From: Collinsella aerofaciens
Lineage (GTDB): Bacteria > Actinomycetota > Coriobacteriia > Coriobacteriales > Coriobacteriaceae
DNA length: 64,000 nucleotides
Direction of reading: 5' to 3'
Assembly (NCBI RefSeq): GCF_028209885.1
Contig: NZ_JAQLEM010000005.1
Coordinates: forward strand, 1-64,000
Shown: positions 1 through 64,000 of the stretch, piece by piece
Layout: the number at the start of each line of letters is the position of its first letter
How positions within the stretch are numbered: the first letter of the stretch is position 1
Translations under genes and position numbers: made by a program
Notes under the pieces: generated by a model
Seen by the model: the letters and a program-made list of their open reading frames with translations, nothing else
What the model was told of the DNA's origin: nothing
Databases searched by the model: none

Positions 1-23
1 TTATCGCGAGTTCCGCACGCAAA

Positions 24-47
24 GGAAAGCACTTAATGTGCTTTCCG
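24..47. terminator. Inverted repeat at left edge
   Basis: A perfect 9-bp inverted repeat (GGAAAGCAC / GTGCTTTCC) with a 5-nt loop. Read on the minus strand it is followed by TTTGCG, a weak U tract, so it may be a terminator or a leader hairpin for a gene beyond the window. No gene assignment is possible. Confidence 0.35.
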
Positions 48-80
48 TCTTGCGCAGGACTGTAGAGCAGGAAACTTCAT
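33..80 (-). CDS. Possible 15-codon small ORF
   Basis: An ATG at 78-80 opens a 15-codon frame ending in TAA at 33-35. A good ribosome binding site (GGGAGG) lies 7 nt upstream. The stop codon falls inside the hairpin at 24-47. The product is short and basic (ends ARRKAH) and I do not recognise it. It lies downstream of the pnp terminator and could be a leader peptide for the next minus-strand gene, or chance. Support is the binding site and position only. Confidence 0.18.
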   Translation of the reverse strand: MKFPALQSCARRKAH

Positions 81-105
81 ATGCGTCCCTCCCGGGCGCA
101 AGCAA

Positions 106-134
106 AAGGGCGACCCCATTGCGGAGTCGCCCTT
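106..134 (-). terminator. Terminator of pnp
   Basis: A 9-bp stem (AAGGGCGAC / GTCGCCCTT) with an 11-nt loop. On the minus strand it is followed by TTTTGC. It lies 24 bases past the pnp stop codon. Confidence 0.75.
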
Positions 135-157
135 GTTGAACTGCTTATGTGCGGCTG

Positions 158-2404
158 TTACTCGGCGTCGTGGTGACGGCGGGGCTTGCGGCCTCCGTTG
201 TCACCGGGACGGCGCGGACGGTCGCTGCGCTCGGAGCGCTCGCGACGCGGACGCTCACGACGCTGGAAGTGCTCGCCGTCGCCCTCGGAGGCACCCTCGG
301 CACGAGCCGGGGCCTCGGGCTTATCAAGACGATCGAGCGAGATCTTGCCGCGATCGTCGACCTCGATGACGACGACCTTGACCTCGTCGCCCACGTTGAG
401 GACGTCCTCAACCTTCTCCACGCGGCCCTTGGCGACGCGGGAGATGTGCAGCAGGCCGTCCTTACCGGGCAGCAGGTTGACGAAGGCGCCGAAGGGCTGG
501 ATGGAGACCACACGACCGGTGTACTCCTCGCCCGGCTCGGGAACCTTGATGATGAGCTTGATACGCTCGACGGCCTGGTCGACGGACTCGCCGGTGCCGC
601 CGACAAAGACGGTACCGTCCTCCTGGATGTCGACCGAGGCGCCGGTCTCGTCCTGGATACCGCGGATGACCTTACCGCCGGAACCGATGACGTCGCGGAT
701 CTTGTCGGTCGGAACCTGGATGGAAACGATGCGCGGAGCGGTGCTGCGCGTGGTGTGGCGCGGCTCGGGGATCACATCGAGCATCTTCTGCAGGATGAAG
801 GCGCGACCCTCCTTGGCCTGCTGCAGGGCGCGGGCCAGGATGTCGAAGGTGAGGCCGGTGGCCTTGTTGTCCATCTGCAGGGCGGTGATGCCCTCGGTGG
901 TGCCGGTGACCTTAAAGTCCATGTCGCCCAGGAAGTCCTCGAGACCCTGGATGTCGGACAGGACCACGGTCTTGCCCTCCTCCTGGATCAGGCCCATGGC
1001 GATACCGGAGACCGGGCGCTTAATGGGCACGCCGCCGTCCATAAGGGCGAGCGTGGAGCCGCAGGTCGAAGCCATCGAAGAGGAGCCGTTGGACTCCATG
1101 ACCTCGGAGACGACGCGGATGGCGTAGGGGAACTCGTTCTCGTCGGGAAGCACCGGAAGCAGAGCGCGCTCGGCCAGATTGCCATGGCCGATCTCGCGGC
1201 GCTTGGGGCTGCCCATGCGGCCGGTCTCGCCGGTGCAGAAAGGCGGGAAGTTGTAGTGGTGCATGTAGCGCTTGCCCTCGGTGGGCTCGATGGTGTCCAA
1301 GCGCTGGCCCTCGTTGAGCATACCGAGCGACAGGACGGAAAGCACCTGGGTCTGGCCACGCTGGAACAGACCAGAGCCGTGAACGAGCGGCAGGTAGTTG
1401 TCCTTCACCATGATGGGACGGATCTCGTCGGCAGCACGGCCGTCGACGCGCTCGCCGGTCTCGACGACCATGGTGCGCATGGCCTTCTTCTCGAGCTTCT
1501 TGAGCGCCACGGGGATCTCGCGCTCCCAAGCGGCCTGCTCCTCCTCGGTGAACTCGGCGCGGATGGACTCCTTCAGAGCCTCGACCTTACCGATACGGGA
1601 GAGCTTGTCGGCGTCGCGAAGGGCGGCAGCCATCTCGTCGTAGTGGGCGAAGATGCGCTCCTGGACCTCCTCGACGGGCTGGTCGAGCGGGTACTCCTTC
1701 TTGACGATGGGGCCGTTAACCTGCTCCCACTCGGCGACGAACTCGTCCTGAGCCTGGCAGAAAGCAGCAAGGGCCTCCTGGCCAAACTTCATAGCGGCGA
1801 GCATGTCGTCCTCGGAGATCTCCTCGGCGCCGGCCTCGACCATCGAGATGAAGTCGGCGGATCCGCCCAGCTCCAGGTCCAGATCGGAGTTCTCGCGCTC
1901 CTCGTAGGTGGGGTTGACGATAAACTCGCCGGTCTCCACGTTACGGCCGATGCGCACGCAGGCAAGCGGGCCCTCGAAGGGCACGCCGCCGAGCGTCATG
2001 GCCAGGGAGGCACCCATGACGTTGATGACGTCGAAGGGGTTGACCTGGTCGGCGACGAGCGAGGTAGCGACAATGTGTACCTCGTTGCGGAAGCCGTCCG
2101 GGAAGCTCGGGCGAATCGGACGGTCGATCATGCGCGCGGTGAGCGTGGCCTTCTCGCTGGGACGGCCCTCACGCTTGAGGTAGCCACCCGGGATGCGGCC
2201 GGCTGCGTACATCTTCTCGTTGAAGTCGACGGTCAGCGGGAAGAAGTCGTAGTTCTTGCGCTCCTTGGAGACGACCACGGTGTCGAGCATCGTGGTGTCG
2301 CCCTGCTTGACCAGGCAGGCGCCGGTGGCCTGCTTGGCAAGCTCGCCCGACTCAAAGGTGTAGGTCTTGCCGTACAGCTCAAAGGTCTTGGATACGAGTG
2401 TCAT
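158..2404 (-). CDS. pnp: Polyribonucleotide nucleotidyltransferase (PNPase)
   Basis: Phosphorolytic 3'-5' exoribonuclease of mRNA decay, normally a trimer. The 748-residue product has two RNase PH-type cores, then a KH domain (IRDVIGSGGKVI, roughly residue 555) and an S1 domain (starting GEEYTGRVV, roughly 620-690). A strongly basic Arg/Pro-rich tail closes the protein, longer than in many PNPases, and may add RNA binding. The ATG at 2404 is chosen because AAGGAG sits 5 nt upstream and the protein begins MTLVSKTFELYGKTY as the family does. The open frame continues 35 codons upstream but lacks a site. The gene follows rpsO, the common bacterial order. Confidence 0.97.
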   Translation of the reverse strand: MTLVSKTFELYGKTYTFESGELAKQATGACLVKQGDTTMLDTVVVSKERKNYDFFPLTVDFNEKMYAAGRIPGGYLKREGRPSEKATLTARMIDRPIRPSFPDGFRNEVHIVATSLVADQVNPFDVINVMGASLAMTLGGVPFEGPLACVRIGRNVETGEFIVNPTYEERENSDLDLELGGSADFISMVEAGAEEISEDDMLAAMKFGQEALAAFCQAQDEFVAEWEQVNGPIVKKEYPLDQPVEEVQERIFAHYDEMAAALRDADKLSRIGKVEALKESIRAEFTEEEQAAWEREIPVALKKLEKKAMRTMVVETGERVDGRAADEIRPIMVKDNYLPLVHGSGLFQRGQTQVLSVLSLGMLNEGQRLDTIEPTEGKRYMHHYNFPPFCTGETGRMGSPKRREIGHGNLAERALLPVLPDENEFPYAIRVVSEVMESNGSSSMASTCGSTLALMDGGVPIKRPVSGIAMGLIQEEGKTVVLSDIQGLEDFLGDMDFKVTGTTEGITALQMDNKATGLTFDILARALQQAKEGRAFILQKMLDVIPEPRHTTRSTAPRIVSIQVPTDKIRDVIGSGGKVIRGIQDETGASVDIQEDGTVFVGGTGESVDQAVERIKLIIKVPEPGEEYTGRVVSIQPFGAFVNLLPGKDGLLHISRVAKGRVEKVEDVLNVGDEVKVVVIEVDDRGKISLDRLDKPEAPARAEGASEGDGEHFQRRERPRRERSERSDRPRRPGDNGGRKPRRHHDAE

Positions 2405-2417
2405 TGTTCTCCTTAAC

Positions 2418-2440
2418 CCCGCAGACCCCTTGTCTGCGGG
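2418..2440 (-). promoter_or_regulatory. Stem-loop in the pnp leader
   Basis: A perfect 9-bp stem with a 5-nt loop (CCCGCAGAC / GTCTGCGGG) ends just upstream of the pnp ribosome binding site. A second small hairpin (CACGC / GCGTG) lies further up. In E. coli an RNase III-processed stem in this place mediates PNPase autoregulation. The same role here is inference from position. Confidence 0.45.
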
Positions 2441-2510
2441 CTTCTCATGTGACGCGGGCCCCCTGCCCCCGCCACGCTTCAGAGCGTGATTGTTCGCGCC
2501 CTTACACAAA

Positions 2511-2539
2511 AAGAGCGCCCCGCTGCGCAGGACGCTCTT
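2511..2539 (-). terminator. Terminator between rpsO and pnp
   Basis: A 7-bp closing stem (AAGAGCG / CGCTCTT), extended by further internal pairs. On the minus strand it is followed by five T. It lies 15 bases after the rpsO stop. No convincing promoter was seen between it and pnp, so pnp may rely on read-through. Confidence 0.75.
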
Positions 2540-2553
2540 AGCATGTACAAATC

Positions 2554-2832
2554 CTACTGGATGTTGTCGCGGATGCCCAGAGCCTTGATGAGCTCACGGT
2601 ACTCGACGATGTCGTTCTTCTTGATGTAGGAGAGAAGACGACGACGACGGCCGACGAGCATGAGCAGGCCACGACGGGTGTGGAAGTCCTTCTGGTGGGA
2701 CTTCATGTGCTCGGTCAGCTCCTTGATGCGCTCGGACAGGATGGCGACCTGAACCTTGGGGTTGCCGGTGTCGACCGGGGTGTTACCGAACTGGGCAGTC
2801 AGCTCCGCCTTGCGCTCTTTGGAAACAGTCAT
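2554..2832 (-). CDS. rpsO: 30S ribosomal protein S15
   Basis: Small-subunit protein that binds the central domain of 16S rRNA early in assembly. The 92-residue sequence carries the family core HMKSHQKDFHTRRGLLMLVGRR and ends close to the usual length of 89. The ATG at 2832 has AAAGGTG 5-6 nt upstream. The frame stays open for 32 more codons without a site. It heads the rpsO-pnp unit and has its own promoter-like extended -10 at 2938-2946 with a leader of about 100 nt, where S15 autoregulation commonly acts in other bacteria. Confidence 0.97.
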   Translation of the reverse strand: MTVSKERKAELTAQFGNTPVDTGNPKVQVAILSERIKELTEHMKSHQKDFHTRRGLLMLVGRRRRLLSYIKKNDIVEYRELIKALGIRDNIQ

Positions 2833-2937
2833 TGTTTCACCTTTCGTTTTGCGTCGCCCACGGGCGACTCGATTCGCCTCGGACTGGGAAGCCGCCGGTG
2901 GAGCGAACAACCAAGGTCGAGGTACCAACAGGTCGGT

Positions 2938-2946
2938 ATGTTACCA
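2938..2946 (-). promoter_or_regulatory. Extended -10 promoter of rpsO
   Basis: Reads TGGTAACAT on the minus strand, a TGn extended -10 element, 106 bases upstream of the rpsO start. No good -35 is visible. It falls just outside the 3' end of recO (stop at 2971). Confidence 0.45.
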
Positions 2947-2970
2947 CAAGCAGCCCGCGCCTGCGCATCA

Positions 2971-3720
2971 TCACCGACCCAACATGAATTCCATCGCGCG
3001 GAGGCGCTGATCGGTGTGCGTCGCAGCCCAAACATGCGAAAGCCCGAGCAGGAATGCCGCCGTATGCGGGTCGATTCGCTCGGCCATGAGCGCATCGAAG
3101 GTCATGGACATGAGGGCGCGCAGCCATGCGGTCTCACCGGTCGACACCAGTTCGGCACCTGGAACGCTCGACGCGCACGACCCGCACATGAGACCGCCCG
3201 CCTGGGCTGAAAAATACGACAGCATGGGGTCTCCGCACAGCACACAGGCCGAAAAATCGGGACGATAGCCAACGTGCGATAGCAGCTTAAAGACATATGC
3301 CGCCACAAGTAGGTCCATATGTGCCGCGTCGAGCCCGCTGCCGACAAGCGTGAGCGCCCGCTGCGTGATAGCAAAGGTAAACGGGTCCTCGGCGTCCTCG
3401 AACGAGCACACGCGCGCGACCTCGGCGATCGCGCTTGCGGCGCATGTCGTCTCGTAATCGGGCGCAACGCCGAGCGGCGCCTCCATAAGCTCGGCCTGGG
3501 AAACCACGTCGAGCGACCGTCCATGCGCAAGCAGCATATCGACGGTACAGAACAGCTCGCAGCGCGCAGCCAGGCGTCCACCGGATTTGCGGGCGCCCTT
3601 TGCCACGGCACGAACCTGCCGACCCCGCTCGTCAAGCATCGTCAGGATCAAGTCCGTCTCTTTGAGCTTCGTCTTGTCGAGGACGAGTACCTTCGTGCGA
3701 TATGTCCGGGAGCCTGCCAT
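2971..3720 (-). CDS. recO: DNA repair protein RecO
   Basis: Recombination mediator that with RecR helps load RecA on SSB-coated DNA and anneals strands. The 249-residue protein has the N-terminal OB fold opening (SRTYRTKVLVLDKTKLKETD) and a zinc-finger with Cys159, Cys162, Cys179 and Cys182 in two CxxC pairs. Length is normal. It lies 15 bases after era, an order seen in many bacteria, as the last gene of the long lepA-to-recO run. The ribosome binding site is weak (AAGGGC about 14 nt away), so translation may be coupled to era. Confidence 0.93.
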   Translation of the reverse strand: MAGSRTYRTKVLVLDKTKLKETDLILTMLDERGRQVRAVAKGARKSGGRLAARCELFCTVDMLLAHGRSLDVVSQAELMEAPLGVAPDYETTCAASAIAEVARVCSFEDAEDPFTFAITQRALTLVGSGLDAAHMDLLVAAYVFKLLSHVGYRPDFSACVLCGDPMLSYFSAQAGGLMCGSCASSVPGAELVSTGETAWLRALMSMTFDALMAERIDPHTAAFLLGLSHVWAATHTDQRLRAMEFMLGR

Positions 3721-3735
3721 GCGCGCCGCGCGCCC

Positions 3736-4803
3736 TTAGTCCTCGGCGTTGTAGCCAAAGCGGCGAATCTGGGCCTCGTCGTCACGCCAGCCGGCCTTGA
3801 CCTTCACGTCCAGCTCCAAAAAGACCTGCGTGCCAAAGATACGCTCAAGATCGCGACGGGCGTCGATACCGATATGCTTGATCATCTCGCCGCCCTTGCC
3901 GATGATGATGCCCTTTTGGCCCTCGCGCTCGACGTAAATGGTGGCGTGCACGCGCAGTACCTTCTTGGTCTGCTCGAGTGCATCGCAGATCACGCCAACG
4001 GAGTGCGGGATCTCATCACGGGTGCGGCGCAAGACCTTCTCGCGCACAAACTCAGCAACGAGCGTTTCGTCGGAAGCGTCGGTACCCATATCCTCGGGGA
4101 ACCAACGCGGACCCTCGGGCAAAAAGTGCGCAACGGTCTCGATAAAGGCATCGACGTTGAAGTTCTTGACCGACGACGTCACGATCTCGTCGTCATATTC
4201 CATGAGCTCGTGGGCTGCCTTGAGCTGCTCCATGACCTGTGCGGGGTCGGCCTCATCGGCCTTAGTGAGCACCAGGACCTTCTTGCAACGGGCGCATCTG
4301 ACGCGCTCGGCAACCCAGGCGTCTCCCCTGCCGATCGGTTTGGTGGCATCAATCAAAAACGCGACGACATCAACATCGTTCAGCTCGAACAGCGCGCTCT
4401 TGTTGAGCTCGGATCCCAGGCCGTCCTTGGGCTTATGAATACCCGGGGTATCGACAAAGACCAGCTGGTAGCCGGGACGGTTGACGACGGCGCGCATGCG
4501 GCGGCGGGTCGTCTGGGCCACCGGCGAAGTGATGGCGACCTTCTTGCCATAGCAGGCGTTGAGCAGCGTAGACTTGCCGGCGTTGGGACGACCGACCAGG
4601 GCCACAAAGCCGCTGCGGAAACCGGGCTCCACGTCGCCAAAGCCCGCGAGGTTGTCGTCCTCGTCGCACAGGGCGTCGAGCTCCTCATCGCTCATGCCCT
4701 CAAACGGGTCGAACTCCTCGACTTCCTCGAGCTCCTCGGTATCCACCGCGTCCAGGGACTCGTCGTCCAAAATCTCATCGGCAGACTGCATATTGTCGGA
4801 CAT
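3736..4803 (-). CDS. era: GTPase Era with acidic N-terminal extension
   Basis: Essential GTPase that binds the 3' end of 16S rRNA in 30S maturation. The P-loop GRPNAGKS is at 71-78, followed by the Era switch region SPVAQTTRRR, DTPGIHK (G3), TKAD (G4) and a C-terminal KH domain (GIIIGKGGEMIKHIG). At 355 residues it is about 55-60 longer than E. coli Era. The excess is an Asp/Glu-rich N-terminal tail of about 65 residues, probably disordered. The ATG at 4803 has AAAGGG 6 nt upstream, so the tail is likely translated. It sits between dgkA and recO. Confidence 0.96.
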   Translation of the reverse strand: MSDNMQSADEILDDESLDAVDTEELEEVEEFDPFEGMSDEELDALCDEDDNLAGFGDVEPGFRSGFVALVGRPNAGKSTLLNACYGKKVAITSPVAQTTRRRMRAVVNRPGYQLVFVDTPGIHKPKDGLGSELNKSALFELNDVDVVAFLIDATKPIGRGDAWVAERVRCARCKKVLVLTKADEADPAQVMEQLKAAHELMEYDDEIVTSSVKNFNVDAFIETVAHFLPEGPRWFPEDMGTDASDETLVAEFVREKVLRRTRDEIPHSVGVICDALEQTKKVLRVHATIYVEREGQKGIIIGKGGEMIKHIGIDARRDLERIFGTQVFLELDVKVKAGWRDDEAQIRRFGYNAED

Positions 4804-4815
4804 GGGAATCCCTTT

Positions 4816-5193
4816 CTAAATAAAGCCGAGCGCGTGGGCAAATACCAGCACGCCCACAATTGCGGCGGTGATGGAAAGAATGTAAACAGAGGCGGCGGCG
4901 ATGTCCTTCGCACGCTTGGCCAGCGGATGGAGCTCCTGGGTCGCTAGGTCGACGATAGCCTCCATAGCGGTGTTGCACAGCTCGCCGTGAATCACCAGGC
5001 CACAACAGATGATAATCGTGGCCCACTCGGCAATGTCGAGGCCCACGATACAGCCGGCAATGACGGTGCACACGCCCGCCACGAGCATGACCTTGATGTT
5101 GCGCTCGGTCTTGACGGCGGTAACGAAGCCCTCCATGGCGTAGGAAAACGACTTTAAGAAGGACGGATGGTCCTTGTTCGATCCGGGAATCAT
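4816..5193 (-). CDS. dgkA: Diacylglycerol/undecaprenol kinase family
   Basis: Small integral-membrane lipid kinase. In Gram-positive relatives the usual substrate is undecaprenol, recycling the cell-wall lipid carrier. The 125-residue protein has about three membrane segments (35-53, 57-70 and 99-120) and the signature HGELCNTAMEAIVDL, with Glu71 and Glu78 as the conserved active-site acids. The start has AGGAG 6 nt upstream, overlapping the ybeY stop codon. It lies in the ybeY-dgkA-era order typical of Firmicutes and Actinobacteria. Substrate is inferred from the family. Confidence 0.9.
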   Translation of the reverse strand: MIPGSNKDHPSFLKSFSYAMEGFVTAVKTERNIKVMLVAGVCTVIAGCIVGLDIAEWATIIICCGLVIHGELCNTAMEAIVDLATQELHPLAKRAKDIAAASVYILSITAAIVGVLVFAHALGFI

Positions 5194-5202
5194 AGACGGC
5201 TC

Positions 5203-5712
5203 CTAGTCGTGGGCGTGGTTGGTGATGGGGCCGACGTGGACTAGCTTGGGGTCCTCGCCGCGCTCGAACGCCAGATCGCGCAGGATGGCGTCCTCGCGGG
5301 CCTCCATGACCTCGGCCTCGTCGTCCTCGATATGGTCATAGCCCAGCAAGTGCAGCATGCCGTGTACGAGCATCAGACGACACTCGTCAGCGGAGCTATT
5401 GCCAAAACCGGGGGCCTGACGGGCAATAACCTGCGGGGCCAAGATGATATCGCCGAGCTCGAGCGTCTCGTCGGCGGGAATATCCTCGTCAAAGGCCGAG
5501 TCGCATTCAAACGAGAGCACATCGGTGGTGCGGTCGATACCGCGCCACTCGTGGTTGAGCTCGTGCATCTCGTCCTCGTCGACATACGAAAGGGAAATCT
5601 CGACTTCACGCTCAACGCCCTCGGCGGCAAGCACAACCTCGCAGATGTGCTCCACCTCCTGGGCATCGAGCAGCGTATCGAGCTCGGCATCGTTGCTGAT
5701 CAATACACTCAA
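5203..5712 (-). CDS. ybeY: Endoribonuclease YbeY
   Basis: Metal-dependent RNase acting in 16S rRNA 3' maturation and ribosome quality control. The zinc motif HGMLHLLGYDH gives ligands His117, His121 and His127. Length 169 is typical. The start is TTG at 5712 with AAAGGAG 5 nt upstream. It overlaps the phoH stop by 4 nt (TTGA), so translation is probably coupled to phoH, its usual partner. Confidence 0.95.
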   Translation of the reverse strand: MSVLISNDAELDTLLDAQEVEHICEVVLAAEGVEREVEISLSYVDEDEMHELNHEWRGIDRTTDVLSFECDSAFDEDIPADETLELGDIILAPQVIARQAPGFGNSSADECRLMLVHGMLHLLGYDHIEDDEAEVMEAREDAILRDLAFERGEDPKLVHVGPITNHAHD

Positions 5713-6695
5713 CGGGACTCCTTTCGGTCGCGCGGGCGCTGCTCGCGCACGTCATCATAAGAATCATATGCCTCGACGATACGTCCCACCAAGGCATGGC
5801 GCACCACGTCGGCGCGCTCCAGGTGCGAAAATGCGACATCGTCGACACGGCCCAAAATCTTCTCGACATCGGCCAAACCACCACGACGACCCACCAGGTC
5901 GCGCTGACTCAGGTCGCCGGTAATCACAAACTTGGAGTTGAAGCCCAGGCGCGTCAGGAACATCTTCATCTGCTCGGGCGTGGTATTTTGCGCCTCGTCG
6001 AGCACCACGAAAGCATCGCTCAGCGTGCGGCCGCGCATGTAGGCAAGCGGGGCGATCTCAATCACGCCGCGCTCCATAAGCTCATCGGTGCGCTCGCGAT
6101 CCATCATGCAAAATAGGGCGTCGTAGAGCGGGCGCATGTAGGGATCGATCTTTTCCTCAAGGGTACCGGGCAAAAAGCCCAGGTTCTCCCCCGCCTCGAC
6201 AACCGGACGTGTCAAGATCAGACGGCCCACCTCGTGACGCTTGAGCGCGGCAACGGCGAGCGCCATAGCCAGATAGGTCTTACCGGTACCGGCAGGACCC
6301 AAGCCAAACGTGATGGTATGCGAGCGGATGGCATCCACATAGCGCTTTTGCCCGAGCGTCTTGGGGCGAATGACGCGGCCGCGATACGAAAGCAGCACGT
6401 CATCGCGAAGCGACGTAGCCTCGTGCTCACCGTCGCGCAAGACAGCCAGGCAGCGAGAGACATCGTCGGCAGACAGCGTGCGCCCGGCGGCCGCCTCGCG
6501 AAAAGCGTGCTCGAAAAAGCGCGCCACGAGTTCGACCTCGTCCGGGTCGCCGCTCACGGCGATGCTATCGCCACGGGCGACCACATGAGCGCGAACCAAG
6601 CTCTCGAGCGCACGAAGGACGCCGTCGCCGGCGCCCAAAACGCGCGAGGGATCAATTCCCTCGGGAACGGTAAGTCTAATCTTCGAGGCTTCCAT
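5709..6695 (-). CDS. phoH: PhoH-like ATPase
   Basis: P-loop ATPase of the PhoH family, often encoded beside YbeY and thought to act in RNA metabolism. Walker A GPAGTGKT is at 133-140 and Walker B is VVLDEAQN near 226. Length 328 is typical. The ATG at 6695 has GGGAGG 4 nt upstream. It starts inside the last 20 nt of mtaB, so the pair overlaps in different frames and is probably translationally coupled. Upstream in-frame starts to 6800 lie deeper in mtaB and lack a site. Confidence 0.94.
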   Translation of the reverse strand: MEASKIRLTVPEGIDPSRVLGAGDGVLRALESLVRAHVVARGDSIAVSGDPDEVELVARFFEHAFREAAAGRTLSADDVSRCLAVLRDGEHEATSLRDDVLLSYRGRVIRPKTLGQKRYVDAIRSHTITFGLGPAGTGKTYLAMALAVAALKRHEVGRLILTRPVVEAGENLGFLPGTLEEKIDPYMRPLYDALFCMMDRERTDELMERGVIEIAPLAYMRGRTLSDAFVVLDEAQNTTPEQMKMFLTRLGFNSKFVITGDLSQRDLVGRRGGLADVEKILGRVDDVAFSHLERADVVRHALVGRIVEAYDSYDDVREQRPRDRKESR

Positions 6696-7968
6696 GAACC
6701 TCCCTGCGTGCATGGACCAAGCCGGAATCATCGACTCCGATGATAGCAACATCGAGCAGGCACGGGGCTGTAAGTCCACAGGTATCGTCAAGACGGGCAT
6801 GATGGAACGAGCCGAGCGTCAGGTTGTCACCATACTCGAGCACGGCACGCTCGACCGTGCCCACGCGACGACGAGCGTCGGCAATGGCGAGCTCCTGTGC
6901 GGCGGCCCGCATACGGCGGCTGCGCTCGGCCATAACCTCGGGCGGCACCTGGCCGGGCATCTCGGCAGCAAGGGTGCCGGGACGCTTGCTGTAGCGGAAC
7001 ACGTGCATACGCGAGAAACCCACACGGCGGCACAGTGCCAGCGACTCCTCGAATTCCTCGTCCGTCTCACCGGGAAAACCGACGATAACGTCGCACGAAA
7101 GAGACGCCTGCGGCAGGTTGGCGCGAATCATGCGCACCGTGTCCTCGAAGGCCTCGGCGCTATAGGGGCGGCCCATGCGATGCAGGGTCGCCGTGCAGCC
7201 GGACTGCACGGGCAGGTGCAAAAACGGGGCGATACGCTGCGGGTAGCGCGCCATAACCTTAAGCAGGCGCTCGGAGATATCCATGGGCTCGACCGAGGAG
7301 ATGCGCACATGGGCGATCTCGGTGCGCTCCATGATGGCCTGGAGCAACTCATCGATCTCAACATGTTCGTCGGTCGCGCTCTTGCCGTCATAGGCGCCCA
7401 GATTCACGCCGGTCAGCACGACCTCGGGCACGCCGGCCTCCTGAGCTTCACGCACCTGTTCGAGCACGGACTCGACGGGTACGGAACGCTCGGGGCCGCG
7501 GGCCTTCCACACGATGCAATAGGTGCAGCGGTGGTTGCAGCCATCCTGGATCTTCACGCCCAGCCGCGAACGGCCGAGCGCATCGACCACGTCGCCATCG
7601 CTGCAGGCGGGCACGCTATCGGATTCGACACCCAGCACCTCGCAGACGCGCTCGGCGACGTCAATCTTGGATGGTTCGGCGATCACGCGGTCGGAGAGTT
7701 CCAACAGCTCCTCGGGATGCAGGTTGACGACGCAGCCGGTTACGACCACGTAAGGCTCGCCCGGATATGCCAGGGCGTGACGGACGGCCTTGCGGGTCTT
7801 GGCCTCGGCCTCCCCCGTCACGGCACAGGTATTGATAACGATCAGTTCGGCGTCCCGGGGCTCCACCATTGCAAAACCCAAGCGCATAAGATCGGCAGTG
7901 ATACGGTCAGACTCAACCCGGTTGACACGACAACCGAGGTTGACGACGGAAATATGGGGTGCGAGCAC
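6676..7968 (-). CDS. mtaB: tRNA t6A37 methylthiotransferase MtaB
   Basis: Radical-SAM enzyme making ms2t6A37 in tRNA. Three N-terminal cysteines (C13, C48, C79) fit the auxiliary iron-sulfur cluster of the UPF0004 domain, and C144/C148/C151 form the CxxxCxxC radical-SAM cluster. A C-terminal TRAM-like region follows. Length 430 is typical. The start is GTG at 7968 with AAGGAG 6 nt upstream. The dnaJ stop codon lies within that binding region, leaving a 9-nt gap. It sits between dnaJ and phoH, a conserved order. Confidence 0.92.
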   Translation of the reverse strand: MLAPHISVVNLGCRVNRVESDRITADLMRLGFAMVEPRDAELIVINTCAVTGEAEAKTRKAVRHALAYPGEPYVVVTGCVVNLHPEELLELSDRVIAEPSKIDVAERVCEVLGVESDSVPACSDGDVVDALGRSRLGVKIQDGCNHRCTYCIVWKARGPERSVPVESVLEQVREAQEAGVPEVVLTGVNLGAYDGKSATDEHVEIDELLQAIMERTEIAHVRISSVEPMDISERLLKVMARYPQRIAPFLHLPVQSGCTATLHRMGRPYSAEAFEDTVRMIRANLPQASLSCDVIVGFPGETDEEFEESLALCRRVGFSRMHVFRYSKRPGTLAAEMPGQVPPEVMAERSRRMRAAAQELAIADARRRVGTVERAVLEYGDNLTLGSFHHARLDDTCGLTAPCLLDVAIIGVDDSGLVHARREVHGSLED

Positions 7969-7977
7969 ACGGGCTCC

Positions 7978-9126
7978 TTAATCGAGGATGTCGTCGAGGG
8001 CGCTCTTGATACGGTCGGTCACCGACTTCTTACCGGATGCGACGTCATCGCCCATCTCGTCGGCAAAGGCGCGAAGCAGCTCGCGCTGCTTGTTGGAGAG
8101 ATTGGTGGGGACGACAACGCGCAGCTGCACGACCAGACGACCGCGCGAACCGCCACCGCCGATACGCGGCATGCCGTAATTGTTGACGCTCACGGTGTCA
8201 CCGTACTGCGTGCCGGCGGGAACCGCAACCTTGACGACCTCGTCAGGCATAATGCCCTCGACCTCAATCTCGCAACCGAGCGCGGCCTGCGCAATCGAGA
8301 TATCGCTCACCAGATACAAGTCATCGCCATTACGCTTAAAACGCTCGTGGTCGGCGACACGCACGTTGACGATCAGGTCGCCTGACGGCTCGCCACGAAG
8401 GCCAGCCTCGCCAAAACCACTCACGCGCAGCTGACGACCGGTCGAAACACCGGCGGGAATATCGATGTCAATCTTTTCGTGAGAAGGCGTGCGGCCCTGG
8501 CCATCACAGGTCTCGCAGGGATGATCGATGACCGTGCCTTCGCCGTGGCAGTCGGGACAGGGCGAAGAGGACTGAACCTGGCCCAGGAAAGAACGCTGGA
8601 CCGTCGTCACATAGCCTGTGCCGTGACAGCGGCTGCACTGCTTTTCGGTCGCGCCCTCGGCCTTGCCGGTACCATTACAGTCATCGCAAGGGGCAAGACG
8701 GTCGTAGCTAATCGTCTTTTTGCAGCCGAGCGCCGCCTCCTCGAGCGTCACCGAAAGGGAAATGGCCATATCGCGGCCGCGACGACGCTCGCGGCGATTT
8801 CGGGCGCCACCGCCGGCACCGCCGCCAAAGAACGACGAGAAGAGGTCGTCCATGCCCATGCCGCCAAAGATATCGTTGATGTCGACATAGCCAGAGCCAC
8901 CAGGGCCGTCAGCGGTGCCGTAACGGTCGTAGTTAGCACGCTTCTGCTCGTCGGAAAGAACGGAATAGGCCTCGTTGAGCTCTTTGAACTTGGCCTCGGC
9001 CTCGGGGTCGTCCGAAACATCCGGGTGTACCGTACGGGCTTTCTTTAGAAACGCGCGCTTGATCGTCCGCGCGTCGGCATCCTTGTCAACGCCAAGTACC
9101 TCGTAGTAATCCCTATTTTCCGACAC
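7978..9126 (-). CDS. dnaJ: Chaperone DnaJ
   Basis: Hsp40 co-chaperone stimulating DnaK ATPase. It has a J domain with HPD at 34-36, a Gly/Phe region, four CxxCxGxG zinc-binding repeats (CDDCNGTG, CSRCHGTG, CPDCHGEG, CETCDGQG), two C-terminal substrate domains and a short dimerisation tail. The 382-residue length is typical. The GTG at 9126 is chosen because GGAAGGA sits about 7 nt upstream and the protein then starts VSENRDYYEVLG. dnaK, grpE and hrcA are not in the window. A second, membrane-anchored J-protein lies 81 bases upstream. Confidence 0.96.
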   Translation of the reverse strand: MSENRDYYEVLGVDKDADARTIKRAFLKKARTVHPDVSDDPEAEAKFKELNEAYSVLSDEQKRANYDRYGTADGPGGSGYVDINDIFGGMGMDDLFSSFFGGGAGGGARNRRERRRGRDMAISLSVTLEEAALGCKKTISYDRLAPCDDCNGTGKAEGATEKQCSRCHGTGYVTTVQRSFLGQVQSSSPCPDCHGEGTVIDHPCETCDGQGRTPSHEKIDIDIPAGVSTGRQLRVSGFGEAGLRGEPSGDLIVNVRVADHERFKRNGDDLYLVSDISIAQAALGCEIEVEGIMPDEVVKVAVPAGTQYGDTVSVNNYGMPRIGGGGSRGRLVVQLRVVVPTNLSNKQRELLRAFADEMGDDVASGKKSVTDRIKSALDDILD

Positions 9127-9207
9127 GACCGAATCCTTCCAACTTTCATTATTGTCACAGTGCGTCCTATACCCAAGCTGGGCCGGCCGCAAACAGAGGG
9201 TTTGATG

Positions 9208-10311
9208 TTATTGCATCCCGTAGGGCGAAAGCATGGCCTGCTGCGAGCAGCTCGCAAACCAGACCGACACGAGCGCAAACATAAAGCCGTTGGCAAAACC
9301 ATTGGCAAACTGCATCGCGCCGCGCTTCCACCACAGCAGGCTGCGATGAAGCACGCCGTCCGACAGCACCATGAACAAGCCCATGGCAAACGGAATGAAG
9401 CACATCATGGCGAAGGCGGAGAACACGCCCGAGATGGCCGACAGCACCAAAAACGGAGCGATAATGCCCATGAGGTAGAAGCCGGTGCGAGCCTTACCCT
9501 CCAGGCGCTCGGCCTCGACGTGCGCACGACCGACCAGATCGCCGCCCGAAGCGCCGTTCGTGCCGGCGTGACCCATGTTGGGGATGCGCACCTCGTCGCC
9601 ATCATGCGTGCCGGCGGGAAACTCAATCGTCTGCTCGGAGGTCACACGGACACGGCCGCTGCCACTGCAATCGGGGCAGGGGTCGGCAACGACCTTGCCG
9701 GAACCGCCGCACTCAGGACAAACCGTCTGGAACGTGCCCGCACCAAACAGGAAGGACAGGTCAACATCGATATGGCCGCGACCACCGCAACTCGGACAGG
9801 TGTGGGCATGCTCTGACGAAACGGAGCCCGATCCGCCACAATGTCCGCAGGTGTCAAAGCGGGTGTAGCGAACGGTCTTGTGGGCACCGCCCTTAGCCTC
9901 CTTGGCGTCGAGCTTGATATCGACGACCACGTTGGCGCCACTCTCGGGGTTGTAGGCCGCCTGGCCGCGACGGGGCTGGCCCCAGGCGCCCCCGAAGGGG
10001 AAACCGCCGTCAAAGGGATTGCCGTAACCGGCGCTGCCGGCATAGCCACCGCCATAGGGCGAAGCCGTCGGTGCACCGGCAAAGGGATTACCCGACCGCA
10101 TGGCGTCGTAACGCGCACGCTTCTGCTCGTCCGAGAGCACGGCGTAGGCCTCGGAAACCTCTTTAAACTTTTCCTCGGCATCCGGCTCTTTATTGACGTC
10201 CGGATGGAGCTTGCGGGCCTTTTGCTGGAAAGCCTTTTGAATATCACGCGAGGTGGCGTCCTTGGAGACGCCCAAAATCTCGTAGTAATCTTTTTCGTTC
10301 ATCGTCGCCAT
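9208..10311 (-). CDS. DnaJ-like protein with C-terminal membrane segments
   Basis: The 367-residue protein has a J domain with HPD at 36-38, a Gly/Phe/Tyr-rich linker (about 73-118) and four zinc-finger repeats ([32 protein letters not shown]; 155-219). Part of the first C-terminal domain follows (to about 265). The rest of the DnaJ C-terminus is missing. From about 278 it is replaced by two or three hydrophobic stretches (about 278-316 and 338-356), so the J domain is probably tethered at the inner membrane face. The start at 10311 has AGGAGG 9 nt upstream. It lies between hemW and canonical dnaJ. A role recruiting DnaK to the membrane is inference. Confidence 0.85.
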
Positions 10312-10369
10312 GCGCGGCAACCTCCTGCTCACAGCAGCGTATATATTGCGGTAATTCTACCCGAGCGGC

Positions 10370-11602
10370 CTAGGCTAGACCCCAAAACAGCTCGAACAGC
10401 ATATTTCCATCGAGCCAGCCCAGGTGGGTCGGCGCTAAACGGGCACGGGCGCGACCTGCGATAACGTCTTTTGAGGTGACGCGCCCCGCATGTCCTTCAA
10501 CATGATCGGTCACCCAGGTGGCAAGGCCCAACTCGAGCGCACGGTCGCAGGCCGCCGCCAGCTCGCCCGTTGGGATGACACAAGCCGCGCGAACCAACAG
10601 ATCGGACGCAACACCGCGCGTCATGCGGCAAGCGAGCATCATGTCTTCGGCCGCAGCCTCGCGCTGCGACAGATATTCGGCCTCAAACGCCGTCGCGCCA
10701 TCATCACGTTGCACCAGACGCACGCGGTGTGCATCACCGCGAGCAGGAACGTCAGGAAACAGTCCAGCCAAGCGATCGAAATCCTCGGCATCGAGCATAC
10801 CCGCGGCAGAACGGCCCAAACCCAGATAGCCCCGACCAGTCCAGTAGGCGATATTGTGAGCGCATTCATGCCCATCGAGCGCGTAGCTCGCCACCTCATA
10901 CGGATGGTAGCCCGCCGAACACAGCCGCTCGCGCGCAACGTCCATGCATGCAGCTTGGAAATCCTCATCGGGCTCGAGCGACTCGTCACGGCACGCCATG
11001 CGGTAAAGCGGCGTACCCTCCTCGAGCGTGAGCGGATAGACCGACACATGGTGCGGAGCCGCCGCCAGCACGTCATCGAGCGTGCTCTTCCAACTCGCTG
11101 CGGTCTGGCCGGGAAGTCCACACATAAGGTCGCACGACGCATCGAGCCCAACATCCTTCACCGTCGCGATAGCCTCAAGCGCCCGATCGGCATCGTGAAT
11201 ACGGCCGATGGTCGCAAGTTCGGTGTTATCGAGCGTTTGGACGCCCAGAGAGACACGCGTGACACCAACCTCGGCAAGCGCAGTGGCAAGCTCGGAGGTC
11301 AGTGACTCAGGATTAGCCTCGCAGGTAAACTCAACGGGCTTACACCACGCAGAGATACGCCGGGCGAGTTCTACCAGACGCTCCCCCGCCAGCGACGGCG
11401 TGCCGCCGCCAAGATAGACGGTGCGGACCTGCGCAAGCGCCCCGGCGTCTCCAAAGGCATCGAGGCGTGCATACAGCTGCTCAAAATAGGCATCGAGCGC
11501 AGCACCCAGGTCGCACGGAGCGAAGCTGCGCGAGTCAAAATCGCAATAGCGGCATTTTTGAGCGCAAAACGGCACGTGCACATACAGCGCGGTAACGGCC
11601 AC
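10370..11602 (-). CDS. hemW: Heme chaperone HemW-like radical SAM protein
   Basis: Member of the HemN/HemW group. The radical-SAM cluster cysteines are C13, C17 and C20 (CAQKCRYC), followed by the glycine-rich GGGTPS. Length 410 is right for HemW. HemW lacks the coproporphyrinogen oxidase activity of HemN and binds heme for transfer. Substrate in this organism is unproven. The GTG start at 11602 has GGAGG upstream and follows the dus stop with 2 nt between. The lepA-dus-hemW order resembles the common lepA-hemW pairing. Confidence 0.88.
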   Translation of the reverse strand: MAVTALYVHVPFCAQKCRYCDFDSRSFAPCDLGAALDAYFEQLYARLDAFGDAGALAQVRTVYLGGGTPSLAGERLVELARRISAWCKPVEFTCEANPESLTSELATALAEVGVTRVSLGVQTLDNTELATIGRIHDADRALEAIATVKDVGLDASCDLMCGLPGQTAASWKSTLDDVLAAAPHHVSVYPLTLEEGTPLYRMACRDESLEPDEDFQAACMDVARERLCSAGYHPYEVASYALDGHECAHNIAYWTGRGYLGLGRSAAGMLDAEDFDRLAGLFPDVPARGDAHRVRLVQRDDGATAFEAEYLSQREAAAEDMMLACRMTRGVASDLLVRAACVIPTGELAAACDRALELGLATWVTDHVEGHAGRVTSKDVIAGRARARLAPTHLGWLDGNMLFELFWGLA

Positions 11603-11604
11603 CC

Positions 11605-12648
11605 TTAAGCCTCCAGCGGATGAGCGGGCACCGACTCACCGGCGGCAAGCGCGGCCTCGCAGGCCACCACGTCGCGCTCGATATCATCGACCAGCGCCAT
11701 AAACTCCTCGTACGTGGAGCAGCGCACCACCCGAGCGCGCCAGGCGGCGGCATGGGGCATGCCCTTTAAGTACCAGCTTGCATACGTACGGGCGCGCGAC
11801 ATAAGCGGCAGAAGCTCGTGCGTCAACGTCAGGTGCTCACGCAGAGCCTCCAGGCGCTCGACCGAGGAGCGAGAAGGAACCGGCGTGCCATCGAGTGCAA
11901 GGGCTCGGGCATCGCCGAACACCCATGGATTGCCGTAGATGCCGCGCGCGATAAACACCGCGCTGGCACCCGAGCCGCTCAGATGCTCAGCAGCGTCCTC
12001 GGCCGAGAACACATCGCCCGAACCAATCACGGGAATCTCGACAGCGTCGGCAACCTCATCGACGACAGACCAATCGGCCTGGCCCGTATAGAGCTGCGTG
12101 GCACAACGACCGTGCACGGCGACTGCGGCGGCACCGGCGCCTTCGAGCATCTGGGCAAACGTCGCGGCATTACGGTCCTCGGCATAAAAGCCCTTGCGGA
12201 TCTTTACAGTCACGGGCACAAGTGCCGCGCCCACCGCCGCCTCGACGATCTTCTCGGCCAGATCGGGCGTGCGCATAAGCGCCGAGCCCTCGCCCTTGGT
12301 AACGACCTTGCGCGCCGGACAGGCCATGTTGATATCAATCAATGACAGGCGATCGCCCACGCGTTCCTCGACAGCAGCGACGGCACTCGCAAACTGCTCG
12401 GGCTTGGAGCCAAAGAGCTGCACGCAAATCTGCTGCTCCTCGTCGGCCGGTAGCACCAGGCGCCAGGTCTTGTTGCTGGCATAGGCAAGGCCCGCCACGC
12501 TCACCATCTCGCTATAGGCAAGGTTGGCACCGCGGCGGCGGCACATGATGCGGTAGGCAGGGTCGGTCACGCCGGCCATGGGAGCCATAAGGAACGGCTG
12601 CTCGGCATAGGCACCCAGCAACCGCGTACTGTATTCACAAAGCGCCAT
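11605..12648 (-). CDS. dus: tRNA-dihydrouridine synthase (DusB-like)
   Basis: FMN-dependent reductase that converts tRNA D-loop uridines to dihydrouridine. The TIM-barrel opening is APMAGVTDP at 22-30, and the catalytic cysteine is Cys110 in DINMACPARKV, as in the family. Length 347 is typical. It starts at ATG 12648, 4 nt after the lepA stop, with a GAGTAGG-like site. The exact Dus subgroup, and so the uridine position, cannot be told by eye, though bacterial singletons are usually DusB. Confidence 0.92.
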   Translation of the reverse strand: MALCEYSTRLLGAYAEQPFLMAPMAGVTDPAYRIMCRRRGANLAYSEMVSVAGLAYASNKTWRLVLPADEEQQICVQLFGSKPEQFASAVAAVEERVGDRLSLIDINMACPARKVVTKGEGSALMRTPDLAEKIVEAAVGAALVPVTVKIRKGFYAEDRNAATFAQMLEGAGAAAVAVHGRCATQLYTGQADWSVVDEVADAVEIPVIGSGDVFSAEDAAEHLSGSGASAVFIARGIYGNPWVFGDARALALDGTPVPSRSSVERLEALREHLTLTHELLPLMSRARTYASWYLKGMPHAAAWRARVVRCSTYEEFMALVDDIERDVVACEAALAAGESVPAHPLEA

Positions 12649-12652
12649 GGAC

Positions 12653-14464
12653 CTACTCGTCCACCTTGAGGATCGCCATAAAGGCCTCCTGCGGGACCTC
12701 GACCGAACCGATGGCCTTCATGCGCTTCTTGCCCTCTTTCTGCTTCTCGAGCAGTTTGCGCTTACGCGAGATATCGCCGCCATAGCACTTGGCCAAAACG
12801 TCCTTGCGGCGCGCCTTGACGGTGGAGCGGGCGATAATCTTGTTGCCGATGGCACCCTGAATAGGCACCTCGAACAGCTGGCGCGGAATGATTTCCTTGA
12901 GCTTGTCGCATAGACCGCGGGCCAGGCCATAGGCCTTGTCCTTGTGAACGATAAACGAAAGCGCGTCCACCTCGTCGCCCGAAAGCAAGATATCGAGCTT
13001 AACGAGCTCGGAGGGACGGTACTCGTTGAACTCGTAGTCGAGCGAGGCATAGCCCTTGGTACGGCTCTTGAGCTGGTCAAAGAAGTCCAAGATGAGCTCG
13101 GCGAGCGGCATATCGAAGCGCATCTCGACCGATTTGCTCGTCAGGTGGATCATGTCGGTCGTAACGCCGCGGTGCTCGATGGCGAGCTGCATGACGGCAC
13201 CCGTGTACTCAGGCGGGCAGATGATCTTTGCCTTGAGGTAGGGCTCCTCAATGCGCTCGATGCGCGTAGCCTCGGGCAGATCCTGCGGGCTGCGGACATC
13301 GATCATCTCGCCATCGGTCTTGTACACGTGATAGTCCACCGAGGGGCTCGTGGCAATGAGGTCAAGATTGAACTCGCGCTCCAGGCGCTCCTTGACGACC
13401 TCCATATGCAGCAGGCCCAAGAAGCCCACGCGGAAGCCAAAGCCGAGCGCCACCGAGGTCTCGGGCTCCCACACCAACGACGGGTCGTTGACGTGCAGCT
13501 TATCGAGCGCGTCACGCAGGTTCTCGTAGTCCTTGTTATCGATCGGGAACAGGCCCGTATAGACCATGGGCTTGGCCTCGCGGTAGCCGGGAAGCGGCTC
13601 GGGGCAGGGATTCGACGCCCACGTGAGGGTATCGCCCACGCGAACGGCCTCGGGGTCCTTCAGGCCCGTGACCACGTATCCGACCTCGCCGACCGTGAGC
13701 GCGTCGACCGGGGTCTCGGCGGGACGCTTGACGCCCACGCCATCGACCAAAAAGTCGCCCTTTGCCTGCATCATGCGCAGGCTATCGCCCTTTTTGATTG
13801 AGCCGTCAAAGACGCGCACCGTGGCGACGACGCCACGATACTCATCGAAGTACGAATCCAGGATAAGTGCCTTGAGCGGCGCGTTCGCATCGCCCTTGGG
13901 CGGGGAGATCAAAAAGACAATGGACTCCAGCAGATCGTGGATGCCCTCGCCGGTCTTGCCCGAGACACACACGGCATCATCGGCAGGGATCGCCAGGTCA
14001 TCCTCGATCTCGGTCTTAACCTCGTCGGGGTGTGCCGAGGGCAGGTCGATCTTGTTGATGGCCGGCACAATGTCCAGATTGGCGTTCATGGCGAGCGTCG
14101 CGTTGGAGACGGTCTGCGCCTCGACGCCCTGCGTGGCGTCGACAACGAGCACCGCGCCCTCGCAGGCTGCCAGCGAGCGCGAGACCTCATAGGTAAAGTC
14201 CACGTGGCCCGGCGTATCGATCAGGTTGAACTGATACGTCTCGCCATCGTCGGCGTCATAGGACACGCGAACGGCATTGGACTTGATCGTAATGCCGCGC
14301 TCGCGCTCGATATCCATGGTGTCGAGCAGCTGCGACTCCATGTCGCGCTCGTCGACGGTATGGGTGAGCTCGAGGATGCGGTCACTGATCGTTGACTTGC
14401 CATGGTCGATGTGCGCAACAATCGAGAAGTTGCGGATGTGGGAAATGTCATTTGAAGTATTCAT
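12653..14464 (-). CDS. lepA: Elongation factor 4 (LepA)
   Basis: Ribosome-associated GTPase (EF4). G1 AHIDHGKST is at 17-25, with IDTPGHVDF (G3) and NKIDLP (G4). The EF-G-like domains and the unique LepA C-terminal domain follow ([22 protein letters not shown]). At 603 residues it is normal length. The ATG at 14464 precedes [19 protein letters not shown]. The site is weak (GGTAAGATAG). It lies just downstream of the rpsT terminator and probably heads the long run to recO, but no clear promoter was found. Confidence 0.96.
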
Positions 14465-14492
14465 GCGGACTATCTTACCCGAGCGATACAAA

Positions 14493-14526
14493 AAATGGAG
14501 CCTGTTCCATAAAACAGGCTCCATTT
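14493..14526 (-). terminator. Terminator of rpsT
   Basis: A perfect 14-bp stem with a 6-nt loop. On the minus strand a run of T follows directly. It lies 35 bases after the rpsT stop and just upstream of lepA. Confidence 0.92.
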
Positions 14527-14560
14527 ATGCGCGTAATCTGTGTGGTGTGAAATTTACAAC

Positions 14561-14827
14561 TTAGGCGTTGATGCTGTTCACGAGCTTGGCAAGACCGGAC
14601 TTGCGGTTGGAAGCCTGGTTCTTGTGGATAACATGCTTGGCGGCAGCCATGTCGAGACGCTTGGTGACGGTCTTGAGGGCGGCCTGGGCCTTCTCGGCGT
14701 CGCCCTCGGCGACGGCGGACTGGACGTGCTTGGTCAGCGTCTTGAGCTCGGACTTGACAGCCTTGTTACGCATGCGAGCTGCCTCATTGGTGCGGATACG
14801 CTTCTTCTGAGACTTGATGTTTGCCAC
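14561..14827 (-). CDS. rpsT: 30S ribosomal protein S20
   Basis: Binds the 5' domain of 16S rRNA. The 88-residue product starts [15 protein letters not shown] and is Lys/Arg/Ala-rich and helical, as S20 is. The GTG at 14827 has AAAGGAA 9-10 nt upstream. The open frame runs 23 codons further without a site. It is a single-gene unit between an extended -10 promoter at 14903-14911 and a strong terminator. S20 commonly represses its own translation. Confidence 0.96.
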
Positions 14828-14902
14828 TTCTGGAGTTCCTTTCGAGTTCCTTGCAAAAAATGTATGACACCTCTGAGACACGGTGAGGTCATGCAAGCGC
14901 CT

Positions 14903-14911
14903 ACTATAGCA
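14903..14911 (-). promoter_or_regulatory. Extended -10 promoter of rpsT
   Basis: TGCTATAGT on the minus strand, 76 bases upstream of the GTG. The same nonamer occurs upstream of rpmB. No good -35 is present. The predicted leader is about 70 nt. Confidence 0.6.
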
Positions 14912-14960
14912 CGCTCCCCCTCAAAGGGATAGAACGAATTTGCCAAATAGGCAGGTATCA

Positions 14961-15923
14961 TCACGATTTTCTCAAGATGTTCGTAATCCAGAGCAAAAGC
15001 GCGGTCTGAGAATCGGCCGAACCCTTGAGCGCGAGCTCCACATCGACCGCTCCCTCGAGCGCTGCGACGAGCTCTGCCATCGAAAAGCGGCGAGCCCAGG
15101 TCAGGTGATTCTTGACCTGCCAGGACTGGAGCTTAAGCGTTGCGGCCAGCTCACGACCCTGTCCGCGCGCATCGAGCGCCTTGGCAACGATAAGCTCGCG
15201 AATACGGCCGCACAGCAATGTGTAAGTCCACACGTAGCTCTTGGCGGGCAGTAGATTGAAGAGCTCGAGCGAGCGGCGCATGTCACGGGCCGAGACCGCA
15301 TTGAGAAAGTCCCAGGGCTGAACCTCGGCCGTACGTACAATCCAGCGCTCAACGTCGGCAAGCTCAATCTGGGGCGCCTCGACCATCTGGGCAAGCTTAG
15401 CCAAATCGTTATCGAGCATGCGAGTGTTTTCACCCGAACGCGAGACGAGTTCCTCGGCGGCCGCCGTCGAGATCGACTTGCCATGCTGCGTCGCCATCTG
15501 CTGAACGCGGCGCGGTAGCTCCCAGCGCTTGGTGCCGGAGCAATCGATCACGGCCTTCTTGTCGATCTTGGCGATCGCCTTATACAGGCGCGTGTTCTTG
15601 GCAAGCGAGTCGGCGATGATGAGGCAGACCGTTGTGGGGCTGGGACTTGCGAGGTACTCGACGAGCGGCTCCGAGACAGCCTTAGCGAGCTTTGAGCAGC
15701 CATCAAGGATTACCAGGCGAAACTCGCTGCCCATGGGAAAGGTGTTGAGCGATCCGATAATCGACTCGATATCGGGGTCTTTGGTCATATCGCGCTCGTC
15801 GAGGTTGAACTCGACCATGCCCGTCTTTTCCAGACGCGCTTTCATACGCGAGACGGCGTGATCGCGTTTGACTCCGTCGGTACCGACGATCAGATATGCC
15901 GGCAGCAGACCGATTTCGGACAT
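14961..15923 (-). CDS. holA: DNA polymerase III delta subunit
   Basis: Clamp-loader subunit that opens the beta sliding clamp. The 320-residue protein begins MSEIGLLPAYLIVGTDGVKRD, matching the delta N-terminal AAA-like fold without a catalytic Walker A. A C-terminal collar domain of normal size follows. The ATG at 15923 has GGGAGGGG 6 nt upstream. The frame is open 14 codons further without a site. It follows comEC, the usual comEA-comEC-holA order, and precedes rpsT. Confidence 0.88.
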   Translation of the reverse strand: MSEIGLLPAYLIVGTDGVKRDHAVSRMKARLEKTGMVEFNLDERDMTKDPDIESIIGSLNTFPMGSEFRLVILDGCSKLAKAVSEPLVEYLASPSPTTVCLIIADSLAKNTRLYKAIAKIDKKAVIDCSGTKRWELPRRVQQMATQHGKSISTAAAEELVSRSGENTRMLDNDLAKLAQMVEAPQIELADVERWIVRTAEVQPWDFLNAVSARDMRRSLELFNLLPAKSYVWTYTLLCGRIRELIVAKALDARGQGRELAATLKLQSWQVKNHLTWARRFSMAELVAALEGAVDVELALKGSADSQTALLLWITNILRKS

Positions 15924-16001
15924 TGCGCTCCCCTCCCGCAGACTCTCGAATTCGTACCGTGCCATTTTAGCCCAGGGGTTGGTCCCGCGCCAACGGCAGC
16001 A

Positions 16002-18305
16002 TCACGGTCGTTGGCATCGCATCGCAAAGCCATTCGCAGTCGGCGTGACGGTAATGTCGCCGTGTTCGATGGTGCACGCGAACACACCACCCGCTTCCTT
16101 AACGGCATCGATGCAGGCATCGGACGGATGGCCGTATCGATTCCCCTCGCCCGCACTCGCAAGGGAAAGCTCGGGCTTCAGGACGTCCAGCAACTCACCA
16201 TCAACTGAAACCTTGGAGCCGTGATGCCCAAGTTTAAGTACATCGATATCCCCCACCTCCTGCACGAATTCCCGTTCTTGGTCGAGCTCGGCATCACCGG
16301 TGAGGAGCATGCGCAGGCTCTTGCCTTCCTGAACATAAGAGAGCAGCAGGACAAGCGAGTCCTCATTTCCCTCGCCATCCACGGACTCGAATGGCCACAT
16401 CACACGGGCGCAAAATGAGCCGATGTCGACCGTATCCCCACGGCGCACCTGCCGATACTCCACGCCAGGTCGGTTCAATACCTCGGCAGGAGCATCCTCC
16501 AGCGCATCCGCCGCCACGGCAATCGTTCCGACCGAAAACTGTTCGAGCACGGCAGGCAGACCACCCCAGTGGTCCTCATCCCAATGCGTCACAAAGACGG
16601 CATCGATATGGTGCACGTTATTGCGAACCAACGCCGCTACCACGCGCTCGTCGAGCCCGCAGTCGACGAGCGCTACTACGCCGCCCTGGCGGATAAGAAT
16701 CGCATCGGCCTGGCCCACATCGAGCACTGTCACCGAAGGCGGAGCGAAGCGATCCCAGTAGACGTACGGAATCGCAGCCAAGAGCACCAGGCATGCAAGC
16801 CCCACCGCCATAGGACGTGCACGGGGACGCGGCCACCAGACCAGCAGAACCGCCAGCAAACACGGCACTAGGTAAATCCACATGCTATCGGGCGGCGCAC
16901 TCACGGATGCACCCGGCACGGCGGCAAACAGCTGCTCGAAGAACAGCGCGCAACGGGCGGCAATCATGGGCACAACGAGCGCCCAAGTCCGCAACGGTGC
17001 CACGAGCGAAAAGGGAACCATCACAATCGACACAGCAAGCAGTACGCTCACCACCGGACCGATGACCGCATTTGCCAGCGGAGCAATGAGCGAGAACGTA
17101 CCGAAAGCGGGAATGGTAATGGGAAGAGTCGCCAGTTGTGAGCACAGCGTGACGGAAAGCATGCTGGCGACGCCCGATGGCACACCCAGCCCACCCAAAG
17201 CGAAGGTCCCATAGGGGCAAAAGCACAGAATGGCTAAGACGCTGGCACATGAAAGCTGAAAGCCAATCTCGAACAGCACCGTCGGCCGCAGTAGCACAAA
17301 GATGGATATGGTTGCGAAGAGTGCCGATGCGCCGTGCCGGCGACGCCCTGCGCCATTTACGACAAGCGTCGCGAACACCATGCAGCACGCGCGCACGGCC
17401 GAGGGAGACGCGCCCGTAAAAGCAGCGTAGCCCACAAGCGTTATCGCCAATATCGCCCGCTGAAGACCACGTGAGCACCGAGTCTTTTGCAATACACCCT
17501 CGATTACAGACCCCACGATAGCCAAATGGCTGCCCGAGACGGCGATAAGATGCGCCGTTCCCGTCACCGAAAACCAGTCGCCCGCCGGCTGGGCGCGCAG
17601 CTCGGCCGAACGACCGCAGGCGACACCGGCTATGAGCGCACGCGCCGGGTCGGTCGCAGGCGCGATGGACGCAAGCAGCCCATTTCGCAGCCGAAGCAGC
17701 GGCCCCGGAGAGCCCTCGTCGACCGACACAATCCGAACGGGTTTAACCTTGCGCACCTCGCCTCGGAGCACGCGCGATCGTCCATATGCATCGTTCTCAA
17801 AACGTGAAACGCGACCGATAACACGCGCGTGCGCCCCGACCTTGAGCTCGCGGTCACACGATAGGCGAACCGTTGCCAAGTTCTTACCGTCCGCACGTGC
17901 CTCGCAGGTATAGGAATACACGTCGTCGTTTATGGATGGATCGCCCTGCACGACAAACTCGAGGCTGCTTGCCGCTCGACCGTCGAGCGCCTTCGAGGCG
18001 CTTAACGCGCCCACAGCCCACCACGCCGAGACGACCGCTCCCGCCACGAGACCGACGGACGCGGCATACAGCCACCGCTTCCAAGGGGCAAGCCGCGCAC
18101 AAGATTGAGCCAGCACAACGAATACCGCCGCCGCAACGGGAATGGCCCATAGCGACCCGACCGCCGGCGCCTGCTCCCTCAGCAGCGCATCAGCTGCCAC
18201 GTTGAGCACCAAGGCGCAGCTCATGCACATGCCGGCACACAGGGCCATCGTCCACGGAATCAGGGGCCGCGGAGGCATCACATGCTCGCGCTCGGTCGCA
18301 CTCAT
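16002..18305 (-). CDS. comEC: DNA uptake channel ComEC/Rec2
   Basis: Inner-membrane channel moving single-stranded DNA into competent cells. An N-terminal membrane pair precedes an OB-fold-like soluble stretch (about 95-180). The multi-span competence domain follows, with AVSGSHLAIVGSVIEG. A C-terminal metallo-beta-lactamase domain comes last (VLDVGQADAILI, then THWDEDHWGG), probably the nuclease. At 767 residues it is full length. ATG at 18305 overlaps the comEA stop by 4 nt (ATGA). With dprA and comM also in the window, transformation machinery looks substantial. Confidence 0.94.
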   Translation of the reverse strand: MSATEREHVMPPRPLIPWTMALCAGMCMSCALVLNVAADALLREQAPAVGSLWAIPVAAAVFVVLAQSCARLAPWKRWLYAASVGLVAGAVVSAWWAVGALSASKALDGRAASSLEFVVQGDPSINDDVYSYTCEARADGKNLATVRLSCDRELKVGAHARVIGRVSRFENDAYGRSRVLRGEVRKVKPVRIVSVDEGSPGPLLRLRNGLLASIAPATDPARALIAGVACGRSAELRAQPAGDWFSVTGTAHLIAVSGSHLAIVGSVIEGVLQKTRCSRGLQRAILAITLVGYAAFTGASPSAVRACCMVFATLVVNGAGRRRHGASALFATISIFVLLRPTVLFEIGFQLSCASVLAILCFCPYGTFALGGLGVPSGVASMLSVTLCSQLATLPITIPAFGTFSLIAPLANAVIGPVVSVLLAVSIVMVPFSLVAPLRTWALVVPMIAARCALFFEQLFAAVPGASVSAPPDSMWIYLVPCLLAVLLVWWPRPRARPMAVGLACLVLLAAIPYVYWDRFAPPSVTVLDVGQADAILIRQGGVVALVDCGLDERVVAALVRNNVHHIDAVFVTHWDEDHWGGLPAVLEQFSVGTIAVAADALEDAPAEVLNRPGVEYRQVRRGDTVDIGSFCARVMWPFESVDGEGNEDSLVLLLSYVQEGKSLRMLLTGDAELDQEREFVQEVGDIDVLKLGHHGSKVSVDGELLDVLKPELSLASAGEGNRYGHPSDACIDAVKEAGGVFACTIEHGDITVTPTANGFAMRCQRP

Positions 18306-19015
18306 ACGCAGATGCAATCTTTGATTTTGGCAAGCTTCTTCTCGCCAATTCCCGACACACGCATCAGATCGTCAACCGAGACAAAAGCACCGTTCTTTGT
18401 CCGCTCATCGATAATCGACTGGGCCATGGAGGGGCCGATGCCCGAAAGCGTCTGTAGCTCTGCCGCGCTTGCCGTATTGATGTTTACCAGTCCTGTTGCG
18501 CCACTCACGCCCGATGATGCGAAAGCCCCGCCATCAACACCGGCTTCCGCAATAGACGCCTGCTGCTCCCCTACCGTTGGAACGTGGATTTTTTGTCCAT
18601 CAGTGACCTTAGATGCCCGATTGAGCCCCGTAACGTCTGCCTCAGGCGCCAGCCCGCCGGCGGCATCAATCGCCTGAGCCACCCGCGCTCCGTCCTTGAG
18701 GCGATATACACCGGGCGACACAACGGCGCCATCAACATCGGCATAGACCTCTGCCGCGGCAGACGCCTTAGGCGAAGAGCCTTCGGATGTCTTTCCGCTC
18801 GAGGCATCGCCGGATCCCGGCTCCACTAACGAGCCCGAACCATCAGTGCGCTCAAACGACACGCCGCCAGTACCGCCGCCAAGGCTCGCCATCGCCAAGC
18901 CGCTCGCCATCGCAATGACGACCAGTATCGCCATCACCACTGCCTTGTGACCGAGCAGCTTGTCCGCCCAGCGGTCCATCTTTTTGACCCGTTCGTGTTG
19001 TTCGCGCTGCGCCAT
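18302..19015 (-). CDS. comEA: Competence DNA receptor ComEA
   Basis: Membrane-anchored DNA-binding protein that hands DNA to ComEC. A cytoplasmic basic head precedes a membrane segment at about 25-45, then a Gly/Ser/Thr-rich linker and a SLBB domain (YADVDGAVVSPGVYRLKDG, about 98-160). Two helix-hairpin-helix motifs end the protein (VNINTASAAELQTLSGIG and DDLMRVSGIGEKKL). Length is 237. The ATG at 19015 has GGGAGG 7 nt upstream. It overlaps comEC by 4 nt. Confidence 0.92.
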   Translation of the reverse strand: MAQREQHERVKKMDRWADKLLGHKAVVMAILVVIAMASGLAMASLGGGTGGVSFERTDGSGSLVEPGSGDASSGKTSEGSSPKASAAAEVYADVDGAVVSPGVYRLKDGARVAQAIDAAGGLAPEADVTGLNRASKVTDGQKIHVPTVGEQQASIAEAGVDGGAFASSGVSGATGLVNINTASAAELQTLSGIGPSMAQSIIDERTKNGAFVSVDDLMRVSGIGEKKLAKIKDCICV

Positions 19016-19072
19016 AGCAAAACCTCCCAACACCATCGTGTCAGGAAAAAAGCCCTGCAACAGCCACGCTCC

Positions 19073-19084
19073 AAAACCGGTTTT
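19073..19084. promoter_or_regulatory. 12-bp perfect palindrome upstream of comEA
   Basis: AAAACCGGTTTT, a perfect palindrome 58 bases upstream of the comEA start in a 213-base gap. It could be an operator for a dimeric regulator of the comEA-comEC-holA unit. No known factor is recognised. Confidence 0.25.
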
Positions 19085-19188
19085 AGCGGTCAAACCAAAT
19101 ACCGACCAAAACCTTGCACAAATCTGTCCATTTATTCAGGCACACGTCAGCAAATGAGCACTTAGCCGCAAAAAGCCCAGATAGCAAA

Positions 19189-19218
19189 AGACCGACGATG
19201 CAGGCGCATCATCGGTCT
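19189..19218 (-). terminator. Terminator of thiI unit
   Basis: A 12-bp stem with one non-Watson-Crick pair and a 6-nt loop. On the minus strand TTTT follows. It lies 10 bases after the thiI stop. Confidence 0.8.
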
Positions 19219-19228
19219 ATGCACAAAT

Positions 19229-20473
19229 TTACTCGTGATCTTGGTAAATCTCACGCGGAGCAAGCTCCGAATGTTTGCGTTTTAAGGTCTTAGGGGCCTT
19301 ATACGTGTTGCTTTCGAAGTCGATGTACTCGGTCTGCTTGAGCAGACGCTCGATCATCTCCTCGTGATCGAACAACTCCCAGGCCTCATGCACGGCATCG
19401 AGTTTAGCGTGCGTCTCGGGACGGCGCGGCATAAACAGCGTGCAGCAGTCGGGAGCAGCCTCGGTCGAGATATCGAACGTACCGATCTCCTCAGCGCGTG
19501 CGATGATCTCCTGCTTGTCCGAACCGATCAACGGACGGAACACGGGGATCTTCACGGCCTCATTGACGGCCATGATGTTCTCGAGCGTCTGGGAGGCAAC
19601 CTGACCGAGCGATTCACCAGTCACGATAGCCTTGGCGCCCTCGATGTGTGCAATGCGCTCGGCAACCGAATACATAATGCGGCGATACATGATCACGCGC
19701 AGGTTGCTGGGACAGGTGACCGAAATCTCACGCTGGCAGTCGCCAAACGGCACCACGTACAGGCGGCCGATCTGGACACCCGGCTCAAGCGCACGGATGA
19801 TGTCCTGCACCAAATACTCGCTCGTATCGGGCGTCTGCGGACGACCAGAGAAATGTACCGGCACGCACACCGCGCCGCGACGTGCGAGCATCCAGGTCGC
19901 CACCGGAGAATCGATACCCGACGACAGCAGCGTCACGACCTTGCCGGCAGAACCCACCGGCAGACCGCCCACGCCGCGCTCGGAGCGCGCGTACACATAA
20001 ACGCTACCCTGGACCACCAGTACGTGCACCATCGCATCGGGGTCGTGCATTAGAACCTTTTTATCGGGGAAGGCCTCGCACAGCACCTCGCCCACCTGAC
20101 GATTGATGTCAATCGAGGTGAGCTCATAGTCGGTATTGGAACGCTTGGCGTGCACCTTAAACGAATCGAAGGAACCAAACTCACGCAGCGCCTTCACGGC
20201 GGCAGCACAGTACTCCTGAGGGTCGCGATTGGTGTGATACGCCAAAGACACACGAGCAACGCCGGGAACGGTGCGAATGACACGCGCCGCCTCGTCGGCC
20301 TGATGCTCGTTAAAGGTCACGAGGATATAACCGGAAATTCGAGACACGGCATTCACGGAAAAGGCGGCCAAGGCCGCCTTGATGTTGTCCATGAGGATAT
20401 GCTCAAAATGTGCGCGGTTCTTACCCTTCAGTCCAACCTCGTGATAGTGGACCAGGCAGACGCGAGCCGCCAT
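19229..20473 (-). CDS. thiI: tRNA 4-thiouridine synthase ThiI
   Basis: Adenylates U8 of tRNA for sulfur transfer to s4U, and in some bacteria supplies sulfur for thiazole. N-terminal ferredoxin-like and THUMP domains are followed by a PP-loop SSGIDSP (184-190). Length 414 shows that the rhodanese domain of E. coli ThiI is absent, as in many Gram-positives, where an IscS-type desulfurase supplies sulfur directly. It abuts rpoZ with no gap, the last gene of ihf-gmk-rpoZ-thiI. Confidence 0.94.
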   Translation of the reverse strand: MAARVCLVHYHEVGLKGKNRAHFEHILMDNIKAALAAFSVNAVSRISGYILVTFNEHQADEAARVIRTVPGVARVSLAYHTNRDPQEYCAAAVKALREFGSFDSFKVHAKRSNTDYELTSIDINRQVGEVLCEAFPDKKVLMHDPDAMVHVLVVQGSVYVYARSERGVGGLPVGSAGKVVTLLSSGIDSPVATWMLARRGAVCVPVHFSGRPQTPDTSEYLVQDIIRALEPGVQIGRLYVVPFGDCQREISVTCPSNLRVIMYRRIMYSVAERIAHIEGAKAIVTGESLGQVASQTLENIMAVNEAVKIPVFRPLIGSDKQEIIARAEEIGTFDISTEAAPDCCTLFMPRRPETHAKLDAVHEAWELFDHEEMIERLLKQTEYIDFESNTYKAPKTLKRKHSELAPREIYQDHE

Positions 20474-20755
20474 TTAGGCTTCAGCAACCTTGTGGCCGAG
20501 CGCTTTCTCGTAACGGGCCTCGTCGTAAGAGATGTCGCCGTCGACAATCTCGTCCATAGCCATCGAGATGGTATCGGCACCGGAAAGCCCGATGGTGATG
20601 TCATCGACATCCTGGACGGCAAGCACGCGGTTGTGCTGGCCACGGAGCATGCTATTGATGTCGCAGGCGCGCTTGGAGGCAAGCGAAGCAAGCAGGAAGC
20701 GGTTGTGATCGGTCTTCTCCAGAAGATCGTCAATGCAAGGCTTTACAACGGACAC
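20474..20755 (-). CDS. rpoZ: RNA polymerase omega subunit
   Basis: Small subunit that assists beta-prime folding and assembly. The 93-residue protein contains NRFLLASLASKRACDIN, the omega helix region that contacts beta-prime. The GTG start at 20755 is preceded by GAGG overlapping the gmk stop region, giving a 5-nt gap. The gmk-rpoZ pair is highly conserved. The C-terminal part is Glu/Ala-rich and divergent. Confidence 0.93.
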   Translation of the reverse strand: MSVVKPCIDDLLEKTDHNRFLLASLASKRACDINSMLRGQHNRVLAVQDVDDITIGLSGADTISMAMDEIVDGDISYDEARYEKALGHKVAEA

Positions 20756-20760
20756 GGACC

Positions 20761-21330
20761 TCAGATCCTTTCATGCATATCGAGAACGCGAACGAGCTCA
20801 TCGGTCGCGCGGTCGAGATCGTCATTAACCACGACGTCGTCGTAGCGGTCGGCAAGGGCAAGCTCATCGGCGGCGTTTGCCATACGCAGCTCGATTGTCT
20901 CGGGCGTCTCGGTACCGCGACCGACTAGACGCTCGCGGAGTACCTCAAGCGAAGGCGGCTTGATAAAGATCAGCACGGCCTCGGGGAAACGCTCCTTCAC
21001 CTGAAGGGCGCCCTGGACATCGATCTCCAAAATCAGAGACGCGCCCGAGGCGAGCTTGGATGTGACCTCGCTCACCAACGTGCCGTAGCAGTTACCGTGG
21101 ACCTCGGCCCACTCAACAAACTCGCCGTTTGCCACGCGGCGGTCGAACTCCTCGCGCGTCAGAAAAAAGTAGTTGACGCCGTCGACCTCACCTTTGCGTG
21201 GTGCTCGCGTGGTAGCCGAAACCGTCAGGCCCAGGTTCGAGCGGCGCTCGCGCACACGAGTGACGAGCGTACCCTTGCCTGCGCCTGACGGTCCAGAAAT
21301 CACAAAGAGCTTGGAATCCTGAGCGCTCAC
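20761..21330 (-). CDS. gmk: Guanylate kinase
   Basis: Phosphorylates GMP/dGMP to GDP/dGDP. The P-loop GPSGAGKGT is at 13-21, followed by the GMP-binding region (TTRAPRKGEVDGVNYFF) and EIDVQGALQVK. Length 189 is typical. The GTG at 21330 directly follows the TAA of the mIHF gene, so the two are tightly linked. The ihf-gmk-rpoZ order is characteristic of Actinobacteria. Confidence 0.96.
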   Translation of the reverse strand: MSAQDSKLFVISGPSGAGKGTLVTRVRERRSNLGLTVSATTRAPRKGEVDGVNYFFLTREEFDRRVANGEFVEWAEVHGNCYGTLVSEVTSKLASGASLILEIDVQGALQVKERFPEAVLIFIKPPSLEVLRERLVGRGTETPETIELRMANAADELALADRYDDVVVNDDLDRATDELVRVLDMHERI

Positions 21331-21639
21331 TTATTTGGTCAGCTGCTCGAGGAGCTGCTCGCGCTGACGGACGCCGAGGCCCTGGACGCGACGGGTAGCG
21401 GAGATACCGAGCTCCTCCATGATCTTGGCGGCCTTGGCCTTGCCATAACCAGGAAGAGACTCGATGAGGGTGGAAACCTTCATGCGGGAAGCGATGGGGT
21501 CATCGGAGTTGAGCACGGACTCGAGGGACTTCTCGCCCTTCTTGATCTGCTCGCGAAGCTCAGCGCGGGCGTGACGTGCGGCAGCAGCCTTCTCAAGAGC
21601 CTGCTTGCGCTGCTCATCGGTAAGCTGAGGGAGTGCCAT
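21331..21639 (-). CDS. ihf: Integration host factor, actinobacterial type (mIHF)
   Basis: Small nucleoid-associated protein of the actinobacterial mIHF family, unrelated to E. coli IhfA/B. The 102-residue product starts MALPQLTDEQRKQALEKA. It is helical with a helix-turn-helix-type DNA-binding region around ESLPGYGKAKAAKIMEELGI. The ATG at 21639 has GGAGG 6 nt upstream. It heads the gmk-rpoZ-thiI unit behind a good promoter. This family is one of the better taxonomic markers in the window. Confidence 0.94.
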   Translation of the reverse strand: MALPQLTDEQRKQALEKAAAARHARAELREQIKKGEKSLESVLNSDDPIASRMKVSTLIESLPGYGKAKAAKIMEELGISATRRVQGLGVRQREQLLEQLTK

Positions 21640-21727
21640 TCGTACCTCCAAATAGTTGGGTTATATCTGATTCAATAATTGGCATTTTAGCACGTAGAAC
21701 GTACAAAATGCCCAATCGCGGCTCCAT

Positions 21728-21756
21728 AGGTTAGACGATACCCGCAAAAAGTGCAA
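21728..21756 (-). promoter_or_regulatory. Promoter of ihf-gmk-rpoZ-thiI
   Basis: TTGCAC and TAACCT on the minus strand with a 17-bp spacer. The predicted start is about 80 bases upstream of the mIHF ATG. Confidence 0.5.
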
Positions 21757-21775
21757 TATACTGCGCCCAAAGTTA

Positions 21776-21833
21776 AGCCCCTGACCTGCGATTCCACACA
21801 AAGGATGGGAAAGTTTACGCAGGCACAGGGGCT
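21776..21833. terminator. Long hairpin between ihf promoter and pyrF
   Basis: Arms AGCCCCTG-A-CCTGCG and CGCAGG-CA-CAGGGGCT pair over 14 bp with one bulge, around a 27-nt loop. It lies 43 bases past the pyrF stop and is the best candidate to end the pyr operon, though only TTAACTTT follows on the minus strand. On the plus strand ATTTTGT follows. The large loop is unusual for a simple terminator. Confidence 0.45.
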
Positions 21834-21878
21834 ATTTTGTGCTAATGAGACCCAAAAGTGGTGACTTAGGGGAATCTT

Positions 21879-22595
21879 TTACGCGACGTTTTCGACCAGC
21901 TCAGCGACGATGGCGTCAAAGGCGGCAACCGGATCGTCGGCACCGGTGATGGGACGGCCCACCACAATGTGGCTTGCGCCTCGCTCGATAGCCTGGGAAG
22001 GCGTCGCCACACGGGACTGGTCACCAAGGGCGGCACCAACCGGACGCACACCCGGAGTCACGATCAGGGCATCGGGACCCAACAGCTCACGCATGTCGTG
22101 AGCCTCCATCGGCGAGCACACGATACCGTCGATGCCGTTGGCCTGAGCGAGCTTTGCCAGGCGGGCGGCCTCCTCGGCCACGGGCGACTCGACGCCGATC
22201 TCGCTCAAGGCATCCTGATTCATGCTCGTAAGAACGGTGATGGCGACGAGCTTGGCGCGGTCCTCGCGCGCCTCCTCGGCACCCTCGCGGCAGGCAGCGA
22301 GCATGGCGCCCGAACCCAAACCGTGGACCGAAAGCAGATCGGCACCGGCAAGCGAGGCCGAGCGGGCGGCACCGCGAACCTGATGCGGAATATCATGGAA
22401 CTTAAGGTCAAGGAAGACCTTAAAGCCCAGGTCCTTGAATGTCTTGACGATCTGGGGACCCTCGGCGTAATAGAGCGTCATGCCAACCTTGAGCCAGGCG
22501 GCATGACCCGAAAGCTCGTGGGCAAGCTCGAGCGCACGCTCACGGTCGCAGTCGAGGGCGACGATTACGCGGTCGCGGGCATCGGTCTCTAGCAT
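21879..22595 (-). CDS. pyrF: Orotidine 5'-phosphate decarboxylase
   Basis: Last step of UMP synthesis, OMP to UMP. The signature DLKFHDIP at 63-70 holds catalytic Lys65 and Asp68, with ITPGVRP-like VTPGVRPVG and the phosphate-binding VVGRPIT near the C-terminus. Length 238 is typical of the short bacterial group. It overlaps pyrD by 7 nt and ends the pyr operon. Confidence 0.96.
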   Translation of the reverse strand: MLETDARDRVIVALDCDRERALELAHELSGHAAWLKVGMTLYYAEGPQIVKTFKDLGFKVFLDLKFHDIPHQVRGAARSASLAGADLLSVHGLGSGAMLAACREGAEEAREDRAKLVAITVLTSMNQDALSEIGVESPVAEEAARLAKLAQANGIDGIVCSPMEAHDMRELLGPDALIVTPGVRPVGAALGDQSRVATPSQAIERGASHIVVGRPITGADDPVAAFDAIVAELVENVA

Positions 22596-23512
22596 TCGAA
22601 AGCACCTACCAGTTCGTTAATGTCCTTAACGCCCTGGGACTCGGCCCAGGCCTCGAGCTCGTGCGCGATCTTGAGCGAAGCGCACGGATCGACGAAGTTG
22701 GCCATACCGACCGACACGCAGGTGGCGCCGGCCAGGATAAACTCAGCCGCATCCTCACCGGTCATGACACCGCCGACACCGTTGATGGGGATATCGACGG
22801 CCTGGGCAACCTCCCAGACCATGCGCACGGCGATGTGATGACACAGCGGGCCCGAAAGGCCGCCCTTGGGCTTTGCAACGCGGGACTTGCGGGTATGGAC
22901 GTCGATGGCCATGCCCTGGATGGAGTTGATGACCGAAAGGCCGTCGGCGCCGGCAGCCTCGAGGGCCTTGGCGATCTCGGCGACGTTGACCGGCGCCATC
23001 TTCACGAACAGCGGCTTATCGGTCACCTTGCGGCAGGCAGCCATAACGGAAGAGGCGCCCTCGGGCGTGGAGCCCATGGCGGCACCGCCGGCGGCGATAT
23101 TGGGGCAGCTCACGTTGATCTCGTAGCCGGCAGCCCAGGGGCACAGCTCGACATACATCTCGAGTGCGCGGACAAACTCGTCAACGGAGTGGCCGGCAAC
23201 CTGACAGATGACCTGGCAGCCGTCCTTGGAGAGCTGCTCGAGCCACGGACCGGACTCGCGAGCAAAGGCGGCCACGCCGGGGTTCTGAAGGCCCACGGAG
23301 TTGATCATGCCGCCGGGAATCTCAGCCATGCGGGGCGCGGGATTGCCGGGCCAGGGCTCGGCTGCGCAACCCTTGGTGGTGATGGCGCCCAGCTGGGAAA
23401 CATCAAAGAAGTTCTGGAACTGCCAACCGTAGCCAAAGGTACCGGCTGCGGTGTTGATGGGGTTTTGCATCTTGACGCCGCCGAAATCGACGGCCATGTT
23501 CACGGTACCCAC
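22589..23512 (-). CDS. pyrD: Dihydroorotate dehydrogenase, class 1B catalytic subunit
   Basis: Oxidises dihydroorotate to orotate with FMN. Class 1B uses NAD through the PyrK subunit encoded just upstream. Family stretches are NPINTAAGTFGYG, YEINVSCPNI and the catalytic-loop cysteine in NVSCPN. The GTG at 23512 overlaps the pyrK stop (TAGTG), has AAGGTGG 7 nt upstream and gives 307 residues. An ATG at 23497 (MAVDFGG) is the alternative. The frame is open much further upstream in pyrK antiphase and should not be used. Confidence 0.94.
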   Translation of the reverse strand: MGTVNMAVDFGGVKMQNPINTAAGTFGYGWQFQNFFDVSQLGAITTKGCAAEPWPGNPAPRMAEIPGGMINSVGLQNPGVAAFARESGPWLEQLSKDGCQVICQVAGHSVDEFVRALEMYVELCPWAAGYEINVSCPNIAAGGAAMGSTPEGASSVMAACRKVTDKPLFVKMAPVNVAEIAKALEAAGADGLSVINSIQGMAIDVHTRKSRVAKPKGGLSGPLCHHIAVRMVWEVAQAVDIPINGVGGVMTGEDAAEFILAGATCVSVGMANFVDPCASLKIAHELEAWAESQGVKDINELVGAFEC

Positions 23513-24303
23513 TAGAAGACCACCACCTTGGAAGCATCGAACACGGGGCCGCACATGCAAGCACCCTTCATACCGTCGACCGTCTCGACATTGCAGGTGT
23601 TGCAGGCGCCAAAGCCACAGCTCATCATGCGCTCGAGCGACACCTCGCAGTACGCACCGGCCTCGGCGGCAGCGGCGGCGACTTTCTTCATCATGACAGC
23701 GGGGCCGCAGCTGGCCACATAGTCGTAGCCGCCCTCGCCGAGCAGCTCGGCTGCCGGGTCGGTGCAAAAACCGTGCGTGCCCAGCGTGCCATCATCGGTG
23801 CAAACGTTGACCGTGGCGCCCAGCGCGCGGAACTCATCGACACCCACGGCCTTGGACGCGGTGCCAAAGCCCAGGCACACGTCGACGGCCACACCCTGCT
23901 CGGCAAGCTTGTCGGCAAGGCACAGCACGGGCGGAACACCGATGCCACCGGCGACGAGCAGGGCCTTCCTGGTGCCCTCGGGTACCATCCAGCCACGGCC
24001 ACCGGGGCCCAGCAGGTTAGAGGTGGAGCCAGGGCCCATCTGGGACAAACGACGGGTATCGTCGCCCACGACGGCGTACCACAGCTCGACGGTGCCGGCC
24101 TCGGCGTCGGCGCGGTAGTAGCTCAGGGGCACGCGAAGCAGCGAGGACGCATCGCCGGGTACGGCGATGTTCACAAACTGACCGGGCTTGAGCGCACTTG
24201 CAAGCTTGGGGGCCGAGATGACGAGCGAGAAGACGCCGTCGGCAATCTCCCGGTTCGAGACGACCTCGAAGTCGTGCATGCGTGCAGTGGAAGGTGTGGG
24301 CAT
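23512..24303 (-). CDS. pyrK: Dihydroorotate dehydrogenase electron-transfer subunit
   Basis: FAD and [2Fe-2S] subunit passing electrons from PyrD to NAD. A ferredoxin-reductase-like FAD domain (RVPLSYYRAD) and a nucleotide domain (LLVAGGIGVPPVL) precede C-terminal cluster cysteines in CGFGACNTC and CMCG. Length 263. The ATG at 24303 has GGAG 6 nt upstream. Earlier in-frame starts up to 24339 lack a site. It begins a possible sub-unit pyrK-pyrD-pyrF after an internal terminator. Confidence 0.94.
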   Translation of the reverse strand: MPTPSTARMHDFEVVSNREIADGVFSLVISAPKLASALKPGQFVNIAVPGDASSLLRVPLSYYRADAEAGTVELWYAVVGDDTRRLSQMGPGSTSNLLGPGGRGWMVPEGTRKALLVAGGIGVPPVLCLADKLAEQGVAVDVCLGFGTASKAVGVDEFRALGATVNVCTDDGTLGTHGFCTDPAAELLGEGGYDYVASCGPAVMMKKVAAAAAEAGAYCEVSLERMMSCGFGACNTCNVETVDGMKGACMCGPVFDASKVVVF

Positions 24304-24318
24304 AAACGCTCCAATCCC

Positions 24319-24334
24319 CCATGCGGTTGCATGG
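24319..24334 (-). promoter_or_regulatory. Small hairpin before pyrK binding site
   Basis: CCATGC / GCATGG, a perfect 6-bp stem with a 4-nt loop, placed 5-10 bases upstream of the pyrK ribosome binding site. It could affect pyrK translation. Confidence 0.25.
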
Positions 24335-24350
24335 TCCAAACGAATAGAAA

Positions 24351-24375
24351 GCGCGGCACCGCAAGGGCGCCGCGC
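24351..24375 (-). terminator. Internal terminator between pyrC and pyrK
   Basis: A 7-bp GC-only outer stem (GCGCGGC / GCCGCGC) with further inner pairing. On the minus strand TTTCTATT follows. It lies 20 bases after the pyrC stop inside the 92-base pyrC-pyrK gap, so it should lower expression of pyrK-D-F relative to pyrR-B-C. Confidence 0.6.
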
Positions 24376-24395
24376 ACAAAAGCGATAAGGCTATG

Positions 24396-25685
24396 CTAGC
24401 AGATGCAGCCGTCGGCAAGCGTCTGCTTACCGCCGACAAACACATCGGTGGCACGACCGGTGAGCGTGCGGCCGGCAAAACCGGAGTTCTCGGCGCGCGA
24501 CTCGTAACCGTCCTCGCCAACCGTCCAGGTTGCGGAGGGGTCGAACACGGTCAGGTCGGCAACGGAGCCCGCCTTGACCTGAACCTGGTCGAGACCCAGG
24601 ATCTCACGCGGCTTGATGGCCATGAGCTCGACCATGCGGCCCATGCTCATCTTGCCCGTGTTGACCAGCTCGGTGAGTACGAGCGACAGCGAGGTCTCGA
24701 GGCCGATCATACCAAAGGGCGCAAGCTCGAACTCACGGGCCTTCTCCCACGGGGTGTGAGGAGCGTGATCGGTGACGATAACGTCGACGGTGCCGTCGAT
24801 GACGCCCTGACGGATGGCCTCGGCATCCTCCTCGGTACGCAGCGGCGGATTGACCTTGAGCGAGGTGTTGTAGGTCTCGTCCAGGTCGTTCTCGGTCAGG
24901 AACATGTGGTGCGGGGTGGCCTCGCAGGTGACCTGAACGCCAGCGGCCTTACCGGCACGCACGATCTCCAGGCCATGGGCGGTGGAGATGTGCTGGATGT
25001 GCAGCTTGGCACCGGTCAGCTTGGCAATCTCGATGTCGCGAGCGATCTGGAGCTCCTCGCCGGCAGCCGGCCAGCCCTCGAGAGCCAGACGGGTCGAGAC
25101 CTTGCCCTCGTTGATCTGGCCATGGCCGACCAGGTCCTCGTCCTGGCAGTGGCTCATAAAGACCTTGCCGAACATCTTGCCGTAGTCCATGCAACGACGG
25201 AGCATACCCGCGCCCTGCACGCCGCGACCGTCGTCGGTGAAGGCGACGGCGCCGTGGGCGACCATATCGCCCATCTCGGACATGGCCTCGCCCTTAAGAC
25301 CGCGAGTCATGGCACCCGACGGATAGACGCGGCAGTGACCGACCTCGGCAGCGCGGGACTTGACGAACTCCACGACGGTGCCGTTATCGGTGACGGGATC
25401 GGTGTTGGGCATGGCGCACACGCCGGTAAAGCCGCCCTTGGCAGCTGCGCGGGTGCCGCTCTCGATGTCCTCTTTGACCTCGTAGCCGGGCTCGCGAAGG
25501 TGAACGTGCATATCCACCAGGCCAGGGACGAGGTACTTGCCGGAAAGGTCGCGGACCTCGGCTCCCTCGACGGCGAGATTCTCGCCGACCTCGGCGATCT
25601 TGTCGCCGTCAATCAGGACGTCAACGACACCGTCAAGCTCGACGGACGGGTCGACGACGTGGGCATTCTTAAGAAGCAAGGCCAT
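24396..25685 (-). CDS. pyrC: Dihydroorotase
   Basis: Cyclises carbamoyl-aspartate to dihydroorotate. Class I-type enzyme of the amidohydrolase family: metal ligands His60 and His62 in VDMHVHLREPG, and the later conserved DHAPHTPWEK. Length 429 fits. The ATG at 25685 has GGAGG 7 nt upstream and lies within the last 17 nt of pyrB in another frame, so pyrB and pyrC are translationally linked. Confidence 0.95.
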   Translation of the reverse strand: MALLLKNAHVVDPSVELDGVVDVLIDGDKIAEVGENLAVEGAEVRDLSGKYLVPGLVDMHVHLREPGYEVKEDIESGTRAAAKGGFTGVCAMPNTDPVTDNGTVVEFVKSRAAEVGHCRVYPSGAMTRGLKGEAMSEMGDMVAHGAVAFTDDGRGVQGAGMLRRCMDYGKMFGKVFMSHCQDEDLVGHGQINEGKVSTRLALEGWPAAGEELQIARDIEIAKLTGAKLHIQHISTAHGLEIVRAGKAAGVQVTCEATPHHMFLTENDLDETYNTSLKVNPPLRTEEDAEAIRQGVIDGTVDVIVTDHAPHTPWEKAREFELAPFGMIGLETSLSLVLTELVNTGKMSMGRMVELMAIKPREILGLDQVQVKAGSVADLTVFDPSATWTVGEDGYESRAENSGFAGRTLTGRATDVFVGGKQTLADGCIC

Positions 25686-26613
25686 TATCGGCACCTCCAA
25701 GCAGCAGATACAGGATAGCCATACGCACGCAGATACCGGCGTAGACCTGCTCCAGGATGACGGAGCGTTGCGGGTGGTCGGCCATATAGGAATCGAACTC
25801 GACGCCGCGGTTGATGGGGCCCGGGTGGCAGATGATCGCATCGGGCTTCATGAGCTTCTCGCGGTCCTTGGTCAGGCCAAAGAGCTTGTGGTACTCGCGA
25901 ATGGTCGGGAACGGGGCACCCTCGAGGCGCTCCTGCTGCACGCGCAGCATGTAGACGACGTCCAGCTCGGGCAGGACGGAATCGAGGTCGCTCGTCACGT
26001 GGTCGCAGCCCAAGACCTCGGGCGACGGCGGCAGCAGCGTGCCGGGGGCGACGGCGTAGGTCTCGCAGCCCATGATCTTAAGGGCGGGGATCAGCGAGCC
26101 GCAGACGCGGGAGTGGGCGATATCGCCGACGACGGCGACCTTCAGACCATGGAAGTCACCCTTGTGCTCCCAGATGGTGTACAGGTCGAGCAGGGCCTGC
26201 GTAGGATGGTTGTGCTTGCCGTCACCGGCGCAGATGACGCTTGCGGGCGAGTTCTGCGTGACGATGTAGGGAGCGCCGGCGTGCTTATCGCGCACGACAA
26301 TGCAGTCGATCTTATAGGCGTTGAGGGTCTCGACGGTGTCGACGAGGCTCTCGCCCTTGACCGTGGAGGTCGAGGAGCCGCCAAAGTTAAGGCTGTCGGC
26401 CGAAAGACGCTTCTCGGCGAGCTCGAAGGAGCTGCGGGTGCGCGTCGAGGGCTCGTTGAACATGTTGACGATGGTCTTGCCCTTGAGCGTGGGGACCTTC
26501 TTGATGGCACGCTCGTTGACCTCGGAGAACGCCTTGGCGGTCTCGAGGATGAGCTTGATGTCCTCTTCGGAGTACTCGGTAATGTCGATCAGGTGCTTAT
26601 GGTTGAACGCCAC
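25669..26613 (-). CDS. pyrB: Aspartate carbamoyltransferase catalytic subunit
   Basis: Condenses aspartate and carbamoyl phosphate. The carbamoyl-phosphate motif STRTR is at 56-60, and HPTQALLDL follows in the middle. Length 314 without a PyrI partner is the B. subtilis-like arrangement. The GTG at 26613 is chosen because the earlier GTG at 26625 overlaps the GGGAGG ribosome binding site itself. The chosen one is 11 nt from it and 4 nt after the pyrR stop. Confidence 0.95.
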   Translation of the reverse strand: MAFNHKHLIDITEYSEEDIKLILETAKAFSEVNERAIKKVPTLKGKTIVNMFNEPSTRTRSSFELAEKRLSADSLNFGGSSTSTVKGESLVDTVETLNAYKIDCIVVRDKHAGAPYIVTQNSPASVICAGDGKHNHPTQALLDLYTIWEHKGDFHGLKVAVVGDIAHSRVCGSLIPALKIMGCETYAVAPGTLLPPSPEVLGCDHVTSDLDSVLPELDVVYMLRVQQERLEGAPFPTIREYHKLFGLTKDREKLMKPDAIICHPGPINRGVEFDSYMADHPQRSVILEQVYAGICVRMAILYLLLGGADNGLAS

Positions 26614-26617
26614 GGTA

Positions 26618-27433
<816 letters not shown>

Positions 27434-27439
<6 letters not shown>

Positions 27440-27461
27440 TATTTGTGGGACGAGCTTGAAA
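27434..27461 (-). promoter_or_regulatory. Candidate promoter of the pyr operon
   Basis: TTTCAA and TATATA on the minus strand with a 16-bp spacer, in an AT-rich patch. It would give the leader described above. The rest of the gap to rpmB (27462-27590) shows no recognisable element. Confidence 0.35.
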
Positions 27462-27590
27462 ACGCACGCACGAGCTGGCATAATCCCCTCTGCTGCACGC
27501 AAATCGGATCTACGTCCAGGGCCGTGGCGTGAGCACTATCGCCAAAAGAGGAATATCTCTGTGTAGATTACGCACAGGGAGCTGCTTCTG

Positions 27591-27599
27591 TGCTATAGT
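27591..27599 (+). promoter_or_regulatory. Extended -10 promoter of rpmB
   Basis: TGCTATAGT, 55 bases upstream of the rpmB ATG and identical to the nonamer before rpsT. There is no good -35. Confidence 0.6.
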
Positions 27600-27653
27600 T
27601 CAGGCTTGTTTGTTAACGCGACATGTTCGTTTGTCGCCCAAGGAGGGTCAGTT

Positions 27654-27842
27654 ATGTCCAAAGTTTGCGAAGTTTGCGGTAAGCACCCCGTTGCCGGTCG
27701 CTCCATCAGCCACTCTCACCGCGTCACCAACCGTAAGTTCCGCCCCAACATCCAGCGCGTCTACGTCGTCGTCGATGGTCACCGTCGCAAGATGAACGTT
27801 TGCTCCACCTGCCTCAAGTCCGGCAAGGTTGCGCGCTCCTAA
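27654..27842 (+). CDS. rpmB: 50S ribosomal protein L28
   Basis: Late-assembling large-subunit protein. The 62-residue product MSKVCEVCGKHPVAGRS has CxxC pairs near both ends (CEVC, CSTC), the zinc-binding (C+) version of L28. The ATG at 27654 follows AAGGAGGG by 6 nt. It stands as a single plus-strand gene between its own promoter and terminator, divergent from pyr. Confidence 0.96.
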   Translation: MSKVCEVCGKHPVAGRSISHSHRVTNRKFRPNIQRVYVVVDGHRRKMNVCSTCLKSGKVARS

Positions 27843-27910
27843 ATAAAGTCTTACCAACAAGTACCTCGGACTCTCCGGGTCAAAGACCTCGCGTTCATAT
27901 AGAACTTACC

Positions 27911-27942
27911 AAAGGCGCCCTCCCCAATGAGGGCGCCTTTTT
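27911..27942 (+). terminator. Terminator of rpmB
   Basis: A perfect 12-bp stem (AAAGGCGCCCTC / GAGGGCGCCTTT) with a 6-nt loop and five T. It lies 68 bases after rpmB. Confidence 0.92.
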
Positions 27943-27943
27943 G

Positions 27944-27972
27944 CACTCATTGGGGACAGACTTACATGAGTG
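27944..27972 (+). repeat. REP-type palindromic repeat, family 1 copy a
   Basis: CACTCAT and ATGAGTG form a 7-bp stem around TGGGGACAGACTTAC. The 16-mer at 27946-27961 recurs perfectly inverted at 28936-28951 on the other side of RAYT1. It follows the rpmB terminator directly, between convergent genes. Confidence 0.75.
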
Positions 27973-27979
27973 TTTTCAC

Positions 27980-27994
27980 GCATTTGGGACAGAC
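27980..27994 (+). repeat. REP family 1 copy b (variant)
   Basis: GCATTTGGGACAGAC, a variant of copy a (TTTGGGAC for TTGGGGAC), 19 bases after it and 34 bases before the 3' end of RAYT1. Confidence 0.55.
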
Positions 27995-28027
27995 ATTACG
28001 CATGCCGGCAACGGTTCGGCCCCTGCC

Positions 28028-28804
28028 TCACGCAGCCTCCCTCCAGCCTACGGTGGCCTTGGTCACGCTTGTAGCGCCGATGCCGGTGATACGGGCAATT
28101 TGCTTGACCGTGAGATGTGCCCGCCTGAGCCTCAGCAGACACGCATCACGATCGGGGCGTGGCAGGGCCTTGAGCAGCGCAGGATCTATGCTCGGAAGGA
28201 CTTCGCGCGCAACGGAAAGAGCATCCTCATCGAGGATCCGTCGGCGTGGAAGAATCTCAACTGACCAGATCCGCCCGGCAACTTCCTTAAGATGCTCACA
28301 ATAGTGACGAGACCCCCCGACAATATCGAGCATAGGGGCCGCATCGCAGATGTCAAAGGGATCGTAGCCCAGCTGGTATGCCCTAAAGCTTGACCAGCGG
28401 TATGCTTCGAGAGAGTCGATCGCACCTTTCACAGGATTGAGATGGATATAATCGAGTAGCTGCACCGCCTGTGTGTCCGACTCAACCGCAACACGCGAAT
28501 AGCGATTGTCAAACAGATGTCCCGTTCTCCCCGTTTTCCCATTGAAATACTTAGCATATGCCGTCAGCGCGCACTGCATTGCCTTTGAAAGGTTGTCAAA
28601 TGGGTCATCAATCATCAAATGGAAGTGGTTGTCCATAAGGCACCAAGCTAACACCGCCACGTCATGGCGCGCAAACCTGTCCGAGATATCCGATAAGAAA
28701 CGATAACGGTCGGAGTCATCTTCAAAAATAATCTGTTTAGAGTTGCCACGGTCAAAGACGTGGTAATAGCCGGTGAGCGAAACGGCACGGGCGCATCGAG
28801 GCAT
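28028..28804 (-). CDS. REP-associated tyrosine transposase (RAYT1)
   Basis: Single-domain HUH nuclease of the Y1/IS200-related superfamily, domesticated RAYT type. HxH is His60-Phe-His62 in CLMDNHFH. The tyrosine helix carries YAKYFNGKTGRTGHLF (Tyr83/Tyr86 candidates). The C-terminus (231-250) is a helix-turn-helix-like TVKQIARITGIG, not present in the E. coli enzyme. Length 258. ATG at 28804 follows AAAGGAGAGA, but this site is paired in a perfect 10-bp stem. A single copy flanked by inverted 16-mers and no IS ends argues for a RAYT with cognate repeats, not an autonomous insertion sequence. Confidence 0.85.
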   Translation of the reverse strand: MPRCARAVSLTGYYHVFDRGNSKQIIFEDDSDRYRFLSDISDRFARHDVAVLAWCLMDNHFHLMIDDPFDNLSKAMQCALTAYAKYFNGKTGRTGHLFDNRYSRVAVESDTQAVQLLDYIHLNPVKGAIDSLEAYRWSSFRAYQLGYDPFDICDAAPMLDIVGGSRHYCEHLKEVAGRIWSVEILPRRRILDEDALSVAREVLPSIDPALLKALPRPDRDACLLRLRRAHLTVKQIARITGIGATSVTKATVGWREAA

Positions 28805-28807
28805 AAA

Positions 28808-28850
28808 TCTCTCCTTTCAAAACTGAACAGGCAACACCTAAAAGGAGAGA
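28808..28850 (-). promoter_or_regulatory. Stem burying the RAYT1 ribosome binding site
   Basis: TCTCTCCTTT (28808-28817) and AAAGGAGAGA (28841-28850) are perfect inverted copies. In the minus-strand transcript the whole binding site pairs with upstream sequence around a 23-nt loop, 3 bases before the ATG. This should restrain transposase translation. Confidence 0.65.
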
Positions 28851-28935
28851 AGGAACGCGAAATGCTGAGCCTGTGATCTATTTATATCCAATGAGCGGCA
28901 AAAACAGGCCCAGAACGGCAAAATGGCAAATCGAT

Positions 28936-28951
28936 GTCTGTCCCCAATGAG
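28936..28951 (-). repeat. REP family 1 copy c (inverted)
   Basis: GTCTGTCCCCAATGAG, the exact reverse complement of 27946-27961, lying 132 bases upstream of RAYT1. Together the two copies bracket a 1,006-base segment containing RAYT1. Confidence 0.8.
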
Positions 28952-28979
28952 CGAGGCGATGCATTGGGCATAGTTTTAG

Positions 28980-29010
28980 TTGAAACGGTTCATTTGATTG
29001 AAGCGTTTTA
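28980..29010. promoter_or_regulatory. Tandem operator-like sites upstream of adhE
   Basis: Two 13-mers of the form TTGAARCGKTTYA: TTGAAACGGTTCA at 28980-28992 and TTGAAGCGTTTTA at 28998-29010, 18 bases start to start. The CG-centred near-palindrome resembles LacI/GalR-family operators but does not exactly fit the cre consensus. They lie 44-77 bases upstream of the adhE -10. Confidence 0.4.
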
Positions 29011-29053
29011 GTTTGTCTTTTACGGGAATCTGACCGTTCACCGAATTATTTCT

Positions 29054-29062
29054 TGCTATCAT
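29054..29062 (+). promoter_or_regulatory. Extended -10 promoter of adhE
   Basis: TGCTATCAT, 40 bases before the ATG. The same nonamer forms the -10 of the rpsB promoter. It implies a leader of about 34 nt. Confidence 0.55.
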
Positions 29063-29102
29063 GCATCTTGTAGGGTAAATCTCCGATCGCAAGGAGACAC
29101 AA

Positions 29103-31751
29103 ATGGTGAAAAAGTCACCGGAAAACACTACTCCCGCAATTGTGGACAACGTAGAGGCGCTTGAGGCTAAGCTCGCTCAGATGCGAGAGGCCCAGGCGCT
29201 TTTTGCTACGTACACGCAGGAGCAGGTCGACAAGATCTTCTATGAGGCCGCCATGGCCGCCAACAAGGCTCGTATCCCGTTGGCGAAAATGGCCATCGAG
29301 GAGACCGGCCGCGGCGTTCTTGAGGACAAGGTCATCAAGAACCACTACGCCGCAGAGTACATCTACAACGCTTACAAGAACACCAAGACCTGTGGTGTCC
29401 TGGAGCGCGACGAGGCTTACGGTATCACCAAGATCGCCGAGCCCATCGGCATCGTGGGCGCCGTCATCCCGACGACCAACCCCACCTCCACCGCAATCTT
29501 CAAGACGCTGATCAGCCTGAAGACCCGCAACGCCATCATCATCTCCCCGCACCCGGCTGCCGCCAAGTGCACCATCGCCGCCGCCAAGCTCGTGCTTGAC
29601 GCCGCCGTCAAGGCTGGTGCCCCCGAGGGCATCATCGGCTGGGTCGATGTCCCCTCCATCGAGCTGACCAACATGGTCATGCGCGACGTCGACATCATCC
29701 TCGCCACCGGTGGCCCGGGCATGGTCAAGGCCGCCTACTCCTCGGGCAAGCCCGCCCTGGGCGTTGGCGCCGGTAACACCCCGGTCATCATCGACGACAC
29801 CGCCGACGTGCTGCTCGCCGTCAACTCCATCATCCACTCCAAGACCTTCGACAACGGCATGATCTGCGCTTCCGAGCAGTCCGTGACTGTCATCGACAGC
29901 ATCTATGACCAGGTTAAGGCCGAGTTCCAGAAGCGCGGCTGCTACTTCGTCAAGCAGGGTGCCGAGATGGAGGCCCTGCGTGCCGCCATGTTCAAGAACG
30001 GCGCTCTCGATCACCGCATCCCCGGCATGGCCGCTGCCAAGATCGCCGAGCTCGCCGGCATCGAGGTTCCCGCCAAGACCAAGATCCTGATCGCCGAGGT
30101 CACCTCCACCGATCCCGCCAAGGAGGAGTTCTCCCACGAGAAGCTCTCCCCGGTCCTGGCCATGTACCACGCCAAGGACTTCCAGGAGGCCGTCGACAAG
30201 GCCGAGCACCTGGTGCTCGCCGGTGGCCCGGGCCACACCGCCTCTCTGTACGTGCACCCCGCCCAGGCCGAGAAGATCAGCCTGTTCGAGCACGTCATGA
30301 AGGCCTGCCGCATCGTCATCAACACCCCGTCCTCGCACGGCGGCATCGGTGACCTGTACAACTTTGGCATGAAGCCGTCTCTGACCCTGGGCTGCGGCTC
30401 CTGGGGCGGCAACTCCGTCTCCGAGAACGTTGGGGTGAAGCACTTGATCAACGTTAAGACTGTGGCCGAGCGCCGTGAGAACATGCTGTGGTTCCGCGCT
30501 CCCGAGAAGGTCTACTTCAAGAAGGGTTCCACGCCCGTCGCCCTCGACGAGCTGGGCAACGTCATGGGCAAGAAGCGCGCCTTCATCGTCACCGACCAGT
30601 TCCTCTTCAAGAATGGCAACACCCGCGCCATCGAGGCCAAGCTCGACGAGATGGGCATCGCCCACGACTGCTTCTACGACGTCGAGCCCGATCCGTCGCT
30701 GCAGTGCGCACGTCGCGGCGCCAAGCAGATGGCTCTCTTTGAGCCGGACGTCATCATCGCCGTCGGCGGTGGCTCCGCTATGGACGCCGGCAAGATCATG
30801 TGGATGATGTACGAGCACCCCGAGTGCAAGTTCGAGGACATGGCCATGGACTTCATGGACATCCGCAAGCGTATCTTCACCTTCCCCGAGATGGGCAAGA
30901 AGGCCTACTTCGTCGCCGTCCCGACCTCCTCGGGTACTGGCTCCGAGTGCACGCCGTTCGCCATCATCACCGACAAGGAGACCGGCATCAAGTGGCCGCT
31001 CGCCGACTACGCGCTGCTCCCCAACATGGCTATCGTCGACGCCGACAACTGCATGACCGCCCCGCGCGGTCTGACCGCTGCCTCCGGCATCGACGTCATG
31101 ACCCACGCCATCGAGTCCTACGTCTCCATCATGGCCTCCGACTACACCAAGGGCCTCTCCGAGCGCGCTGCCAAGCTCGTCTTTGAGAACCTGCCCTCCA
31201 GCTTCACGAACGGCGCCAAGGACCCGCATGCCCGCGAGGAGATGCACAACGCCTCCTGCATGGCCGGTATGGCCTTCGCCAACGCCTTCCTGGGCCTCAA
31301 CCACTCCATGGCTCACAAGCTCGGCGCCTTCCATCACCTGCCCCACGGCATCGCCAACGCCGTCATCCTGACCCGCGTTATGCGCTACAACGCCGCCGAG
31401 GCTCCCGTCAAGATGGGCACGTTCTCCCAGTATCCTTACCCCAACGCGCTGCACAACTACGCCGAGATGGCCAAGTACTGCGGCATCGAGGGCAAGGACG
31501 ACAAGGAGGTCTTCGAGAACTTCATCACGAAGCTCGAGGAGCTCAAGGACTTCATCGGTGTCAAGAAGACCATCGCCGACTACGGTGTTGACGAGCAGTA
31601 CTTCCTCGACACCCTCGACGAGATGACCGAGCAGGCATTCAACGACCAGTGCACCGGCGCTAACCCGCGCTACCCGCTCATGAGCGAGATCAAGGAGCTC
31701 TACCTGGACGCCTACTACGGCCGCGAGCCCCAGGATTACGCCGTCTGCTAG
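29103..31751 (+). CDS. adhE: Bifunctional acetaldehyde-CoA / alcohol dehydrogenase AdhE
   Basis: Reduces acetyl-CoA to acetaldehyde and then ethanol, consuming two NADH. In the family it forms spirosome filaments. The N-terminal aldehyde dehydrogenase half (about 1-440) has catalytic Cys255 in GMICASEQS and the nucleotide region ATGGPGMVKAAY. The C-terminal Fe-alcohol dehydrogenase half has GGGSAMDAGK and the metal-binding histidines of GLNHSMAHKLGAFHHLPHG. At 882 residues it is full length. ATG at 29103 follows AAGGAG. Codon use is strongly biased to C/G-ending codons, suggesting high expression. It is on the plus strand behind tandem operator-like sites. Confidence 0.97.
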   Translation: MVKKSPENTTPAIVDNVEALEAKLAQMREAQALFATYTQEQVDKIFYEAAMAANKARIPLAKMAIEETGRGVLEDKVIKNHYAAEYIYNAYKNTKTCGVLERDEAYGITKIAEPIGIVGAVIPTTNPTSTAIFKTLISLKTRNAIIISPHPAAAKCTIAAAKLVLDAAVKAGAPEGIIGWVDVPSIELTNMVMRDVDIILATGGPGMVKAAYSSGKPALGVGAGNTPVIIDDTADVLLAVNSIIHSKTFDNGMICASEQSVTVIDSIYDQVKAEFQKRGCYFVKQGAEMEALRAAMFKNGALDHRIPGMAAAKIAELAGIEVPAKTKILIAEVTSTDPAKEEFSHEKLSPVLAMYHAKDFQEAVDKAEHLVLAGGPGHTASLYVHPAQAEKISLFEHVMKACRIVINTPSSHGGIGDLYNFGMKPSLTLGCGSWGGNSVSENVGVKHLINVKTVAERRENMLWFRAPEKVYFKKGSTPVALDELGNVMGKKRAFIVTDQFLFKNGNTRAIEAKLDEMGIAHDCFYDVEPDPSLQCARRGAKQMALFEPDVIIAVGGGSAMDAGKIMWMMYEHPECKFEDMAMDFMDIRKRIFTFPEMGKKAYFVAVPTSSGTGSECTPFAIITDKETGIKWPLADYALLPNMAIVDADNCMTAPRGLTAASGIDVMTHAIESYVSIMASDYTKGLSERAAKLVFENLPSSFTNGAKDPHAREEMHNASCMAGMAFANAFLGLNHSMAHKLGAFHHLPHGIANAVILTRVMRYNAAEAPVKMGTFSQYPYPNALHNYAEMAKYCGIEGKDDKEVFENFITKLEELKDFIGVKKTIADYGVDEQYFLDTLDEMTEQAFNDQCTGANPRYPLMSEIKELYLDAYYGREPQDYAVC

Positions 31752-31768
31752 TTTTAGCACGGTTTTTA

Positions 31769-31807
31769 ACGGCGGGGGTGCACGGGTGTTTCACACACCC
31801 CCGCCGT
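31769..31807 (+). terminator. Strong hairpin between adhE and kinase gene
   Basis: A perfect 12-bp GC-rich stem (ACGGCGGGGGTG / CACCCCCGCCGT) with a 15-nt loop, 17 bases after adhE. No T run follows, so it may stabilise the adhE 3' end or terminate only partly rather than act as a full terminator. Confidence 0.45.
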
Positions 31808-31839
31808 CGCTTCTATCGCATCGTTGAAAGGATGCAACC

Positions 31840-32604
31840 ATGCTGCTACCCGATTCCAAGACCGAGCTCGTCCGCCGTGGCAACAAGGTCGTTTACGACC
31901 TGGGCGACAAGATCGTCAAGGTCTTTAACGAGACCAAGCCTGTCTCCGACGTGTTCAACGAGGCTTTGAATCTTGCCCGCATCAATGAGTGCGGCATCCG
32001 CAGCCCCAAGGCTCTCGAGGTTTCCCAGCTCGAGAACGCCAACGGCTGGGCGCTCGTGACCGAGAAGGTTCCGGGCACCACCCTTGCCGAGAAGATGACT
32101 GCCGAGCCCCAGCGCTTTGGTGAGTACCTCGAGATGTTCGTCGACCTCCAGATCGAGATCCACGGCTACACCTCCCCGCTGCTCAACCGTCAGCGCGACA
32201 AGTACGCCCGCATGATCGACAGCCTTGATCAGCTCAATGCCACCACTCGATACAACCTTCAGGAGCGTCTGGACGGCATGACCAGGGAGTTCAAGGTCTG
32301 CCACGGCGACTTCAACCCCTCCAACGTCATCGTCGGCGACGACGGCCAGCTCTATGTGTGCGACTGGGCACACGCCACCCAGGGCTCCCCTGCTGCCGAC
32401 GTTGCCACCACCTACCTGCTCTTCGCCCTCAACAGCAAGGATCAGGCCGAGGCCTACCTGGAGCTCTACTGCGACCGCGCCGACATGCCCATGCAGGTCG
32501 TGCGTCAGTGGACGAGCATCGTCGCCGCCTCCGAGCTCGCTCGTAAGCGCAATGTGAACGATGAGTTCCTGAAGAACTGGATCGACGTCGTCGATTATCA
32601 GTAA
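31840..32604 (+). CDS. APH-fold phosphotransferase of unknown substrate
   Basis: A 254-residue kinase-like protein of the aminoglycoside/choline phosphotransferase superfamily. The catalytic loop HGDFNPSN is at 155-162 and the metal-binding CDWAHAT at 174-180. The N-lobe has IVKVFN with a candidate ATP-binding lysine, and TEKVPGTTL as hinge. There is no signal peptide. It follows adhE by 88 bases across a strong hairpin with its own AAAGGA site, so it may be a low-level co-transcript. Nothing ties it to antibiotic resistance. A small-molecule or protein kinase is equally possible. Confidence 0.8.
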   Translation: MLLPDSKTELVRRGNKVVYDLGDKIVKVFNETKPVSDVFNEALNLARINECGIRSPKALEVSQLENANGWALVTEKVPGTTLAEKMTAEPQRFGEYLEMFVDLQIEIHGYTSPLLNRQRDKYARMIDSLDQLNATTRYNLQERLDGMTREFKVCHGDFNPSNVIVGDDGQLYVCDWAHATQGSPAADVATTYLLFALNSKDQAEAYLELYCDRADMPMQVVRQWTSIVAASELARKRNVNDEFLKNWIDVVDYQ

Positions 32605-32640
32605 ATTCTGAGCGATTCATTTCGCATCGGAGGCACAAGA

Positions 32641-32672
32641 AAACCCCGCAGCTCATATGGGCTGCGGGGTTT
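32641..32672 (+). terminator. Terminator after the APH-fold gene
   Basis: A 12-bp stem (AAACCCCGCAGC / GCTGCGGGGTTT) with an 8-nt loop ending in TTTT, 36 bases after the stop. Confidence 0.88.
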
Positions 32673-32706
32673 TCCTTTTAGATATCAAGGATGCCACAAG
32701 ATAAAA

Positions 32707-32751
32707 GGACGGCCCCACATCTCCCCAATCTGGAGAAATGCGGGGCCGTCC
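32707..32751 (-). terminator. Terminator of proS unit
   Basis: A 14-bp stem (GGACGGCCCC side arms) that pairs fully on the minus strand with one G-U, followed there by TTTTATC. It lies 30 bases past the proS stop and is convergent with the terminator at 32641-32672. Confidence 0.85.
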
Positions 32752-32781
32752 CGTATATCGAACTACAAGCGAAATCGTCGA

Positions 32782-34503
32782 TTAACGGCGAGCCGCCTTA
32801 ACAAGCTCGGCAACCCTGGCGACGACCTCATCGATCGCCACGTCCTCGCGCTCGCCCGTGGCACGGTCCTTGAGCTCAACGGTGCCATTCTTGAGACCAC
32901 GCTTACCCAGAACGACCTGATACGGGAAGCCCATAAGGTCGTTGTCGGCAAACTTAAAGCCGGGACGCTCGTCGCGGTCGTCGACGACAACCTCGATACC
33001 CTCGGCGCACAGGCCATCAACGATCTGCTCGCAGACGGTAGCGCACTCCTCCTTCTTGGGATCGAGCGGAATCACCGCGACCTCGAACGGGGCAACGGAG
33101 ACCGGCCAGACGATGCCGTGCTCGTCGTTGTGCTGCTCCACGACGGCAGCGAGCGAGCGGGACACGCCCACGCCGTAACAACCCATGATGAGCGGCTTCT
33201 CCTTGCCGTCCTCGTCCATAAAGGTGGCACCCATGGCCTCGGAATACTTGGTGCCAAGCTGGAAGACCTGAGAGACCTCGATGCCGCGGGCAGCGGAGAG
33301 CGGCTTGCCGCAGTGCGGGCAGGGGTCGCCGGCAACGACGGTGACCAGGTCGGCCCACTCGTCGACGGTAAAGTCGCGCTCGGGGCAGGCACCGGTAAAG
33401 TGATAGTCGACCTCATTGGCACCGCAGGCCCACTGCTTGGACTCGCGCAGGCTCTCGTCACACACCAGACGAATGCCCTCGGGCAGGTTAACCGGTCCGA
33501 TAAAGCCCTTATGCAGACCGTTCGCCTGAAGCTCCTCGTCGGTCATCATGCGATAGCCCTTGCCAAAGACATGCTCGGCCTTGCAATCGTTGAGCTCGTG
33601 ATCGCCCGGGACAATGGCCACAACCGGCTTGCCCTCGGCGTCGATGAGTGCCAGCGACTTGCGCGTGCCATTCTCGGGGAACCCAAAGAACTTAGCAACA
33701 GCCTCAATGGTGCCCATGCCCGGAGTCTCAACCTTGGTGAGCGTACCGCCACCAGGACCCTCGGTCACGACGACCTTGGTGCTTGCCGCCTCGTCATCGG
33801 CAGCAAAGCCGCAATCGTCGCAGTAGACGAGCGAAGCCTCGCCGGCGTCGGCCAAAGCCATGTACTCGACGGAGGTATCGCCACCGATCTCACCGGAGTC
33901 GGCAACAACGGGCAGGGCCTTGATATAGCAGCGCTCGCAGATGTTAGCGTAGGCCTGCTTCATCTTGTCGTACTCCTCCTGCAGGCTCTCCTGCGTGGCG
34001 GAGAAGCTGTAGGCGTCCTTCATGATGAACTCGCGACCGCGCATCAGGCCAAAGCGGGGGCGGAACTCGTCGCGGAACTTATCCTGGATGTGGTAGAGGT
34101 TAACGGGCAGCTGCTTGTAGGAGCGCAGCTCATTGCGCACCAGGGCCGTGACGGTCTCCTCGTGCGTGGGGCCCAGGACGAACTCGCGACCATGACGGTC
34201 GTCAAAGCGCACAAGCTCCTTGCCATAGGCGTCGATGCGGCCGGACTCGCGCCACAACTCGGCGTCGACCATGATAGGCATCATAAGCTCCTGGGCGCCG
34301 GCGGCGTCCATCTCGTCGCGCACGATGTTCTCGATCTTGCGGATCGAGCGCCAAGCAAGCGGCAGGTAGGAATACAGACCGGCGGCCTCCTTGCGGATCA
34401 TGCCGGCACGGAGCAGCAGGCGGTGGCTGGCGAGCTCAGCGTCCGCCGGATCCTCTTTAAGCGTCGGCGCATAGAGCTTAGACATATACATTGCTCGGGT
34501 CAT
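32782..34503 (-). CDS. proS: Prolyl-tRNA synthetase
   Basis: Charges tRNA-Pro. A class II synthetase of the bacterial type, with the insertion (editing) domain expected in 573 residues. Motif 2 region FRDEFRPRFGLMRGREFIMKD and motif 3 region GCYGVGVSRSLAAVVEQ are visible. The anticodon domain is at the C-terminus (VVLGKRGLKNGTVEL). ATG at 34503 directly follows the ispG stop, with GAGGAG 6 nt upstream inside the end of ispG. The rseP-ispG-proS order is common. Confidence 0.96.
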   Translation of the reverse strand: MTRAMYMSKLYAPTLKEDPADAELASHRLLLRAGMIRKEAAGLYSYLPLAWRSIRKIENIVRDEMDAAGAQELMMPIMVDAELWRESGRIDAYGKELVRFDDRHGREFVLGPTHEETVTALVRNELRSYKQLPVNLYHIQDKFRDEFRPRFGLMRGREFIMKDAYSFSATQESLQEEYDKMKQAYANICERCYIKALPVVADSGEIGGDTSVEYMALADAGEASLVYCDDCGFAADDEAASTKVVVTEGPGGGTLTKVETPGMGTIEAVAKFFGFPENGTRKSLALIDAEGKPVVAIVPGDHELNDCKAEHVFGKGYRMMTDEELQANGLHKGFIGPVNLPEGIRLVCDESLRESKQWACGANEVDYHFTGACPERDFTVDEWADLVTVVAGDPCPHCGKPLSAARGIEVSQVFQLGTKYSEAMGATFMDEDGKEKPLIMGCYGVGVSRSLAAVVEQHNDEHGIVWPVSVAPFEVAVIPLDPKKEECATVCEQIVDGLCAEGIEVVVDDRDERPGFKFADNDLMGFPYQVVLGKRGLKNGTVELKDRATGEREDVAIDEVVARVAELVKAARR

Positions 34504-35586
34504 TTATTTCTCCTCAATAAGCTTGTCGACCTCGGCCATAAGCGCGTCGACAATTTGGTCCTCAGCTACTTTACCAATGATCTGGCCATGCGAAAAGAGC
34601 AAGGCCTGACCACGTCCGCAAGCAACGCCCAGGTCGGCATCAGAAGCCTCGCCGGGGCCATTAACGGCACACCCCATCACGGCGATCGAAAGCGGCGCGG
34701 AGTAGTTCTTAAGCCGCTCGGTGACCTCCTCGGCGATGGGAATGAGGTTAACCTGGCAGCGGGCGCACGTGGGGCACGAGACAATCTCGGGGCCACGGCG
34801 ACGCAGGCCCAGCGACTGCAGAATACCCCAGGCAACCGGCGGCTCCTCGACCGGATCGGCTGTGAGCGACACACGCATGGTGTCGCCAATGCCTTCGGAA
34901 AGCAAGATACCCAAGCCTACAGAGCTCTTGATGGTGCCCTGGAGCTTGGTCCCCGCCTCCGTCACGCCCAGGTGAAGCGGAACGTGGGGAATCTCACGCG
35001 ACAGGGCTCGATAGGTATCGAGCGTCGTTTGCACGCTGTGGGCCTTGGCCGAAAGCACAATGTTCGTAAAGCCGCGGTCCTCAAAGTGCTTGACGAAGCG
35101 CTCGCTCGACATCACGAGCTTTTCGGGCTGCGTGAGGTCGTCGCGCTCGGCGATATCCTGCTCAAGCGAGCCCGCGTTCACGCCAATGCGAATCGCACAG
35201 CCCGCAGAACCCGCAGCATCGATCACCGCATCGACCTTGGCCCAATCGCCAATGTTGCCGGGATTGATGCGGAGCTTGGCGGCACCGGCCTCCACAGCGC
35301 CAATGGCCAGCTTGTGGTTAAAGTGGATATCGGCAACGATTGGCACCGGAGACTCGGCACAGATGGCGCGGAAACCCTCAAGCGCGGCCTCAGTGGGCAC
35401 GCTCACACGCACGATATCGCAGCCAGCCTGCGCCAACGCGCACACTTGCGCAAGTGTTGCCTTGGCATCAGCGGTATCGGTGCAGGTCATGGATTGGACC
35501 ACCACCGGCGCACCGCCACCGATCTGCACACCGCCCACATGCACGGGGCGCGTCAAATCGCGAGGCAAAGGATGGGATAAAGACAA
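34504..35586 (-). CDS. ispG: 4-hydroxy-3-methylbut-2-enyl diphosphate synthase
   Basis: MEP-pathway iron-sulfur enzyme making HMBPP. It has a TIM barrel with SMTCTDT and VADIHFNHKLA, then cluster cysteines in SCPTCARC and GCAVNGPGE. Start choice is uncertain. TTG at 35586 has GGGGAG 8 nt upstream (360 residues), while GTG at 35595 is too close to that site. The upstream frame to 35673 lies in rseP. It lies 13 nt after the rseP stop and is linked by context to dxr two genes upstream. Confidence 0.93.
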   Translation of the reverse strand: MSLSHPLPRDLTRPVHVGGVQIGGGAPVVVQSMTCTDTADAKATLAQVCALAQAGCDIVRVSVPTEAALEGFRAICAESPVPIVADIHFNHKLAIGAVEAGAAKLRINPGNIGDWAKVDAVIDAAGSAGCAIRIGVNAGSLEQDIAERDDLTQPEKLVMSSERFVKHFEDRGFTNIVLSAKAHSVQTTLDTYRALSREIPHVPLHLGVTEAGTKLQGTIKSSVGLGILLSEGIGDTMRVSLTADPVEEPPVAWGILQSLGLRRRGPEIVSCPTCARCQVNLIPIAEEVTERLKNYSAPLSIAVMGCAVNGPGEASDADLGVACGRGQALLFSHGQIIGKVAEDQIVDALMAEVDKLIEEK

Positions 35587-35599
35587 TCCAAACACTCCC

Positions 35600-36961
35600 C
35601 TACAGAATAAATCGAAGGATGTCGGAACGAAGCATATAGACAAACAGCAGCACAAAGAGCGCGATGCCCACATAGCTCACAATCGTCTGGACCTTGAGCG
35701 GAAGCTCGCGGCCCACAATCTTTTGAATGATCTCGATGACCAGCTTGCCGCCATCGAGTGGTGGGATGGGCAGCAGGTTCATAAAGCCAAGCGAGAACGA
35801 AATGAGGGCGGCAAACGAAAGGAATGTGGCAGGACCGGCAGCAGCAGCCTGTGAGGACATAACGCTAATACCCACGATCGAAGAAGACTGATCGAGAATC
35901 TCCATCGTATGCTGCGGCTGGAGGAGGCGCATCACGCCCTCCGCGGTCTGCACAACATAGGAGAATGACAGACGCGCCGAGGTGATGGGGTCCAAACGGA
36001 CTACCTGCGTAGAGGCATACACACCTAGGCGCTCGTCCTCTTTGAGCGCAACCGTGGTCGAATGCTGCTTGCCGTCACGCTCGTACTCGATGGCGATATC
36101 GTCCTTACCGGCGGCCTTGCCGATGGCATCGTAAACGTTCATCCATGTGGAGCACGATACACCGTCAACCGAAAGGATCGCATCACCAGCCTCGATACCC
36201 GCCTTGGCGGCAATAGACCCCTCGTCAACCTGACCGATCACGTTGGTATCGATCGGCACGGTGACGCCCGCAATGGAATAGATGCTCATAAGCAGCAAAA
36301 AACCCGTCAGGATATTGACGAGAATGCCCGCGAGCAGCATAAAGGCGCGCTTGAGAAAGCCCTGGCCAAGATAAGTGTGCGAGCGCTCTTGCGCCAAGAA
36401 ATCAGCCTCGCCGCACGGCAGCTCCCACACATCGCCCTCGGTAGTCGCATGCTCTCGATCGAACCGGCGGCCGTCAAAGGTGGTGTAACCCGCCGCGTCT
36501 CGCGGCAGCGTCTGATACTTGGTGGGATAGTAGCTCGGCGAGGGTTTCTCCCCTTCCTCATACCAGGGAGCGATGGAGCCCCAGCCCAGCAACAGAGCAC
36601 AAGCCTCGAGCACATCCTCCTCGGAAAGCTCGAGCTCGACAGCAAGGTCGGCCACGGTCACGCGACCATGACGGTAGATAGCCGCGAGCACGCGATCGGC
36701 GCAGGAGACATCGGTCGGATCCATACCGCAGATGGCAGCGTAGCCACCCAGCAGCAGCGGGGTCACGCCAAACTTGGTTCCAATGCGACGCGACGTGTAA
36801 TGGATGTCAAAGCGGCACGGCAGGCCCAAAAAGAACTCGGTCACACGGACGCCGCAGGCACGCGCCGCCAAAAAGTGGCCGCCCTCGTGCAAAAACACGA
36901 GGACGGAAAGCATCAGCAGGCCCCAAAAGACCGATGAGAGAACGCTCAGAACAGTATCCAT
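35600..36961 (-). CDS. rseP: Site-2 protease RseP/RasP with winged-helix-like insert
   Basis: Intramembrane zinc metalloprotease that cleaves anti-sigma factors or signal-peptide remnants. HEGGH is at 25-29 in the first membrane segment. A PDZ domain (about 240-320) and the C-terminal NLLPIPPLDGG motif with the third zinc ligand follow. Residues about 85-190 hold an insert: 85-130 reads as a winged-helix fold (AIYRHGRVTVADLAVELELSEEDVLEACALL), then a polar linker. This is unusual for S2P. ATG at 36961 is chosen (453 residues). A TTG at 36976 abuts the AAGGA site. Confidence 0.9.
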   Translation of the reverse strand: MDTVLSVLSSVFWGLLMLSVLVFLHEGGHFLAARACGVRVTEFFLGLPCRFDIHYTSRRIGTKFGVTPLLLGGYAAICGMDPTDVSCADRVLAAIYRHGRVTVADLAVELELSEEDVLEACALLLGWGSIAPWYEEGEKPSPSYYPTKYQTLPRDAAGYTTFDGRRFDREHATTEGDVWELPCGEADFLAQERSHTYLGQGFLKRAFMLLAGILVNILTGFLLLMSIYSIAGVTVPIDTNVIGQVDEGSIAAKAGIEAGDAILSVDGVSCSTWMNVYDAIGKAAGKDDIAIEYERDGKQHSTTVALKEDERLGVYASTQVVRLDPITSARLSFSYVVQTAEGVMRLLQPQHTMEILDQSSSIVGISVMSSQAAAAGPATFLSFAALISFSLGFMNLLPIPPLDGGKLVIEIIQKIVGRELPLKVQTIVSYVGIALFVLLFVYMLRSDILRFIL

Positions 36962-36986
36962 AAAACGAAAAAGCAATCCTTATGGG

Positions 36987-38174
36987 TTAGGAACGGGTTG
37001 CGGCGAGTACCTGCGCAGCCTTTTCACGCGCCCACGCATCGATGTCGCGAAGCTGCTCAAACGAATCGACCGCCTGCATATCGTGGGCATCCATGCAGGA
37101 TTCCACAATGCGATCGATATCGGTAAAGCTGCAGCCATCGTGCAGGAAGGCATCGACGGCGACCTCGTTGGCGGCATTGAGCACGCACGGCATGGTGCCA
37201 CCCGTCTTGCCGGCACGCTCGGCCAGTGCCAGACAGCGGAAGGTATCCATGTCGGCAGCATCAAACGTGAGCTGCCCCAGCTCGCGGAAATCGATACGAG
37301 GCGCCGGGGTATCCCAACGCTCGGGATACGAGAACGCGAACTGGATGGGAATACGCATGTCGGAAGCACCGAGATGCGCCATCACGGAGCCGTCGGCAAA
37401 CTCGACCATAGAGTGAATCTTGGACTGACGCTGCACGACCACGTTAATGAAATCGAGGTCGCAGTTAAACAGATGCATGGCCTCAATGCGCTCCAGGCCC
37501 TTATTCATGAGGGTGGCGGAGTCGATGGTGATCTTAGCACCCATGGCCCACGTGGGATGTGCGAGGGCATCGGCACGCGTCACGCGATCTAGCTCGTCGC
37601 GCGTGCGGCCAAAGAACGGACCGCCCGAGCAGGTGAGCCAAATACAATGAGCCTCGCGCGGGTTCTCCCCCAGATAGCACTGGTAGATGGCGGAGTGCTC
37701 AGAGTCGACTGGAATAAGCTGGCCCGGTTGCGCCAACGGCATAAGCAAGTCGCCGCCGACGACGAGGGACTCCTTGTTGGCAAGGGCAAGACGCTTATTC
37801 GAGGTCAAAGCCGCATGGCTCGCCTCGAGACCGGCGGCGCCCACAATAGCAACGAGCACGCAGTCGACATCGTCGCGACGCGCGAGCTCGCAAACCGCCT
37901 GCGCGCCAACGCCGAGCTTCGTTCCCTCGGGCAACTCCTGCAGCACGGCGTCATCGCCATGAGCGACATCGGCCACGGCAACCGCCGGAACCGAGAACTC
38001 GCGGGCAGCGGCAACGAGCTCGGAGGTACTGGAGTTAACGGACAGCGCCGTCACCTGCAGGCGATCGGCATGCTGGCGGCACACATCGAGCGCCTGGGTA
38101 CCGATAGAGCCCGTACAACCCAGGATGGCAACACGGAGACGTCCATCGGGGCCATACGTCGTCTGGAAGGACAT
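36987..38174 (-). CDS. dxr: 1-deoxy-D-xylulose 5-phosphate reductoisomerase
   Basis: Second step of the MEP isoprenoid pathway, NADPH-dependent. The Rossmann motif GCTGSIGTQ is at 19-27. The metal and substrate region VDSEHSAIYQCY and the loop SGGPF are present. Length 395 is typical. The ATG overlaps the cdsA stop by 1 nt (TAATG). The uppS-cdsA-dxr-rseP-ispG order groups precursor synthesis with its user UppS. Confidence 0.96.
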   Translation of the reverse strand: MSFQTTYGPDGRLRVAILGCTGSIGTQALDVCRQHADRLQVTALSVNSSTSELVAAAREFSVPAVAVADVAHGDDAVLQELPEGTKLGVGAQAVCELARRDDVDCVLVAIVGAAGLEASHAALTSNKRLALANKESLVVGGDLLMPLAQPGQLIPVDSEHSAIYQCYLGENPREAHCIWLTCSGGPFFGRTRDELDRVTRADALAHPTWAMGAKITIDSATLMNKGLERIEAMHLFNCDLDFINVVVQRQSKIHSMVEFADGSVMAHLGASDMRIPIQFAFSYPERWDTPAPRIDFRELGQLTFDAADMDTFRCLALAERAGKTGGTMPCVLNAANEVAVDAFLHDGCSFTDIDRIVESCMDAHDMQAVDSFEQLRDIDAWAREKAAQVLAATRS

Positions 38175-39073
38175 TACAGCACGCCTCCGATCATCAAAAG
38201 CAGCTGCGCGGTAATGCAGCCAAAGATAAGCGAATCGCTACGATCGAGCATGCCGCCGTGGCCCGGGATAAGGTTGCCGGAATCCTTGACGCCCACACCG
38301 CGCTTGATGCGCGACTCGATGAGGTCGCCGATAACGCCCAGAACGGACACGACCACGCCGCACAGCAGCGCATAGGGCAGGCTGAGCTTGTAGAAGTGCG
38401 TCGCCCACAGGATGAGCCAAATCAAAACCGAGCCCAGGATGCCGCCGACAAACCCCTCCCAGCTCTTTTTGGGAGAGATCTTGGGAACCATCTTGTGCTG
38501 GCCGATACGACTACCCACGATGTAGGCAAACGAATCGGAGACCCAAAGGGACGCGCAAACGCCCACCGAAAGCAGGGCGCCGGCAAAACCGGGCACGGCA
38601 TCGCGCAGCAGCACGATAGCCGACAGCATAAAGCCAGTGTAGATGGGACCCATGAGCGTCACGGCCACATCAGAGATGCGGGTACGCGGCGACCAGACAT
38701 ACCAAATGCCCACAGCGAGCATCAGGGCAAAAAGCAGGGCATTCAGCAACATCGAATCGCCCAACGCCGACAGCGGAAAGAGTACGGCGGCAGCGATACC
38801 CATGCGCTCGTTAGCCATCTTGCCATCGAGCCTCGTCATACGGAAAAACTCATAGCAGCACAGACCGCTCATGACAGAAACAAAGATGGCCGTGGGCACG
38901 ATACCCAAAACCAGGCACAGGATAAAGACAACGGCATAGACGATACCGGCGGCGGCACGGGTGATAAAGCCCGCCAGCCACGAACCGGTGCCGCTCTTCG
39001 CTGCGGGCGCTCCCGAAGTGGCAGCTTTGCGCGCAGGCATCTTGGGAGCAGATGCCTTGGGACGATCGGACAC
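38174..39073 (-). CDS. cdsA: Phosphatidate cytidylyltransferase
   Basis: Makes CDP-diacylglycerol, the phospholipid branch point. Multi-span protein with the signature SKKSWEGFVGG-like KKSWEGFVGG and the C-terminal GDLIESRIKRGVGVKDSGNL plus PGHGGMLDR. A Lys/Ala/Pro-rich N-terminal tail of about 35 residues precedes the first membrane segment. Length 299. GTG at 39073 has GAGGAGG 7 nt upstream, within the uppS end. Confidence 0.95.
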   Translation of the reverse strand: MSDRPKASAPKMPARKAATSGAPAAKSGTGSWLAGFITRAAAGIVYAVVFILCLVLGIVPTAIFVSVMSGLCCYEFFRMTRLDGKMANERMGIAAAVLFPLSALGDSMLLNALLFALMLAVGIWYVWSPRTRISDVAVTLMGPIYTGFMLSAIVLLRDAVPGFAGALLSVGVCASLWVSDSFAYIVGSRIGQHKMVPKISPKKSWEGFVGGILGSVLIWLILWATHFYKLSLPYALLCGVVVSVLGVIGDLIESRIKRGVGVKDSGNLIPGHGGMLDRSDSLIFGCITAQLLLMIGGVL

Positions 39074-39075
39074 GA

Positions 39076-39870
39076 TTAAGCCTCCTCGGTCTTGCTCAGT
39101 CCACCAAACCTACGGTCACGGCCCTGATAGGCCAAAATGGCGTCGACAAGGCCCCAACGATCAAAGTCGGGCCAATAGGTATCGGTGACGTAGAACTCGG
39201 AATAAGCCACCTGCCACAGCAGATAGTTCGAAAGGCGCAGCTCACCAGAGGTGCGAATCACAAGCTCAGGATCGGGAAGACCGGCGGTATAAAGGTGAGA
39301 AGCCACCATGTCGTCATCAATTGCGGCAGGGTCGATCTTACCGGCGGCAACGTCGAGTGCGATCTGACGGACAGCGCGAGTAATCTCGGCACGCGCGCCG
39401 TAGTTGACGGCAAGCGCCAGCGTCATACCGGTGTGATCGGCGCACTCGGCAAGACCGCGTTCAAAAACGTCGCGGGTCTTCTTGGGCAGCGCGGAAATAT
39501 CACCCAAAAAGACAACGCGCACGTTTTCGCGCTTCAGAAGCGGCAACTCGTCGATGAACGTCTTGGCAAACAGGTGCATCAAGACGTTGACCTCATGCTG
39601 CGGGCGGTTCCAGTTTTCGGTAGAAAACGCATAGGCCGAAAGCACGTCGACGCCCAGGCGCACGCAGGCGGTAATGATCTCGCACAGCGAGACGATACCC
39701 GCCTTGTGGCCCTCAGTGCGTGCAAGACCGCGCGACGTGGCCCAACGACCGTTGCCGTCCATGATGCACGAGATATGGTGCGGAATGTTATTGAGGTCAA
39801 GGTCGGAAAAACCGACGCCCGCAGGGGCGTCGGCAAAGTACTCGACCAGTTTATGCTCGTCGTATTGCAC
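39076..39870 (-). CDS. uppS: Isoprenyl (undecaprenyl) diphosphate synthase
   Basis: Cis-prenyltransferase making the C55 carrier lipid for peptidoglycan. IMDGNGRWA with catalytic Asp38, AFSTENWNRP, and the C-terminal RTSGELRLSNYLLWQ (pyrophosphate-binding Arg) are all present. Length 264. GTG at 39870 has GGAG 7 nt upstream, overlapping the frr end. Chain length (C55) is inferred from the family. Confidence 0.95.
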   Translation of the reverse strand: MQYDEHKLVEYFADAPAGVGFSDLDLNNIPHHISCIMDGNGRWATSRGLARTEGHKAGIVSLCEIITACVRLGVDVLSAYAFSTENWNRPQHEVNVLMHLFAKTFIDELPLLKRENVRVVFLGDISALPKKTRDVFERGLAECADHTGMTLALAVNYGARAEITRAVRQIALDVAAGKIDPAAIDDDMVASHLYTAGLPDPELVIRTSGELRLSNYLLWQVAYSEFYVTDTYWPDFDRWGLVDAILAYQGRDRRFGGLSKTEEA

Positions 39871-39871
39871 C

Positions 39872-40408
39872 TTAGATCTCCATGACCTCGGCTTCTTTTT
39901 CCTTCAGAAGCTCCTCGACCTTGGCGACATACTCATCGGTGTGCTTCTGGACCTTGGCCTGCTCGCGACGGACATCGTCCTCGGTGAGCTCCTCATCGCG
40001 CTCGAGCTTGTTGTTGAAGTCGCGACGGATGTTACGGATAGACACCTTGGCCTGCTCGGCGTACTCGCGGCACTCCTTGACGAGCTCGCGACGGCGCTCC
40101 TCGGTGGGAGCCGGGAACGGCAGACGAACGACGGTGCCATCGGAGTTGGGGGTAATACCCAGATCGGAAGCGCCGATGGCCTTGACGATAGCGTTGATAA
40201 GTGCCTTGTCCCACGGCTCGATGAGCAGCATGTGGGCCTCGGGGGTCTTGACGGCGGCAACCTGCGTGACCGGCGTGGGAACACCGTAATAATCGACGGT
40301 GATGTCGGACAGAATGTTGGCATTGGCGCGGCCGGTACGGACCTTGGAGAAGTTATGCTTGAGGGACTCGAGCGACTTGTCCATATGGGCGGTGATGTTC
40401 TCTGCCAT
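39872..40408 (-). CDS. frr: Ribosome recycling factor
   Basis: Splits post-termination ribosomes with EF-G. The 178-residue protein is the usual two-domain shape. It contains KVRTGRANANIL and the C-terminal helix region VRREQAKVQKHTDEYV. ATG at 40408 follows AGGAGG and is 2 nt after the pyrH stop. The pyrH-frr order is near-universal. Confidence 0.96.
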   Translation of the reverse strand: MAENITAHMDKSLESLKHNFSKVRTGRANANILSDITVDYYGVPTPVTQVAAVKTPEAHMLLIEPWDKALINAIVKAIGASDLGITPNSDGTVVRLPFPAPTEERRRELVKECREYAEQAKVSIRNIRRDFNNKLERDEELTEDDVRREQAKVQKHTDEYVAKVEELLKEKEAEVMEI

Positions 40409-40410
40409 GC

Positions 40411-41133
40411 TTAATCCTCCTGATAGACGAGCGTGCCGACGGGCTCACCCGCGAGCGCGCGCTTGACGGTGTCCTCGCCATCGATGTTGAGGACCAAAAT
40501 CGGCATACGGTTGTCCTGGCACAGTGCCGTAGCCGTGGAATCCATAACCCGCAGGCCGCGGATGAGCACCTCGTGATAGGTAATCTTGTCAAAACGGACG
40601 GCGTCGGCGCACTTGACGGGATCCTTGTCGTAGATGCCGTCAACCTTGGTGGCTTTAATCAGAATCTCGGCGCCGATCTCGCACGCACGAAGAGCCGCGG
40701 CGGTGTCGGTCGTAAAGTACGGATTGCCCGAACCGGCGGCAAAGATAACGACGTTGCCCTTGGAAAGGTGGTTGATGGCGCGACGGCGAATATAGGGCTC
40801 GCAGATCTCGTTCATCTGGATAGCGCTCATAACGCGGCAGGGAACATCGTTGTGCTCGAAGGCATCCTGCAGGGCGAGCGCGTTCATAACGGTTGCCAGC
40901 ATGCCCATGTAGTCGGCCTGAGCACGCTCCATGCCACCGGCAGCGCCGGCCATGCCGCGGAAAATATTGCCACCGCCGACAACGACGCCGACCTCATGGC
41001 CAACGGCGAGCAGCTCCTTGACCTGCTTGGCAAGAAGGTCGGTAACCTTGGGGTCGATGCCATACTGGCCGTCGCCCATCAGTGCTTCGCCAGAAAGCTT
41101 AAGAAGCACGCGTTTATATCGGATGTCGGACAA
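40411..41133 (-). CDS. pyrH: Uridylate kinase
   Basis: Phosphorylates UMP to UDP, an amino-acid-kinase fold hexamer. It has [26 protein letters not shown] and the uridine-binding [13 protein letters not shown]. Length 240. TTG at 41133 is the start, with AAAGGAGG 6 nt upstream. It is separated from tsf by a terminator, so pyrH-frr-uppS-cdsA-dxr-rseP-ispG-proS probably forms a separate unit. Confidence 0.96.
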
Positions 41134-41197
41134 AGCGATCCTCCTTTAGATTGAACTCTCAACATTCTATCAAAGGCTCTAAGAAGAGCCATGAAAA

Positions 41198-41228
41198 AGC
41201 AGGCTGTGAGTAAAACCCACAGCCTGCT
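41198..41228 (-). terminator. Terminator of rpsB-tsf
   Basis: A perfect 11-bp stem (AGCAGGCTGTG / CACAGCCTGCT). On the minus strand five T follow. It lies 24 bases after the tsf stop. Confidence 0.92.
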
Positions 41229-41251
41229 CATTACCAGCTACAAGAGCTTAT

Positions 41252-42121
41252 TTACTCGCCACGGACCAGACGGTCAAAGGCAACGACGGTAATGGTGTCG
41301 CCGAGCTCCTTGGAGACCCGCTCAGCGTACTTCTTGATGGTGAGGGAGCTGTCCTTGATGAACTCCTGCTCGGTGAGCACGGACTGCTTGTAGAACTTCT
41401 CCAGACGGCCGACAGCCATCTTCTCTTGGATAGCCTCGGGCTTACCGGACTCGGCAGCCTGAGCCATGTAGATCTGCTTCTCGTGCTCGACGGTCTCGGC
41501 CGGAACCTGATCGCGGGTAGCGCAGATCGGGGCGACGGCGGCAACCTGAAGGGCAACGTCGTGAGCGAAGGTCTTGAAGGACTCAGCCTGAGCGGTCTCG
41601 GCCTTCTCGAAGGCGAACTCGACGAGGACGCCGATCTTACCACCCATGTGGATGTAAGAAGCGAGCGCGCCGTTCTCAGCCTTGCGAGCAGCGAAGCGGG
41701 AGATCTTCATGTTCTCGCCCATGATGTGAATCATCTCGGTGAGCTCGGAGGAAACGGTCTCCTCGCCCATCGGCTTCTCGAGCAGAGCGTCGACGTCAGC
41801 AGGCTCGGTGGTAGCGACAACCTCAGCGACCTTGGAAGCAAAGCCGGTGAACTTGGCGTTGGAGCCAACGAAGTCGGTCTCGCAGGAGAGCTCGAGCAGA
41901 GCGCCGGTCTTGCCATCCTCGGAGACGAACGCGGCGACAGCGCCCTCGTTGGTCTCACGGCCAGCCTTCTTGGCAGCCTTGGCAAGGCCGTTCTTACGCA
42001 GAACGTCGACAGCGGCGTCCATGTCGCCGTCAGCCTCAACGAGAGCCTTCTTGCACTCCATCATCGGGGAGTCGGTCATCTCGCGGAGCTGCTTGACCAT
42101 AGCGGCGGTAATCTGGGCCAT
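41252..42121 (-). CDS. tsf: Elongation factor Ts
   Basis: Nucleotide exchange factor for EF-Tu. N-terminal UBA domain, then the TDFVG motif (CETDFVGSN) that inserts in EF-Tu, and a coiled-coil region. Length 289. ATG at 42121 has AAAGGAA 5-6 nt upstream. The track-long frame to 42136 adds five residues without a better site. It is 45 bases downstream of rpsB, the standard pair. Confidence 0.96.
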   Translation of the reverse strand: MAQITAAMVKQLREMTDSPMMECKKALVEADGDMDAAVDVLRKNGLAKAAKKAGRETNEGAVAAFVSEDGKTGALLELSCETDFVGSNAKFTGFASKVAEVVATTEPADVDALLEKPMGEETVSSELTEMIHIMGENMKISRFAARKAENGALASYIHMGGKIGVLVEFAFEKAETAQAESFKTFAHDVALQVAAVAPICATRDQVPAETVEHEKQIYMAQAAESGKPEAIQEKMAVGRLEKFYKQSVLTEQEFIKDSSLTIKKYAERVSKELGDTITVVAFDRLVRGE

Positions 42122-42166
42122 TGTGGTTCCTTTCAAAGAGATGAAAAAGAATTAACTAAGACTGAT

Positions 42167-42895
42167 TTACTCGGCCTTGGGCTCAGCGGCCATCTCGGCC
42201 TCGGAGACCTGCTCCTTGCCGGAGCCAGCGAGGCAGGCGTCAGCCATGAGCTCGCACATAAGGGTGACAGCGGAGATAGCGTCATCGTTGCAGGGGATGC
42301 CGTACTCGACCTCGTCGGGATCGGAGTTGGTGTCGATCAGAGCGACGACGGGGATGTTCAGGCGCTGAGCCTCCTTGATGGCGTTCTCCTCGCGCTTGGT
42401 GTCGATGACGAAGAGAGCCTGGGGCAGACCCTTCATGTCGCGGGCGCCACCGAGGTTGGTCTGGAGCTTGGTGAGCTCCTTGCCGAGCACAGCCTGCTCC
42501 TTCTTGGGCAGAACAGCCATGCGGCCGTCCTCGACCATGGCCTCGAGCTCCTCCATGCGGTTAATGCGGGAGCGGATGGTGACGAAGTTGGTCAGCATAC
42601 CGCCGAGCCAACGCTGGTTGATGTAAGGCATGTTGGCGCGCTCAGCAGCGTTCTTGACGGCCTCCTGAGCCTGTTTCTTGGTGCCGACGAACAGCACGTT
42701 GCCGCCCTTGGCGACGTTCTTGACGAAGGTGTAGGCCTGGTCGGCGTCGAGGATGGTCTGCTTGAGGTCGAGGATGTAGATGCCGTTGCGCTCACCGAAG
42801 ATGAACGGCTTCATCTTGGGGTTCCAGCGACGGGTCTGGTGACCGAAGTGGCAGCCGGCCTCGAGCAGGGTGCGGATATTAATCTTGGTAGCCAT
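42167..42895 (-). CDS. rpsB: 30S ribosomal protein S2
   Basis: Late-binding 30S protein at the head-body junction. It starts [28 protein letters not shown] (S2 signature) and includes [12 protein letters not shown] and the conserved [11 protein letters not shown]. Length 242. ATG at 42895 follows AGGAGG. A promoter lies 142 bases upstream. The long leader contains a GTTGC/GCAAC hairpin, a place where S2 autoregulation acts in other bacteria. Confidence 0.97.
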
Positions 42896-43036
42896 GTTAA
42901 ACCTCCTGTGGTTTGCCTCCGCGCGGGGTCATCCTCCAAAACCAACCCGGACATGTGCTACCAAAGCCCGGGCACCACGGTATGAAGTAGCCGCGCGTGC
43001 GTGATAAAAACATGTTGCCGTGAAGCAACCCGATGA

Positions 43037-43065
43037 ATGATAGCAGGAATGCATCTTCCTGCCAA
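43037..43065 (-). promoter_or_regulatory. Promoter of rpsB-tsf
   Basis: TTGGCA and TATCAT on the minus strand with a 17-bp spacer, and a TGC extension before the -10. It is the best-matching promoter in the window. It implies a leader of about 135 nt. Confidence 0.75.
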
Positions 43066-43114
43066 CCCGCAATCAAAACCACACACCTGAGTGCGGCGCG
43101 AGACGTCCCAGCCA

Positions 43115-44038
43115 CTATTCGCCGCGGGGATGGGCTTGAGCCACGGCACGTTTGAGCCGATCGGGTGTGAGATGCGTGTAGATCTGCGTCGTGGACAGAC
43201 TCGCATGACCCAGCAGCTCTTGAACCGAGCGCAAGTCCGCACCGCCCTCGAGCAAGTCGGTCGCAAAGGTATGGCGCATCGCATGCGGGGCGATGTCGGC
43301 CGGAATGCCGGCGAGCGTCGCCAGCGTATGGAACCGCCGCCGGAGCATGGCGGCGCTCATGCGATTGCCGCGCGCCGATATAAGCAGCGGATGCGGCCCG
43401 ATAGCGAGGTCACGGCGCTTTGCCCGAGCGAGCAACTCCGGCCTCCCCTCCTCAATATAGAGACGCGTCACCTCGAGCGCACGACGATACAGAGGGACGA
43501 TACGTTCTTTGCTCCCCTTGCCCCAAAGTCGCAGCGTGCGTTCGGACCAAGCGATGGATTCCACATTGAGTGCTGCGAGCTCCGAGATTCGCGCGCCGGA
43601 GGCATAGAGCAGCTCGAGCATCGCCGCATCGCGCAGTCCCGCGGGTGTTGAGGTATCAGGCGTCTTGAGCAGCGCCTCAACCTGCTTGGTCGTAAGGACG
43701 CCCGGCAGGTCACGCGGCAGCTTGGGCGATGCGATCGCCGAGACCGCATCACCCTCGACAATCCCCTCGGCAGCCATCCAGCGATAGAACGAGCGAATGG
43801 CAGACAGATGCGCCGCAAGGGTTCGAGCCGCCACCTGGTCACGCGACAACTCGGCCAAATAGGAGCGAACGGTCCGCACGTCGGCGGCGCGAGCGTCGAC
43901 GTCCTCGCGCTCGCACCAGGCAGCAAAGCGCTCCAACCGCGAGCCATAGGCCGTCACCGTGTTGGGAGAAAGACCCTCGACACGTGCGATATAGGCGATA
44001 AACGAGTCGACGACATCGTACAGGTCAAAGGCTATGAC
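43115..44038 (-). CDS. xerC: Tyrosine recombinase XerC/D-like, start codon appears to be GTC
   Basis: Site-specific recombinase for chromosome dimer resolution. Counting from the GTG at 43957, the catalytic set is R123, H225, R228, H251 and Tyr260 (GARISEL, HAMRHTFA, LGHASLSTTQIYTH). That GTG is the only standard start in frame, but it would cut off the first helix of the N-terminal SAM-like domain. Codons above it read like a normal Xer N-terminus (DLYDVVDSFIAYIARVEGLSPNTV) back to GTC at 44036-44038. That GTC is 6 nt from GGAGG at 44045-44049. If used, the protein is 307 residues. The gene follows trmFO, favouring XerC. The start is uncertain and the family is certain. Confidence 0.85.
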   Translation of the reverse strand, partial: VIAFDLYDVVDSFIAYIARVEGLSPNTVTAYGSRLERFAAWCEREDVDARAADVRTVRSYLAELSRDQVAARTLAAHLSAIRSFYRWMAAEGIVEGDAVSAIASPKLPRDLPGVLTTKQVEALLKTPDTSTPAGLRDAAMLELLYASGARISELAALNVESIAWSERTLRLWGKGSKERIVPLYRRALEVTRLYIEEGRPELLARAKRRDLAIGPHPLLISARGNRMSAAMLRRRFHTLATLAGIPADIAPHAMRHTFATDLLEGGADLRSVQELLGHASLSTTQIYTHLTPDRLKRAVAQAHPRGE

Positions 44039-45369
44039 CGGTCGCCTCCAAACAGATCGGGGCGAGTGGCCAGATAGGCATCAAGAGCCTCGAGCGCACG
44101 GTCCGCATAGGCCTGGTAGCGGTCGCGCTTGCTGCGGCGCTTACCATCCTCGAGTGGCGGCACCAGGCCAAAGTTGACATGCATGGGCTGGTAGCCCACG
44201 GTGGCAGGATCGGTCGCATAGCCCACGAGCGCGCCCAGGGCGCCCACGCGGGGCAACTCGACGCCCGCGGCGCCGATAGCCTCGGCATAGGTGTTGAGCG
44301 CCGCGAGCAGACCGGTCGCCACGGCTTCCATGTACCCCTCGGTGCCGGTGATCTGACCGGCCAGGCGCACGCCGGTACCAGGCACGGCAAAGGTGCCATC
44401 GAGCACGTGCGGGGCGTCGACAAAGGTATTGCGGTGCATGACGCCGTAGCGGAAGAACTCAGCGTTCTCCAGGCCCGGCACCATATGGAAGACGCGCTTC
44501 TGCTCGCCAAAGGTCAGGTTGGTCTGGAAGCCCACCAGGTTATAGGCGGTCTTCTCCTTGTTCTCGGCACGCAGCTGAATCGCCGCCCAAGGGCGACGTC
44601 CGGTACGCGGGTCGGTGAGGCCGACGGGCTTCATGGCGCCAAAGCGAATGGCGTCCTTGCCGGTGCGCGCAACTTCCTCGGCAGGCTGGCAGGCCTGGAA
44701 CAGATCGCCGCCCTCAAAGTCTTTGAGCACCACGCGGTCGGCCGTGGTAAGCGCCTCGATAAAGGCCTCGTACTCCTCCTTATTGAGCGGAGCGTTGAGA
44801 TAGTCGCCGCTCCCCTGCTCCTCGTAGCGCGACTGCGAGAACAAAACGTCCATATCGAGCGTGGAGGCATCGACGATCGGCGCCGCCGCATCAAAGAATG
44901 CCAGGGCATCGCCACCGACGAGCTTCATAACCTCTTCGCTCAGCGCCGGTGAACACAGCGGGCCCGCGGCAATGACCACGTGACCCTCGGGAATCTGCGT
45001 GACCTCGCCGTGCACGACCTCGATATTGGGACGAGCGGCAACCTCGGCCTCGACAAGCTCGGAAAACTTGACGCGGTCGACCGCCAGGGCGCCACCGGCG
45101 GGAACAGCCGCGCGATGGGCGCAATCGAGCAGGACTGAACCCATGCGCTCAAGCTCAGCTTTCAGCAAACCAGCCGCGGAATCCGGACGGGTCGACTTAA
45201 ACGAATTGGAGCAGACGAGCTCTGCCAGGTGATCGGTATGGTGGGCCGGGGAGCTCACCTGGGGGCGCATCTCGCACAGCTTTACGGCAAACCCGCGATC
45301 TGCCAGCTGGATCGCGCACTCCGAACCCGCCAGACCGCCACCGATAACTGTCACCTGATCGAACTGCAT
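44032..45369 (-). CDS. trmFO: Folate-dependent tRNA m5U54 methyltransferase TrmFO
   Basis: FAD enzyme that methylates U54 of tRNA using methylenetetrahydrofolate, replacing SAM-dependent TrmA. The FAD motif is VIGGGLAGSECA, followed by the family stretches LVCSNSFKS, SQSRYEEQGSGDYLNAPL and AGQITGTEGYMEA. Length 445. ATG at 45369 has AAAGGTG 7 nt upstream. A TTG two codons earlier is possible. It ends in TAG within the presumed start region of the Xer gene. Confidence 0.95.
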   Translation of the reverse strand: MQFDQVTVIGGGLAGSECAIQLADRGFAVKLCEMRPQVSSPAHHTDHLAELVCSNSFKSTRPDSAAGLLKAELERMGSVLLDCAHRAAVPAGGALAVDRVKFSELVEAEVAARPNIEVVHGEVTQIPEGHVVIAAGPLCSPALSEEVMKLVGGDALAFFDAAAPIVDASTLDMDVLFSQSRYEEQGSGDYLNAPLNKEEYEAFIEALTTADRVVLKDFEGGDLFQACQPAEEVARTGKDAIRFGAMKPVGLTDPRTGRRPWAAIQLRAENKEKTAYNLVGFQTNLTFGEQKRVFHMVPGLENAEFFRYGVMHRNTFVDAPHVLDGTFAVPGTGVRLAGQITGTEGYMEAVATGLLAALNTYAEAIGAAGVELPRVGALGALVGYATDPATVGYQPMHVNFGLVPPLEDGKRRSKRDRYQAYADRALEALDAYLATRPDLFGGDRS

Positions 45370-45383
45370 CTGCAAACACCTTT

Positions 45384-46319
45384 CTAATTGACACGTTTTC
45401 CATTGTGACCGAAGGGTGTCTGGGCGTGAAGGGCAAACTTGGAGGGCGCATACCTTCCATCCATCATGCGCTCGATAAGGCCCTCGAGTTCAAGCGAACC
45501 CAAGAGTTTGAGTACGCCGACAGCATCGAGCGAGACGAGCGCCGCGATGTCGTCGACCTTGAGCGGAGAGGCGATGAGCGCATGCATCACGGTCTGCTGC
45601 GTTGGATCCAGGTCGGCAATGCCGGGAGCATCGGGGCGCGAGTAGCGCAGGGTTCCGTAGATGCGTGAGATAGCCATCTCGATAGATTCCTCGTCGACGA
45701 TGCAGCAGGCACCGTTCGCAATGAGGTAATTCGTGCCACGCGACTCGGGCGATAGGATCGACCCCGGCACGGCAAGAAGTTCGCGCCCCAAATCCATAGC
45801 AGCCTCGGCTGTAGAAAACGTCCCGGAAGGCATACCCGCCTCGGAAACAAAGAGGGCTTGCGACAGGGCCGCGATCACGCGATTGCGGCGCGGAAAGGCA
45901 AACTTGCGCGGACCCATGCCCCACGGAGAGATCGACACGACCGCGCCACCCGTATCGAGCGTGCGAGTAATCAGCCCCGCGCTCGAACGCGGGTAGACCA
46001 CGTCGGCGCCCGTCCCCAGCACCACGACGTGTTTGCCGCCGGCGTTGACCGCAGCCCAACCCGAGGCCTGGTCACAACCGACCGCGCCGCCCGAAACAAC
46101 CGTCACTCCCGCCTCAACCGCCACCTTCGCCGCAAGCTCTGCCACGGCAAGACCATACGGCGAGGCCTTGCGCGCGCCGATGATGGAGAGCGCGGGCGTC
46201 GAAAGCACCTCGGGGTTGCCGCGCACATAAAGCGTCTGGGGTATATCAGAAAGCTCCAAAACGGTCTCGGGATACAACGCATCACCTGGATGCAGCTCGA
46301 ATGTCCCCTCGGCCATCAT
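45384..46319 (-). CDS. dprA: DNA processing protein DprA
   Basis: Binds incoming single-stranded DNA and loads RecA in transformation. Rossmann-type core: SIIGARKASPYGL, VVSGGAVGCDQASG and LGTGADVVYP, then RNRVIAALS. A winged-helix-like C-terminus (about 250-300) follows. At 311 residues it lacks the N-terminal SAM domain of longer DprAs. ATG at 46319 overlaps the comM stop by 4 nt and has GGAGGG 4 nt upstream. Confidence 0.94.
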   Translation of the reverse strand: MMAEGTFELHPGDALYPETVLELSDIPQTLYVRGNPEVLSTPALSIIGARKASPYGLAVAELAAKVAVEAGVTVVSGGAVGCDQASGWAAVNAGGKHVVVLGTGADVVYPRSSAGLITRTLDTGGAVVSISPWGMGPRKFAFPRRNRVIAALSQALFVSEAGMPSGTFSTAEAAMDLGRELLAVPGSILSPESRGTNYLIANGACCIVDEESIEMAISRIYGTLRYSRPDAPGIADLDPTQQTVMHALIASPLKVDDIAALVSLDAVGVLKLLGSLELEGLIERMMDGRYAPSKFALHAQTPFGHNGKRVN

Positions 46320-47839
46320 TGGTCCCTCCTTCCCTGGTACATCGCCGCCTCGAGCACGTGGTCCTGCGTCACTTGCTCGCTCTCGGCGACATCTGCGATC
46401 GTACGCGCAATGCGAACCAGGCGCACGATGCCACGCCCTGTGAGATGCGTGCGTTTGGACAGACCGAGCACACACTTCTCCGCCGCATCATCGAGCTCAA
46501 AGGTCGAAACGACGCCGTCAATGGACCGCGTCTCGTCATCCTCGACCTCGGCATCCGCATCGTCCATACGGGACTCGCGCCAGGCTCGAAAGGCGCGACC
46601 GCGCACAACGTAGTCACGTAACTCGGCCGACGACATACCCTCCGCACCCTCGATAATCACTTGAGGGTCGGGACGGGTCACATCAATCATCATGTCGATA
46701 CGGTCGGCCAAAGGACCGCGCAGTTTAGACCGATAGCGCTCGACCATCGCCGCCGAGCAGCGACACGGCACCTCGCGATCGCCCAAAAAGCCGCAGGGGC
46801 AGGGATTGCTCGCAGCCAGCAGCTGAAAGCGCGACGGGAAGGTAAAAGCCCCGTCGACGCGTACGATCCTCACGTAGCCGCGCTCGATGGGCTGACGCAG
46901 CGTCTGCAACACGCCAGTGGGAAACTCGGCAAGCTCGTCCAAAAAGAGCACGCCGCCATGAGCAAGGCTGATCTCACCCGGGTGCACCGGGCGCCCGCCG
47001 CCGATAAGGCCCGCGGTCGAAATACTGTGGTGGGGACTGCGGAAGGGGCGGTGCCCCGCCAACAAGCCATCAATGTTCTCACCCAAAACCGAATGGATGC
47101 AAAGCGCCTCCTGCTGATCCTCAACGGAAAGCTCGGGCAGGATGCCGGTCATACGGCGTGCGAGCATCGTCTTGCCCGATCCCGGAGACCCGATCATGAG
47201 CAAGCCGAGTTCTCCTGCCGCCGCAAGCGCCATGCCGCGTTTAGCGACTTCCTGCCCCAGCACGTCTGCATAGTCGAGCTCGGGCTCAAAGGTCGCCTCG
47301 ACACCCTCGGAATCCAAGTAGTGCCGTGCGGCATCGCCCATGCCGTAAGCAAGCTGAGACAGATGGTCGATAAAGCCGCAATCCACGCCCGCGAGTGGCA
47401 CATGCTGGTCGGACCTGCCGGCGATAAAAGACAGCCCCATGTCGCGAGCCAATAGCTGAAACGCCACCTCGCCTTTGACAGGAAGCACCGTGCCGTCCAA
47501 GCCGAGCTCGCCGGCGATAAGACAACGATCGAGGTTGTCGCGGGGAATCTGACCATCGGCCGCTAGAACCGCGATGGCGATGGGCAGATCAAAGCCGCTA
47601 CCGGTCTTGCGAATATCGCCGGGCGCCAGATTGACCGTAATGCCCGAGCGCGGGATCTCAAAGCCGGCCGAGCGCATCGCACAGCGAATACGACCACGTG
47701 ACTCCATCACCTCCATACTCGGGATGCCGAGCATCTGAATGCCCGGAACGCCGCCGGCAAGCGAGACCTCGACCGTGACGTGAATCGCCTCGACGCCGCG
47801 GATGCAGGCCGCGTGAACGGCAAACGTCTCGAACGCCAT
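46316..47839 (-). CDS. comM: Mg-chelatase-like ATPase ComM/YifB
   Basis: AAA+ branch-migration helicase that helps integrate transforming DNA in species studied. It has an N-terminal S5-like fold (MAFETFAVHAACIRG), Walker A GSPGSGKTM, HHSISTAGLIGGG, sensor-type LAASNPCPCG, and zinc-like cysteines in PCGFLGDREVPCRC. Length 507. ATG at 47839 overlaps the yraN stop by 1 nt. The yraN-comM-dprA order is conserved in Actinobacteria. Confidence 0.95.
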   Translation of the reverse strand: MAFETFAVHAACIRGVEAIHVTVEVSLAGGVPGIQMLGIPSMEVMESRGRIRCAMRSAGFEIPRSGITVNLAPGDIRKTGSGFDLPIAIAVLAADGQIPRDNLDRCLIAGELGLDGTVLPVKGEVAFQLLARDMGLSFIAGRSDQHVPLAGVDCGFIDHLSQLAYGMGDAARHYLDSEGVEATFEPELDYADVLGQEVAKRGMALAAAGELGLLMIGSPGSGKTMLARRMTGILPELSVEDQQEALCIHSVLGENIDGLLAGHRPFRSPHHSISTAGLIGGGRPVHPGEISLAHGGVLFLDELAEFPTGVLQTLRQPIERGYVRIVRVDGAFTFPSRFQLLAASNPCPCGFLGDREVPCRCSAAMVERYRSKLRGPLADRIDMMIDVTRPDPQVIIEGAEGMSSAELRDYVVRGRAFRAWRESRMDDADAEVEDDETRSIDGVVSTFELDDAAEKCVLGLSKRTHLTGRGIVRLVRIARTIADVAESEQVTQDHVLEAAMYQGRRDQ

Positions 47840-48324
47840 CACGACACCTGCCAATCGAACGCGTTGTACTGATGCTCGATCTCGGCGATATGCCCGCCGC
47901 GAATGGTGACACCCACTGCATCGAAGCGGATCGCCTTGAGCGGATAGTGCTCCATGAGATAGCAACTTGCGATACGGCGATACCGACGCTGCTTTTGGGC
48001 ATCCACGGCCTCCTCCGGAAAGACCCTCGTGGTGCAATCCAGGGCGACGCGCCTGGTCTTGACCTCGGCCATCACCACGACATCGTCAAGCTCATCGAGC
48101 AGCACCAGATCGGCCTCGCCCTCGGTACAACGATAACCCTGCTCCAGCAAGGTGTAGCCGCGCTCGTTAAAGTAGTCGATGGTGGTCAGCTCGCCCAGCA
48201 TGCCCAGCTCACGGGGACTGAGTCCCTTGATAAACTCGGGCGTCATCGCCCCGCAGTCGAGCTCGCCGTTTTCCCAACGCTCCTTGAGCTGCTGCGTCTT
48301 GCTCTTTTTGCTTGCGGCACTCAT
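47839..48324 (-). CDS. yraN: UPF0102 family protein YraN
   Basis: Small protein of the YraN family with a PD-(D/E)xK nuclease-like core: GELTTIDYFNERGY, then EGEADLVLLDE and MAEVKTR. Function is not established. The Holliday-junction-resolvase-like fold and link to comM/dprA suggest DNA processing. Length 161 with a Lys/Glu-rich N-terminal 40 residues. ATG at 48324 follows AAAGGAG. A hairpin at 48337-48382 abuts that site. Confidence 0.85.
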   Translation of the reverse strand: MSAASKKSKTQQLKERWENGELDCGAMTPEFIKGLSPRELGMLGELTTIDYFNERGYTLLEQGYRCTEGEADLVLLDELDDVVVMAEVKTRRVALDCTTRVFPEEAVDAQKQRRYRRIASCYLMEHYPLKAIRFDAVGVTIRGGHIAEIEHQYNAFDWQVS

Positions 48325-48336
48325 GGGGTCTCCTTT

Positions 48337-48382
48337 CCCGCACACTGCATTGCCCCGATGATGAGGGCACCTTTCATGCGGG
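48337..48382 (-). promoter_or_regulatory. Two-tier hairpin in front of the yraN binding site
   Basis: An outer stem CCCGCA/TGCGGG (48337-48342 with 48377-48382) and an inner stem TGCCC/GGGCA (48351-48355 with 48365-48369) end directly at the AAAGGAG site of yraN. A translation-modulating leader for yraN-comM-dprA-trmFO is possible. Confidence 0.3.
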
Positions 48383-48429
48383 TAAGTACAGGAAGCAAAC
48401 CAAAAGCTGACCAAATGCCGTCAAAAAAA

Positions 48430-48463
48430 GGGCCGTACGCAGCAATGCTGTTGCACACGGCCC
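48430..48463 (-). terminator. Terminator of rnhB
   Basis: A 7-bp outer stem (GGGCCGT / ACGGCCC) extended by wobble pairs over about 15 bp. On the minus strand seven T follow. It lies 51 bases after the rnhB stop. Confidence 0.9.
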
Positions 48464-48513
48464 GCTACCAGCAGGTTTATAAAACCCCAGAGGTCCCTGT
48501 CTCCACAATTGAC

Positions 48514-49302
48514 CTAGAAAAGGCGCTCAGTCTGCAGAAAGTTTCCGCAAAAGCTCACGCGGTGCAGCGGACAAAGTCCACGTTTGCGAATGGCCTCGAT
48601 GTGCTCGGGGCTCGCATAGCCCTTCGACTCGGCCAGATGGTACTCGGGATACTCGGCGTCGTACTCGACCATCATCTCGTCACGCGTGACCTTGGCCATG
48701 ATGGACGCCGCGGCGATGCAGGCGATCTTGGCATCGCCCTTCACCACATCGCGCTCGTTGGGAACGGCGCCCAAGGGGTTGCCATCCATGAGGACGCAGT
48801 CGGGTTCAAGCCCCGTATCGGCCACGGCGCCCGCAACGGCGGTACGGATAGCACGGGCCATGCCCATCTCATCGATATCCTTAGGCGCGATATGGCAAAA
48901 ACCGATCGCCGTCGCCACCTCGGCAATCTTCACAGAGAGCAGCTCGCGGCGCGCAGGCGTGAGCTTTTTGGAATCGTTGATGCCCCAGACGCGCGGCTCC
49001 ATAGGAAGGCAGACGGCGCATACCGTCAAAGGACCGGCCACCGATCCGCGACCCACCTCGTCGACACCAACGACCACACCATCACCGCCAAGCTCATGCA
49101 TAAGCTCGTACATGTCATTGACGCGCTCGCGCTCGGCAAGTTCCTTGGCATGGCGCTTAAGAGCACGCTCGCAAGCCTTGATCACCTGCTGGCGCGGGTC
49201 CTCGCGATAATGCTCCACGAGGGCGGGGATCTCCTCAAACGTTGCGCTCGCCAGCTCTCCGGCAACCTGCGATGCCGAAACCGAGCTCGTCATGTTGGCC
49301 AT
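48514..49302 (-). CDS. rnhB: Ribonuclease HII
   Basis: Removes RNA, including single ribonucleotides, from DNA hybrids. GVDEVGRGSVAGPLT supplies the first acidic residues, with later DGNPL and KGDAKIACIAAASIMAKV typical of RNase HII. Length 262 includes an N-terminal extension of about 75 residues, like the B. subtilis enzyme. ATG at 49302 has AAGGAGGG 8 nt upstream. It lies between rplS and yraN, each boundary carrying a terminator. Confidence 0.94.
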   Translation of the reverse strand: MANMTSSVSASQVAGELASATFEEIPALVEHYREDPRQQVIKACERALKRHAKELAERERVNDMYELMHELGGDGVVVGVDEVGRGSVAGPLTVCAVCLPMEPRVWGINDSKKLTPARRELLSVKIAEVATAIGFCHIAPKDIDEMGMARAIRTAVAGAVADTGLEPDCVLMDGNPLGAVPNERDVVKGDAKIACIAAASIMAKVTRDEMMVEYDAEYPEYHLAESKGYASPEHIEAIRKRGLCPLHRVSFCGNFLQTERLF

Positions 49303-49337
49303 ACCAGGCCCTCCTTGCATGCAAATCAGATAAAAAG

Positions 49338-49361
49338 AAGGGCCACCCGAAGGTGACCCTT
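49338..49361 (-). terminator. Terminator of rplS
   Basis: A 10-bp stem with one G-U and a TTCG tetraloop on the minus strand, followed by CTTTTTATC. It lies 34 bases after the rplS stop. Confidence 0.9.
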
Positions 49362-49395
49362 GTGTCCAAACGAGTGGACAGACGCTGCGATCTTC

Positions 49396-49737
49396 TTAGC
49401 GCTTCTCGGGGATGCGAGCAGCCTTGCCCACCTTGTCGCGGAGGTAGTACAGCTTGGCGCGACGGACGCGACCATGACGAACGACCTCGAGCTTGGCGAT
49501 CTTGGGGCTGTGAAGCGGGAAGGTACGCTCAACACCGACACCGAAGGACATCTTGCGGACGGTGAAGGTCTCGCGGGCACCGGCGCCGGCCATGCGGATG
49601 ACGTCGCCCTGGAAGACCTGGATGCGCTCGCGGTCGCCTTCCTTAATGCGGTAGTGAACCTTGACGTTGTCGGCGACGCGAACCTGAGGAATGTCCTCGC
49701 GGATCTGCTGACGCTCGATTGCGCGGATGTAATCCAT
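49396..49737 (-). CDS. rplS: 50S ribosomal protein L19
   Basis: Large-subunit protein at the 30S-50S interface. It has [27 protein letters not shown] and [15 protein letters not shown], the L19 signature. Length 113. ATG at 49737 follows AAGGAA by 6 nt. It stands alone behind its promoter and is not in the rpsP-rimM-trmD unit where it sits in many bacteria. Confidence 0.97.
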
Positions 49738-49761
49738 GTGCAATTCCTTACTCTTCTAGAG

Positions 49762-49785
49762 GTGCCGTACCACCTTGGCCGGCAC
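49762..49785 (-). promoter_or_regulatory. Hairpin in the rplS leader
   Basis: GTGCCG/CGGCAC, a 6-bp stem about 25 bases upstream of the rplS start and between promoter and gene. A possible autoregulatory leader element. Confidence 0.3.
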
Positions 49786-49806
49786 GTAGTTGAACAAACG
49801 TATTCG

Positions 49807-49834
49807 AGTATACACGCGCGGGTTTCTGCTGCAA
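49807..49834 (-). promoter_or_regulatory. Promoter of rplS
   Basis: TTGCAG and TATACT on the minus strand with a 16-bp spacer. The predicted leader is about 63 nt. Confidence 0.6.
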
Positions 49835-49880
49835 GAACAATTTTTTACGCAGACAAAAAGACAAAACCCGCACATGACAA

Positions 49881-49908
49881 CCGCCCGTCTCACGAATGAG
49901 ACGGGCGG
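49881..49908 (-). terminator. Hairpin after ppdK
   Basis: A perfect 12-bp stem (CCGCCCGTCTCA / TGAGACGGGCGG) with a CGAA loop, 42 bases past the ppdK stop. On the minus strand only TTGTCATG follows, so termination efficiency is uncertain. A run of eight G lies at 49915-49922. Confidence 0.55.
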
Positions 49909-49949
49909 CATGAAGGGGGGGGCTACGCTAGGCGTCTAAACCCAAAACG

Positions 49950-52700
49950 TTAGGCGGAACGCTTGGCCTCGAGCTTGGCCTGAGCGGCAGCCAGGCGTGC
50001 GAGGGGCACGCGGTAGGGCGAGCAGGACACGTAGTCCACGTCGGCCACGTTAAACAGGCCCTTGATGGACTTGGGGTCGCCGCCGTGCTCGCCGCACACG
50101 CCAAAGTGCATGCCCGGGTTGGTGGCGCGGCCCTTCTCGACAGCCATGCGCACCAGCTCGAGCACCGCCGCGTCGATGGTCTCGAAGGGATTGTCCTTCA
50201 AGATCTTCTTATGCATGTACAGCGGGATGAACTTAGCCTCGGCGTCGTCACGCGAGAAACCGAAGGTCGTCTGGGTGAGGTCGTTGGTGCCAAAACAGAA
50301 GAAGTCTGCGTAATGGGCGATCTCGTCAGCGACCATGCAGGCGCGCGGCAGCTCGAGCATCGTGCCCACGGGAATATTGAGCTCGACGCCCTCTTCGTCA
50401 GAAACCTCGGCGATCACGCGTTCGATAACCTCGCGGGTCTGGACATGCTCGGCCGTGATGGAAACAAGCGGAACCATGATCTCGGGGCGCGGGTCGACGC
50501 CCTCCTTGATAAGGTGGGCAGCAGCCGTGGCGACGGCGCGAACCTGCATGAGCGGCAGATCGCCAAAGACGACGGACAGGCGCACGCCCCGTAGGCCGAG
50601 CATCGGGTTGGACTCGACCATGCCGTCGATACGACGCAAGCGGGCGCGCAGGACGGCAAGCTCTTTCTCGCTGGCGCCAGCGGCTTCCTTCTTGGTGATG
50701 GCGACCTCGAGCTCGCGAGGATTATCCAGGAACTCATGAAGCGGCGGATCGAGCAGGCGGACGACCACATCGCGACCGGACATGGTCTTGAACATCGCCA
50801 GGAAGTCCTCGGTCTGAACCTTGAGCAGGTCGGCCAGGGCCTGCTGCTTCACGGCTTCATCATCGGACAGAATGAAGCTCTGGATAATGTTCTTGCGATC
50901 GCCCAGGAACATGTGCTCGGTGCGGCATAGGCCAATGGCCTCGGCACCAAACTCGAGGGCGAGCTCGGCATCCTCGGGGTTGTCGGCGTTGACGCGCACA
51001 TGGTTGGCATGGCCGCAGGTCTCGTCCAGGCGAATCTCGTCGGCCCAGGACAGGATGGTGTCCAGGTCGCCGGTAAGCTCGGCGGAGACCAGGTCGACGG
51101 GACCGTCGACGACGATGCCCTGGGTGCCGTCGATGGAGATGACATCGCCCTCGTGCAGTACGCGGTCGCTGCCCTCGATACGCACGACCTTCTCAGCAGC
51201 GTCGATATGGAAGCGCTCAACGCCGCAGACGCAGGGCGTACCCATGCCGCGAGCGATAACGGCGGCATGACTCGTCTTTCCACCGTGGCTGGTCAGAATG
51301 CCTTCGGCGGCAACCATACCCTTCAGGTCGTCGGGGTTGGTCTCCCAACGAACCAGAATGACCTTGTGGCCCTCGTTGGCGCGCGCGACGGCGTCATCAC
51401 TCGAGAACACAACCTCGCCCACGGCGGCACCGGGGCTGGCATTAAGACCGCTGGCGAGAGCCTCGTACTTCTTGGAGGCGTTGAACTGCGGGTGAAGGAG
51501 CTGGTCGAGTTGCGCGGGATCGATGCGGCTCACGGCCTCTTCGCGGGTGATCAGGCCTTCCTCGACCATTTCGATGGCGATGCGCAGGGCGGCGGTGGCG
51601 GTGCGCTTGCCCACGCGGGTCTGGAGCATCCAGAGCTTGCCCTGCTCGATGGTGAACTCGATATCGCACATATCGCGATAATGATCCTCGAGCGTCAGGA
51701 ACACGCGCTCGAGCTCCTCACCTGCGGACTCGAGGCCCGGGGTGGTCTTGAGGTCGGCAATGGGCTCGGTGTTGCGGATACCGGCGACGACGTCCTCGCC
51801 CTGGGCGTTAACCAGAAAATCGCCGTAGAACTCCTTGGTGCCGTCGGCCGGGTTGCGCGTAAAGGCGACGCCGGTCGCAGAGGTCTCGCCCTTGTTGCCA
51901 AAGGCCATGGCCTGGACGTTGACGGCGGTACCGAGCTCGTCGGAAATACCATGCTGCTTGCGGTAGATGCACGCACGCTCGTTCATCCAGCTGCCAAAGA
52001 CGGCCTGGATGGCAAGGCGTAGCTGAAGCTCCGGGTCGTGCGGGAAGACGGGCTTGCCGTCAGCGACCTCGAGCTCGGGATACAGGGCAGCCTCGACGTT
52101 CTCGGAGAAGATGCCCTTAAAGGTCTCGACGAGTTCCTGCAGATCCTCGGCCGAAAGCTCGGAATCGACGCGAACGCCGGCAACCAGGCGGGCCTGGGTC
52201 AGCGCGTTCTCGAACAGGTCGGCATCAACGCCCATGACGACATTGGAAAACATCTGGATAAAGCGGCGGTAGCTATCCCAGGCAAAACGCGGGTTCTGCG
52301 TCTGCGCGATGAGGCCCTGGACGGAATCGTCATTGAGGCCCAAGTTGAGGACCGTGTCCATCATACCGGGCATGGAGAACGGAGCGCCCGAGCGAACCGA
52401 CACGAGCAGCGGATCGGAGGCGTCGCCGAGCTTCTTGCCGCAGCGGGCCTCGAGGTCCGCCTCGGCAGCAACGATCTCATCGAGTGCGCCCCCGGGCCAC
52501 ACGTTGCCGGCACCGGAGTACTCGACGCAAGTCTGGCAGGTAATGGTAAAGCCACCGGGAACCGGCAGGCCGATGCGGCTCATCTCGGCAAGGTTTGCGC
52601 CCTTGCCGCCAAGCACGAAGTTCATGGACTTGTCGCCCTCAGTGACACAGGTGCCCTGGGCGTCGGTTCCAAAACGGTAAACCCTCTTGCAATCGCTCAC
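49950..52700 (-). CDS. ppdK: Pyruvate, phosphate dikinase
   Basis: Interconverts PEP, AMP and PPi with pyruvate, ATP and phosphate. N-terminal ATP-grasp region (FVLGGKGANLAEMSRIGLPVPGGF). The swivelling domain holds the phospho-histidine in GGKTSHAAVIARGMG. The C-terminal PEP barrel has GTNDLTQTTFGFSRDD and the catalytic Cys region MHFGVCGEHGGD. Length 916. GTG at 52700 has GGAAGGGG 6 nt upstream. ppsR, its likely regulator, is the next gene upstream. In fermenters the enzyme can run glycolytically with PPi. Confidence 0.97.
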   Translation of the reverse strand: MSDCKRVYRFGTDAQGTCVTEGDKSMNFVLGGKGANLAEMSRIGLPVPGGFTITCQTCVEYSGAGNVWPGGALDEIVAAEADLEARCGKKLGDASDPLLVSVRSGAPFSMPGMMDTVLNLGLNDDSVQGLIAQTQNPRFAWDSYRRFIQMFSNVVMGVDADLFENALTQARLVAGVRVDSELSAEDLQELVETFKGIFSENVEAALYPELEVADGKPVFPHDPELQLRLAIQAVFGSWMNERACIYRKQHGISDELGTAVNVQAMAFGNKGETSATGVAFTRNPADGTKEFYGDFLVNAQGEDVVAGIRNTEPIADLKTTPGLESAGEELERVFLTLEDHYRDMCDIEFTIEQGKLWMLQTRVGKRTATAALRIAIEMVEEGLITREEAVSRIDPAQLDQLLHPQFNASKKYEALASGLNASPGAAVGEVVFSSDDAVARANEGHKVILVRWETNPDDLKGMVAAEGILTSHGGKTSHAAVIARGMGTPCVCGVERFHIDAAEKVVRIEGSDRVLHEGDVISIDGTQGIVVDGPVDLVSAELTGDLDTILSWADEIRLDETCGHANHVRVNADNPEDAELALEFGAEAIGLCRTEHMFLGDRKNIIQSFILSDDEAVKQQALADLLKVQTEDFLAMFKTMSGRDVVVRLLDPPLHEFLDNPRELEVAITKKEAAGASEKELAVLRARLRRIDGMVESNPMLGLRGVRLSVVFGDLPLMQVRAVATAAAHLIKEGVDPRPEIMVPLVSITAEHVQTREVIERVIAEVSDEEGVELNIPVGTMLELPRACMVADEIAHYADFFCFGTNDLTQTTFGFSRDDAEAKFIPLYMHKKILKDNPFETIDAAVLELVRMAVEKGRATNPGMHFGVCGEHGGDPKSIKGLFNVADVDYVSCSPYRVPLARLAAAQAKLEAKRSA

Positions 52701-52776
52701 GATACTTCCCCTTCCATGCACTTACGCGCACGACCGTGGTAACGAATCGACCCACCGGATGCGGGCCGTGAGGGAA

Positions 52777-52782
52777 CTATAC
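52777..52782 (-). promoter_or_regulatory. Candidate -10 of ppdK
   Basis: TATAGT on the minus strand, 77 bases before the GTG. A weak -35 (TCAAGC) lies 17 bp upstream. A leader of about 70 nt follows. Confidence 0.4.
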
Positions 52783-52822
52783 GGCGCGTTTTGGGCAGGC
52801 TTGAGCAGAGGGTGCGCGGTTT

Positions 52823-52860
52823 GGTAAACGTGCTAAAACTGGCGGTAAACGGTAGGTAAA
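52823..52860. promoter_or_regulatory. Phased GGTAAA repeats upstream of ppdK promoter
   Basis: GGTAAAC at 52823-52829 and 52844-52850, and GGTAAA at 52855-52860, with start spacings of 21 and 11 bp, close to whole helical turns. They fall about 41-84 bases upstream of the candidate -10. A binding array for an activator or repressor is inferred. The remaining 52861-52939 shows no recognisable element. Confidence 0.35.
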
Positions 52861-52939
52861 GGTGGTTACCTTATGAAGATACCAATGCAGCAAACTTGCA
52901 GGTCAAATGCTAGTTTCTTGCTAAATCGCTTTACCATAA

Positions 52940-52970
52940 GTAGCTAATTTGGGACGGGGCTTTTTTAGCT
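52940..52970 (+). repeat. REP family 2 copy A1
   Basis: Starts GTAGCTAATTTGGGACGGGG and runs through a T-rich stretch to TTAGCT. It is the first arm of an inverted pair with 53015-53044. Confidence 0.75.
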
Positions 52971-53014
52971 GCCCCCGCAGGCAATCGACCAAAATGGTCG
53001 CGACTTCAGCCGGG

Positions 53015-53044
53015 GTAGCTAAAACCCCGTCCCAAATTAGCTAC
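53015..53044 (-). repeat. REP family 2 copy A2 (inverted)
   Basis: GTAGCTAAAACCCCGTCCC then AAATTAGCTAC: reverse orientation to A1, 44 bases away. It contains the TAG stop codon of ppsR (53041-53043). Confidence 0.78.
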
Positions 53045-53916
53045 TTTTGCTGGGCTCGACGGGCGGCGCGGCGGGCACGGACTTCTTGGATTTCCTCCAA
53101 GTGGCTAATGATCTCGGCAGCGCTTTCTTCGATGGCCTTGCCGTCGGTACGCACCACAAAGCAGCCTAGGCGCTTCATGAGCGCACGGGCTTCATCGAGC
53201 TCGCTGTGCACGCTCTCAGGCTCGGCATAGGAGCCGGCAACGGCACGAGCGTAGTCATCGCCCAAGCGGCTATCGCGAATTTCGGAAATCACATCGACGG
53301 TCGAAATCAGGCCGAACAGGCGCATCGGGTCGACCTCGTAAATCGACTTGGGCGGCTCCATGCCATGCGCCAGTGGGACATTGGCGACCTTGTAGCCCTG
53401 ATAGGCCAAATACATCGACAGCGGCGTCTTGGACGTACGCGATACGCCCAGCAGCACGATATCGGCTCCCGACAGATCGTCGCAGCCGTGCCCGTCATCG
53501 TGCTCAACGAAATACTCCATGGCCTCGATACGATGGAAATAGCGGTCATCGGTCCTGTGAATCACGCCCGCAACGCCTTTGGGCGGCACACCGATGAGCG
53601 ACGACAGCACGGCAAGCGTCGGGCCAATCAGGTCGACTGAACGAATATGCAGCATACCCAGGTAATCGAGCACGCGGGCGCGAAGCGCCGGATCGACAAT
53701 GGTGTGAAACACGGCAATATCGCGATGGTCCGCATCGACGCGCGGGCCCACAAACGACTCCACCTGCTCCACCGAGGTCACCTTGGGCAGGCGCAAGAGA
53801 AGAAAAGCCCCTTCATCAAATTGCCCGGACGCCGCAAGCACCACTTCACAAGCGGTATCACCGAGCGAGTCGGAGATAACGATAACGGTGGGACGAGCGG
53901 TGACCGGGCAATCCAT
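53041..53916 (-). CDS. ppsR: PPDK regulatory kinase/pyrophosphorylase
   Basis: DUF299-family bifunctional enzyme that inactivates its target dikinase by ADP-dependent Thr phosphorylation and reverses it by Pi-dependent phosphorolysis. N-terminal VIVISDSLGDTA. The P-loop-like GVSRTSKT is at 157-164. The C-terminus is helical and basic. Length 291. ATG at 53916 has AAAAGGAG 6 nt upstream. It lies next to ppdK, which makes PPDK the likely target rather than PEP synthase. Its last codon and stop (AAG TAG) merge into REP copy A2. Confidence 0.95.
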   Translation of the reverse strand: MDCPVTARPTVIVISDSLGDTACEVVLAASGQFDEGAFLLLRLPKVTSVEQVESFVGPRVDADHRDIAVFHTIVDPALRARVLDYLGMLHIRSVDLIGPTLAVLSSLIGVPPKGVAGVIHRTDDRYFHRIEAMEYFVEHDDGHGCDDLSGADIVLLGVSRTSKTPLSMYLAYQGYKVANVPLAHGMEPPKSIYEVDPMRLFGLISTVDVISEIRDSRLGDDYARAVAGSYAEPESVHSELDEARALMKRLGCFVVRTDGKAIEESAAEIISHLEEIQEVRARRAARRAQQK

Positions 53917-53950
53917 GCGGGGCTCCTTTTGCGCTTATGCGCAGGCTGGC

Positions 53951-56047
53951 TTACTTTTTGCGGGCAAGCTCACCGATGTTGGCGATGCCGGAGAAAACGG
54001 CCTCGAAGCGGTTGAGCAGCTTAAGGCGATTATCGCGGAGCTGCTCGTCCTTGTCCATGACCATAACCTCATCGAAGAAGCGGTCGATGGGCGCGCGCAG
54101 GGCGGCAAGGGCGGCAAATGCGGCCGGGTAATCCTCGGCAGCAAGGGCGGCATCGACAGCGGTCTGAGCAGCCTCGGAGGCATCGGCAAGCGCGAGCCCG
54201 GCCTCGCCCATCAGGCCGCGGTCGTACTCCGCACCCAGCTCGGGCTTGGAGATGTGTGCGGCGCGGGCATAGGCGGTCGCAAGGTTGTCAAAGGTCTCGG
54301 CGTCGTTCTTGCGGGCCTCGTCGAGGGCGGCGCAGCGGGCGAAGAAGACGGACGGGGCGATGATATGCACCGCGGAGACGGCGGCAACGGTATCGGCCGG
54401 GATCTTTTCGTCGCGGGCCATGCTCACCAGGCGGCCATGGAAGAAGTCGCGAACCTGCTGGGCGACCTTGGCAGCGTCGAACTCAATACCCTGCTCGCTA
54501 TAGAGCTCGAGGGCGAAGTCGATGAGCGACGTGGGGTCGATCGGCAAGCGGTCGCGCAGGATGTTGATGATGCCGATAGCGGCACGACGCAGCGCGTAGG
54601 GGTCCGAAGAGCCGGTCGGGGGCTCGCCGATGGCAAAGATACCGGCGATGGTATCGAGCTTATCGGCGCAGGCCACGATGCAGCCAGCGGTGCCCTCGGG
54701 CAGCTCGTCACCGGCAAAGCGAGGACGATAGTGATCGCGAATAGCATGAGCGACCTCGTCGTTCTCCCCCATCGCGGTCGCGTAATAACCGCCCATCACG
54801 CCCTGCTGGCTCGTGAACTCGACGACGGCGTTGGATACCAGGTCGGCCTTGCACAGGTGCGCGGCGCGAGCGGCATCGGCTGCCAGGTGAGCACCCAGGT
54901 GTGCCTCACGGGCAATAGCGAGCGCGAGCTGCTCGATGCGCTCGGACTTGGCGAGCACGCTACCGAGCTTCTCTTGGAAGGCAACCTTGGCCAGACGCTC
55001 ACGGAACTCGTCGAGGGAGATCTTCAAGTCCTCCTCGTAGAAGAACTTGGCATCGTCCAGACGTGCACGCACAACGCGCTCGTTGCCGTCGATCACGCGC
55101 TCGGCATTCTCGGGCTTGCTGTTGGAAACGACCACGAACTCACGCGTGAGCTTACCCTCGCCGTCATAGATCGGGAAGTAGCGCTGGTTGGTGAGCATGG
55201 ACTCGCAGATAATCTCGTGCGGGACCTTGAGGAACTCCTCATCGAAGGTACCGACGAGCACCGTCGGCCACTCGCAGAGGTTAATAACCTCCTCAAAGAC
55301 CTTCTTGGGCGTATCGACATGGCAGCCGGGACGGGCGGCCTCGACCTCGGCGATACCGGCGAGGATGGCCTCACGACGGCGCTCGGCAGAAAGCACGCCG
55401 GCATCCTCGAGCACCTGCTCGTAGACGGCAGGGCTAGCGACCACATGGTCACCGGGGCCAAGCACGCGATGACCACGCGTGGTGTTGCCGCTCGTCACGT
55501 CGGCAAACGACACGGGCACAACGTCCTCGCCCAGAAGGCAGCAGATCCAGCGGACCGGACGAACAAAGGTCGCATGCTCGTGACCCCAGCGCTGGCTGCG
55601 GTAGTTGGGCCACTGCAGGCCGGCGATAGTCTTCTCGCACAGAGACGTCAGGATCGGCGTAGCCGGAGCGGAGGGAATGTTCTTCTCGGCGAACACATAC
55701 TCGCGACCGTCAGTATCCTCGCGACGGACCAGGTCCTCGGCAGCCACACCGCACTTGCGGGCAAAGCCCTGGGCGGCCTTGGTGGCGTTACCGTCAGCGT
55801 CGAAGGCAATGTTGGCCGCGGGGCCACGCTTGACCTCGTGAACCTCATCGGTCGCGGTGGCGACGTCGGCAACGAGTGCAGCCAGGCGACGCGGACTCGA
55901 GATCACGCGGACCTCGCCGTGGGCCAGACCGGCCTCGTCGAGACCCTTGGCGATCATGGTGCCAAGCTGCTTGACGGCATTGTTCAGCGGTGCAGAGGGC
56001 ATTTCCTCCGTACCGATCTCAAACAGGAAATCCTTAGCGTCTGCCAT
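53951..56047 (-). CDS. glyS: Glycyl-tRNA synthetase beta subunit
   Basis: tRNA-binding subunit of the bacterial alpha2-beta2 GlyRS. Starts MADAKDFLFEIGTEEMPSAPL, the family N-terminus. An HD-like region and C-terminal DALR-type anticodon domain follow. Length 698 is typical. It begins 3 nt after the glyQ stop. Downstream ppsR starts 34 bases further. Confidence 0.96.
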   Translation of the reverse strand: MADAKDFLFEIGTEEMPSAPLNNAVKQLGTMIAKGLDEAGLAHGEVRVISSPRRLAALVADVATATDEVHEVKRGPAANIAFDADGNATKAAQGFARKCGVAAEDLVRREDTDGREYVFAEKNIPSAPATPILTSLCEKTIAGLQWPNYRSQRWGHEHATFVRPVRWICCLLGEDVVPVSFADVTSGNTTRGHRVLGPGDHVVASPAVYEQVLEDAGVLSAERRREAILAGIAEVEAARPGCHVDTPKKVFEEVINLCEWPTVLVGTFDEEFLKVPHEIICESMLTNQRYFPIYDGEGKLTREFVVVSNSKPENAERVIDGNERVVRARLDDAKFFYEEDLKISLDEFRERLAKVAFQEKLGSVLAKSERIEQLALAIAREAHLGAHLAADAARAAHLCKADLVSNAVVEFTSQQGVMGGYYATAMGENDEVAHAIRDHYRPRFAGDELPEGTAGCIVACADKLDTIAGIFAIGEPPTGSSDPYALRRAAIGIINILRDRLPIDPTSLIDFALELYSEQGIEFDAAKVAQQVRDFFHGRLVSMARDEKIPADTVAAVSAVHIIAPSVFFARCAALDEARKNDAETFDNLATAYARAAHISKPELGAEYDRGLMGEAGLALADASEAAQTAVDAALAAEDYPAAFAALAALRAPIDRFFDEVMVMDKDEQLRDNRLKLLNRFEAVFSGIANIGELARKK

Positions 56048-56050
56048 GGC

Positions 56051-56962
56051 TTACGCCACCTCGCCTTCCTGGTCGGCATTCTCGTTGACTCCGGCGACCT
56101 CGGCCATGTAGGCCTCGCAGCACGCCTTGGCGACGGCGCGGACGCGCAGGATGTAGTTGGCACGCTCGACCGCGGACAGCGCGCCACGGGCATCGAGCAG
56201 GTTGAAGGCGTGGCTGCACTTCATGACGCAGTCGTACGCCGGCAGCGGCAGCTTGCGCTCCAGACAGGAGTGGCACTCGGCCTCGTAGTCGTCAAACTTC
56301 TGACGCATCATCTCGACGTTGGCGACCTCAAAGTTATAGGCACTGAACTCGCGCTCGTTCTCGAGGAACACGTCGCCATAGGTCATGGGCGTGCCGTCGG
56401 GCAGGTAGCTCCACACCAGGTCGTAGACCGAGTTAACGCCCTGGGCGTACATGGCGATACGCTCCAGGCCATAGGTGATCTCGACGGGCACGGGGTCAAC
56501 CTCGATGCCGCCCACCTGCTGGAAGTACGTAAACTGCGTGACCTCCATGCCATTGAGCCAGACCTCCCAGCCAAGACCCCAGGCGCCGAGCGTCGGGCTC
56601 TCCCAGTCGTCCTCGACAAAGCGGACGTCATGGTCGTTGGGGTCCAGACCGATAGCGGCAAGAGACCCCAGGTAGAGCTCCTGGGCGTTAACCGGAGAAG
56701 GCTTGATGAGCACCTGGAACTGATAGTAGTGCTGCATGCGGTTGGGGTTCTCGCCGTAGCGGCCGTCGGCGGGACGGCGGCAGGGCTGCGCATAGCAGGT
56801 GCGCCACTCGGCGGAACCGAGCGAGCGCAGCGTGGTCGCGGTATGGAAGGTACCGGCACCGACCTCGGAGTCATAGGGCTGCATAATGACGCAGCCCTGC
56901 TCGCCCCAGTACTGCTGGAGGCGCAGGATGATGTCTTGGAAGGAAAGCGATGAAGCGTTCAT
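56051..56962 (-). CDS. glyQ: Glycyl-tRNA synthetase alpha subunit
   Basis: Class II catalytic subunit that activates glycine. Family blocks: [33 protein letters not shown]-like [20 protein letters not shown], and [21 protein letters not shown]. Length 303. ATG at 56962 has GAGG just upstream. There is no T-box in the 59-base gap to lepB. Confidence 0.97.
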
Positions 56963-57021
56963 GCCTCTAATATCCCCTCGTCGAAACGATTACACGGTTA
57001 GGTACTGTACTATAGCGGTTT

Positions 57022-57585
57022 TTAGTCGATAGCGCCGATGCGGTTGAGCGGCCAGTAGCGAACGAGTGCCACAGCAATCAAATCAGAGCGATCGACGGGA
57101 CCAAAGTAGCGTGAGTCGGCAGAGTTTTCGCGGTTGTCGCCCATCACCCACACGCACCCGTCGGGAACGGTGTAGGGATAGCTTACCTGAGTGCCGGGTG
57201 CTTGGACCGAAAGTGGCCAGCTCATGCCCGTCGTATAGTCCTCGTCGAGCGCTTGGCCGTCAACGACCACCTTGCCATCCTGCAGGTCGACCGTCTGGCC
57301 GGCCGTGGCAATAACACGCTTGACAAGAACATCATGCTCGGAGGTGCCATCGGGGTTGTGAAACACCACGATATCGCCCTGCTTGACGGGCTGACCGAGC
57401 TCGAGGCTCACCTTTTGTGCCAGGATCTGGTCGCCAATCTCGATCGTGGACTCCATGGAGCCGGTGGGCACCACAAAGGGCTCGACCACAAACGAGCGAA
57501 TCAAGAAGGTGGCGACCAGTGCGATCGCGATGACCGCGATCCACTCAAAAGCGCCCCTCAACGCGGAATGCTGCGATGGAACCAT
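57022..57585 (-). CDS. lepB: Signal peptidase I
   Basis: Membrane serine protease removing Sec/Tat signal peptides. One N-terminal membrane segment (about 12-32), catalytic Ser43 in PTGSMEST and Lys89 in DVLVKRVIA, then GDNRENSADSR near the end. Length 187, the compact Gram-positive type. ATG at 57585 has GAGGAG 5 nt upstream formed by the last codons of trmD (gap 2 nt). Confidence 0.95.
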   Translation of the reverse strand: MVPSQHSALRGAFEWIAVIAIALVATFLIRSFVVEPFVVPTGSMESTIEIGDQILAQKVSLELGQPVKQGDIVVFHNPDGTSEHDVLVKRVIATAGQTVDLQDGKVVVDGQALDEDYTTGMSWPLSVQAPGTQVSYPYTVPDGCVWVMGDNRENSADSRYFGPVDRSDLIAVALVRYWPLNRIGAID

Positions 57586-57587
57586 TC

Positions 57588-58346
57588 TCACTCCTCGCTC
57601 TGCGAATACGAAGCGTCCAAAATCTCCTGCGCGTAAGCGCGCTCCTCGGGCGTGAGCCGCGCCGTCTCGATCAAGTCGGGACGCCAGCGGCAGGTGCGCT
57701 CGATGGCGTTCTTGCGACGCCAGACATCGACCTTGGCGTGATCGCCGCTCACAAGCACCGGCGGCACGCCCTCGCCGTTGAACTCGGCGGGACGGGTGTA
57801 CTGCGCGTACTCGAGCAGGCCTCCGTCCTCGGCGGTCGAGAACGACTCGTCCACATTGCTCATCTCGTCGCCCAGGGCGCCGGGAATCAGGCGTACGACG
57901 GCATCGGCAACGACCATAGCGGGAAGTTCGCCACCCGTAAGCACGTAGTCGCCGATCGACAGACGCTCATCGGCATACGCATACGCACGCTCGTCGACGC
58001 CCTCGTAGCGGCTGCACACAAACAGCAGGCGCTCACTTTTGAGCAGGCGCTCGGCCACATGTTGCGTAAAGGGCTCGCCACAGGGGGTGAAGAACACTAC
58101 GGTGGGCTTGGGACCCTCGGAGCTGATGGCCTCGATGGCCTCGGCAATAGGCTCGACCTTCATGAGCATGCCCTGCCCGCCGCCGTACGGCTCGTCATCG
58201 ACGGTACGATGGCGGTCGTGCGTCCAGTCGCGCAGGTTATACGCCTTAAAATCAAAAAGGCCGGCCTTGCGGGCGCGGCCCAAGATCGATGTGGACATGA
58301 CGGGCTCAAACATCTCGGGAAAGACCGAAAGGGTCTCGATCAGCAT
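57588..58346 (-). CDS. trmD: tRNA (guanine37-N1)-methyltransferase
   Basis: SAM-dependent SPOUT enzyme that prevents frameshifting by m1G37. It has the knot region with YEGVDERA and IGDYVLTGGELPAM, and the tRNA-binding C-terminus. Length 252. ATG at 58346 has GGGAGG upstream. It is part of rpsP-khpA-rimM-trmD-lepB. Confidence 0.97.
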   Translation of the reverse strand: MLIETLSVFPEMFEPVMSTSILGRARKAGLFDFKAYNLRDWTHDRHRTVDDEPYGGGQGMLMKVEPIAEAIEAISSEGPKPTVVFFTPCGEPFTQHVAERLLKSERLLFVCSRYEGVDERAYAYADERLSIGDYVLTGGELPAMVVADAVVRLIPGALGDEMSNVDESFSTAEDGGLLEYAQYTRPAEFNGEGVPPVLVSGDHAKVDVWRRKNAIERTCRWRPDLIETARLTPEERAYAQEILDASYSQSEE

Positions 58347-58356
58347 GTTGTCCTCC

Positions 58357-58878
58357 CTACTTGTCCATATCGATCAGGCCGTCCATAACGTGGACGGAAA
58401 TTGTTCCTGTGTCGGGAAGATCGAGCACGACCTGCTCGATCACGGGAATCAGTACCTCGCCGTACCGATCGCCCTCAACAACCCAAACATCGTTAGCGGG
58501 CGTCGACATGATCTCTACGATCGTGCCGAGCAAACCGAAGCGCTCGTCGACCACCTCGCGACCCATCAGGTCGGTATAGGCAGCGTCGAGCGAATCGAGC
58601 TCAAAATCGTCACGATTTGCCAGCACGTAGCATCCCGTGATGCCCTCGGCGGCCGTCAAGTCGTCAATGCCCTCAAACGAGACCAGATCGCCATCGCCCG
58701 TATCGGTGACGGACACGACCGTGCAAAAGCGGTCGCGCTTGAGCGCCGGCGGCGTCAGGGCGACGCGCATACCCGGCTCTAATACAGAAGGAAGCCCCCG
58801 CAGCGGCTGCGCGAGGACTTCCCCCTTCCTTCCGTGCGGCTTGACAACACGGGCGATGTTTTTGTACTGGAACCTCAA
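58357..58878 (-). CDS. rimM: 16S rRNA processing protein RimM
   Basis: 30S maturation factor binding S19. N-terminal barrel KNIARVVKPHGRKGEVLA and C-terminal PRC-like domain with DVWVVEGDRYGEVLIPVI. Length 173. The start is TTG at 58878, with only a short TAGGA site formed around the khpA stop codon, so coupling to khpA is likely. Confidence 0.93.
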   Translation of the reverse strand: MRFQYKNIARVVKPHGRKGEVLAQPLRGLPSVLEPGMRVALTPPALKRDRFCTVVSVTDTGDGDLVSFEGIDDLTAAEGITGCYVLANRDDFELDSLDAAYTDLMGREVVDERFGLLGTIVEIMSTPANDVWVVEGDRYGEVLIPVIEQVVLDLPDTGTISVHVMDGLIDMDK

Positions 58879-58882
58879 GGTC

Positions 58883-59167
58883 CTAGCCCAGAACCTCTAC
58901 CTCGACAGCAGTGTCGAGGCGAGCGGCCAGTGCACGGGCGAGCGTGCGAATGGCCTTGATGGTACGGCCACGACGGCCGATGACCTTAGCGACGTCATCC
59001 TCGGCGACCGAAACCTCAATCGTAGAGGCGTCGTCACCATCGATGACCTCAAGGCTCACGGAATCCGGGTCGTCGACGATCTGAACAACGAGATATTCGA
59101 CGAGATCGGCGATGCGATCTGAGAGCATTGCCTCACCCTCGAGCTGTGCAGCGTCAACCTCAGGCAC
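58883..59167 (-). CDS. khpA: RNA-binding KH domain protein KhpA
   Basis: Small KH protein that with KhpB binds RNA in Gram-positives. Its GRRG loop is in AKVIGRRGRTIKAIRTL. Length 94, with a short N-terminal tail before MLSDRIADLVEYLV. The true start could be either GTG 59167 (GAGGAG 6 nt upstream, preferred) or the ATG 13 codons later. The rpsP-khpA-rimM-trmD order is conserved. Confidence 0.93.
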   Translation of the reverse strand: MPEVDAAQLEGEAMLSDRIADLVEYLVVQIVDDPDSVSLEVIDGDDASTIEVSVAEDDVAKVIGRRGRTIKAIRTLARALAARLDTAVEVEVLG

Positions 59168-59170
59168 GAT

Positions 59171-59512
59171 TTACTCCTCGGCGCCCTCAGCGGCCTCAGC
59201 GGCAGCCTTAGCGGCCTCGGCCTCTTTGGCGAGCTGCTTCTTGGACTTCTTGACGACGGTCTCGGTCTTCTCGCCCTCGTTGGCGGCCTTGACCAGAGCG
59301 GCGACGGCGTCGGTGAGCTGAGCGCCCTTGGACTGCCAGTCGGCGATCTTCTCGAGATCGAGGTTGATGGTCTTGGGGGCGGTCATCGGGTTGTAGCGGC
59401 CAACCTCCTCGATGATACGACCGTCACGCGGGGCGCGGGAATCGGCGACGACGACACGGTAGTACGGACGCTTCTTAGCGCCGTGACGAGCAAGGCGAAT
59501 CTTGACTGCCAA
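59171..59512 (-). CDS. rpsP: 30S ribosomal protein S16
   Basis: Early 30S assembly protein. It reads [25 protein letters not shown], then an Ala/Lys/Glu-rich C-terminal extension of about 30 residues beyond the typical core. Length 113. The start is TTG at 59512 with GGAGGAG 5 nt upstream. It heads the rimM-trmD-lepB unit behind a -35/-10 promoter. Confidence 0.96.
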
Positions 59513-59569
59513 AGGAAACTCCTCCAACCAAGCAGCTTTAGGCTGCAACTACAAACAAACAGTTGAACA

Positions 59570-59598
59570 TAATACGCCATCGACGCGGGCAGGTGAAG
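59570..59598 (-). promoter_or_regulatory. Promoter of rpsP unit
   Basis: TTCACC and TATTAT on the minus strand with a 17-bp spacer. The leader of about 50 nt contains a GCAGC/GCTGC hairpin at 59533-59547. Confidence 0.6.
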
Positions 59599-59701
59599 TC
59601 CGTGAGACCAACTTCTTCGGTGTAGTCGAGGGCAAATCCATATCTTAGACAAGAATTCGGGATTTGCAAGCACATACACGCACCCCACATGAGCTGCGCG
59701 G

Positions 59702-59707
59702 TATACT
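59702..59707 (+). promoter_or_regulatory. -10 of dinB, probably leaderless
   Basis: TATACT ends only 6 nt before the dinB ATG at 59714, so transcription would begin at or next to the start codon. No Shine-Dalgarno sequence is present. No LexA/SOS palindrome was recognised. Confidence 0.45.
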
Positions 59708-59713
59708 CATGAC

Positions 59714-60967
59714 ATGGAAAGACGCGAACATACATACGGTTATGAGGATGCCATGGGCGTCACGCCGCCTCCCTGGACGGGTCCGGCGGTGGGCCTGATG
59801 GACCTTGATGCGTTTTTTGCGAGCGTGGAAATGCTCGATCATCCCGAATGGCGCGGAAAGCCGCTCATCGTGGGCGGAGACGCCGATTCGCGTGGCGTCG
59901 TGTCCACGTGTTCGTATGAGGCGCGTCGCTTTGGCGTGCACTCTGCCATGGCCTCGGCCGAGGCGCGGCGCCTGTGCCCGCAAGCCATTTGGACGCACGG
60001 GCACTTTGATCGCTACCACGAGGTGAGCGCGCAGGTCATGGCGATTCTCGCCGACGAGACCCCGCGCGTTGAACGCGTATCCATCGACGAAGCCTTTATC
60101 GATATCACACCGGGTCGCTTTGCGCCCGAAGACCCGCTGCTGGTTGCGCAGCGCATCAGCGATCGCGTGGCAGCGCTGGGGGTGACCTGCTCCATTGGCG
60201 TGGGCTGCAACAAGACGGTCGCAAAAATCGCAAGCGAGCGGGACAAGCCGTTTGGGCTGACCATCGTGCGCCCTGGAACCGAGCAGCGCTTTTTGGCCGC
60301 GCTGCCGGTATCTGCTATGAGCGGCATCGGACGCTCGGCCGAGGAACGGCTGCGCCGCATGCGCATCTACACGCTTGGCGAGCTGTCACGCGCACCGGAA
60401 TCCACCTTGGCCTCTATTTTTGGCGTCAACGGCGAACGCATGCGCCAACGTGCGCTGGGGCTCGAAATCTCCGAAGTCACAAGTCTCGATGAAGAGCGCG
60501 AGGTCAAGTCGGTCAGCAATGAACGCACCTTTGCGAAAGATTTGACTGAGCGCGGGGACATCGAAGCGGCGATTGCGCTGTTGGGAGAGTCAGTGGGACG
60601 CCGTCTGCGCCGTCAGGGGCTGACGGGTGCCACGGTAACGCTCAAGCTTAAGTATTCGTATGGCAGCGGGCGTACGGCACAGCGCCGGCTGACGCATCCG
60701 ACCGACGATGAGAACATCTTTGTAGCGGTGGCGCTCGAGCTGCTCGACAACATCTGGCAGGAAGGCATGCATGTGCGCCTGGCGGGCATCGGCATGAGCG
60801 ACTTCGACCATCAGGGCGGCATCCAGACCGACCTGTTCTGCGAAGTCGACGACCGCGGAGCCCAATCCAGCGACCGTCGCGACCTCTCGGTCGCCATCGA
60901 CGCCGTCCGAGACAAATTCGGCGACACCGCCCTTTCCTTCGGCCGCCAATCCCGCTTCAAAAACTAA
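59714..60967 (+). CDS. dinB: DNA polymerase IV (Y family)
   Basis: Error-prone translesion polymerase. Catalytic acids are in GLMDLDAFFASVE (Asp30, Asp32) and VSIDEAF. The finger/thumb HhH region (MSGIGRSAEERL) and little-finger domain follow. At 417 residues it has an extra C-terminal tail and lacks a clear beta-clamp QL-x-L/F peptide. The best candidate is near the end (IQTDLF). The start at 59714 is leaderless. ATG at 59752 with GAGG upstream is an alternative. It is divergent from rpsP. Confidence 0.94.
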   Translation: MERREHTYGYEDAMGVTPPPWTGPAVGLMDLDAFFASVEMLDHPEWRGKPLIVGGDADSRGVVSTCSYEARRFGVHSAMASAEARRLCPQAIWTHGHFDRYHEVSAQVMAILADETPRVERVSIDEAFIDITPGRFAPEDPLLVAQRISDRVAALGVTCSIGVGCNKTVAKIASERDKPFGLTIVRPGTEQRFLAALPVSAMSGIGRSAEERLRRMRIYTLGELSRAPESTLASIFGVNGERMRQRALGLEISEVTSLDEEREVKSVSNERTFAKDLTERGDIEAAIALLGESVGRRLRRQGLTGATVTLKLKYSYGSGRTAQRRLTHPTDDENIFVAVALELLDNIWQEGMHVRLAGIGMSDFDHQGGIQTDLFCEVDDRGAQSSDRRDLSVAIDAVRDKFGDTALSFGRQSRFKN

Positions 60968-60973
60968 TCTTTT

Positions 60974-60992
60974 TTGGACGGGGCTTTTTGCT
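60974..60992 (+). repeat. REP family 2 degenerate copy B0
   Basis: TTGGACGGGGCTTTTTGCT, a decayed copy 7 bases after the dinB stop. Confidence 0.4.
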
Positions 60993-61015
60993 GCCTTCCG
61001 TCCGACACGGCATGG

Positions 61016-61048
61016 GTAGTCAATTTGGGACGGGGCTATTTTAGCTAC
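61016..61048 (+). repeat. REP family 2 copy B1
   Basis: Starts GTAGTCAATTTGGGACGGGG and ends TTAGCTAC. With B2 it forms a 36-bp perfect inverted repeat (61014-61049 with 61105-61140). Confidence 0.88.
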
Positions 61049-61105
61049 CTCTATATCTCGGTTGAACTTCATCCCGGCCCACAATCATTCACCGTCAGGC
61101 AAAGG

Positions 61106-61138
61106 GTAGCTAAAATAGCCCCGTCCCAAATTGACTAC
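61106..61138 (-). repeat. REP family 2 copy B2 (inverted)
   Basis: Exact reverse complement of B1, separated from it by a 55-base unique loop. The pair lies between convergent dinB and RAYT2 and could also stop transcription from both sides. Confidence 0.88.
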
Positions 61139-61161
61139 CCCGGATGCCCGGTTTGGTGGCC

Positions 61162-61193
61162 GTAGCAAAATTACCCCGCCTGAAATGAGCTAC
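61162..61193 (-). repeat. REP family 2 divergent copy B3
   Basis: Minus strand begins GTAGCTCATTTCAGGCGGGG and ends TTTTGCTAC. Both GTAG feet are kept while the middle has changed. It contains the TAG stop codon of RAYT2 (61190-61192). Confidence 0.65.
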
Positions 61194-61939
61194 TTTTCAA
61201 CTTTGACTTTTTGAATCGTGCAGTGGCCGATGCCCGTGAGGCGCACGATCTGCTTGATCGAAAAGCCCTCGCTTTTGAGCTTGCGGATACAGTCATCACG
61301 CACGCCCTTTGGCAGAGCTTTGAGATGGTGAGGCTCGTAAGGTTTGAGCAACGCCTGCGCAAACTCAAGCGCGTCAGCATCACTCACGTGAGCGCCATAA
61401 CGGAAGCAATAGCCATTGGGCTCGCCCGAGGTACTAAATGCAAAAAACCTCTGGGAATTCCCGAGCAACTCGAGCACGCAATCAGTCTTACAAATACCCG
61501 GATAGCCCATATACTCGCTAAAGCTGCTCCAGCGATAGAGCGAAGCAGTGTCAATTCTGGCTTTCGCAGGGTTATCGTGAATGTAACGAACGCAGCTGAG
61601 CAGCTGATCATCATCAAGAATCGGCACGCTCTTAAATCGATCCTGGAAGAGTGGACCCTTTCTGCCTGTCTTAGAATTGAAATACATGGCATACCCCGTC
61701 GTAATCGAATGCATGCAATCACTCAGATGAGCATGCTCATCGTCAAGCAGAAGATGAATATGGTTATCCATAAGGCACCACGCGATGACATCAACTTTGA
61801 ACTTCTGGCATTTCGAAGCAATCAGCCGAATCAAATAGAGTCGATCATCCTCATCCTCAAATATCAGCTGACCACCACACCCCTTTTGAACGACATGGTA
61901 AAAGCCATATTCAGAGATTTCTCGCGCAGTCCGAGTCAT
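61190..61939 (-). CDS. REP-associated tyrosine transposase (RAYT2)
   Basis: Second Y1/HUH RAYT, 249 residues. HxH at His60-Ile-His62 (CLMDNHIH), the tyrosine helix YAMYFNSKTGRKGPLF (Tyr83/Tyr86), and a C-terminal helix-turn-helix-like segment SIKQIVRLTGIG (about 227-238). The start at 61939 has GAGGAGGG 7 nt upstream. It places every motif at the same residue number as in RAYT1. Outside the motifs the two proteins differ widely, so they are old paralogues, not a recent duplication. It is flanked on both sides by family 2 repeats, and its stop codon lies in one. Confidence 0.85.
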   Translation of the reverse strand: MTRTAREISEYGFYHVVQKGCGGQLIFEDEDDRLYLIRLIASKCQKFKVDVIAWCLMDNHIHLLLDDEHAHLSDCMHSITTGYAMYFNSKTGRKGPLFQDRFKSVPILDDDQLLSCVRYIHDNPAKARIDTASLYRWSSFSEYMGYPGICKTDCVLELLGNSQRFFAFSTSGEPNGYCFRYGAHVSDADALEFAQALLKPYEPHHLKALPKGVRDDCIRKLKSEGFSIKQIVRLTGIGHCTIQKVKVEK

Positions 61940-62040
61940 ACGCATTCCCTCCTCTACAGACAAGAATTACGTTACCCGAGCCAGAGCAGAAAAAAACGTA
62001 CTGGGTGCGACAAATCGCGTTGTTCGGCGAACGGTAGGTG

Positions 62041-62073
62041 GTAGCTAAAAAAGCCCCGTCCCAAATTAGCTAC
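62041..62073 (-). repeat. REP family 2 copy C1
   Basis: GTAGCTAAAAAAGCCCCGTC followed by CCAAATTAGCTAC. It is the cleanest full-length copy: GTAGCTAA/TTAGCTAC feet give an 8-bp stem around a 17-nt loop. It lies 101 bases upstream of the RAYT2 start. Confidence 0.85.
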
Positions 62074-62089
62074 TTTTGGGCAAAAGAAA

Positions 62090-62122
62090 GCCGGGCAGCT
62101 GCAAATGGTGCAACTGCCCGGC
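62090..62122 (-). terminator. Terminator of rsfS unit
   Basis: A 14-bp stem with one wobble (GCCGGGCAG / CTGCCCGGC core) and a 5-nt loop. On the minus strand TTTCTTTTG follows. It lies between REP copies C1 and C2. Confidence 0.85.
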
Positions 62123-62134
62123 AAACGGATAAGG

Positions 62135-62157
62135 GTAGCTAAAAAAGCCCTGGCCCA
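62135..62157 (-). repeat. REP family 2 partial copy C2
   Basis: GTAGCTAAAAAAGCCCTGGC and CCA, then the sequence departs. One foot is missing. It lies 9 bases past the rsfS stop, inside its 3' untranslated region. Confidence 0.6.
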
Positions 62158-62166
62158 AGCAAAGCT

Positions 62167-62622
62167 CTAGAGGAGGTTGAGGGGGAGCTGGGGGGCGTCG
62201 CCCCAGAGCTTCTCGAGACGGTAGAAGTCACGTGCCTCGGGGGTGAAGACGTGGACGACGACTGAACCGTAATCCATGAGCATCCAGGTCTTCTGCTCGC
62301 GGCCCTCGATGGAGAACGGGTGCTCACCGCAAGCCTCGGCGACCTTCTCCTCGATCTCGTCGACGATAGAATCGACCTGACGGTTGTTGGTACCGGTGGC
62401 GAGCACAAAGTAGTCGCACACGTCGGAGAGCTCAGTCAGGTCGAGCACCTGAACGTCCTCGCCCTTCTTGTCGTAGGCAGCCTGCGCGGCGGCGCGGGCG
62501 ACATCCTCGGCGGCGACACCGCTCGTGGACAGCGAGGCGGCGGTACGGTCGGACGTGGCAACGAAGCTCTTGTGCTCCACACCTTCAAGAATCTGCTCGT
62601 CGGTCATGGTCTCGTCGGCCAT
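62167..62622 (-). CDS. rsfS: Ribosomal silencing factor RsfS
   Basis: Binds L14 and blocks subunit joining under starvation. Core residues: VLDLTELSDVCDYFVLATGTNNRQVDSIVDEIEEKV and KTWMLMDYGSVVVHVFTPEARDFYRLEKLWGDA. At 151 residues it has a 40-residue Ala/Glu-rich N-terminal extension. ATG at 62622 with a GAAAGAGG-type site. Last gene of nadD-yqeK-rsfS. Confidence 0.95.
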   Translation of the reverse strand: MADETMTDEQILEGVEHKSFVATSDRTAASLSTSGVAAEDVARAAAQAAYDKKGEDVQVLDLTELSDVCDYFVLATGTNNRQVDSIVDEIEEKVAEACGEHPFSIEGREQKTWMLMDYGSVVVHVFTPEARDFYRLEKLWGDAPQLPLNLL

Positions 62623-62650
62623 GGAATACCTCTTTCTAGACGCACCCGAG

Positions 62651-63259
62651 CTAGCGTAGCTGGGCGTAATGGTTGTAAATCGTAATAGCCGTGGGATAAA
62701 GATAGCGCCCGGACTGGATCACGTAGACCAGACCCTGCGCAAAACAGGAGAAGAACAACTCGTCAAGCGTCGACTCCCCCACCATCTTGCGCAGCGCGTG
62801 GGCATAATCACCATGGCGGTTGGGTTCGATGGCATCGGCAACAAAGACCACCATATCGAGCGGCGTCATATCGCAGGCGCCCACGGTGTGACGGTCGACA
62901 GCCTGAAAGACCGCCGGCGACAGCTCGGGAAAAAGCTGCGGAAGCTCATAGGCGGCAACCGGGCCATGCAAAAGCGGCGTCGCGGCAGACGGAGAGCCGG
63001 CAATCTTAATGCCGTAATGCAGAGCGCGCGTGACCAGCTCGTCGTCGGAGAGCACCTTGTCCCAGTCATGAATCAGGCCGGCGGCGGCGGCATCAAAGCG
63101 GTCGACACCGTATACCTCGGCTAGATGCAGCGCAGTCTCGGCAACCCCGAGCGAATGCACGTAGCGCTTACGTTTATCTTTCATACGCACATCGAGCAGC
63201 TCTTGAATGCGCTTGAGGAGCGCGCGCTCATCGCCCTCAAACTGATCCTCTACCGACAA
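62651..63259 (-). CDS. yqeK: HD-domain diadenosine tetraphosphatase YqeK
   Basis: HD-superfamily hydrolase that cleaves Ap4A symmetrically in Gram-positives. Metal residues include His35 (RYVHSLGVAETA) and His64-Asp65 (LIHDWDK), with HG at about 98 and AVDRHTVG further on. Length 202. The start is TTG at 63259 with a weak GGGGGT site, and the nadD stop is 12 bases upstream, so coupling is likely. Confidence 0.9.
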   Translation of the reverse strand: MSVEDQFEGDERALLKRIQELLDVRMKDKRKRYVHSLGVAETALHLAEVYGVDRFDAAAAGLIHDWDKVLSDDELVTRALHYGIKIAGSPSAATPLLHGPVAAYELPQLFPELSPAVFQAVDRHTVGACDMTPLDMVVFVADAIEPNRHGDYAHALRKMVGESTLDELFFSCFAQGLVYVIQSGRYLYPTAITIYNHYAQLR

Positions 63260-63271
63260 CGTAGACCCCCA

Positions 63272-63949
63272 TCACTCAAAATCTTCTTGACCCAGATCGG
63301 CATACAACCCGCGTTTGCGAATATAGCCGAGAACGGACTCGCTCGTAAGATAGCGCACGCTCATGCCACGGGCAACTCGCTTACGAATGTTGGTCGAGCT
63401 AATCGCCAGCGCCGGAATCTGGATATAGCGCACGTCAAACGGCAGGCCCGACTCTTTGATTCGCGCGCGAGCAGTATCGATATCAAAGCCCGGTCGCGTC
63501 GCCGCAATGAACGTGGCAAGCTCGGCGATTCGGTCGGCATCATGCCAGGTAACAATATCGATAATCGCGTCGGCGCCCGTAATAAAGTAGAGCTTTACCT
63601 GCGGCGGATAAAAGTCGCGAAGGGCATGAAGCGTATCGGCCGTGTAGGTTACGCCCGGACGGTCGATCTCGAACCGACTCGCCAAAAAGGCCGGGTTCGC
63701 GGCGGTGGCGAGGACCGTCATGGCATAACGGTCCTCGGCAGGCGTCACCGGCTTGTCAAGCTTAAAAGCAGGAGAGCCCGCCGGCATAAAGAGCACAGCG
63801 TCCAAGTCGAGGGACTCGCGCGCCTGCTCGGCGGTCACCAGGTGCCCGTAATGAATGGGATCAAAGGTGCCACCCATAATGCCGAGCCTAAACTCCTGCC
63901 CGTCCTCTAGAGGAAGCTCGGGCAGACCGATTCCACCGCGCAGCGACAT
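63272..63949 (-). CDS. nadD: Nicotinate-nucleotide adenylyltransferase
   Basis: Adenylates NaMN to NaAD in NAD synthesis. The nucleotidyltransferase motif GGTFDPIHYGH is at 26-36 and ISSTNIRKRV comes near the C-terminus. Length 225 includes a 20-residue N-terminal lead. ATG at 63949 has GAGGGCGAG upstream within the end of the previous gene (gap 3 nt). Confidence 0.95.
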   Translation of the reverse strand: MSLRGGIGLPELPLEDGQEFRLGIMGGTFDPIHYGHLVTAEQARESLDLDAVLFMPAGSPAFKLDKPVTPAEDRYAMTVLATAANPAFLASRFEIDRPGVTYTADTLHALRDFYPPQVKLYFITGADAIIDIVTWHDADRIAELATFIAATRPGFDIDTARARIKESGLPFDVRYIQIPALAISSTNIRKRVARGMSVRYLTSESVLGYIRKRGLYADLGQEDFE

Positions 63950-63952
63950 GGC

Positions 63953-64000
63953 TTACTCGCCCTCCGAGGTCTCGGCATCGCCCGCGGCATCCGCCGCATT
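63953..64000 (-). CDS. C-terminal end of the next gene (partial)
   Basis: Fifteen codons plus TAA, rich in Ala, Asp, Glu and Gly (NAADAAGDAETSEGE), cut off by the window edge. It lies 3 nt before nadD. An Obg GTPase gene commonly occupies this place before nadD-yqeK-rsfS, and Obg proteins can have acidic tails, but the 15 residues do not prove identity. Confidence 0.5.
   Translation of the reverse strand, partial: NAADAAGDAETSEGE

Follow-up and report, generated by a model that had tools for sequence, protein, structure and literature searches.

The palindromic repeats clustered around the transposase gene RAYT2 of Collinsella aerofaciens are probably non-autonomous, REPIN-like elements of the TIRYT-type RAYT2/RAYT2b lineage of Y1 transposases, and not E. 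coli-style GTAG REPs. The element type is already known broadly; the interesting part is the existence of matched RAYT2 and RAYT2b alleles with different feet. In the window, by which we mean the whole analysed stretch of 64,000 nucleotides, all eight positions at which the original prediction placed repeat copies (six clear and two decayed) hold one, including the cluster near RAYT2 and the distant inverted pair beside ppsR (Table 1), but the copy at 60974 lacks its outer foot. The predicted BIME-like arrangement is also borne out: the family flanks RAYT2 and forms inverted pairs as in BIMEs and REPINs.

Table 1. Repeat units and neighbouring genes in the window
Feature	Position	Strand	Remarks
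Inverted pair, REPIN-like, beside ppsR	52940..53044	.	Units 52940-52972 (+) and 53015-53044 (-), spacer between
ppsR (PPDK/PEP synthase regulator)	53041..53916	-	Neighbour of the distant pair
dinB (DNA polymerase IV)	59714..60967	+	Neighbour of RAYT2
Decayed unit directly after dinB	60963..60996	+	Outer foot lost
REPIN-like inverted pair close downstream of RAYT2	61016..61138	.	Units 61016-61048 (+) and 61106-61138 (-)
Decayed unit	61162..61193	-	Foot overlaps RAYT2 stop codon
RAYT2	61190..61963	-	257-aa Y1 (HuH) transposase, weak C-terminal HTH signal
Intact single unit upstream of RAYT2	62041..62073	-	
Half-decayed unit adjoining rsfS stop	62135..62161	-	Intact GTAGCTAAAAAAGCCC half
rsfS (ribosome silencing factor)	62167..62622	-	Neighbour of RAYT2

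The repeat unit measures 33 bp; its ends are symmetric (GTAGCTAA...TTAGCTAC) and enclose GGGACGGGG, which is not. Its consensus reads GYAG, CTAATTTGGGACGGGGC..TTAG and CTRC in succession, and it is found singly or as an inverted pair. The sequence TTTGGGACGGGGC has four exact matches in the window (52948+, 61024+, 61118-, 62053-) and two further ones with one mismatch (53024-, 60972+), against means of 0.0 exact and 0.05 with ≤1 mismatch in 20 sequences simulated from the first-order base transitions of the window. Eight of the nine occurrences of GTAGCTAA lie inside repeats; 0.5 occurrences in total would be expected in the window. The core alone, allowing ≤3 mismatches, shows no excess over chance in the window (22 found, 24 expected), and the unit at 62135 is therefore recognised by its GTAGCTAAAAAAGCCC half and the unit at 61162 by its two feet. 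Two of the predicted inverted pairs form long hairpins: the pair at 52935-53049 has 29-nt arms with 93% complementarity, the pair at 61014-61140 has 36-nt arms with 100% complementarity, and their folding as single-stranded DNA gives z = -10.5 and z = -13.9, respectively (200 shuffles). The units at 62041 and 62135, by contrast, do not constitute an inverted pair, since both have the same orientation; the place of the latter also holds a unit in RAYT-less genomes. The right foot CTAC of the pair beside ppsR shares bases with the stop codon of that gene. How often feet fall on stop codons was counted, but the figure was discarded, being inflated by open frames in GC-rich DNA.

RAYT2 lies between rsfS and dinB, and the units at 62041 and 61016 flank it as inverted arms (34 nt, 91% complementary); units on both sides of the gene are also present in genomes G001, G007, G022 and G025. 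An orthologue occupies the rsfS-dinB locus in four of 43 Collinsella genomes, and a 56-57% identical sister, RAYT2b, takes the same place in three. The two form sister groups in the tree (98/87), and a genome has at most one of them (43 genomes), always at rsfS-dinB where the locus was examined. Residues H68, H70, Y127, N131 and P132 are invariant in 16 sequences, giving the HuH and Y-x3-NP motifs of the class 2 signature. The C-terminal part, modelled with confident helices in RAYT2, matches HTH_7 (E=0.0074) and HTH_23 (E=0.057) in RAYT2 and HTH_23 (E=0.0013) in RAYT2b, all under the Pfam cut-offs. Against NCBI's RAYT model, RAYT2 reaches 59.8 of 80 bits. A fold search with its structure model places the RAYT-REP complex 4er8 closest (E 1.4e-6), whereas searching the PDB by sequence brought up no genuine relative. 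Given its weak C-terminal HTH signal, the published TIRYT type is a better fit for RAYT2 than the E. coli type. As read from the DNA, the flanking units differ in their feet where the gene at the locus is RAYT2b: in all three such genomes the GGGACGGGG core is kept and the feet are ATGATT, not GTAG. Units of the ATGATT type are present in all 22 genomes that carry the repeat, with no significant excess in RAYT2b genomes (13, 8 and 10) over the others (3-16; P=0.073).

Comparison of orthologous sites supports past movement of the repeat family. The ppsR site, followed in 16 genomes, holds the pair in four, other or decayed units in six, no repeat in four, an island in one and a clean empty site, GTAGCTAC, in one (G002). 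Another site, L165, is empty in G007 and G002 (2 of 22 rows), reading GCAGCTGC, and holds a GCAG-footed pair in G022. At sequence level these comparisons put insertion or excision between GTAG and CTAC at the first site and between GCAG and CTGC at the second, at junctions that are ambiguous by 2-3 nt and fit an insertion target and an excision scar alike. A 4-bp AGCT target duplication fits the two clean junctions, but not the GTAGTC-footed units. No clean empty partner was found at L164, L172, L180 or L183: L172 has repeat remnants, L180 has in 14 of 20 rows one unit whose outer borders are similar, and L183 has either GTAGCTAC (5 of 12 rows) or GTAACTAC (4 of 12) some 18 nt away from where G022 carries its insertion. 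Genomes carrying the repeat average 10.3 occurrences of GTAGCTAC against 6.0 in non-carriers, an excess that is only suggestive of an insertion scar; the backward control is of no help with these counts, being a very common palindrome in its own right. Insertions of two repeat families are nested in one another. Paired arms also match their own partners more closely than chance would give, with 55 mismatches in 704 positions against a shuffled mean of 90 and minimum of 67 (5000 shuffles). This comparison covers 22 pairs, some of which are mutual orthologues and hence not independent; one wrong pairing (L174) and several pairs with indels were all kept. The two feet of single units covary as well (P=6.5e-5 for the 150 units listed, a test replacing a first one on 102 chosen rows; P=0.047 for 66 distinct units). 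Correction between arms after insertion may change the feet.

The exact repeat 15-mer occurs in 22 of 43 Collinsella genomes, at 2-49 copies each, and in no other genus when 395 genomes from the order are scanned (22/395 carriers); the reversed 15-mer is absent from all 43 genus genomes. The sequence clearly shows that the family exists, forms pairs, flanks RAYT2 and is confined to a single clade. The predicted tie between copy number and RAYT2 proves weak. RAYT2 genomes have 6, 12, 49 and 13 exact copies, RAYT2b genomes 3, 2 and 4, and the other 15 carriers 3-19; RAYT2 genomes exceed the 18 other carriers (2-19) with P=0.025 (one-sided Mann-Whitney), or P=0.079 without the 49-copy genome, G022. 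The corresponding values are P=0.085 and 0.24 for a 20-mer with ≤3 mismatches (14, 19, 62 and 23 copies against 10-27), and P=0.032 and 0.10 for a strict 33-mer (6, 12, 53 and 14 against 3-15). Copy number tracks RAYT2 in the expected direction only weakly and on the strength of one genome, G022, which has the RAYT2 closest to that of the window. Thirteen carriers have a RAYT-free rsfS-dinB gap and still keep 3-19 copies each, so what the original prediction named as its refutation, a repeat equally common in relatives without any RAYT2 homologue, is largely what is seen at the genome level; yet some RAYT-like match exists in all 22 carriers.

That a RAYT2 orthologue is missing in 18 of the 22 carriers, 13 of which have no RAYT at the locus, would also be expected if the same kind of element had another mover, with RAYT1 or a third RAYT acting in trans, or if all copies around RAYT2 were old relics; the RAYT-like match in every carrier agrees with this. 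We nevertheless consider it unlikely: the repeat that flanks RAYT1 loci is another one, GGGGACAGAC...CATGAGTG, RAYT2 is itself flanked by units whose foot switches with RAYT2b, and copy number peaks in the genome with the RAYT2 closest to that of the window.

The repeats could instead be classical GTAG REPs or BIMEs associated with a RAYT of the E. coli type (group 2/3), with GTAG as the fixed recognition tetranucleotide. GTAG is the foot in 114 of 150 units among those listed, inverted pairs occur, and the closest fold is 4er8, but the foot is GCAG in 30 of the same 150 and ATGATT next to the sister gene, and RAYT2 has 59.8 of 80 bits in the RAYT model. GTAG pairs with CTAC inside an end-symmetric unit; a constant unpaired GTAG at one hairpin end was not found. 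GGGAC, the core also seen in TIRYT repeats, is present in the flanks at 22 of 30 Collinsella RAYT loci, and because it, not GTAG, is usual there, the repeats are probably not of the E. coli GTAG style. The GTAG foot, taken in the original prediction as a mark of the E. coli type of RAYT, does not diagnose that type, and we regard classical GTAG REPs as quite improbable. More improbable still are fixed, non-mobile terminators or RNA-stability hairpins at gene ends, in which pairing would reflect RNA structure. The length of the hairpins, their T/A runs and position at gene ends, the overlap of feet with the ppsR and RAYT2 stop codons and the covarying arms would suit this reading, but orthologous sites are patchy (the pair at the ppsR site in four of 16 genomes), families are nested in each other and copy number ranges from 2 to 49. 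A side role of the repeats as terminators is conceivable.

Among known systems, TIRtrons and TIR repeats with TIRYT transposases (PMC3733652; Y1 subclass 2.1 in PMC6006769) come near in several respects, as far as the available parts of these sources describe them. Like TIRtrons, RAYT2 is a RAYT-like Y1 gene between inverted repeats, with a G-rich GGGAC-type core close to GGGGWSAS (PMC3733652, PMC6006769), dispersed single and dimeric copies and a trace of a C-terminal HTH. The RAYT1 repeat of the window, GGGGACAG, fits the published motif as given there, whereas the RAYT2 unit, TGGGACGG, is off at two of eight positions; RAYT2 units differ further by their GTAG feet and by having, at a single locus, two allelic versions whose feet differ. 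The words "Collinsella", "coriobacter" and "actinobacter" are absent from the main text of PMC3733652. With GTAG REPs, BIMEs and REPINs, in the available descriptions (PMC3733652, PMC3116915, PMC8266576), the repeats share a GTAG foot in most copies, a tie to a RAYT, inverted doublets folding into long hairpins (two in the window) and compensatory changes, but they differ in the end-symmetric unit with paired GTAG, in variants with GCAG or ATGATT, in having few copies (2-49) and in more divergent spacers. The Y1 fold of RAYT2 and a junction at a short fixed sequence with no evident target duplication recall IS200/IS605, as partly set out in PMC8266576, whereas RAYT2 has an extra C-terminal part. 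At most one RAYT2 exists per genome and the dispersed copies are gene-less, in contrast to a multicopy autonomous element. IS200/IS605 transposons combine a Y1 transposase with hairpin ends. Titles and abstract openings of the listed papers on Collinsella with RAYT, palindromic or IS200/MITE, and on Coriobacteriia with RAYT, contain nothing on this repeat.

On the reading we favour, the repeats are REPIN-like elements of the lineage of Y1 HuH transposases RAYT2/RAYT2b at rsfS-dinB, in which an inverted pair of 33-bp units folds into one long single-strand hairpin. We infer RAYT2 to be the mover: it would bind the hairpin on single-stranded DNA and cut at or next to the step from GYAG to CT, so that elements would be inserted or excised with no target duplication. 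A cut between C and T has been reported for characterised TnpA-REP enzymes, which is compatible because the junctions are ambiguous by 2-3 nt. Many copies may now be relics in genomes that lost RAYT2. The chances seem even that RAYT2 and RAYT2b are alternative alleles at rsfS-dinB, each with its matching foot (GYAG or RATGATT) and sharing the GGGACGGGG core, that they constitute a specificity pair exchanged between Collinsella lineages, that the element foot is the insertion-site sequence and that paired arms evolve in concert.

In the available literature, proteobacterial enzymes are the source of what is known about the selection and spreading of repeats by RAYTs. The two filled and empty junctions offer concrete cut-site predictions for a TIRYT-type enzyme, a type without biochemistry in the available parts of the cited literature. 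RAYT2 and RAYT2b, at one locus and with changed feet around the same core, provide a ready comparison for locating the part of the protein that reads the foot.

A copy of the repeat is present at each of the eight positions of the original prediction, and the exact core occurs four times in the window against 0.0 expected by chance. The 33-bp unit, GTAGCTAA-TTTGGGACGGGGC-TTTT-TTAGCTAC, has symmetric ends and an asymmetric core. Two inverted pairs form long hairpins (folding z -13.9 and -10.5); folding of a lone unit is weak (z -2.2). Feet of the units contain the stop codons of ppsR and of the transposase gene RAYT2 (genes next to repeats were named with NCBIfam), and RAYT2 is enclosed by inverted flanks.

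Repeat units, RAYT genes and associated features
Feature	Position	Remark
Repeat copies	52940, 53015, 60974, 61016, 61106, 61162, 62041, 62135	8/8 present
ppsR pair	52940..53044	
Pair beside RAYT2	61016..61138	
Inverted flanks of RAYT2	units at 61016 and 62040	
RAYT2	61190..61963 (-)	between rsfS and dinB
RAYT1	28049-28804	40% identical to RAYT2
Inverted flanks of RAYT1	27946-27961 and 28936-28951	CTCATTGGGGACAGAC
G008 island	L120:3000-14400	between repeat units

The arms of the pairs covary. In 22 pairs, 55 of the 704 positions fail to match the arm's own partner; 5000 shuffles gave 90 on average and never fewer than 67. Within units, the left foot's second base covaries with its right-side partner (P=6.5e-5 for 150 units and P=0.047 for 66 distinct units, both among the matches listed), in tests that ignore the relatedness of units. 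In one orthologous pair, genomes G022 and G013 differ on both arms, in the foot as well as the stem, so feet may also undergo correction once an element is inserted. Spacers are variable, with some classes shared, and the families with GTAG and ATGATT feet are nested within each other.

Filled and empty sites were compared across Collinsella genomes. Among 16 genomes read at the ppsR-ppdK site, the pair is present in four (the window, G022, G010 and G012), other or decayed units in six, unrelated sequence without a repeat in four and an island in one (G008), while G002 has a clean empty site, GTAGCTAC, at the exact place of the pair. The G012 spacer (locus L134) is inverted relative to the other three, which would stem either from recombination of the two arms or from an independent insertion in reverse orientation. 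The island, approximately 11.7 kb of extra DNA, encodes ABC transporter, PqqD-like, two radical-SAM and methyltransferase domains, and is possibly a modified-peptide cluster placed at the repeat site. At site L165 (22 rows), G022 carries a GCAG-footed pair, G007 and G002 show the empty form GCAGCTGC at the corresponding place, G013 has a decayed pair, G035 a decayed unit and G014 a different sequence; the remaining 16 rows contain an unrelated palindromic element. This element, GTTGCGGTGAWATAG ... inverted, also lies in gaps of site L172 (7/21 rows; loci L184-L204 and L244-L265 for the two sites) and was not found in the window. Sites L172 (21 rows), L180 (20 rows) and L183 (12 rows) are messy, and L164 (21 rows) offers no clean empty site: G022 and G013 hold the pair, and in several genomes (L276-L292) its place is occupied by another paired family with a GGGGACGTTCTT core and AGTCATT-type feet.

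The feet are not alike in the two filled/empty comparisons, and in each the element's foot is identical to the sequence at its empty site. The elements would be inserted or removed at GYAG|CTRC. The TnpA-REP cut is reported to be C|T (PMC8266576); such a cut fits the junctions because GYAGCT is common to filled and empty forms, which also leaves its exact position ambiguous.

RAYT2 is a Y1 transposase, with closest named relatives in Collinsella sp. WCA1-178-WT-3 (92%) and C. aerofaciens (86%), on which basis the window is assigned to Collinsella. It scores 59.8 bits, under the 80-bit cut-off of the NCBI RAYT model; RAYT1, the second RAYT-like gene of the window, scores 56.2. The HuH and Y-x3-NP residues are present and invariant across 16 aligned sequences, and a C-terminal HTH signal is sub-threshold. 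Its AlphaFold model (16-row alignment, mean pLDDT 85.5, pTM 0.68) best matches the RAYT-REP complex 4er8 (E 1.4e-6; TM 0.48 by query, 0.72 by target), followed by transposases of IS200, IS608 and ISDra2. The published group that matches best is TIRYT, described as falling within Y1 subclass 2.1 in 20 of 26 cases, with HTH C-termini and inverted repeats that are mostly GGGGWSAS (PMC3733652, PMC6006769). The flanks of RAYT1 contain GGGGACAG, which fits this motif. Among 30 scanned Collinsella RAYT loci, many orthologous to one another and all counted by eye, flanking repeats carry GGGAC at 22 (L041 and L042 taken from the rsfS-dinB reading) and GGGTCAG at two more; neither was seen at six at the word size used, and GTAG feet were observed with RAYT2 only.

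The rsfS-dinB locus exists in alternative states. A match to rsfS is found in 42 of 43 genomes (weak in G026, none in G032), and the gap was read in 21 of these and the window. RAYT2 with GTAG units occupies it in the window, G001 (where the piece ended before dinB), G007, G022 and G025, and its 56-57%-identical sister RAYT2b, with ATGATT units, in G002, G011 and G033. In thirteen genomes the gap lacks a RAYT, measures ~120 bp and holds, at its rsfS side, a single GTAG-type unit that is decayed in most of them; in G005 an ATGATT-type unit is followed by unrelated sequence. A by-eye comparison with G034, whose gap is empty, places the right RAYT2b border of G002 and G011 at ATCATT in a terminator loop, matching the end of the ATGATT unit itself, as though the target sequence had dictated the foot. 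RAYT2 and RAYT2b are sister groups (support 98/87), yet their carriers are intermixed on a tree built from five adjacent genes (17 rows, lacking G001 and G033; poor support for the branch of the window). Between G002 and G011, DNA identity is higher in RAYT2b (99.7%) than in rsfS (97.6%) or the surrounding 7-kb region (95.9%), which suggests exchange of the RAYT cassette between lineages. More distant species (G021, G040 and, by match positions, G030) also have a RAYT here, forming a separate group on the RAYT tree.

The exact 15-mer core occurs in 22 of 43 genus genomes, at 2 to 49 copies; across the order, 22 of 395 genomes have it, every one in the same genus. RAYT2 orthologues (86-92%) are found in 4/43 genomes and RAYT2b in 3/43; some RAYT-like match exists in 22/22 carriers of the core and 15/21 non-carriers. 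The nearest compared genome to the window, G001, has 39% of sampled words in common with it. The predicted dependence of copy number on RAYT2 holds poorly: copy number tends to be higher with RAYT2, in a test that depends on one genome, G022. The argument drawn from the GTAG foot also holds poorly, but the main picture of the original prediction stands. Past mobility and pairing of the elements are well supported, and they appear to be TIR repeats in a REPIN organisation, belonging to a transposase lineage of TIRYT type. We infer that RAYT2 is their mover, because the units flank it and the foot changes with the gene.
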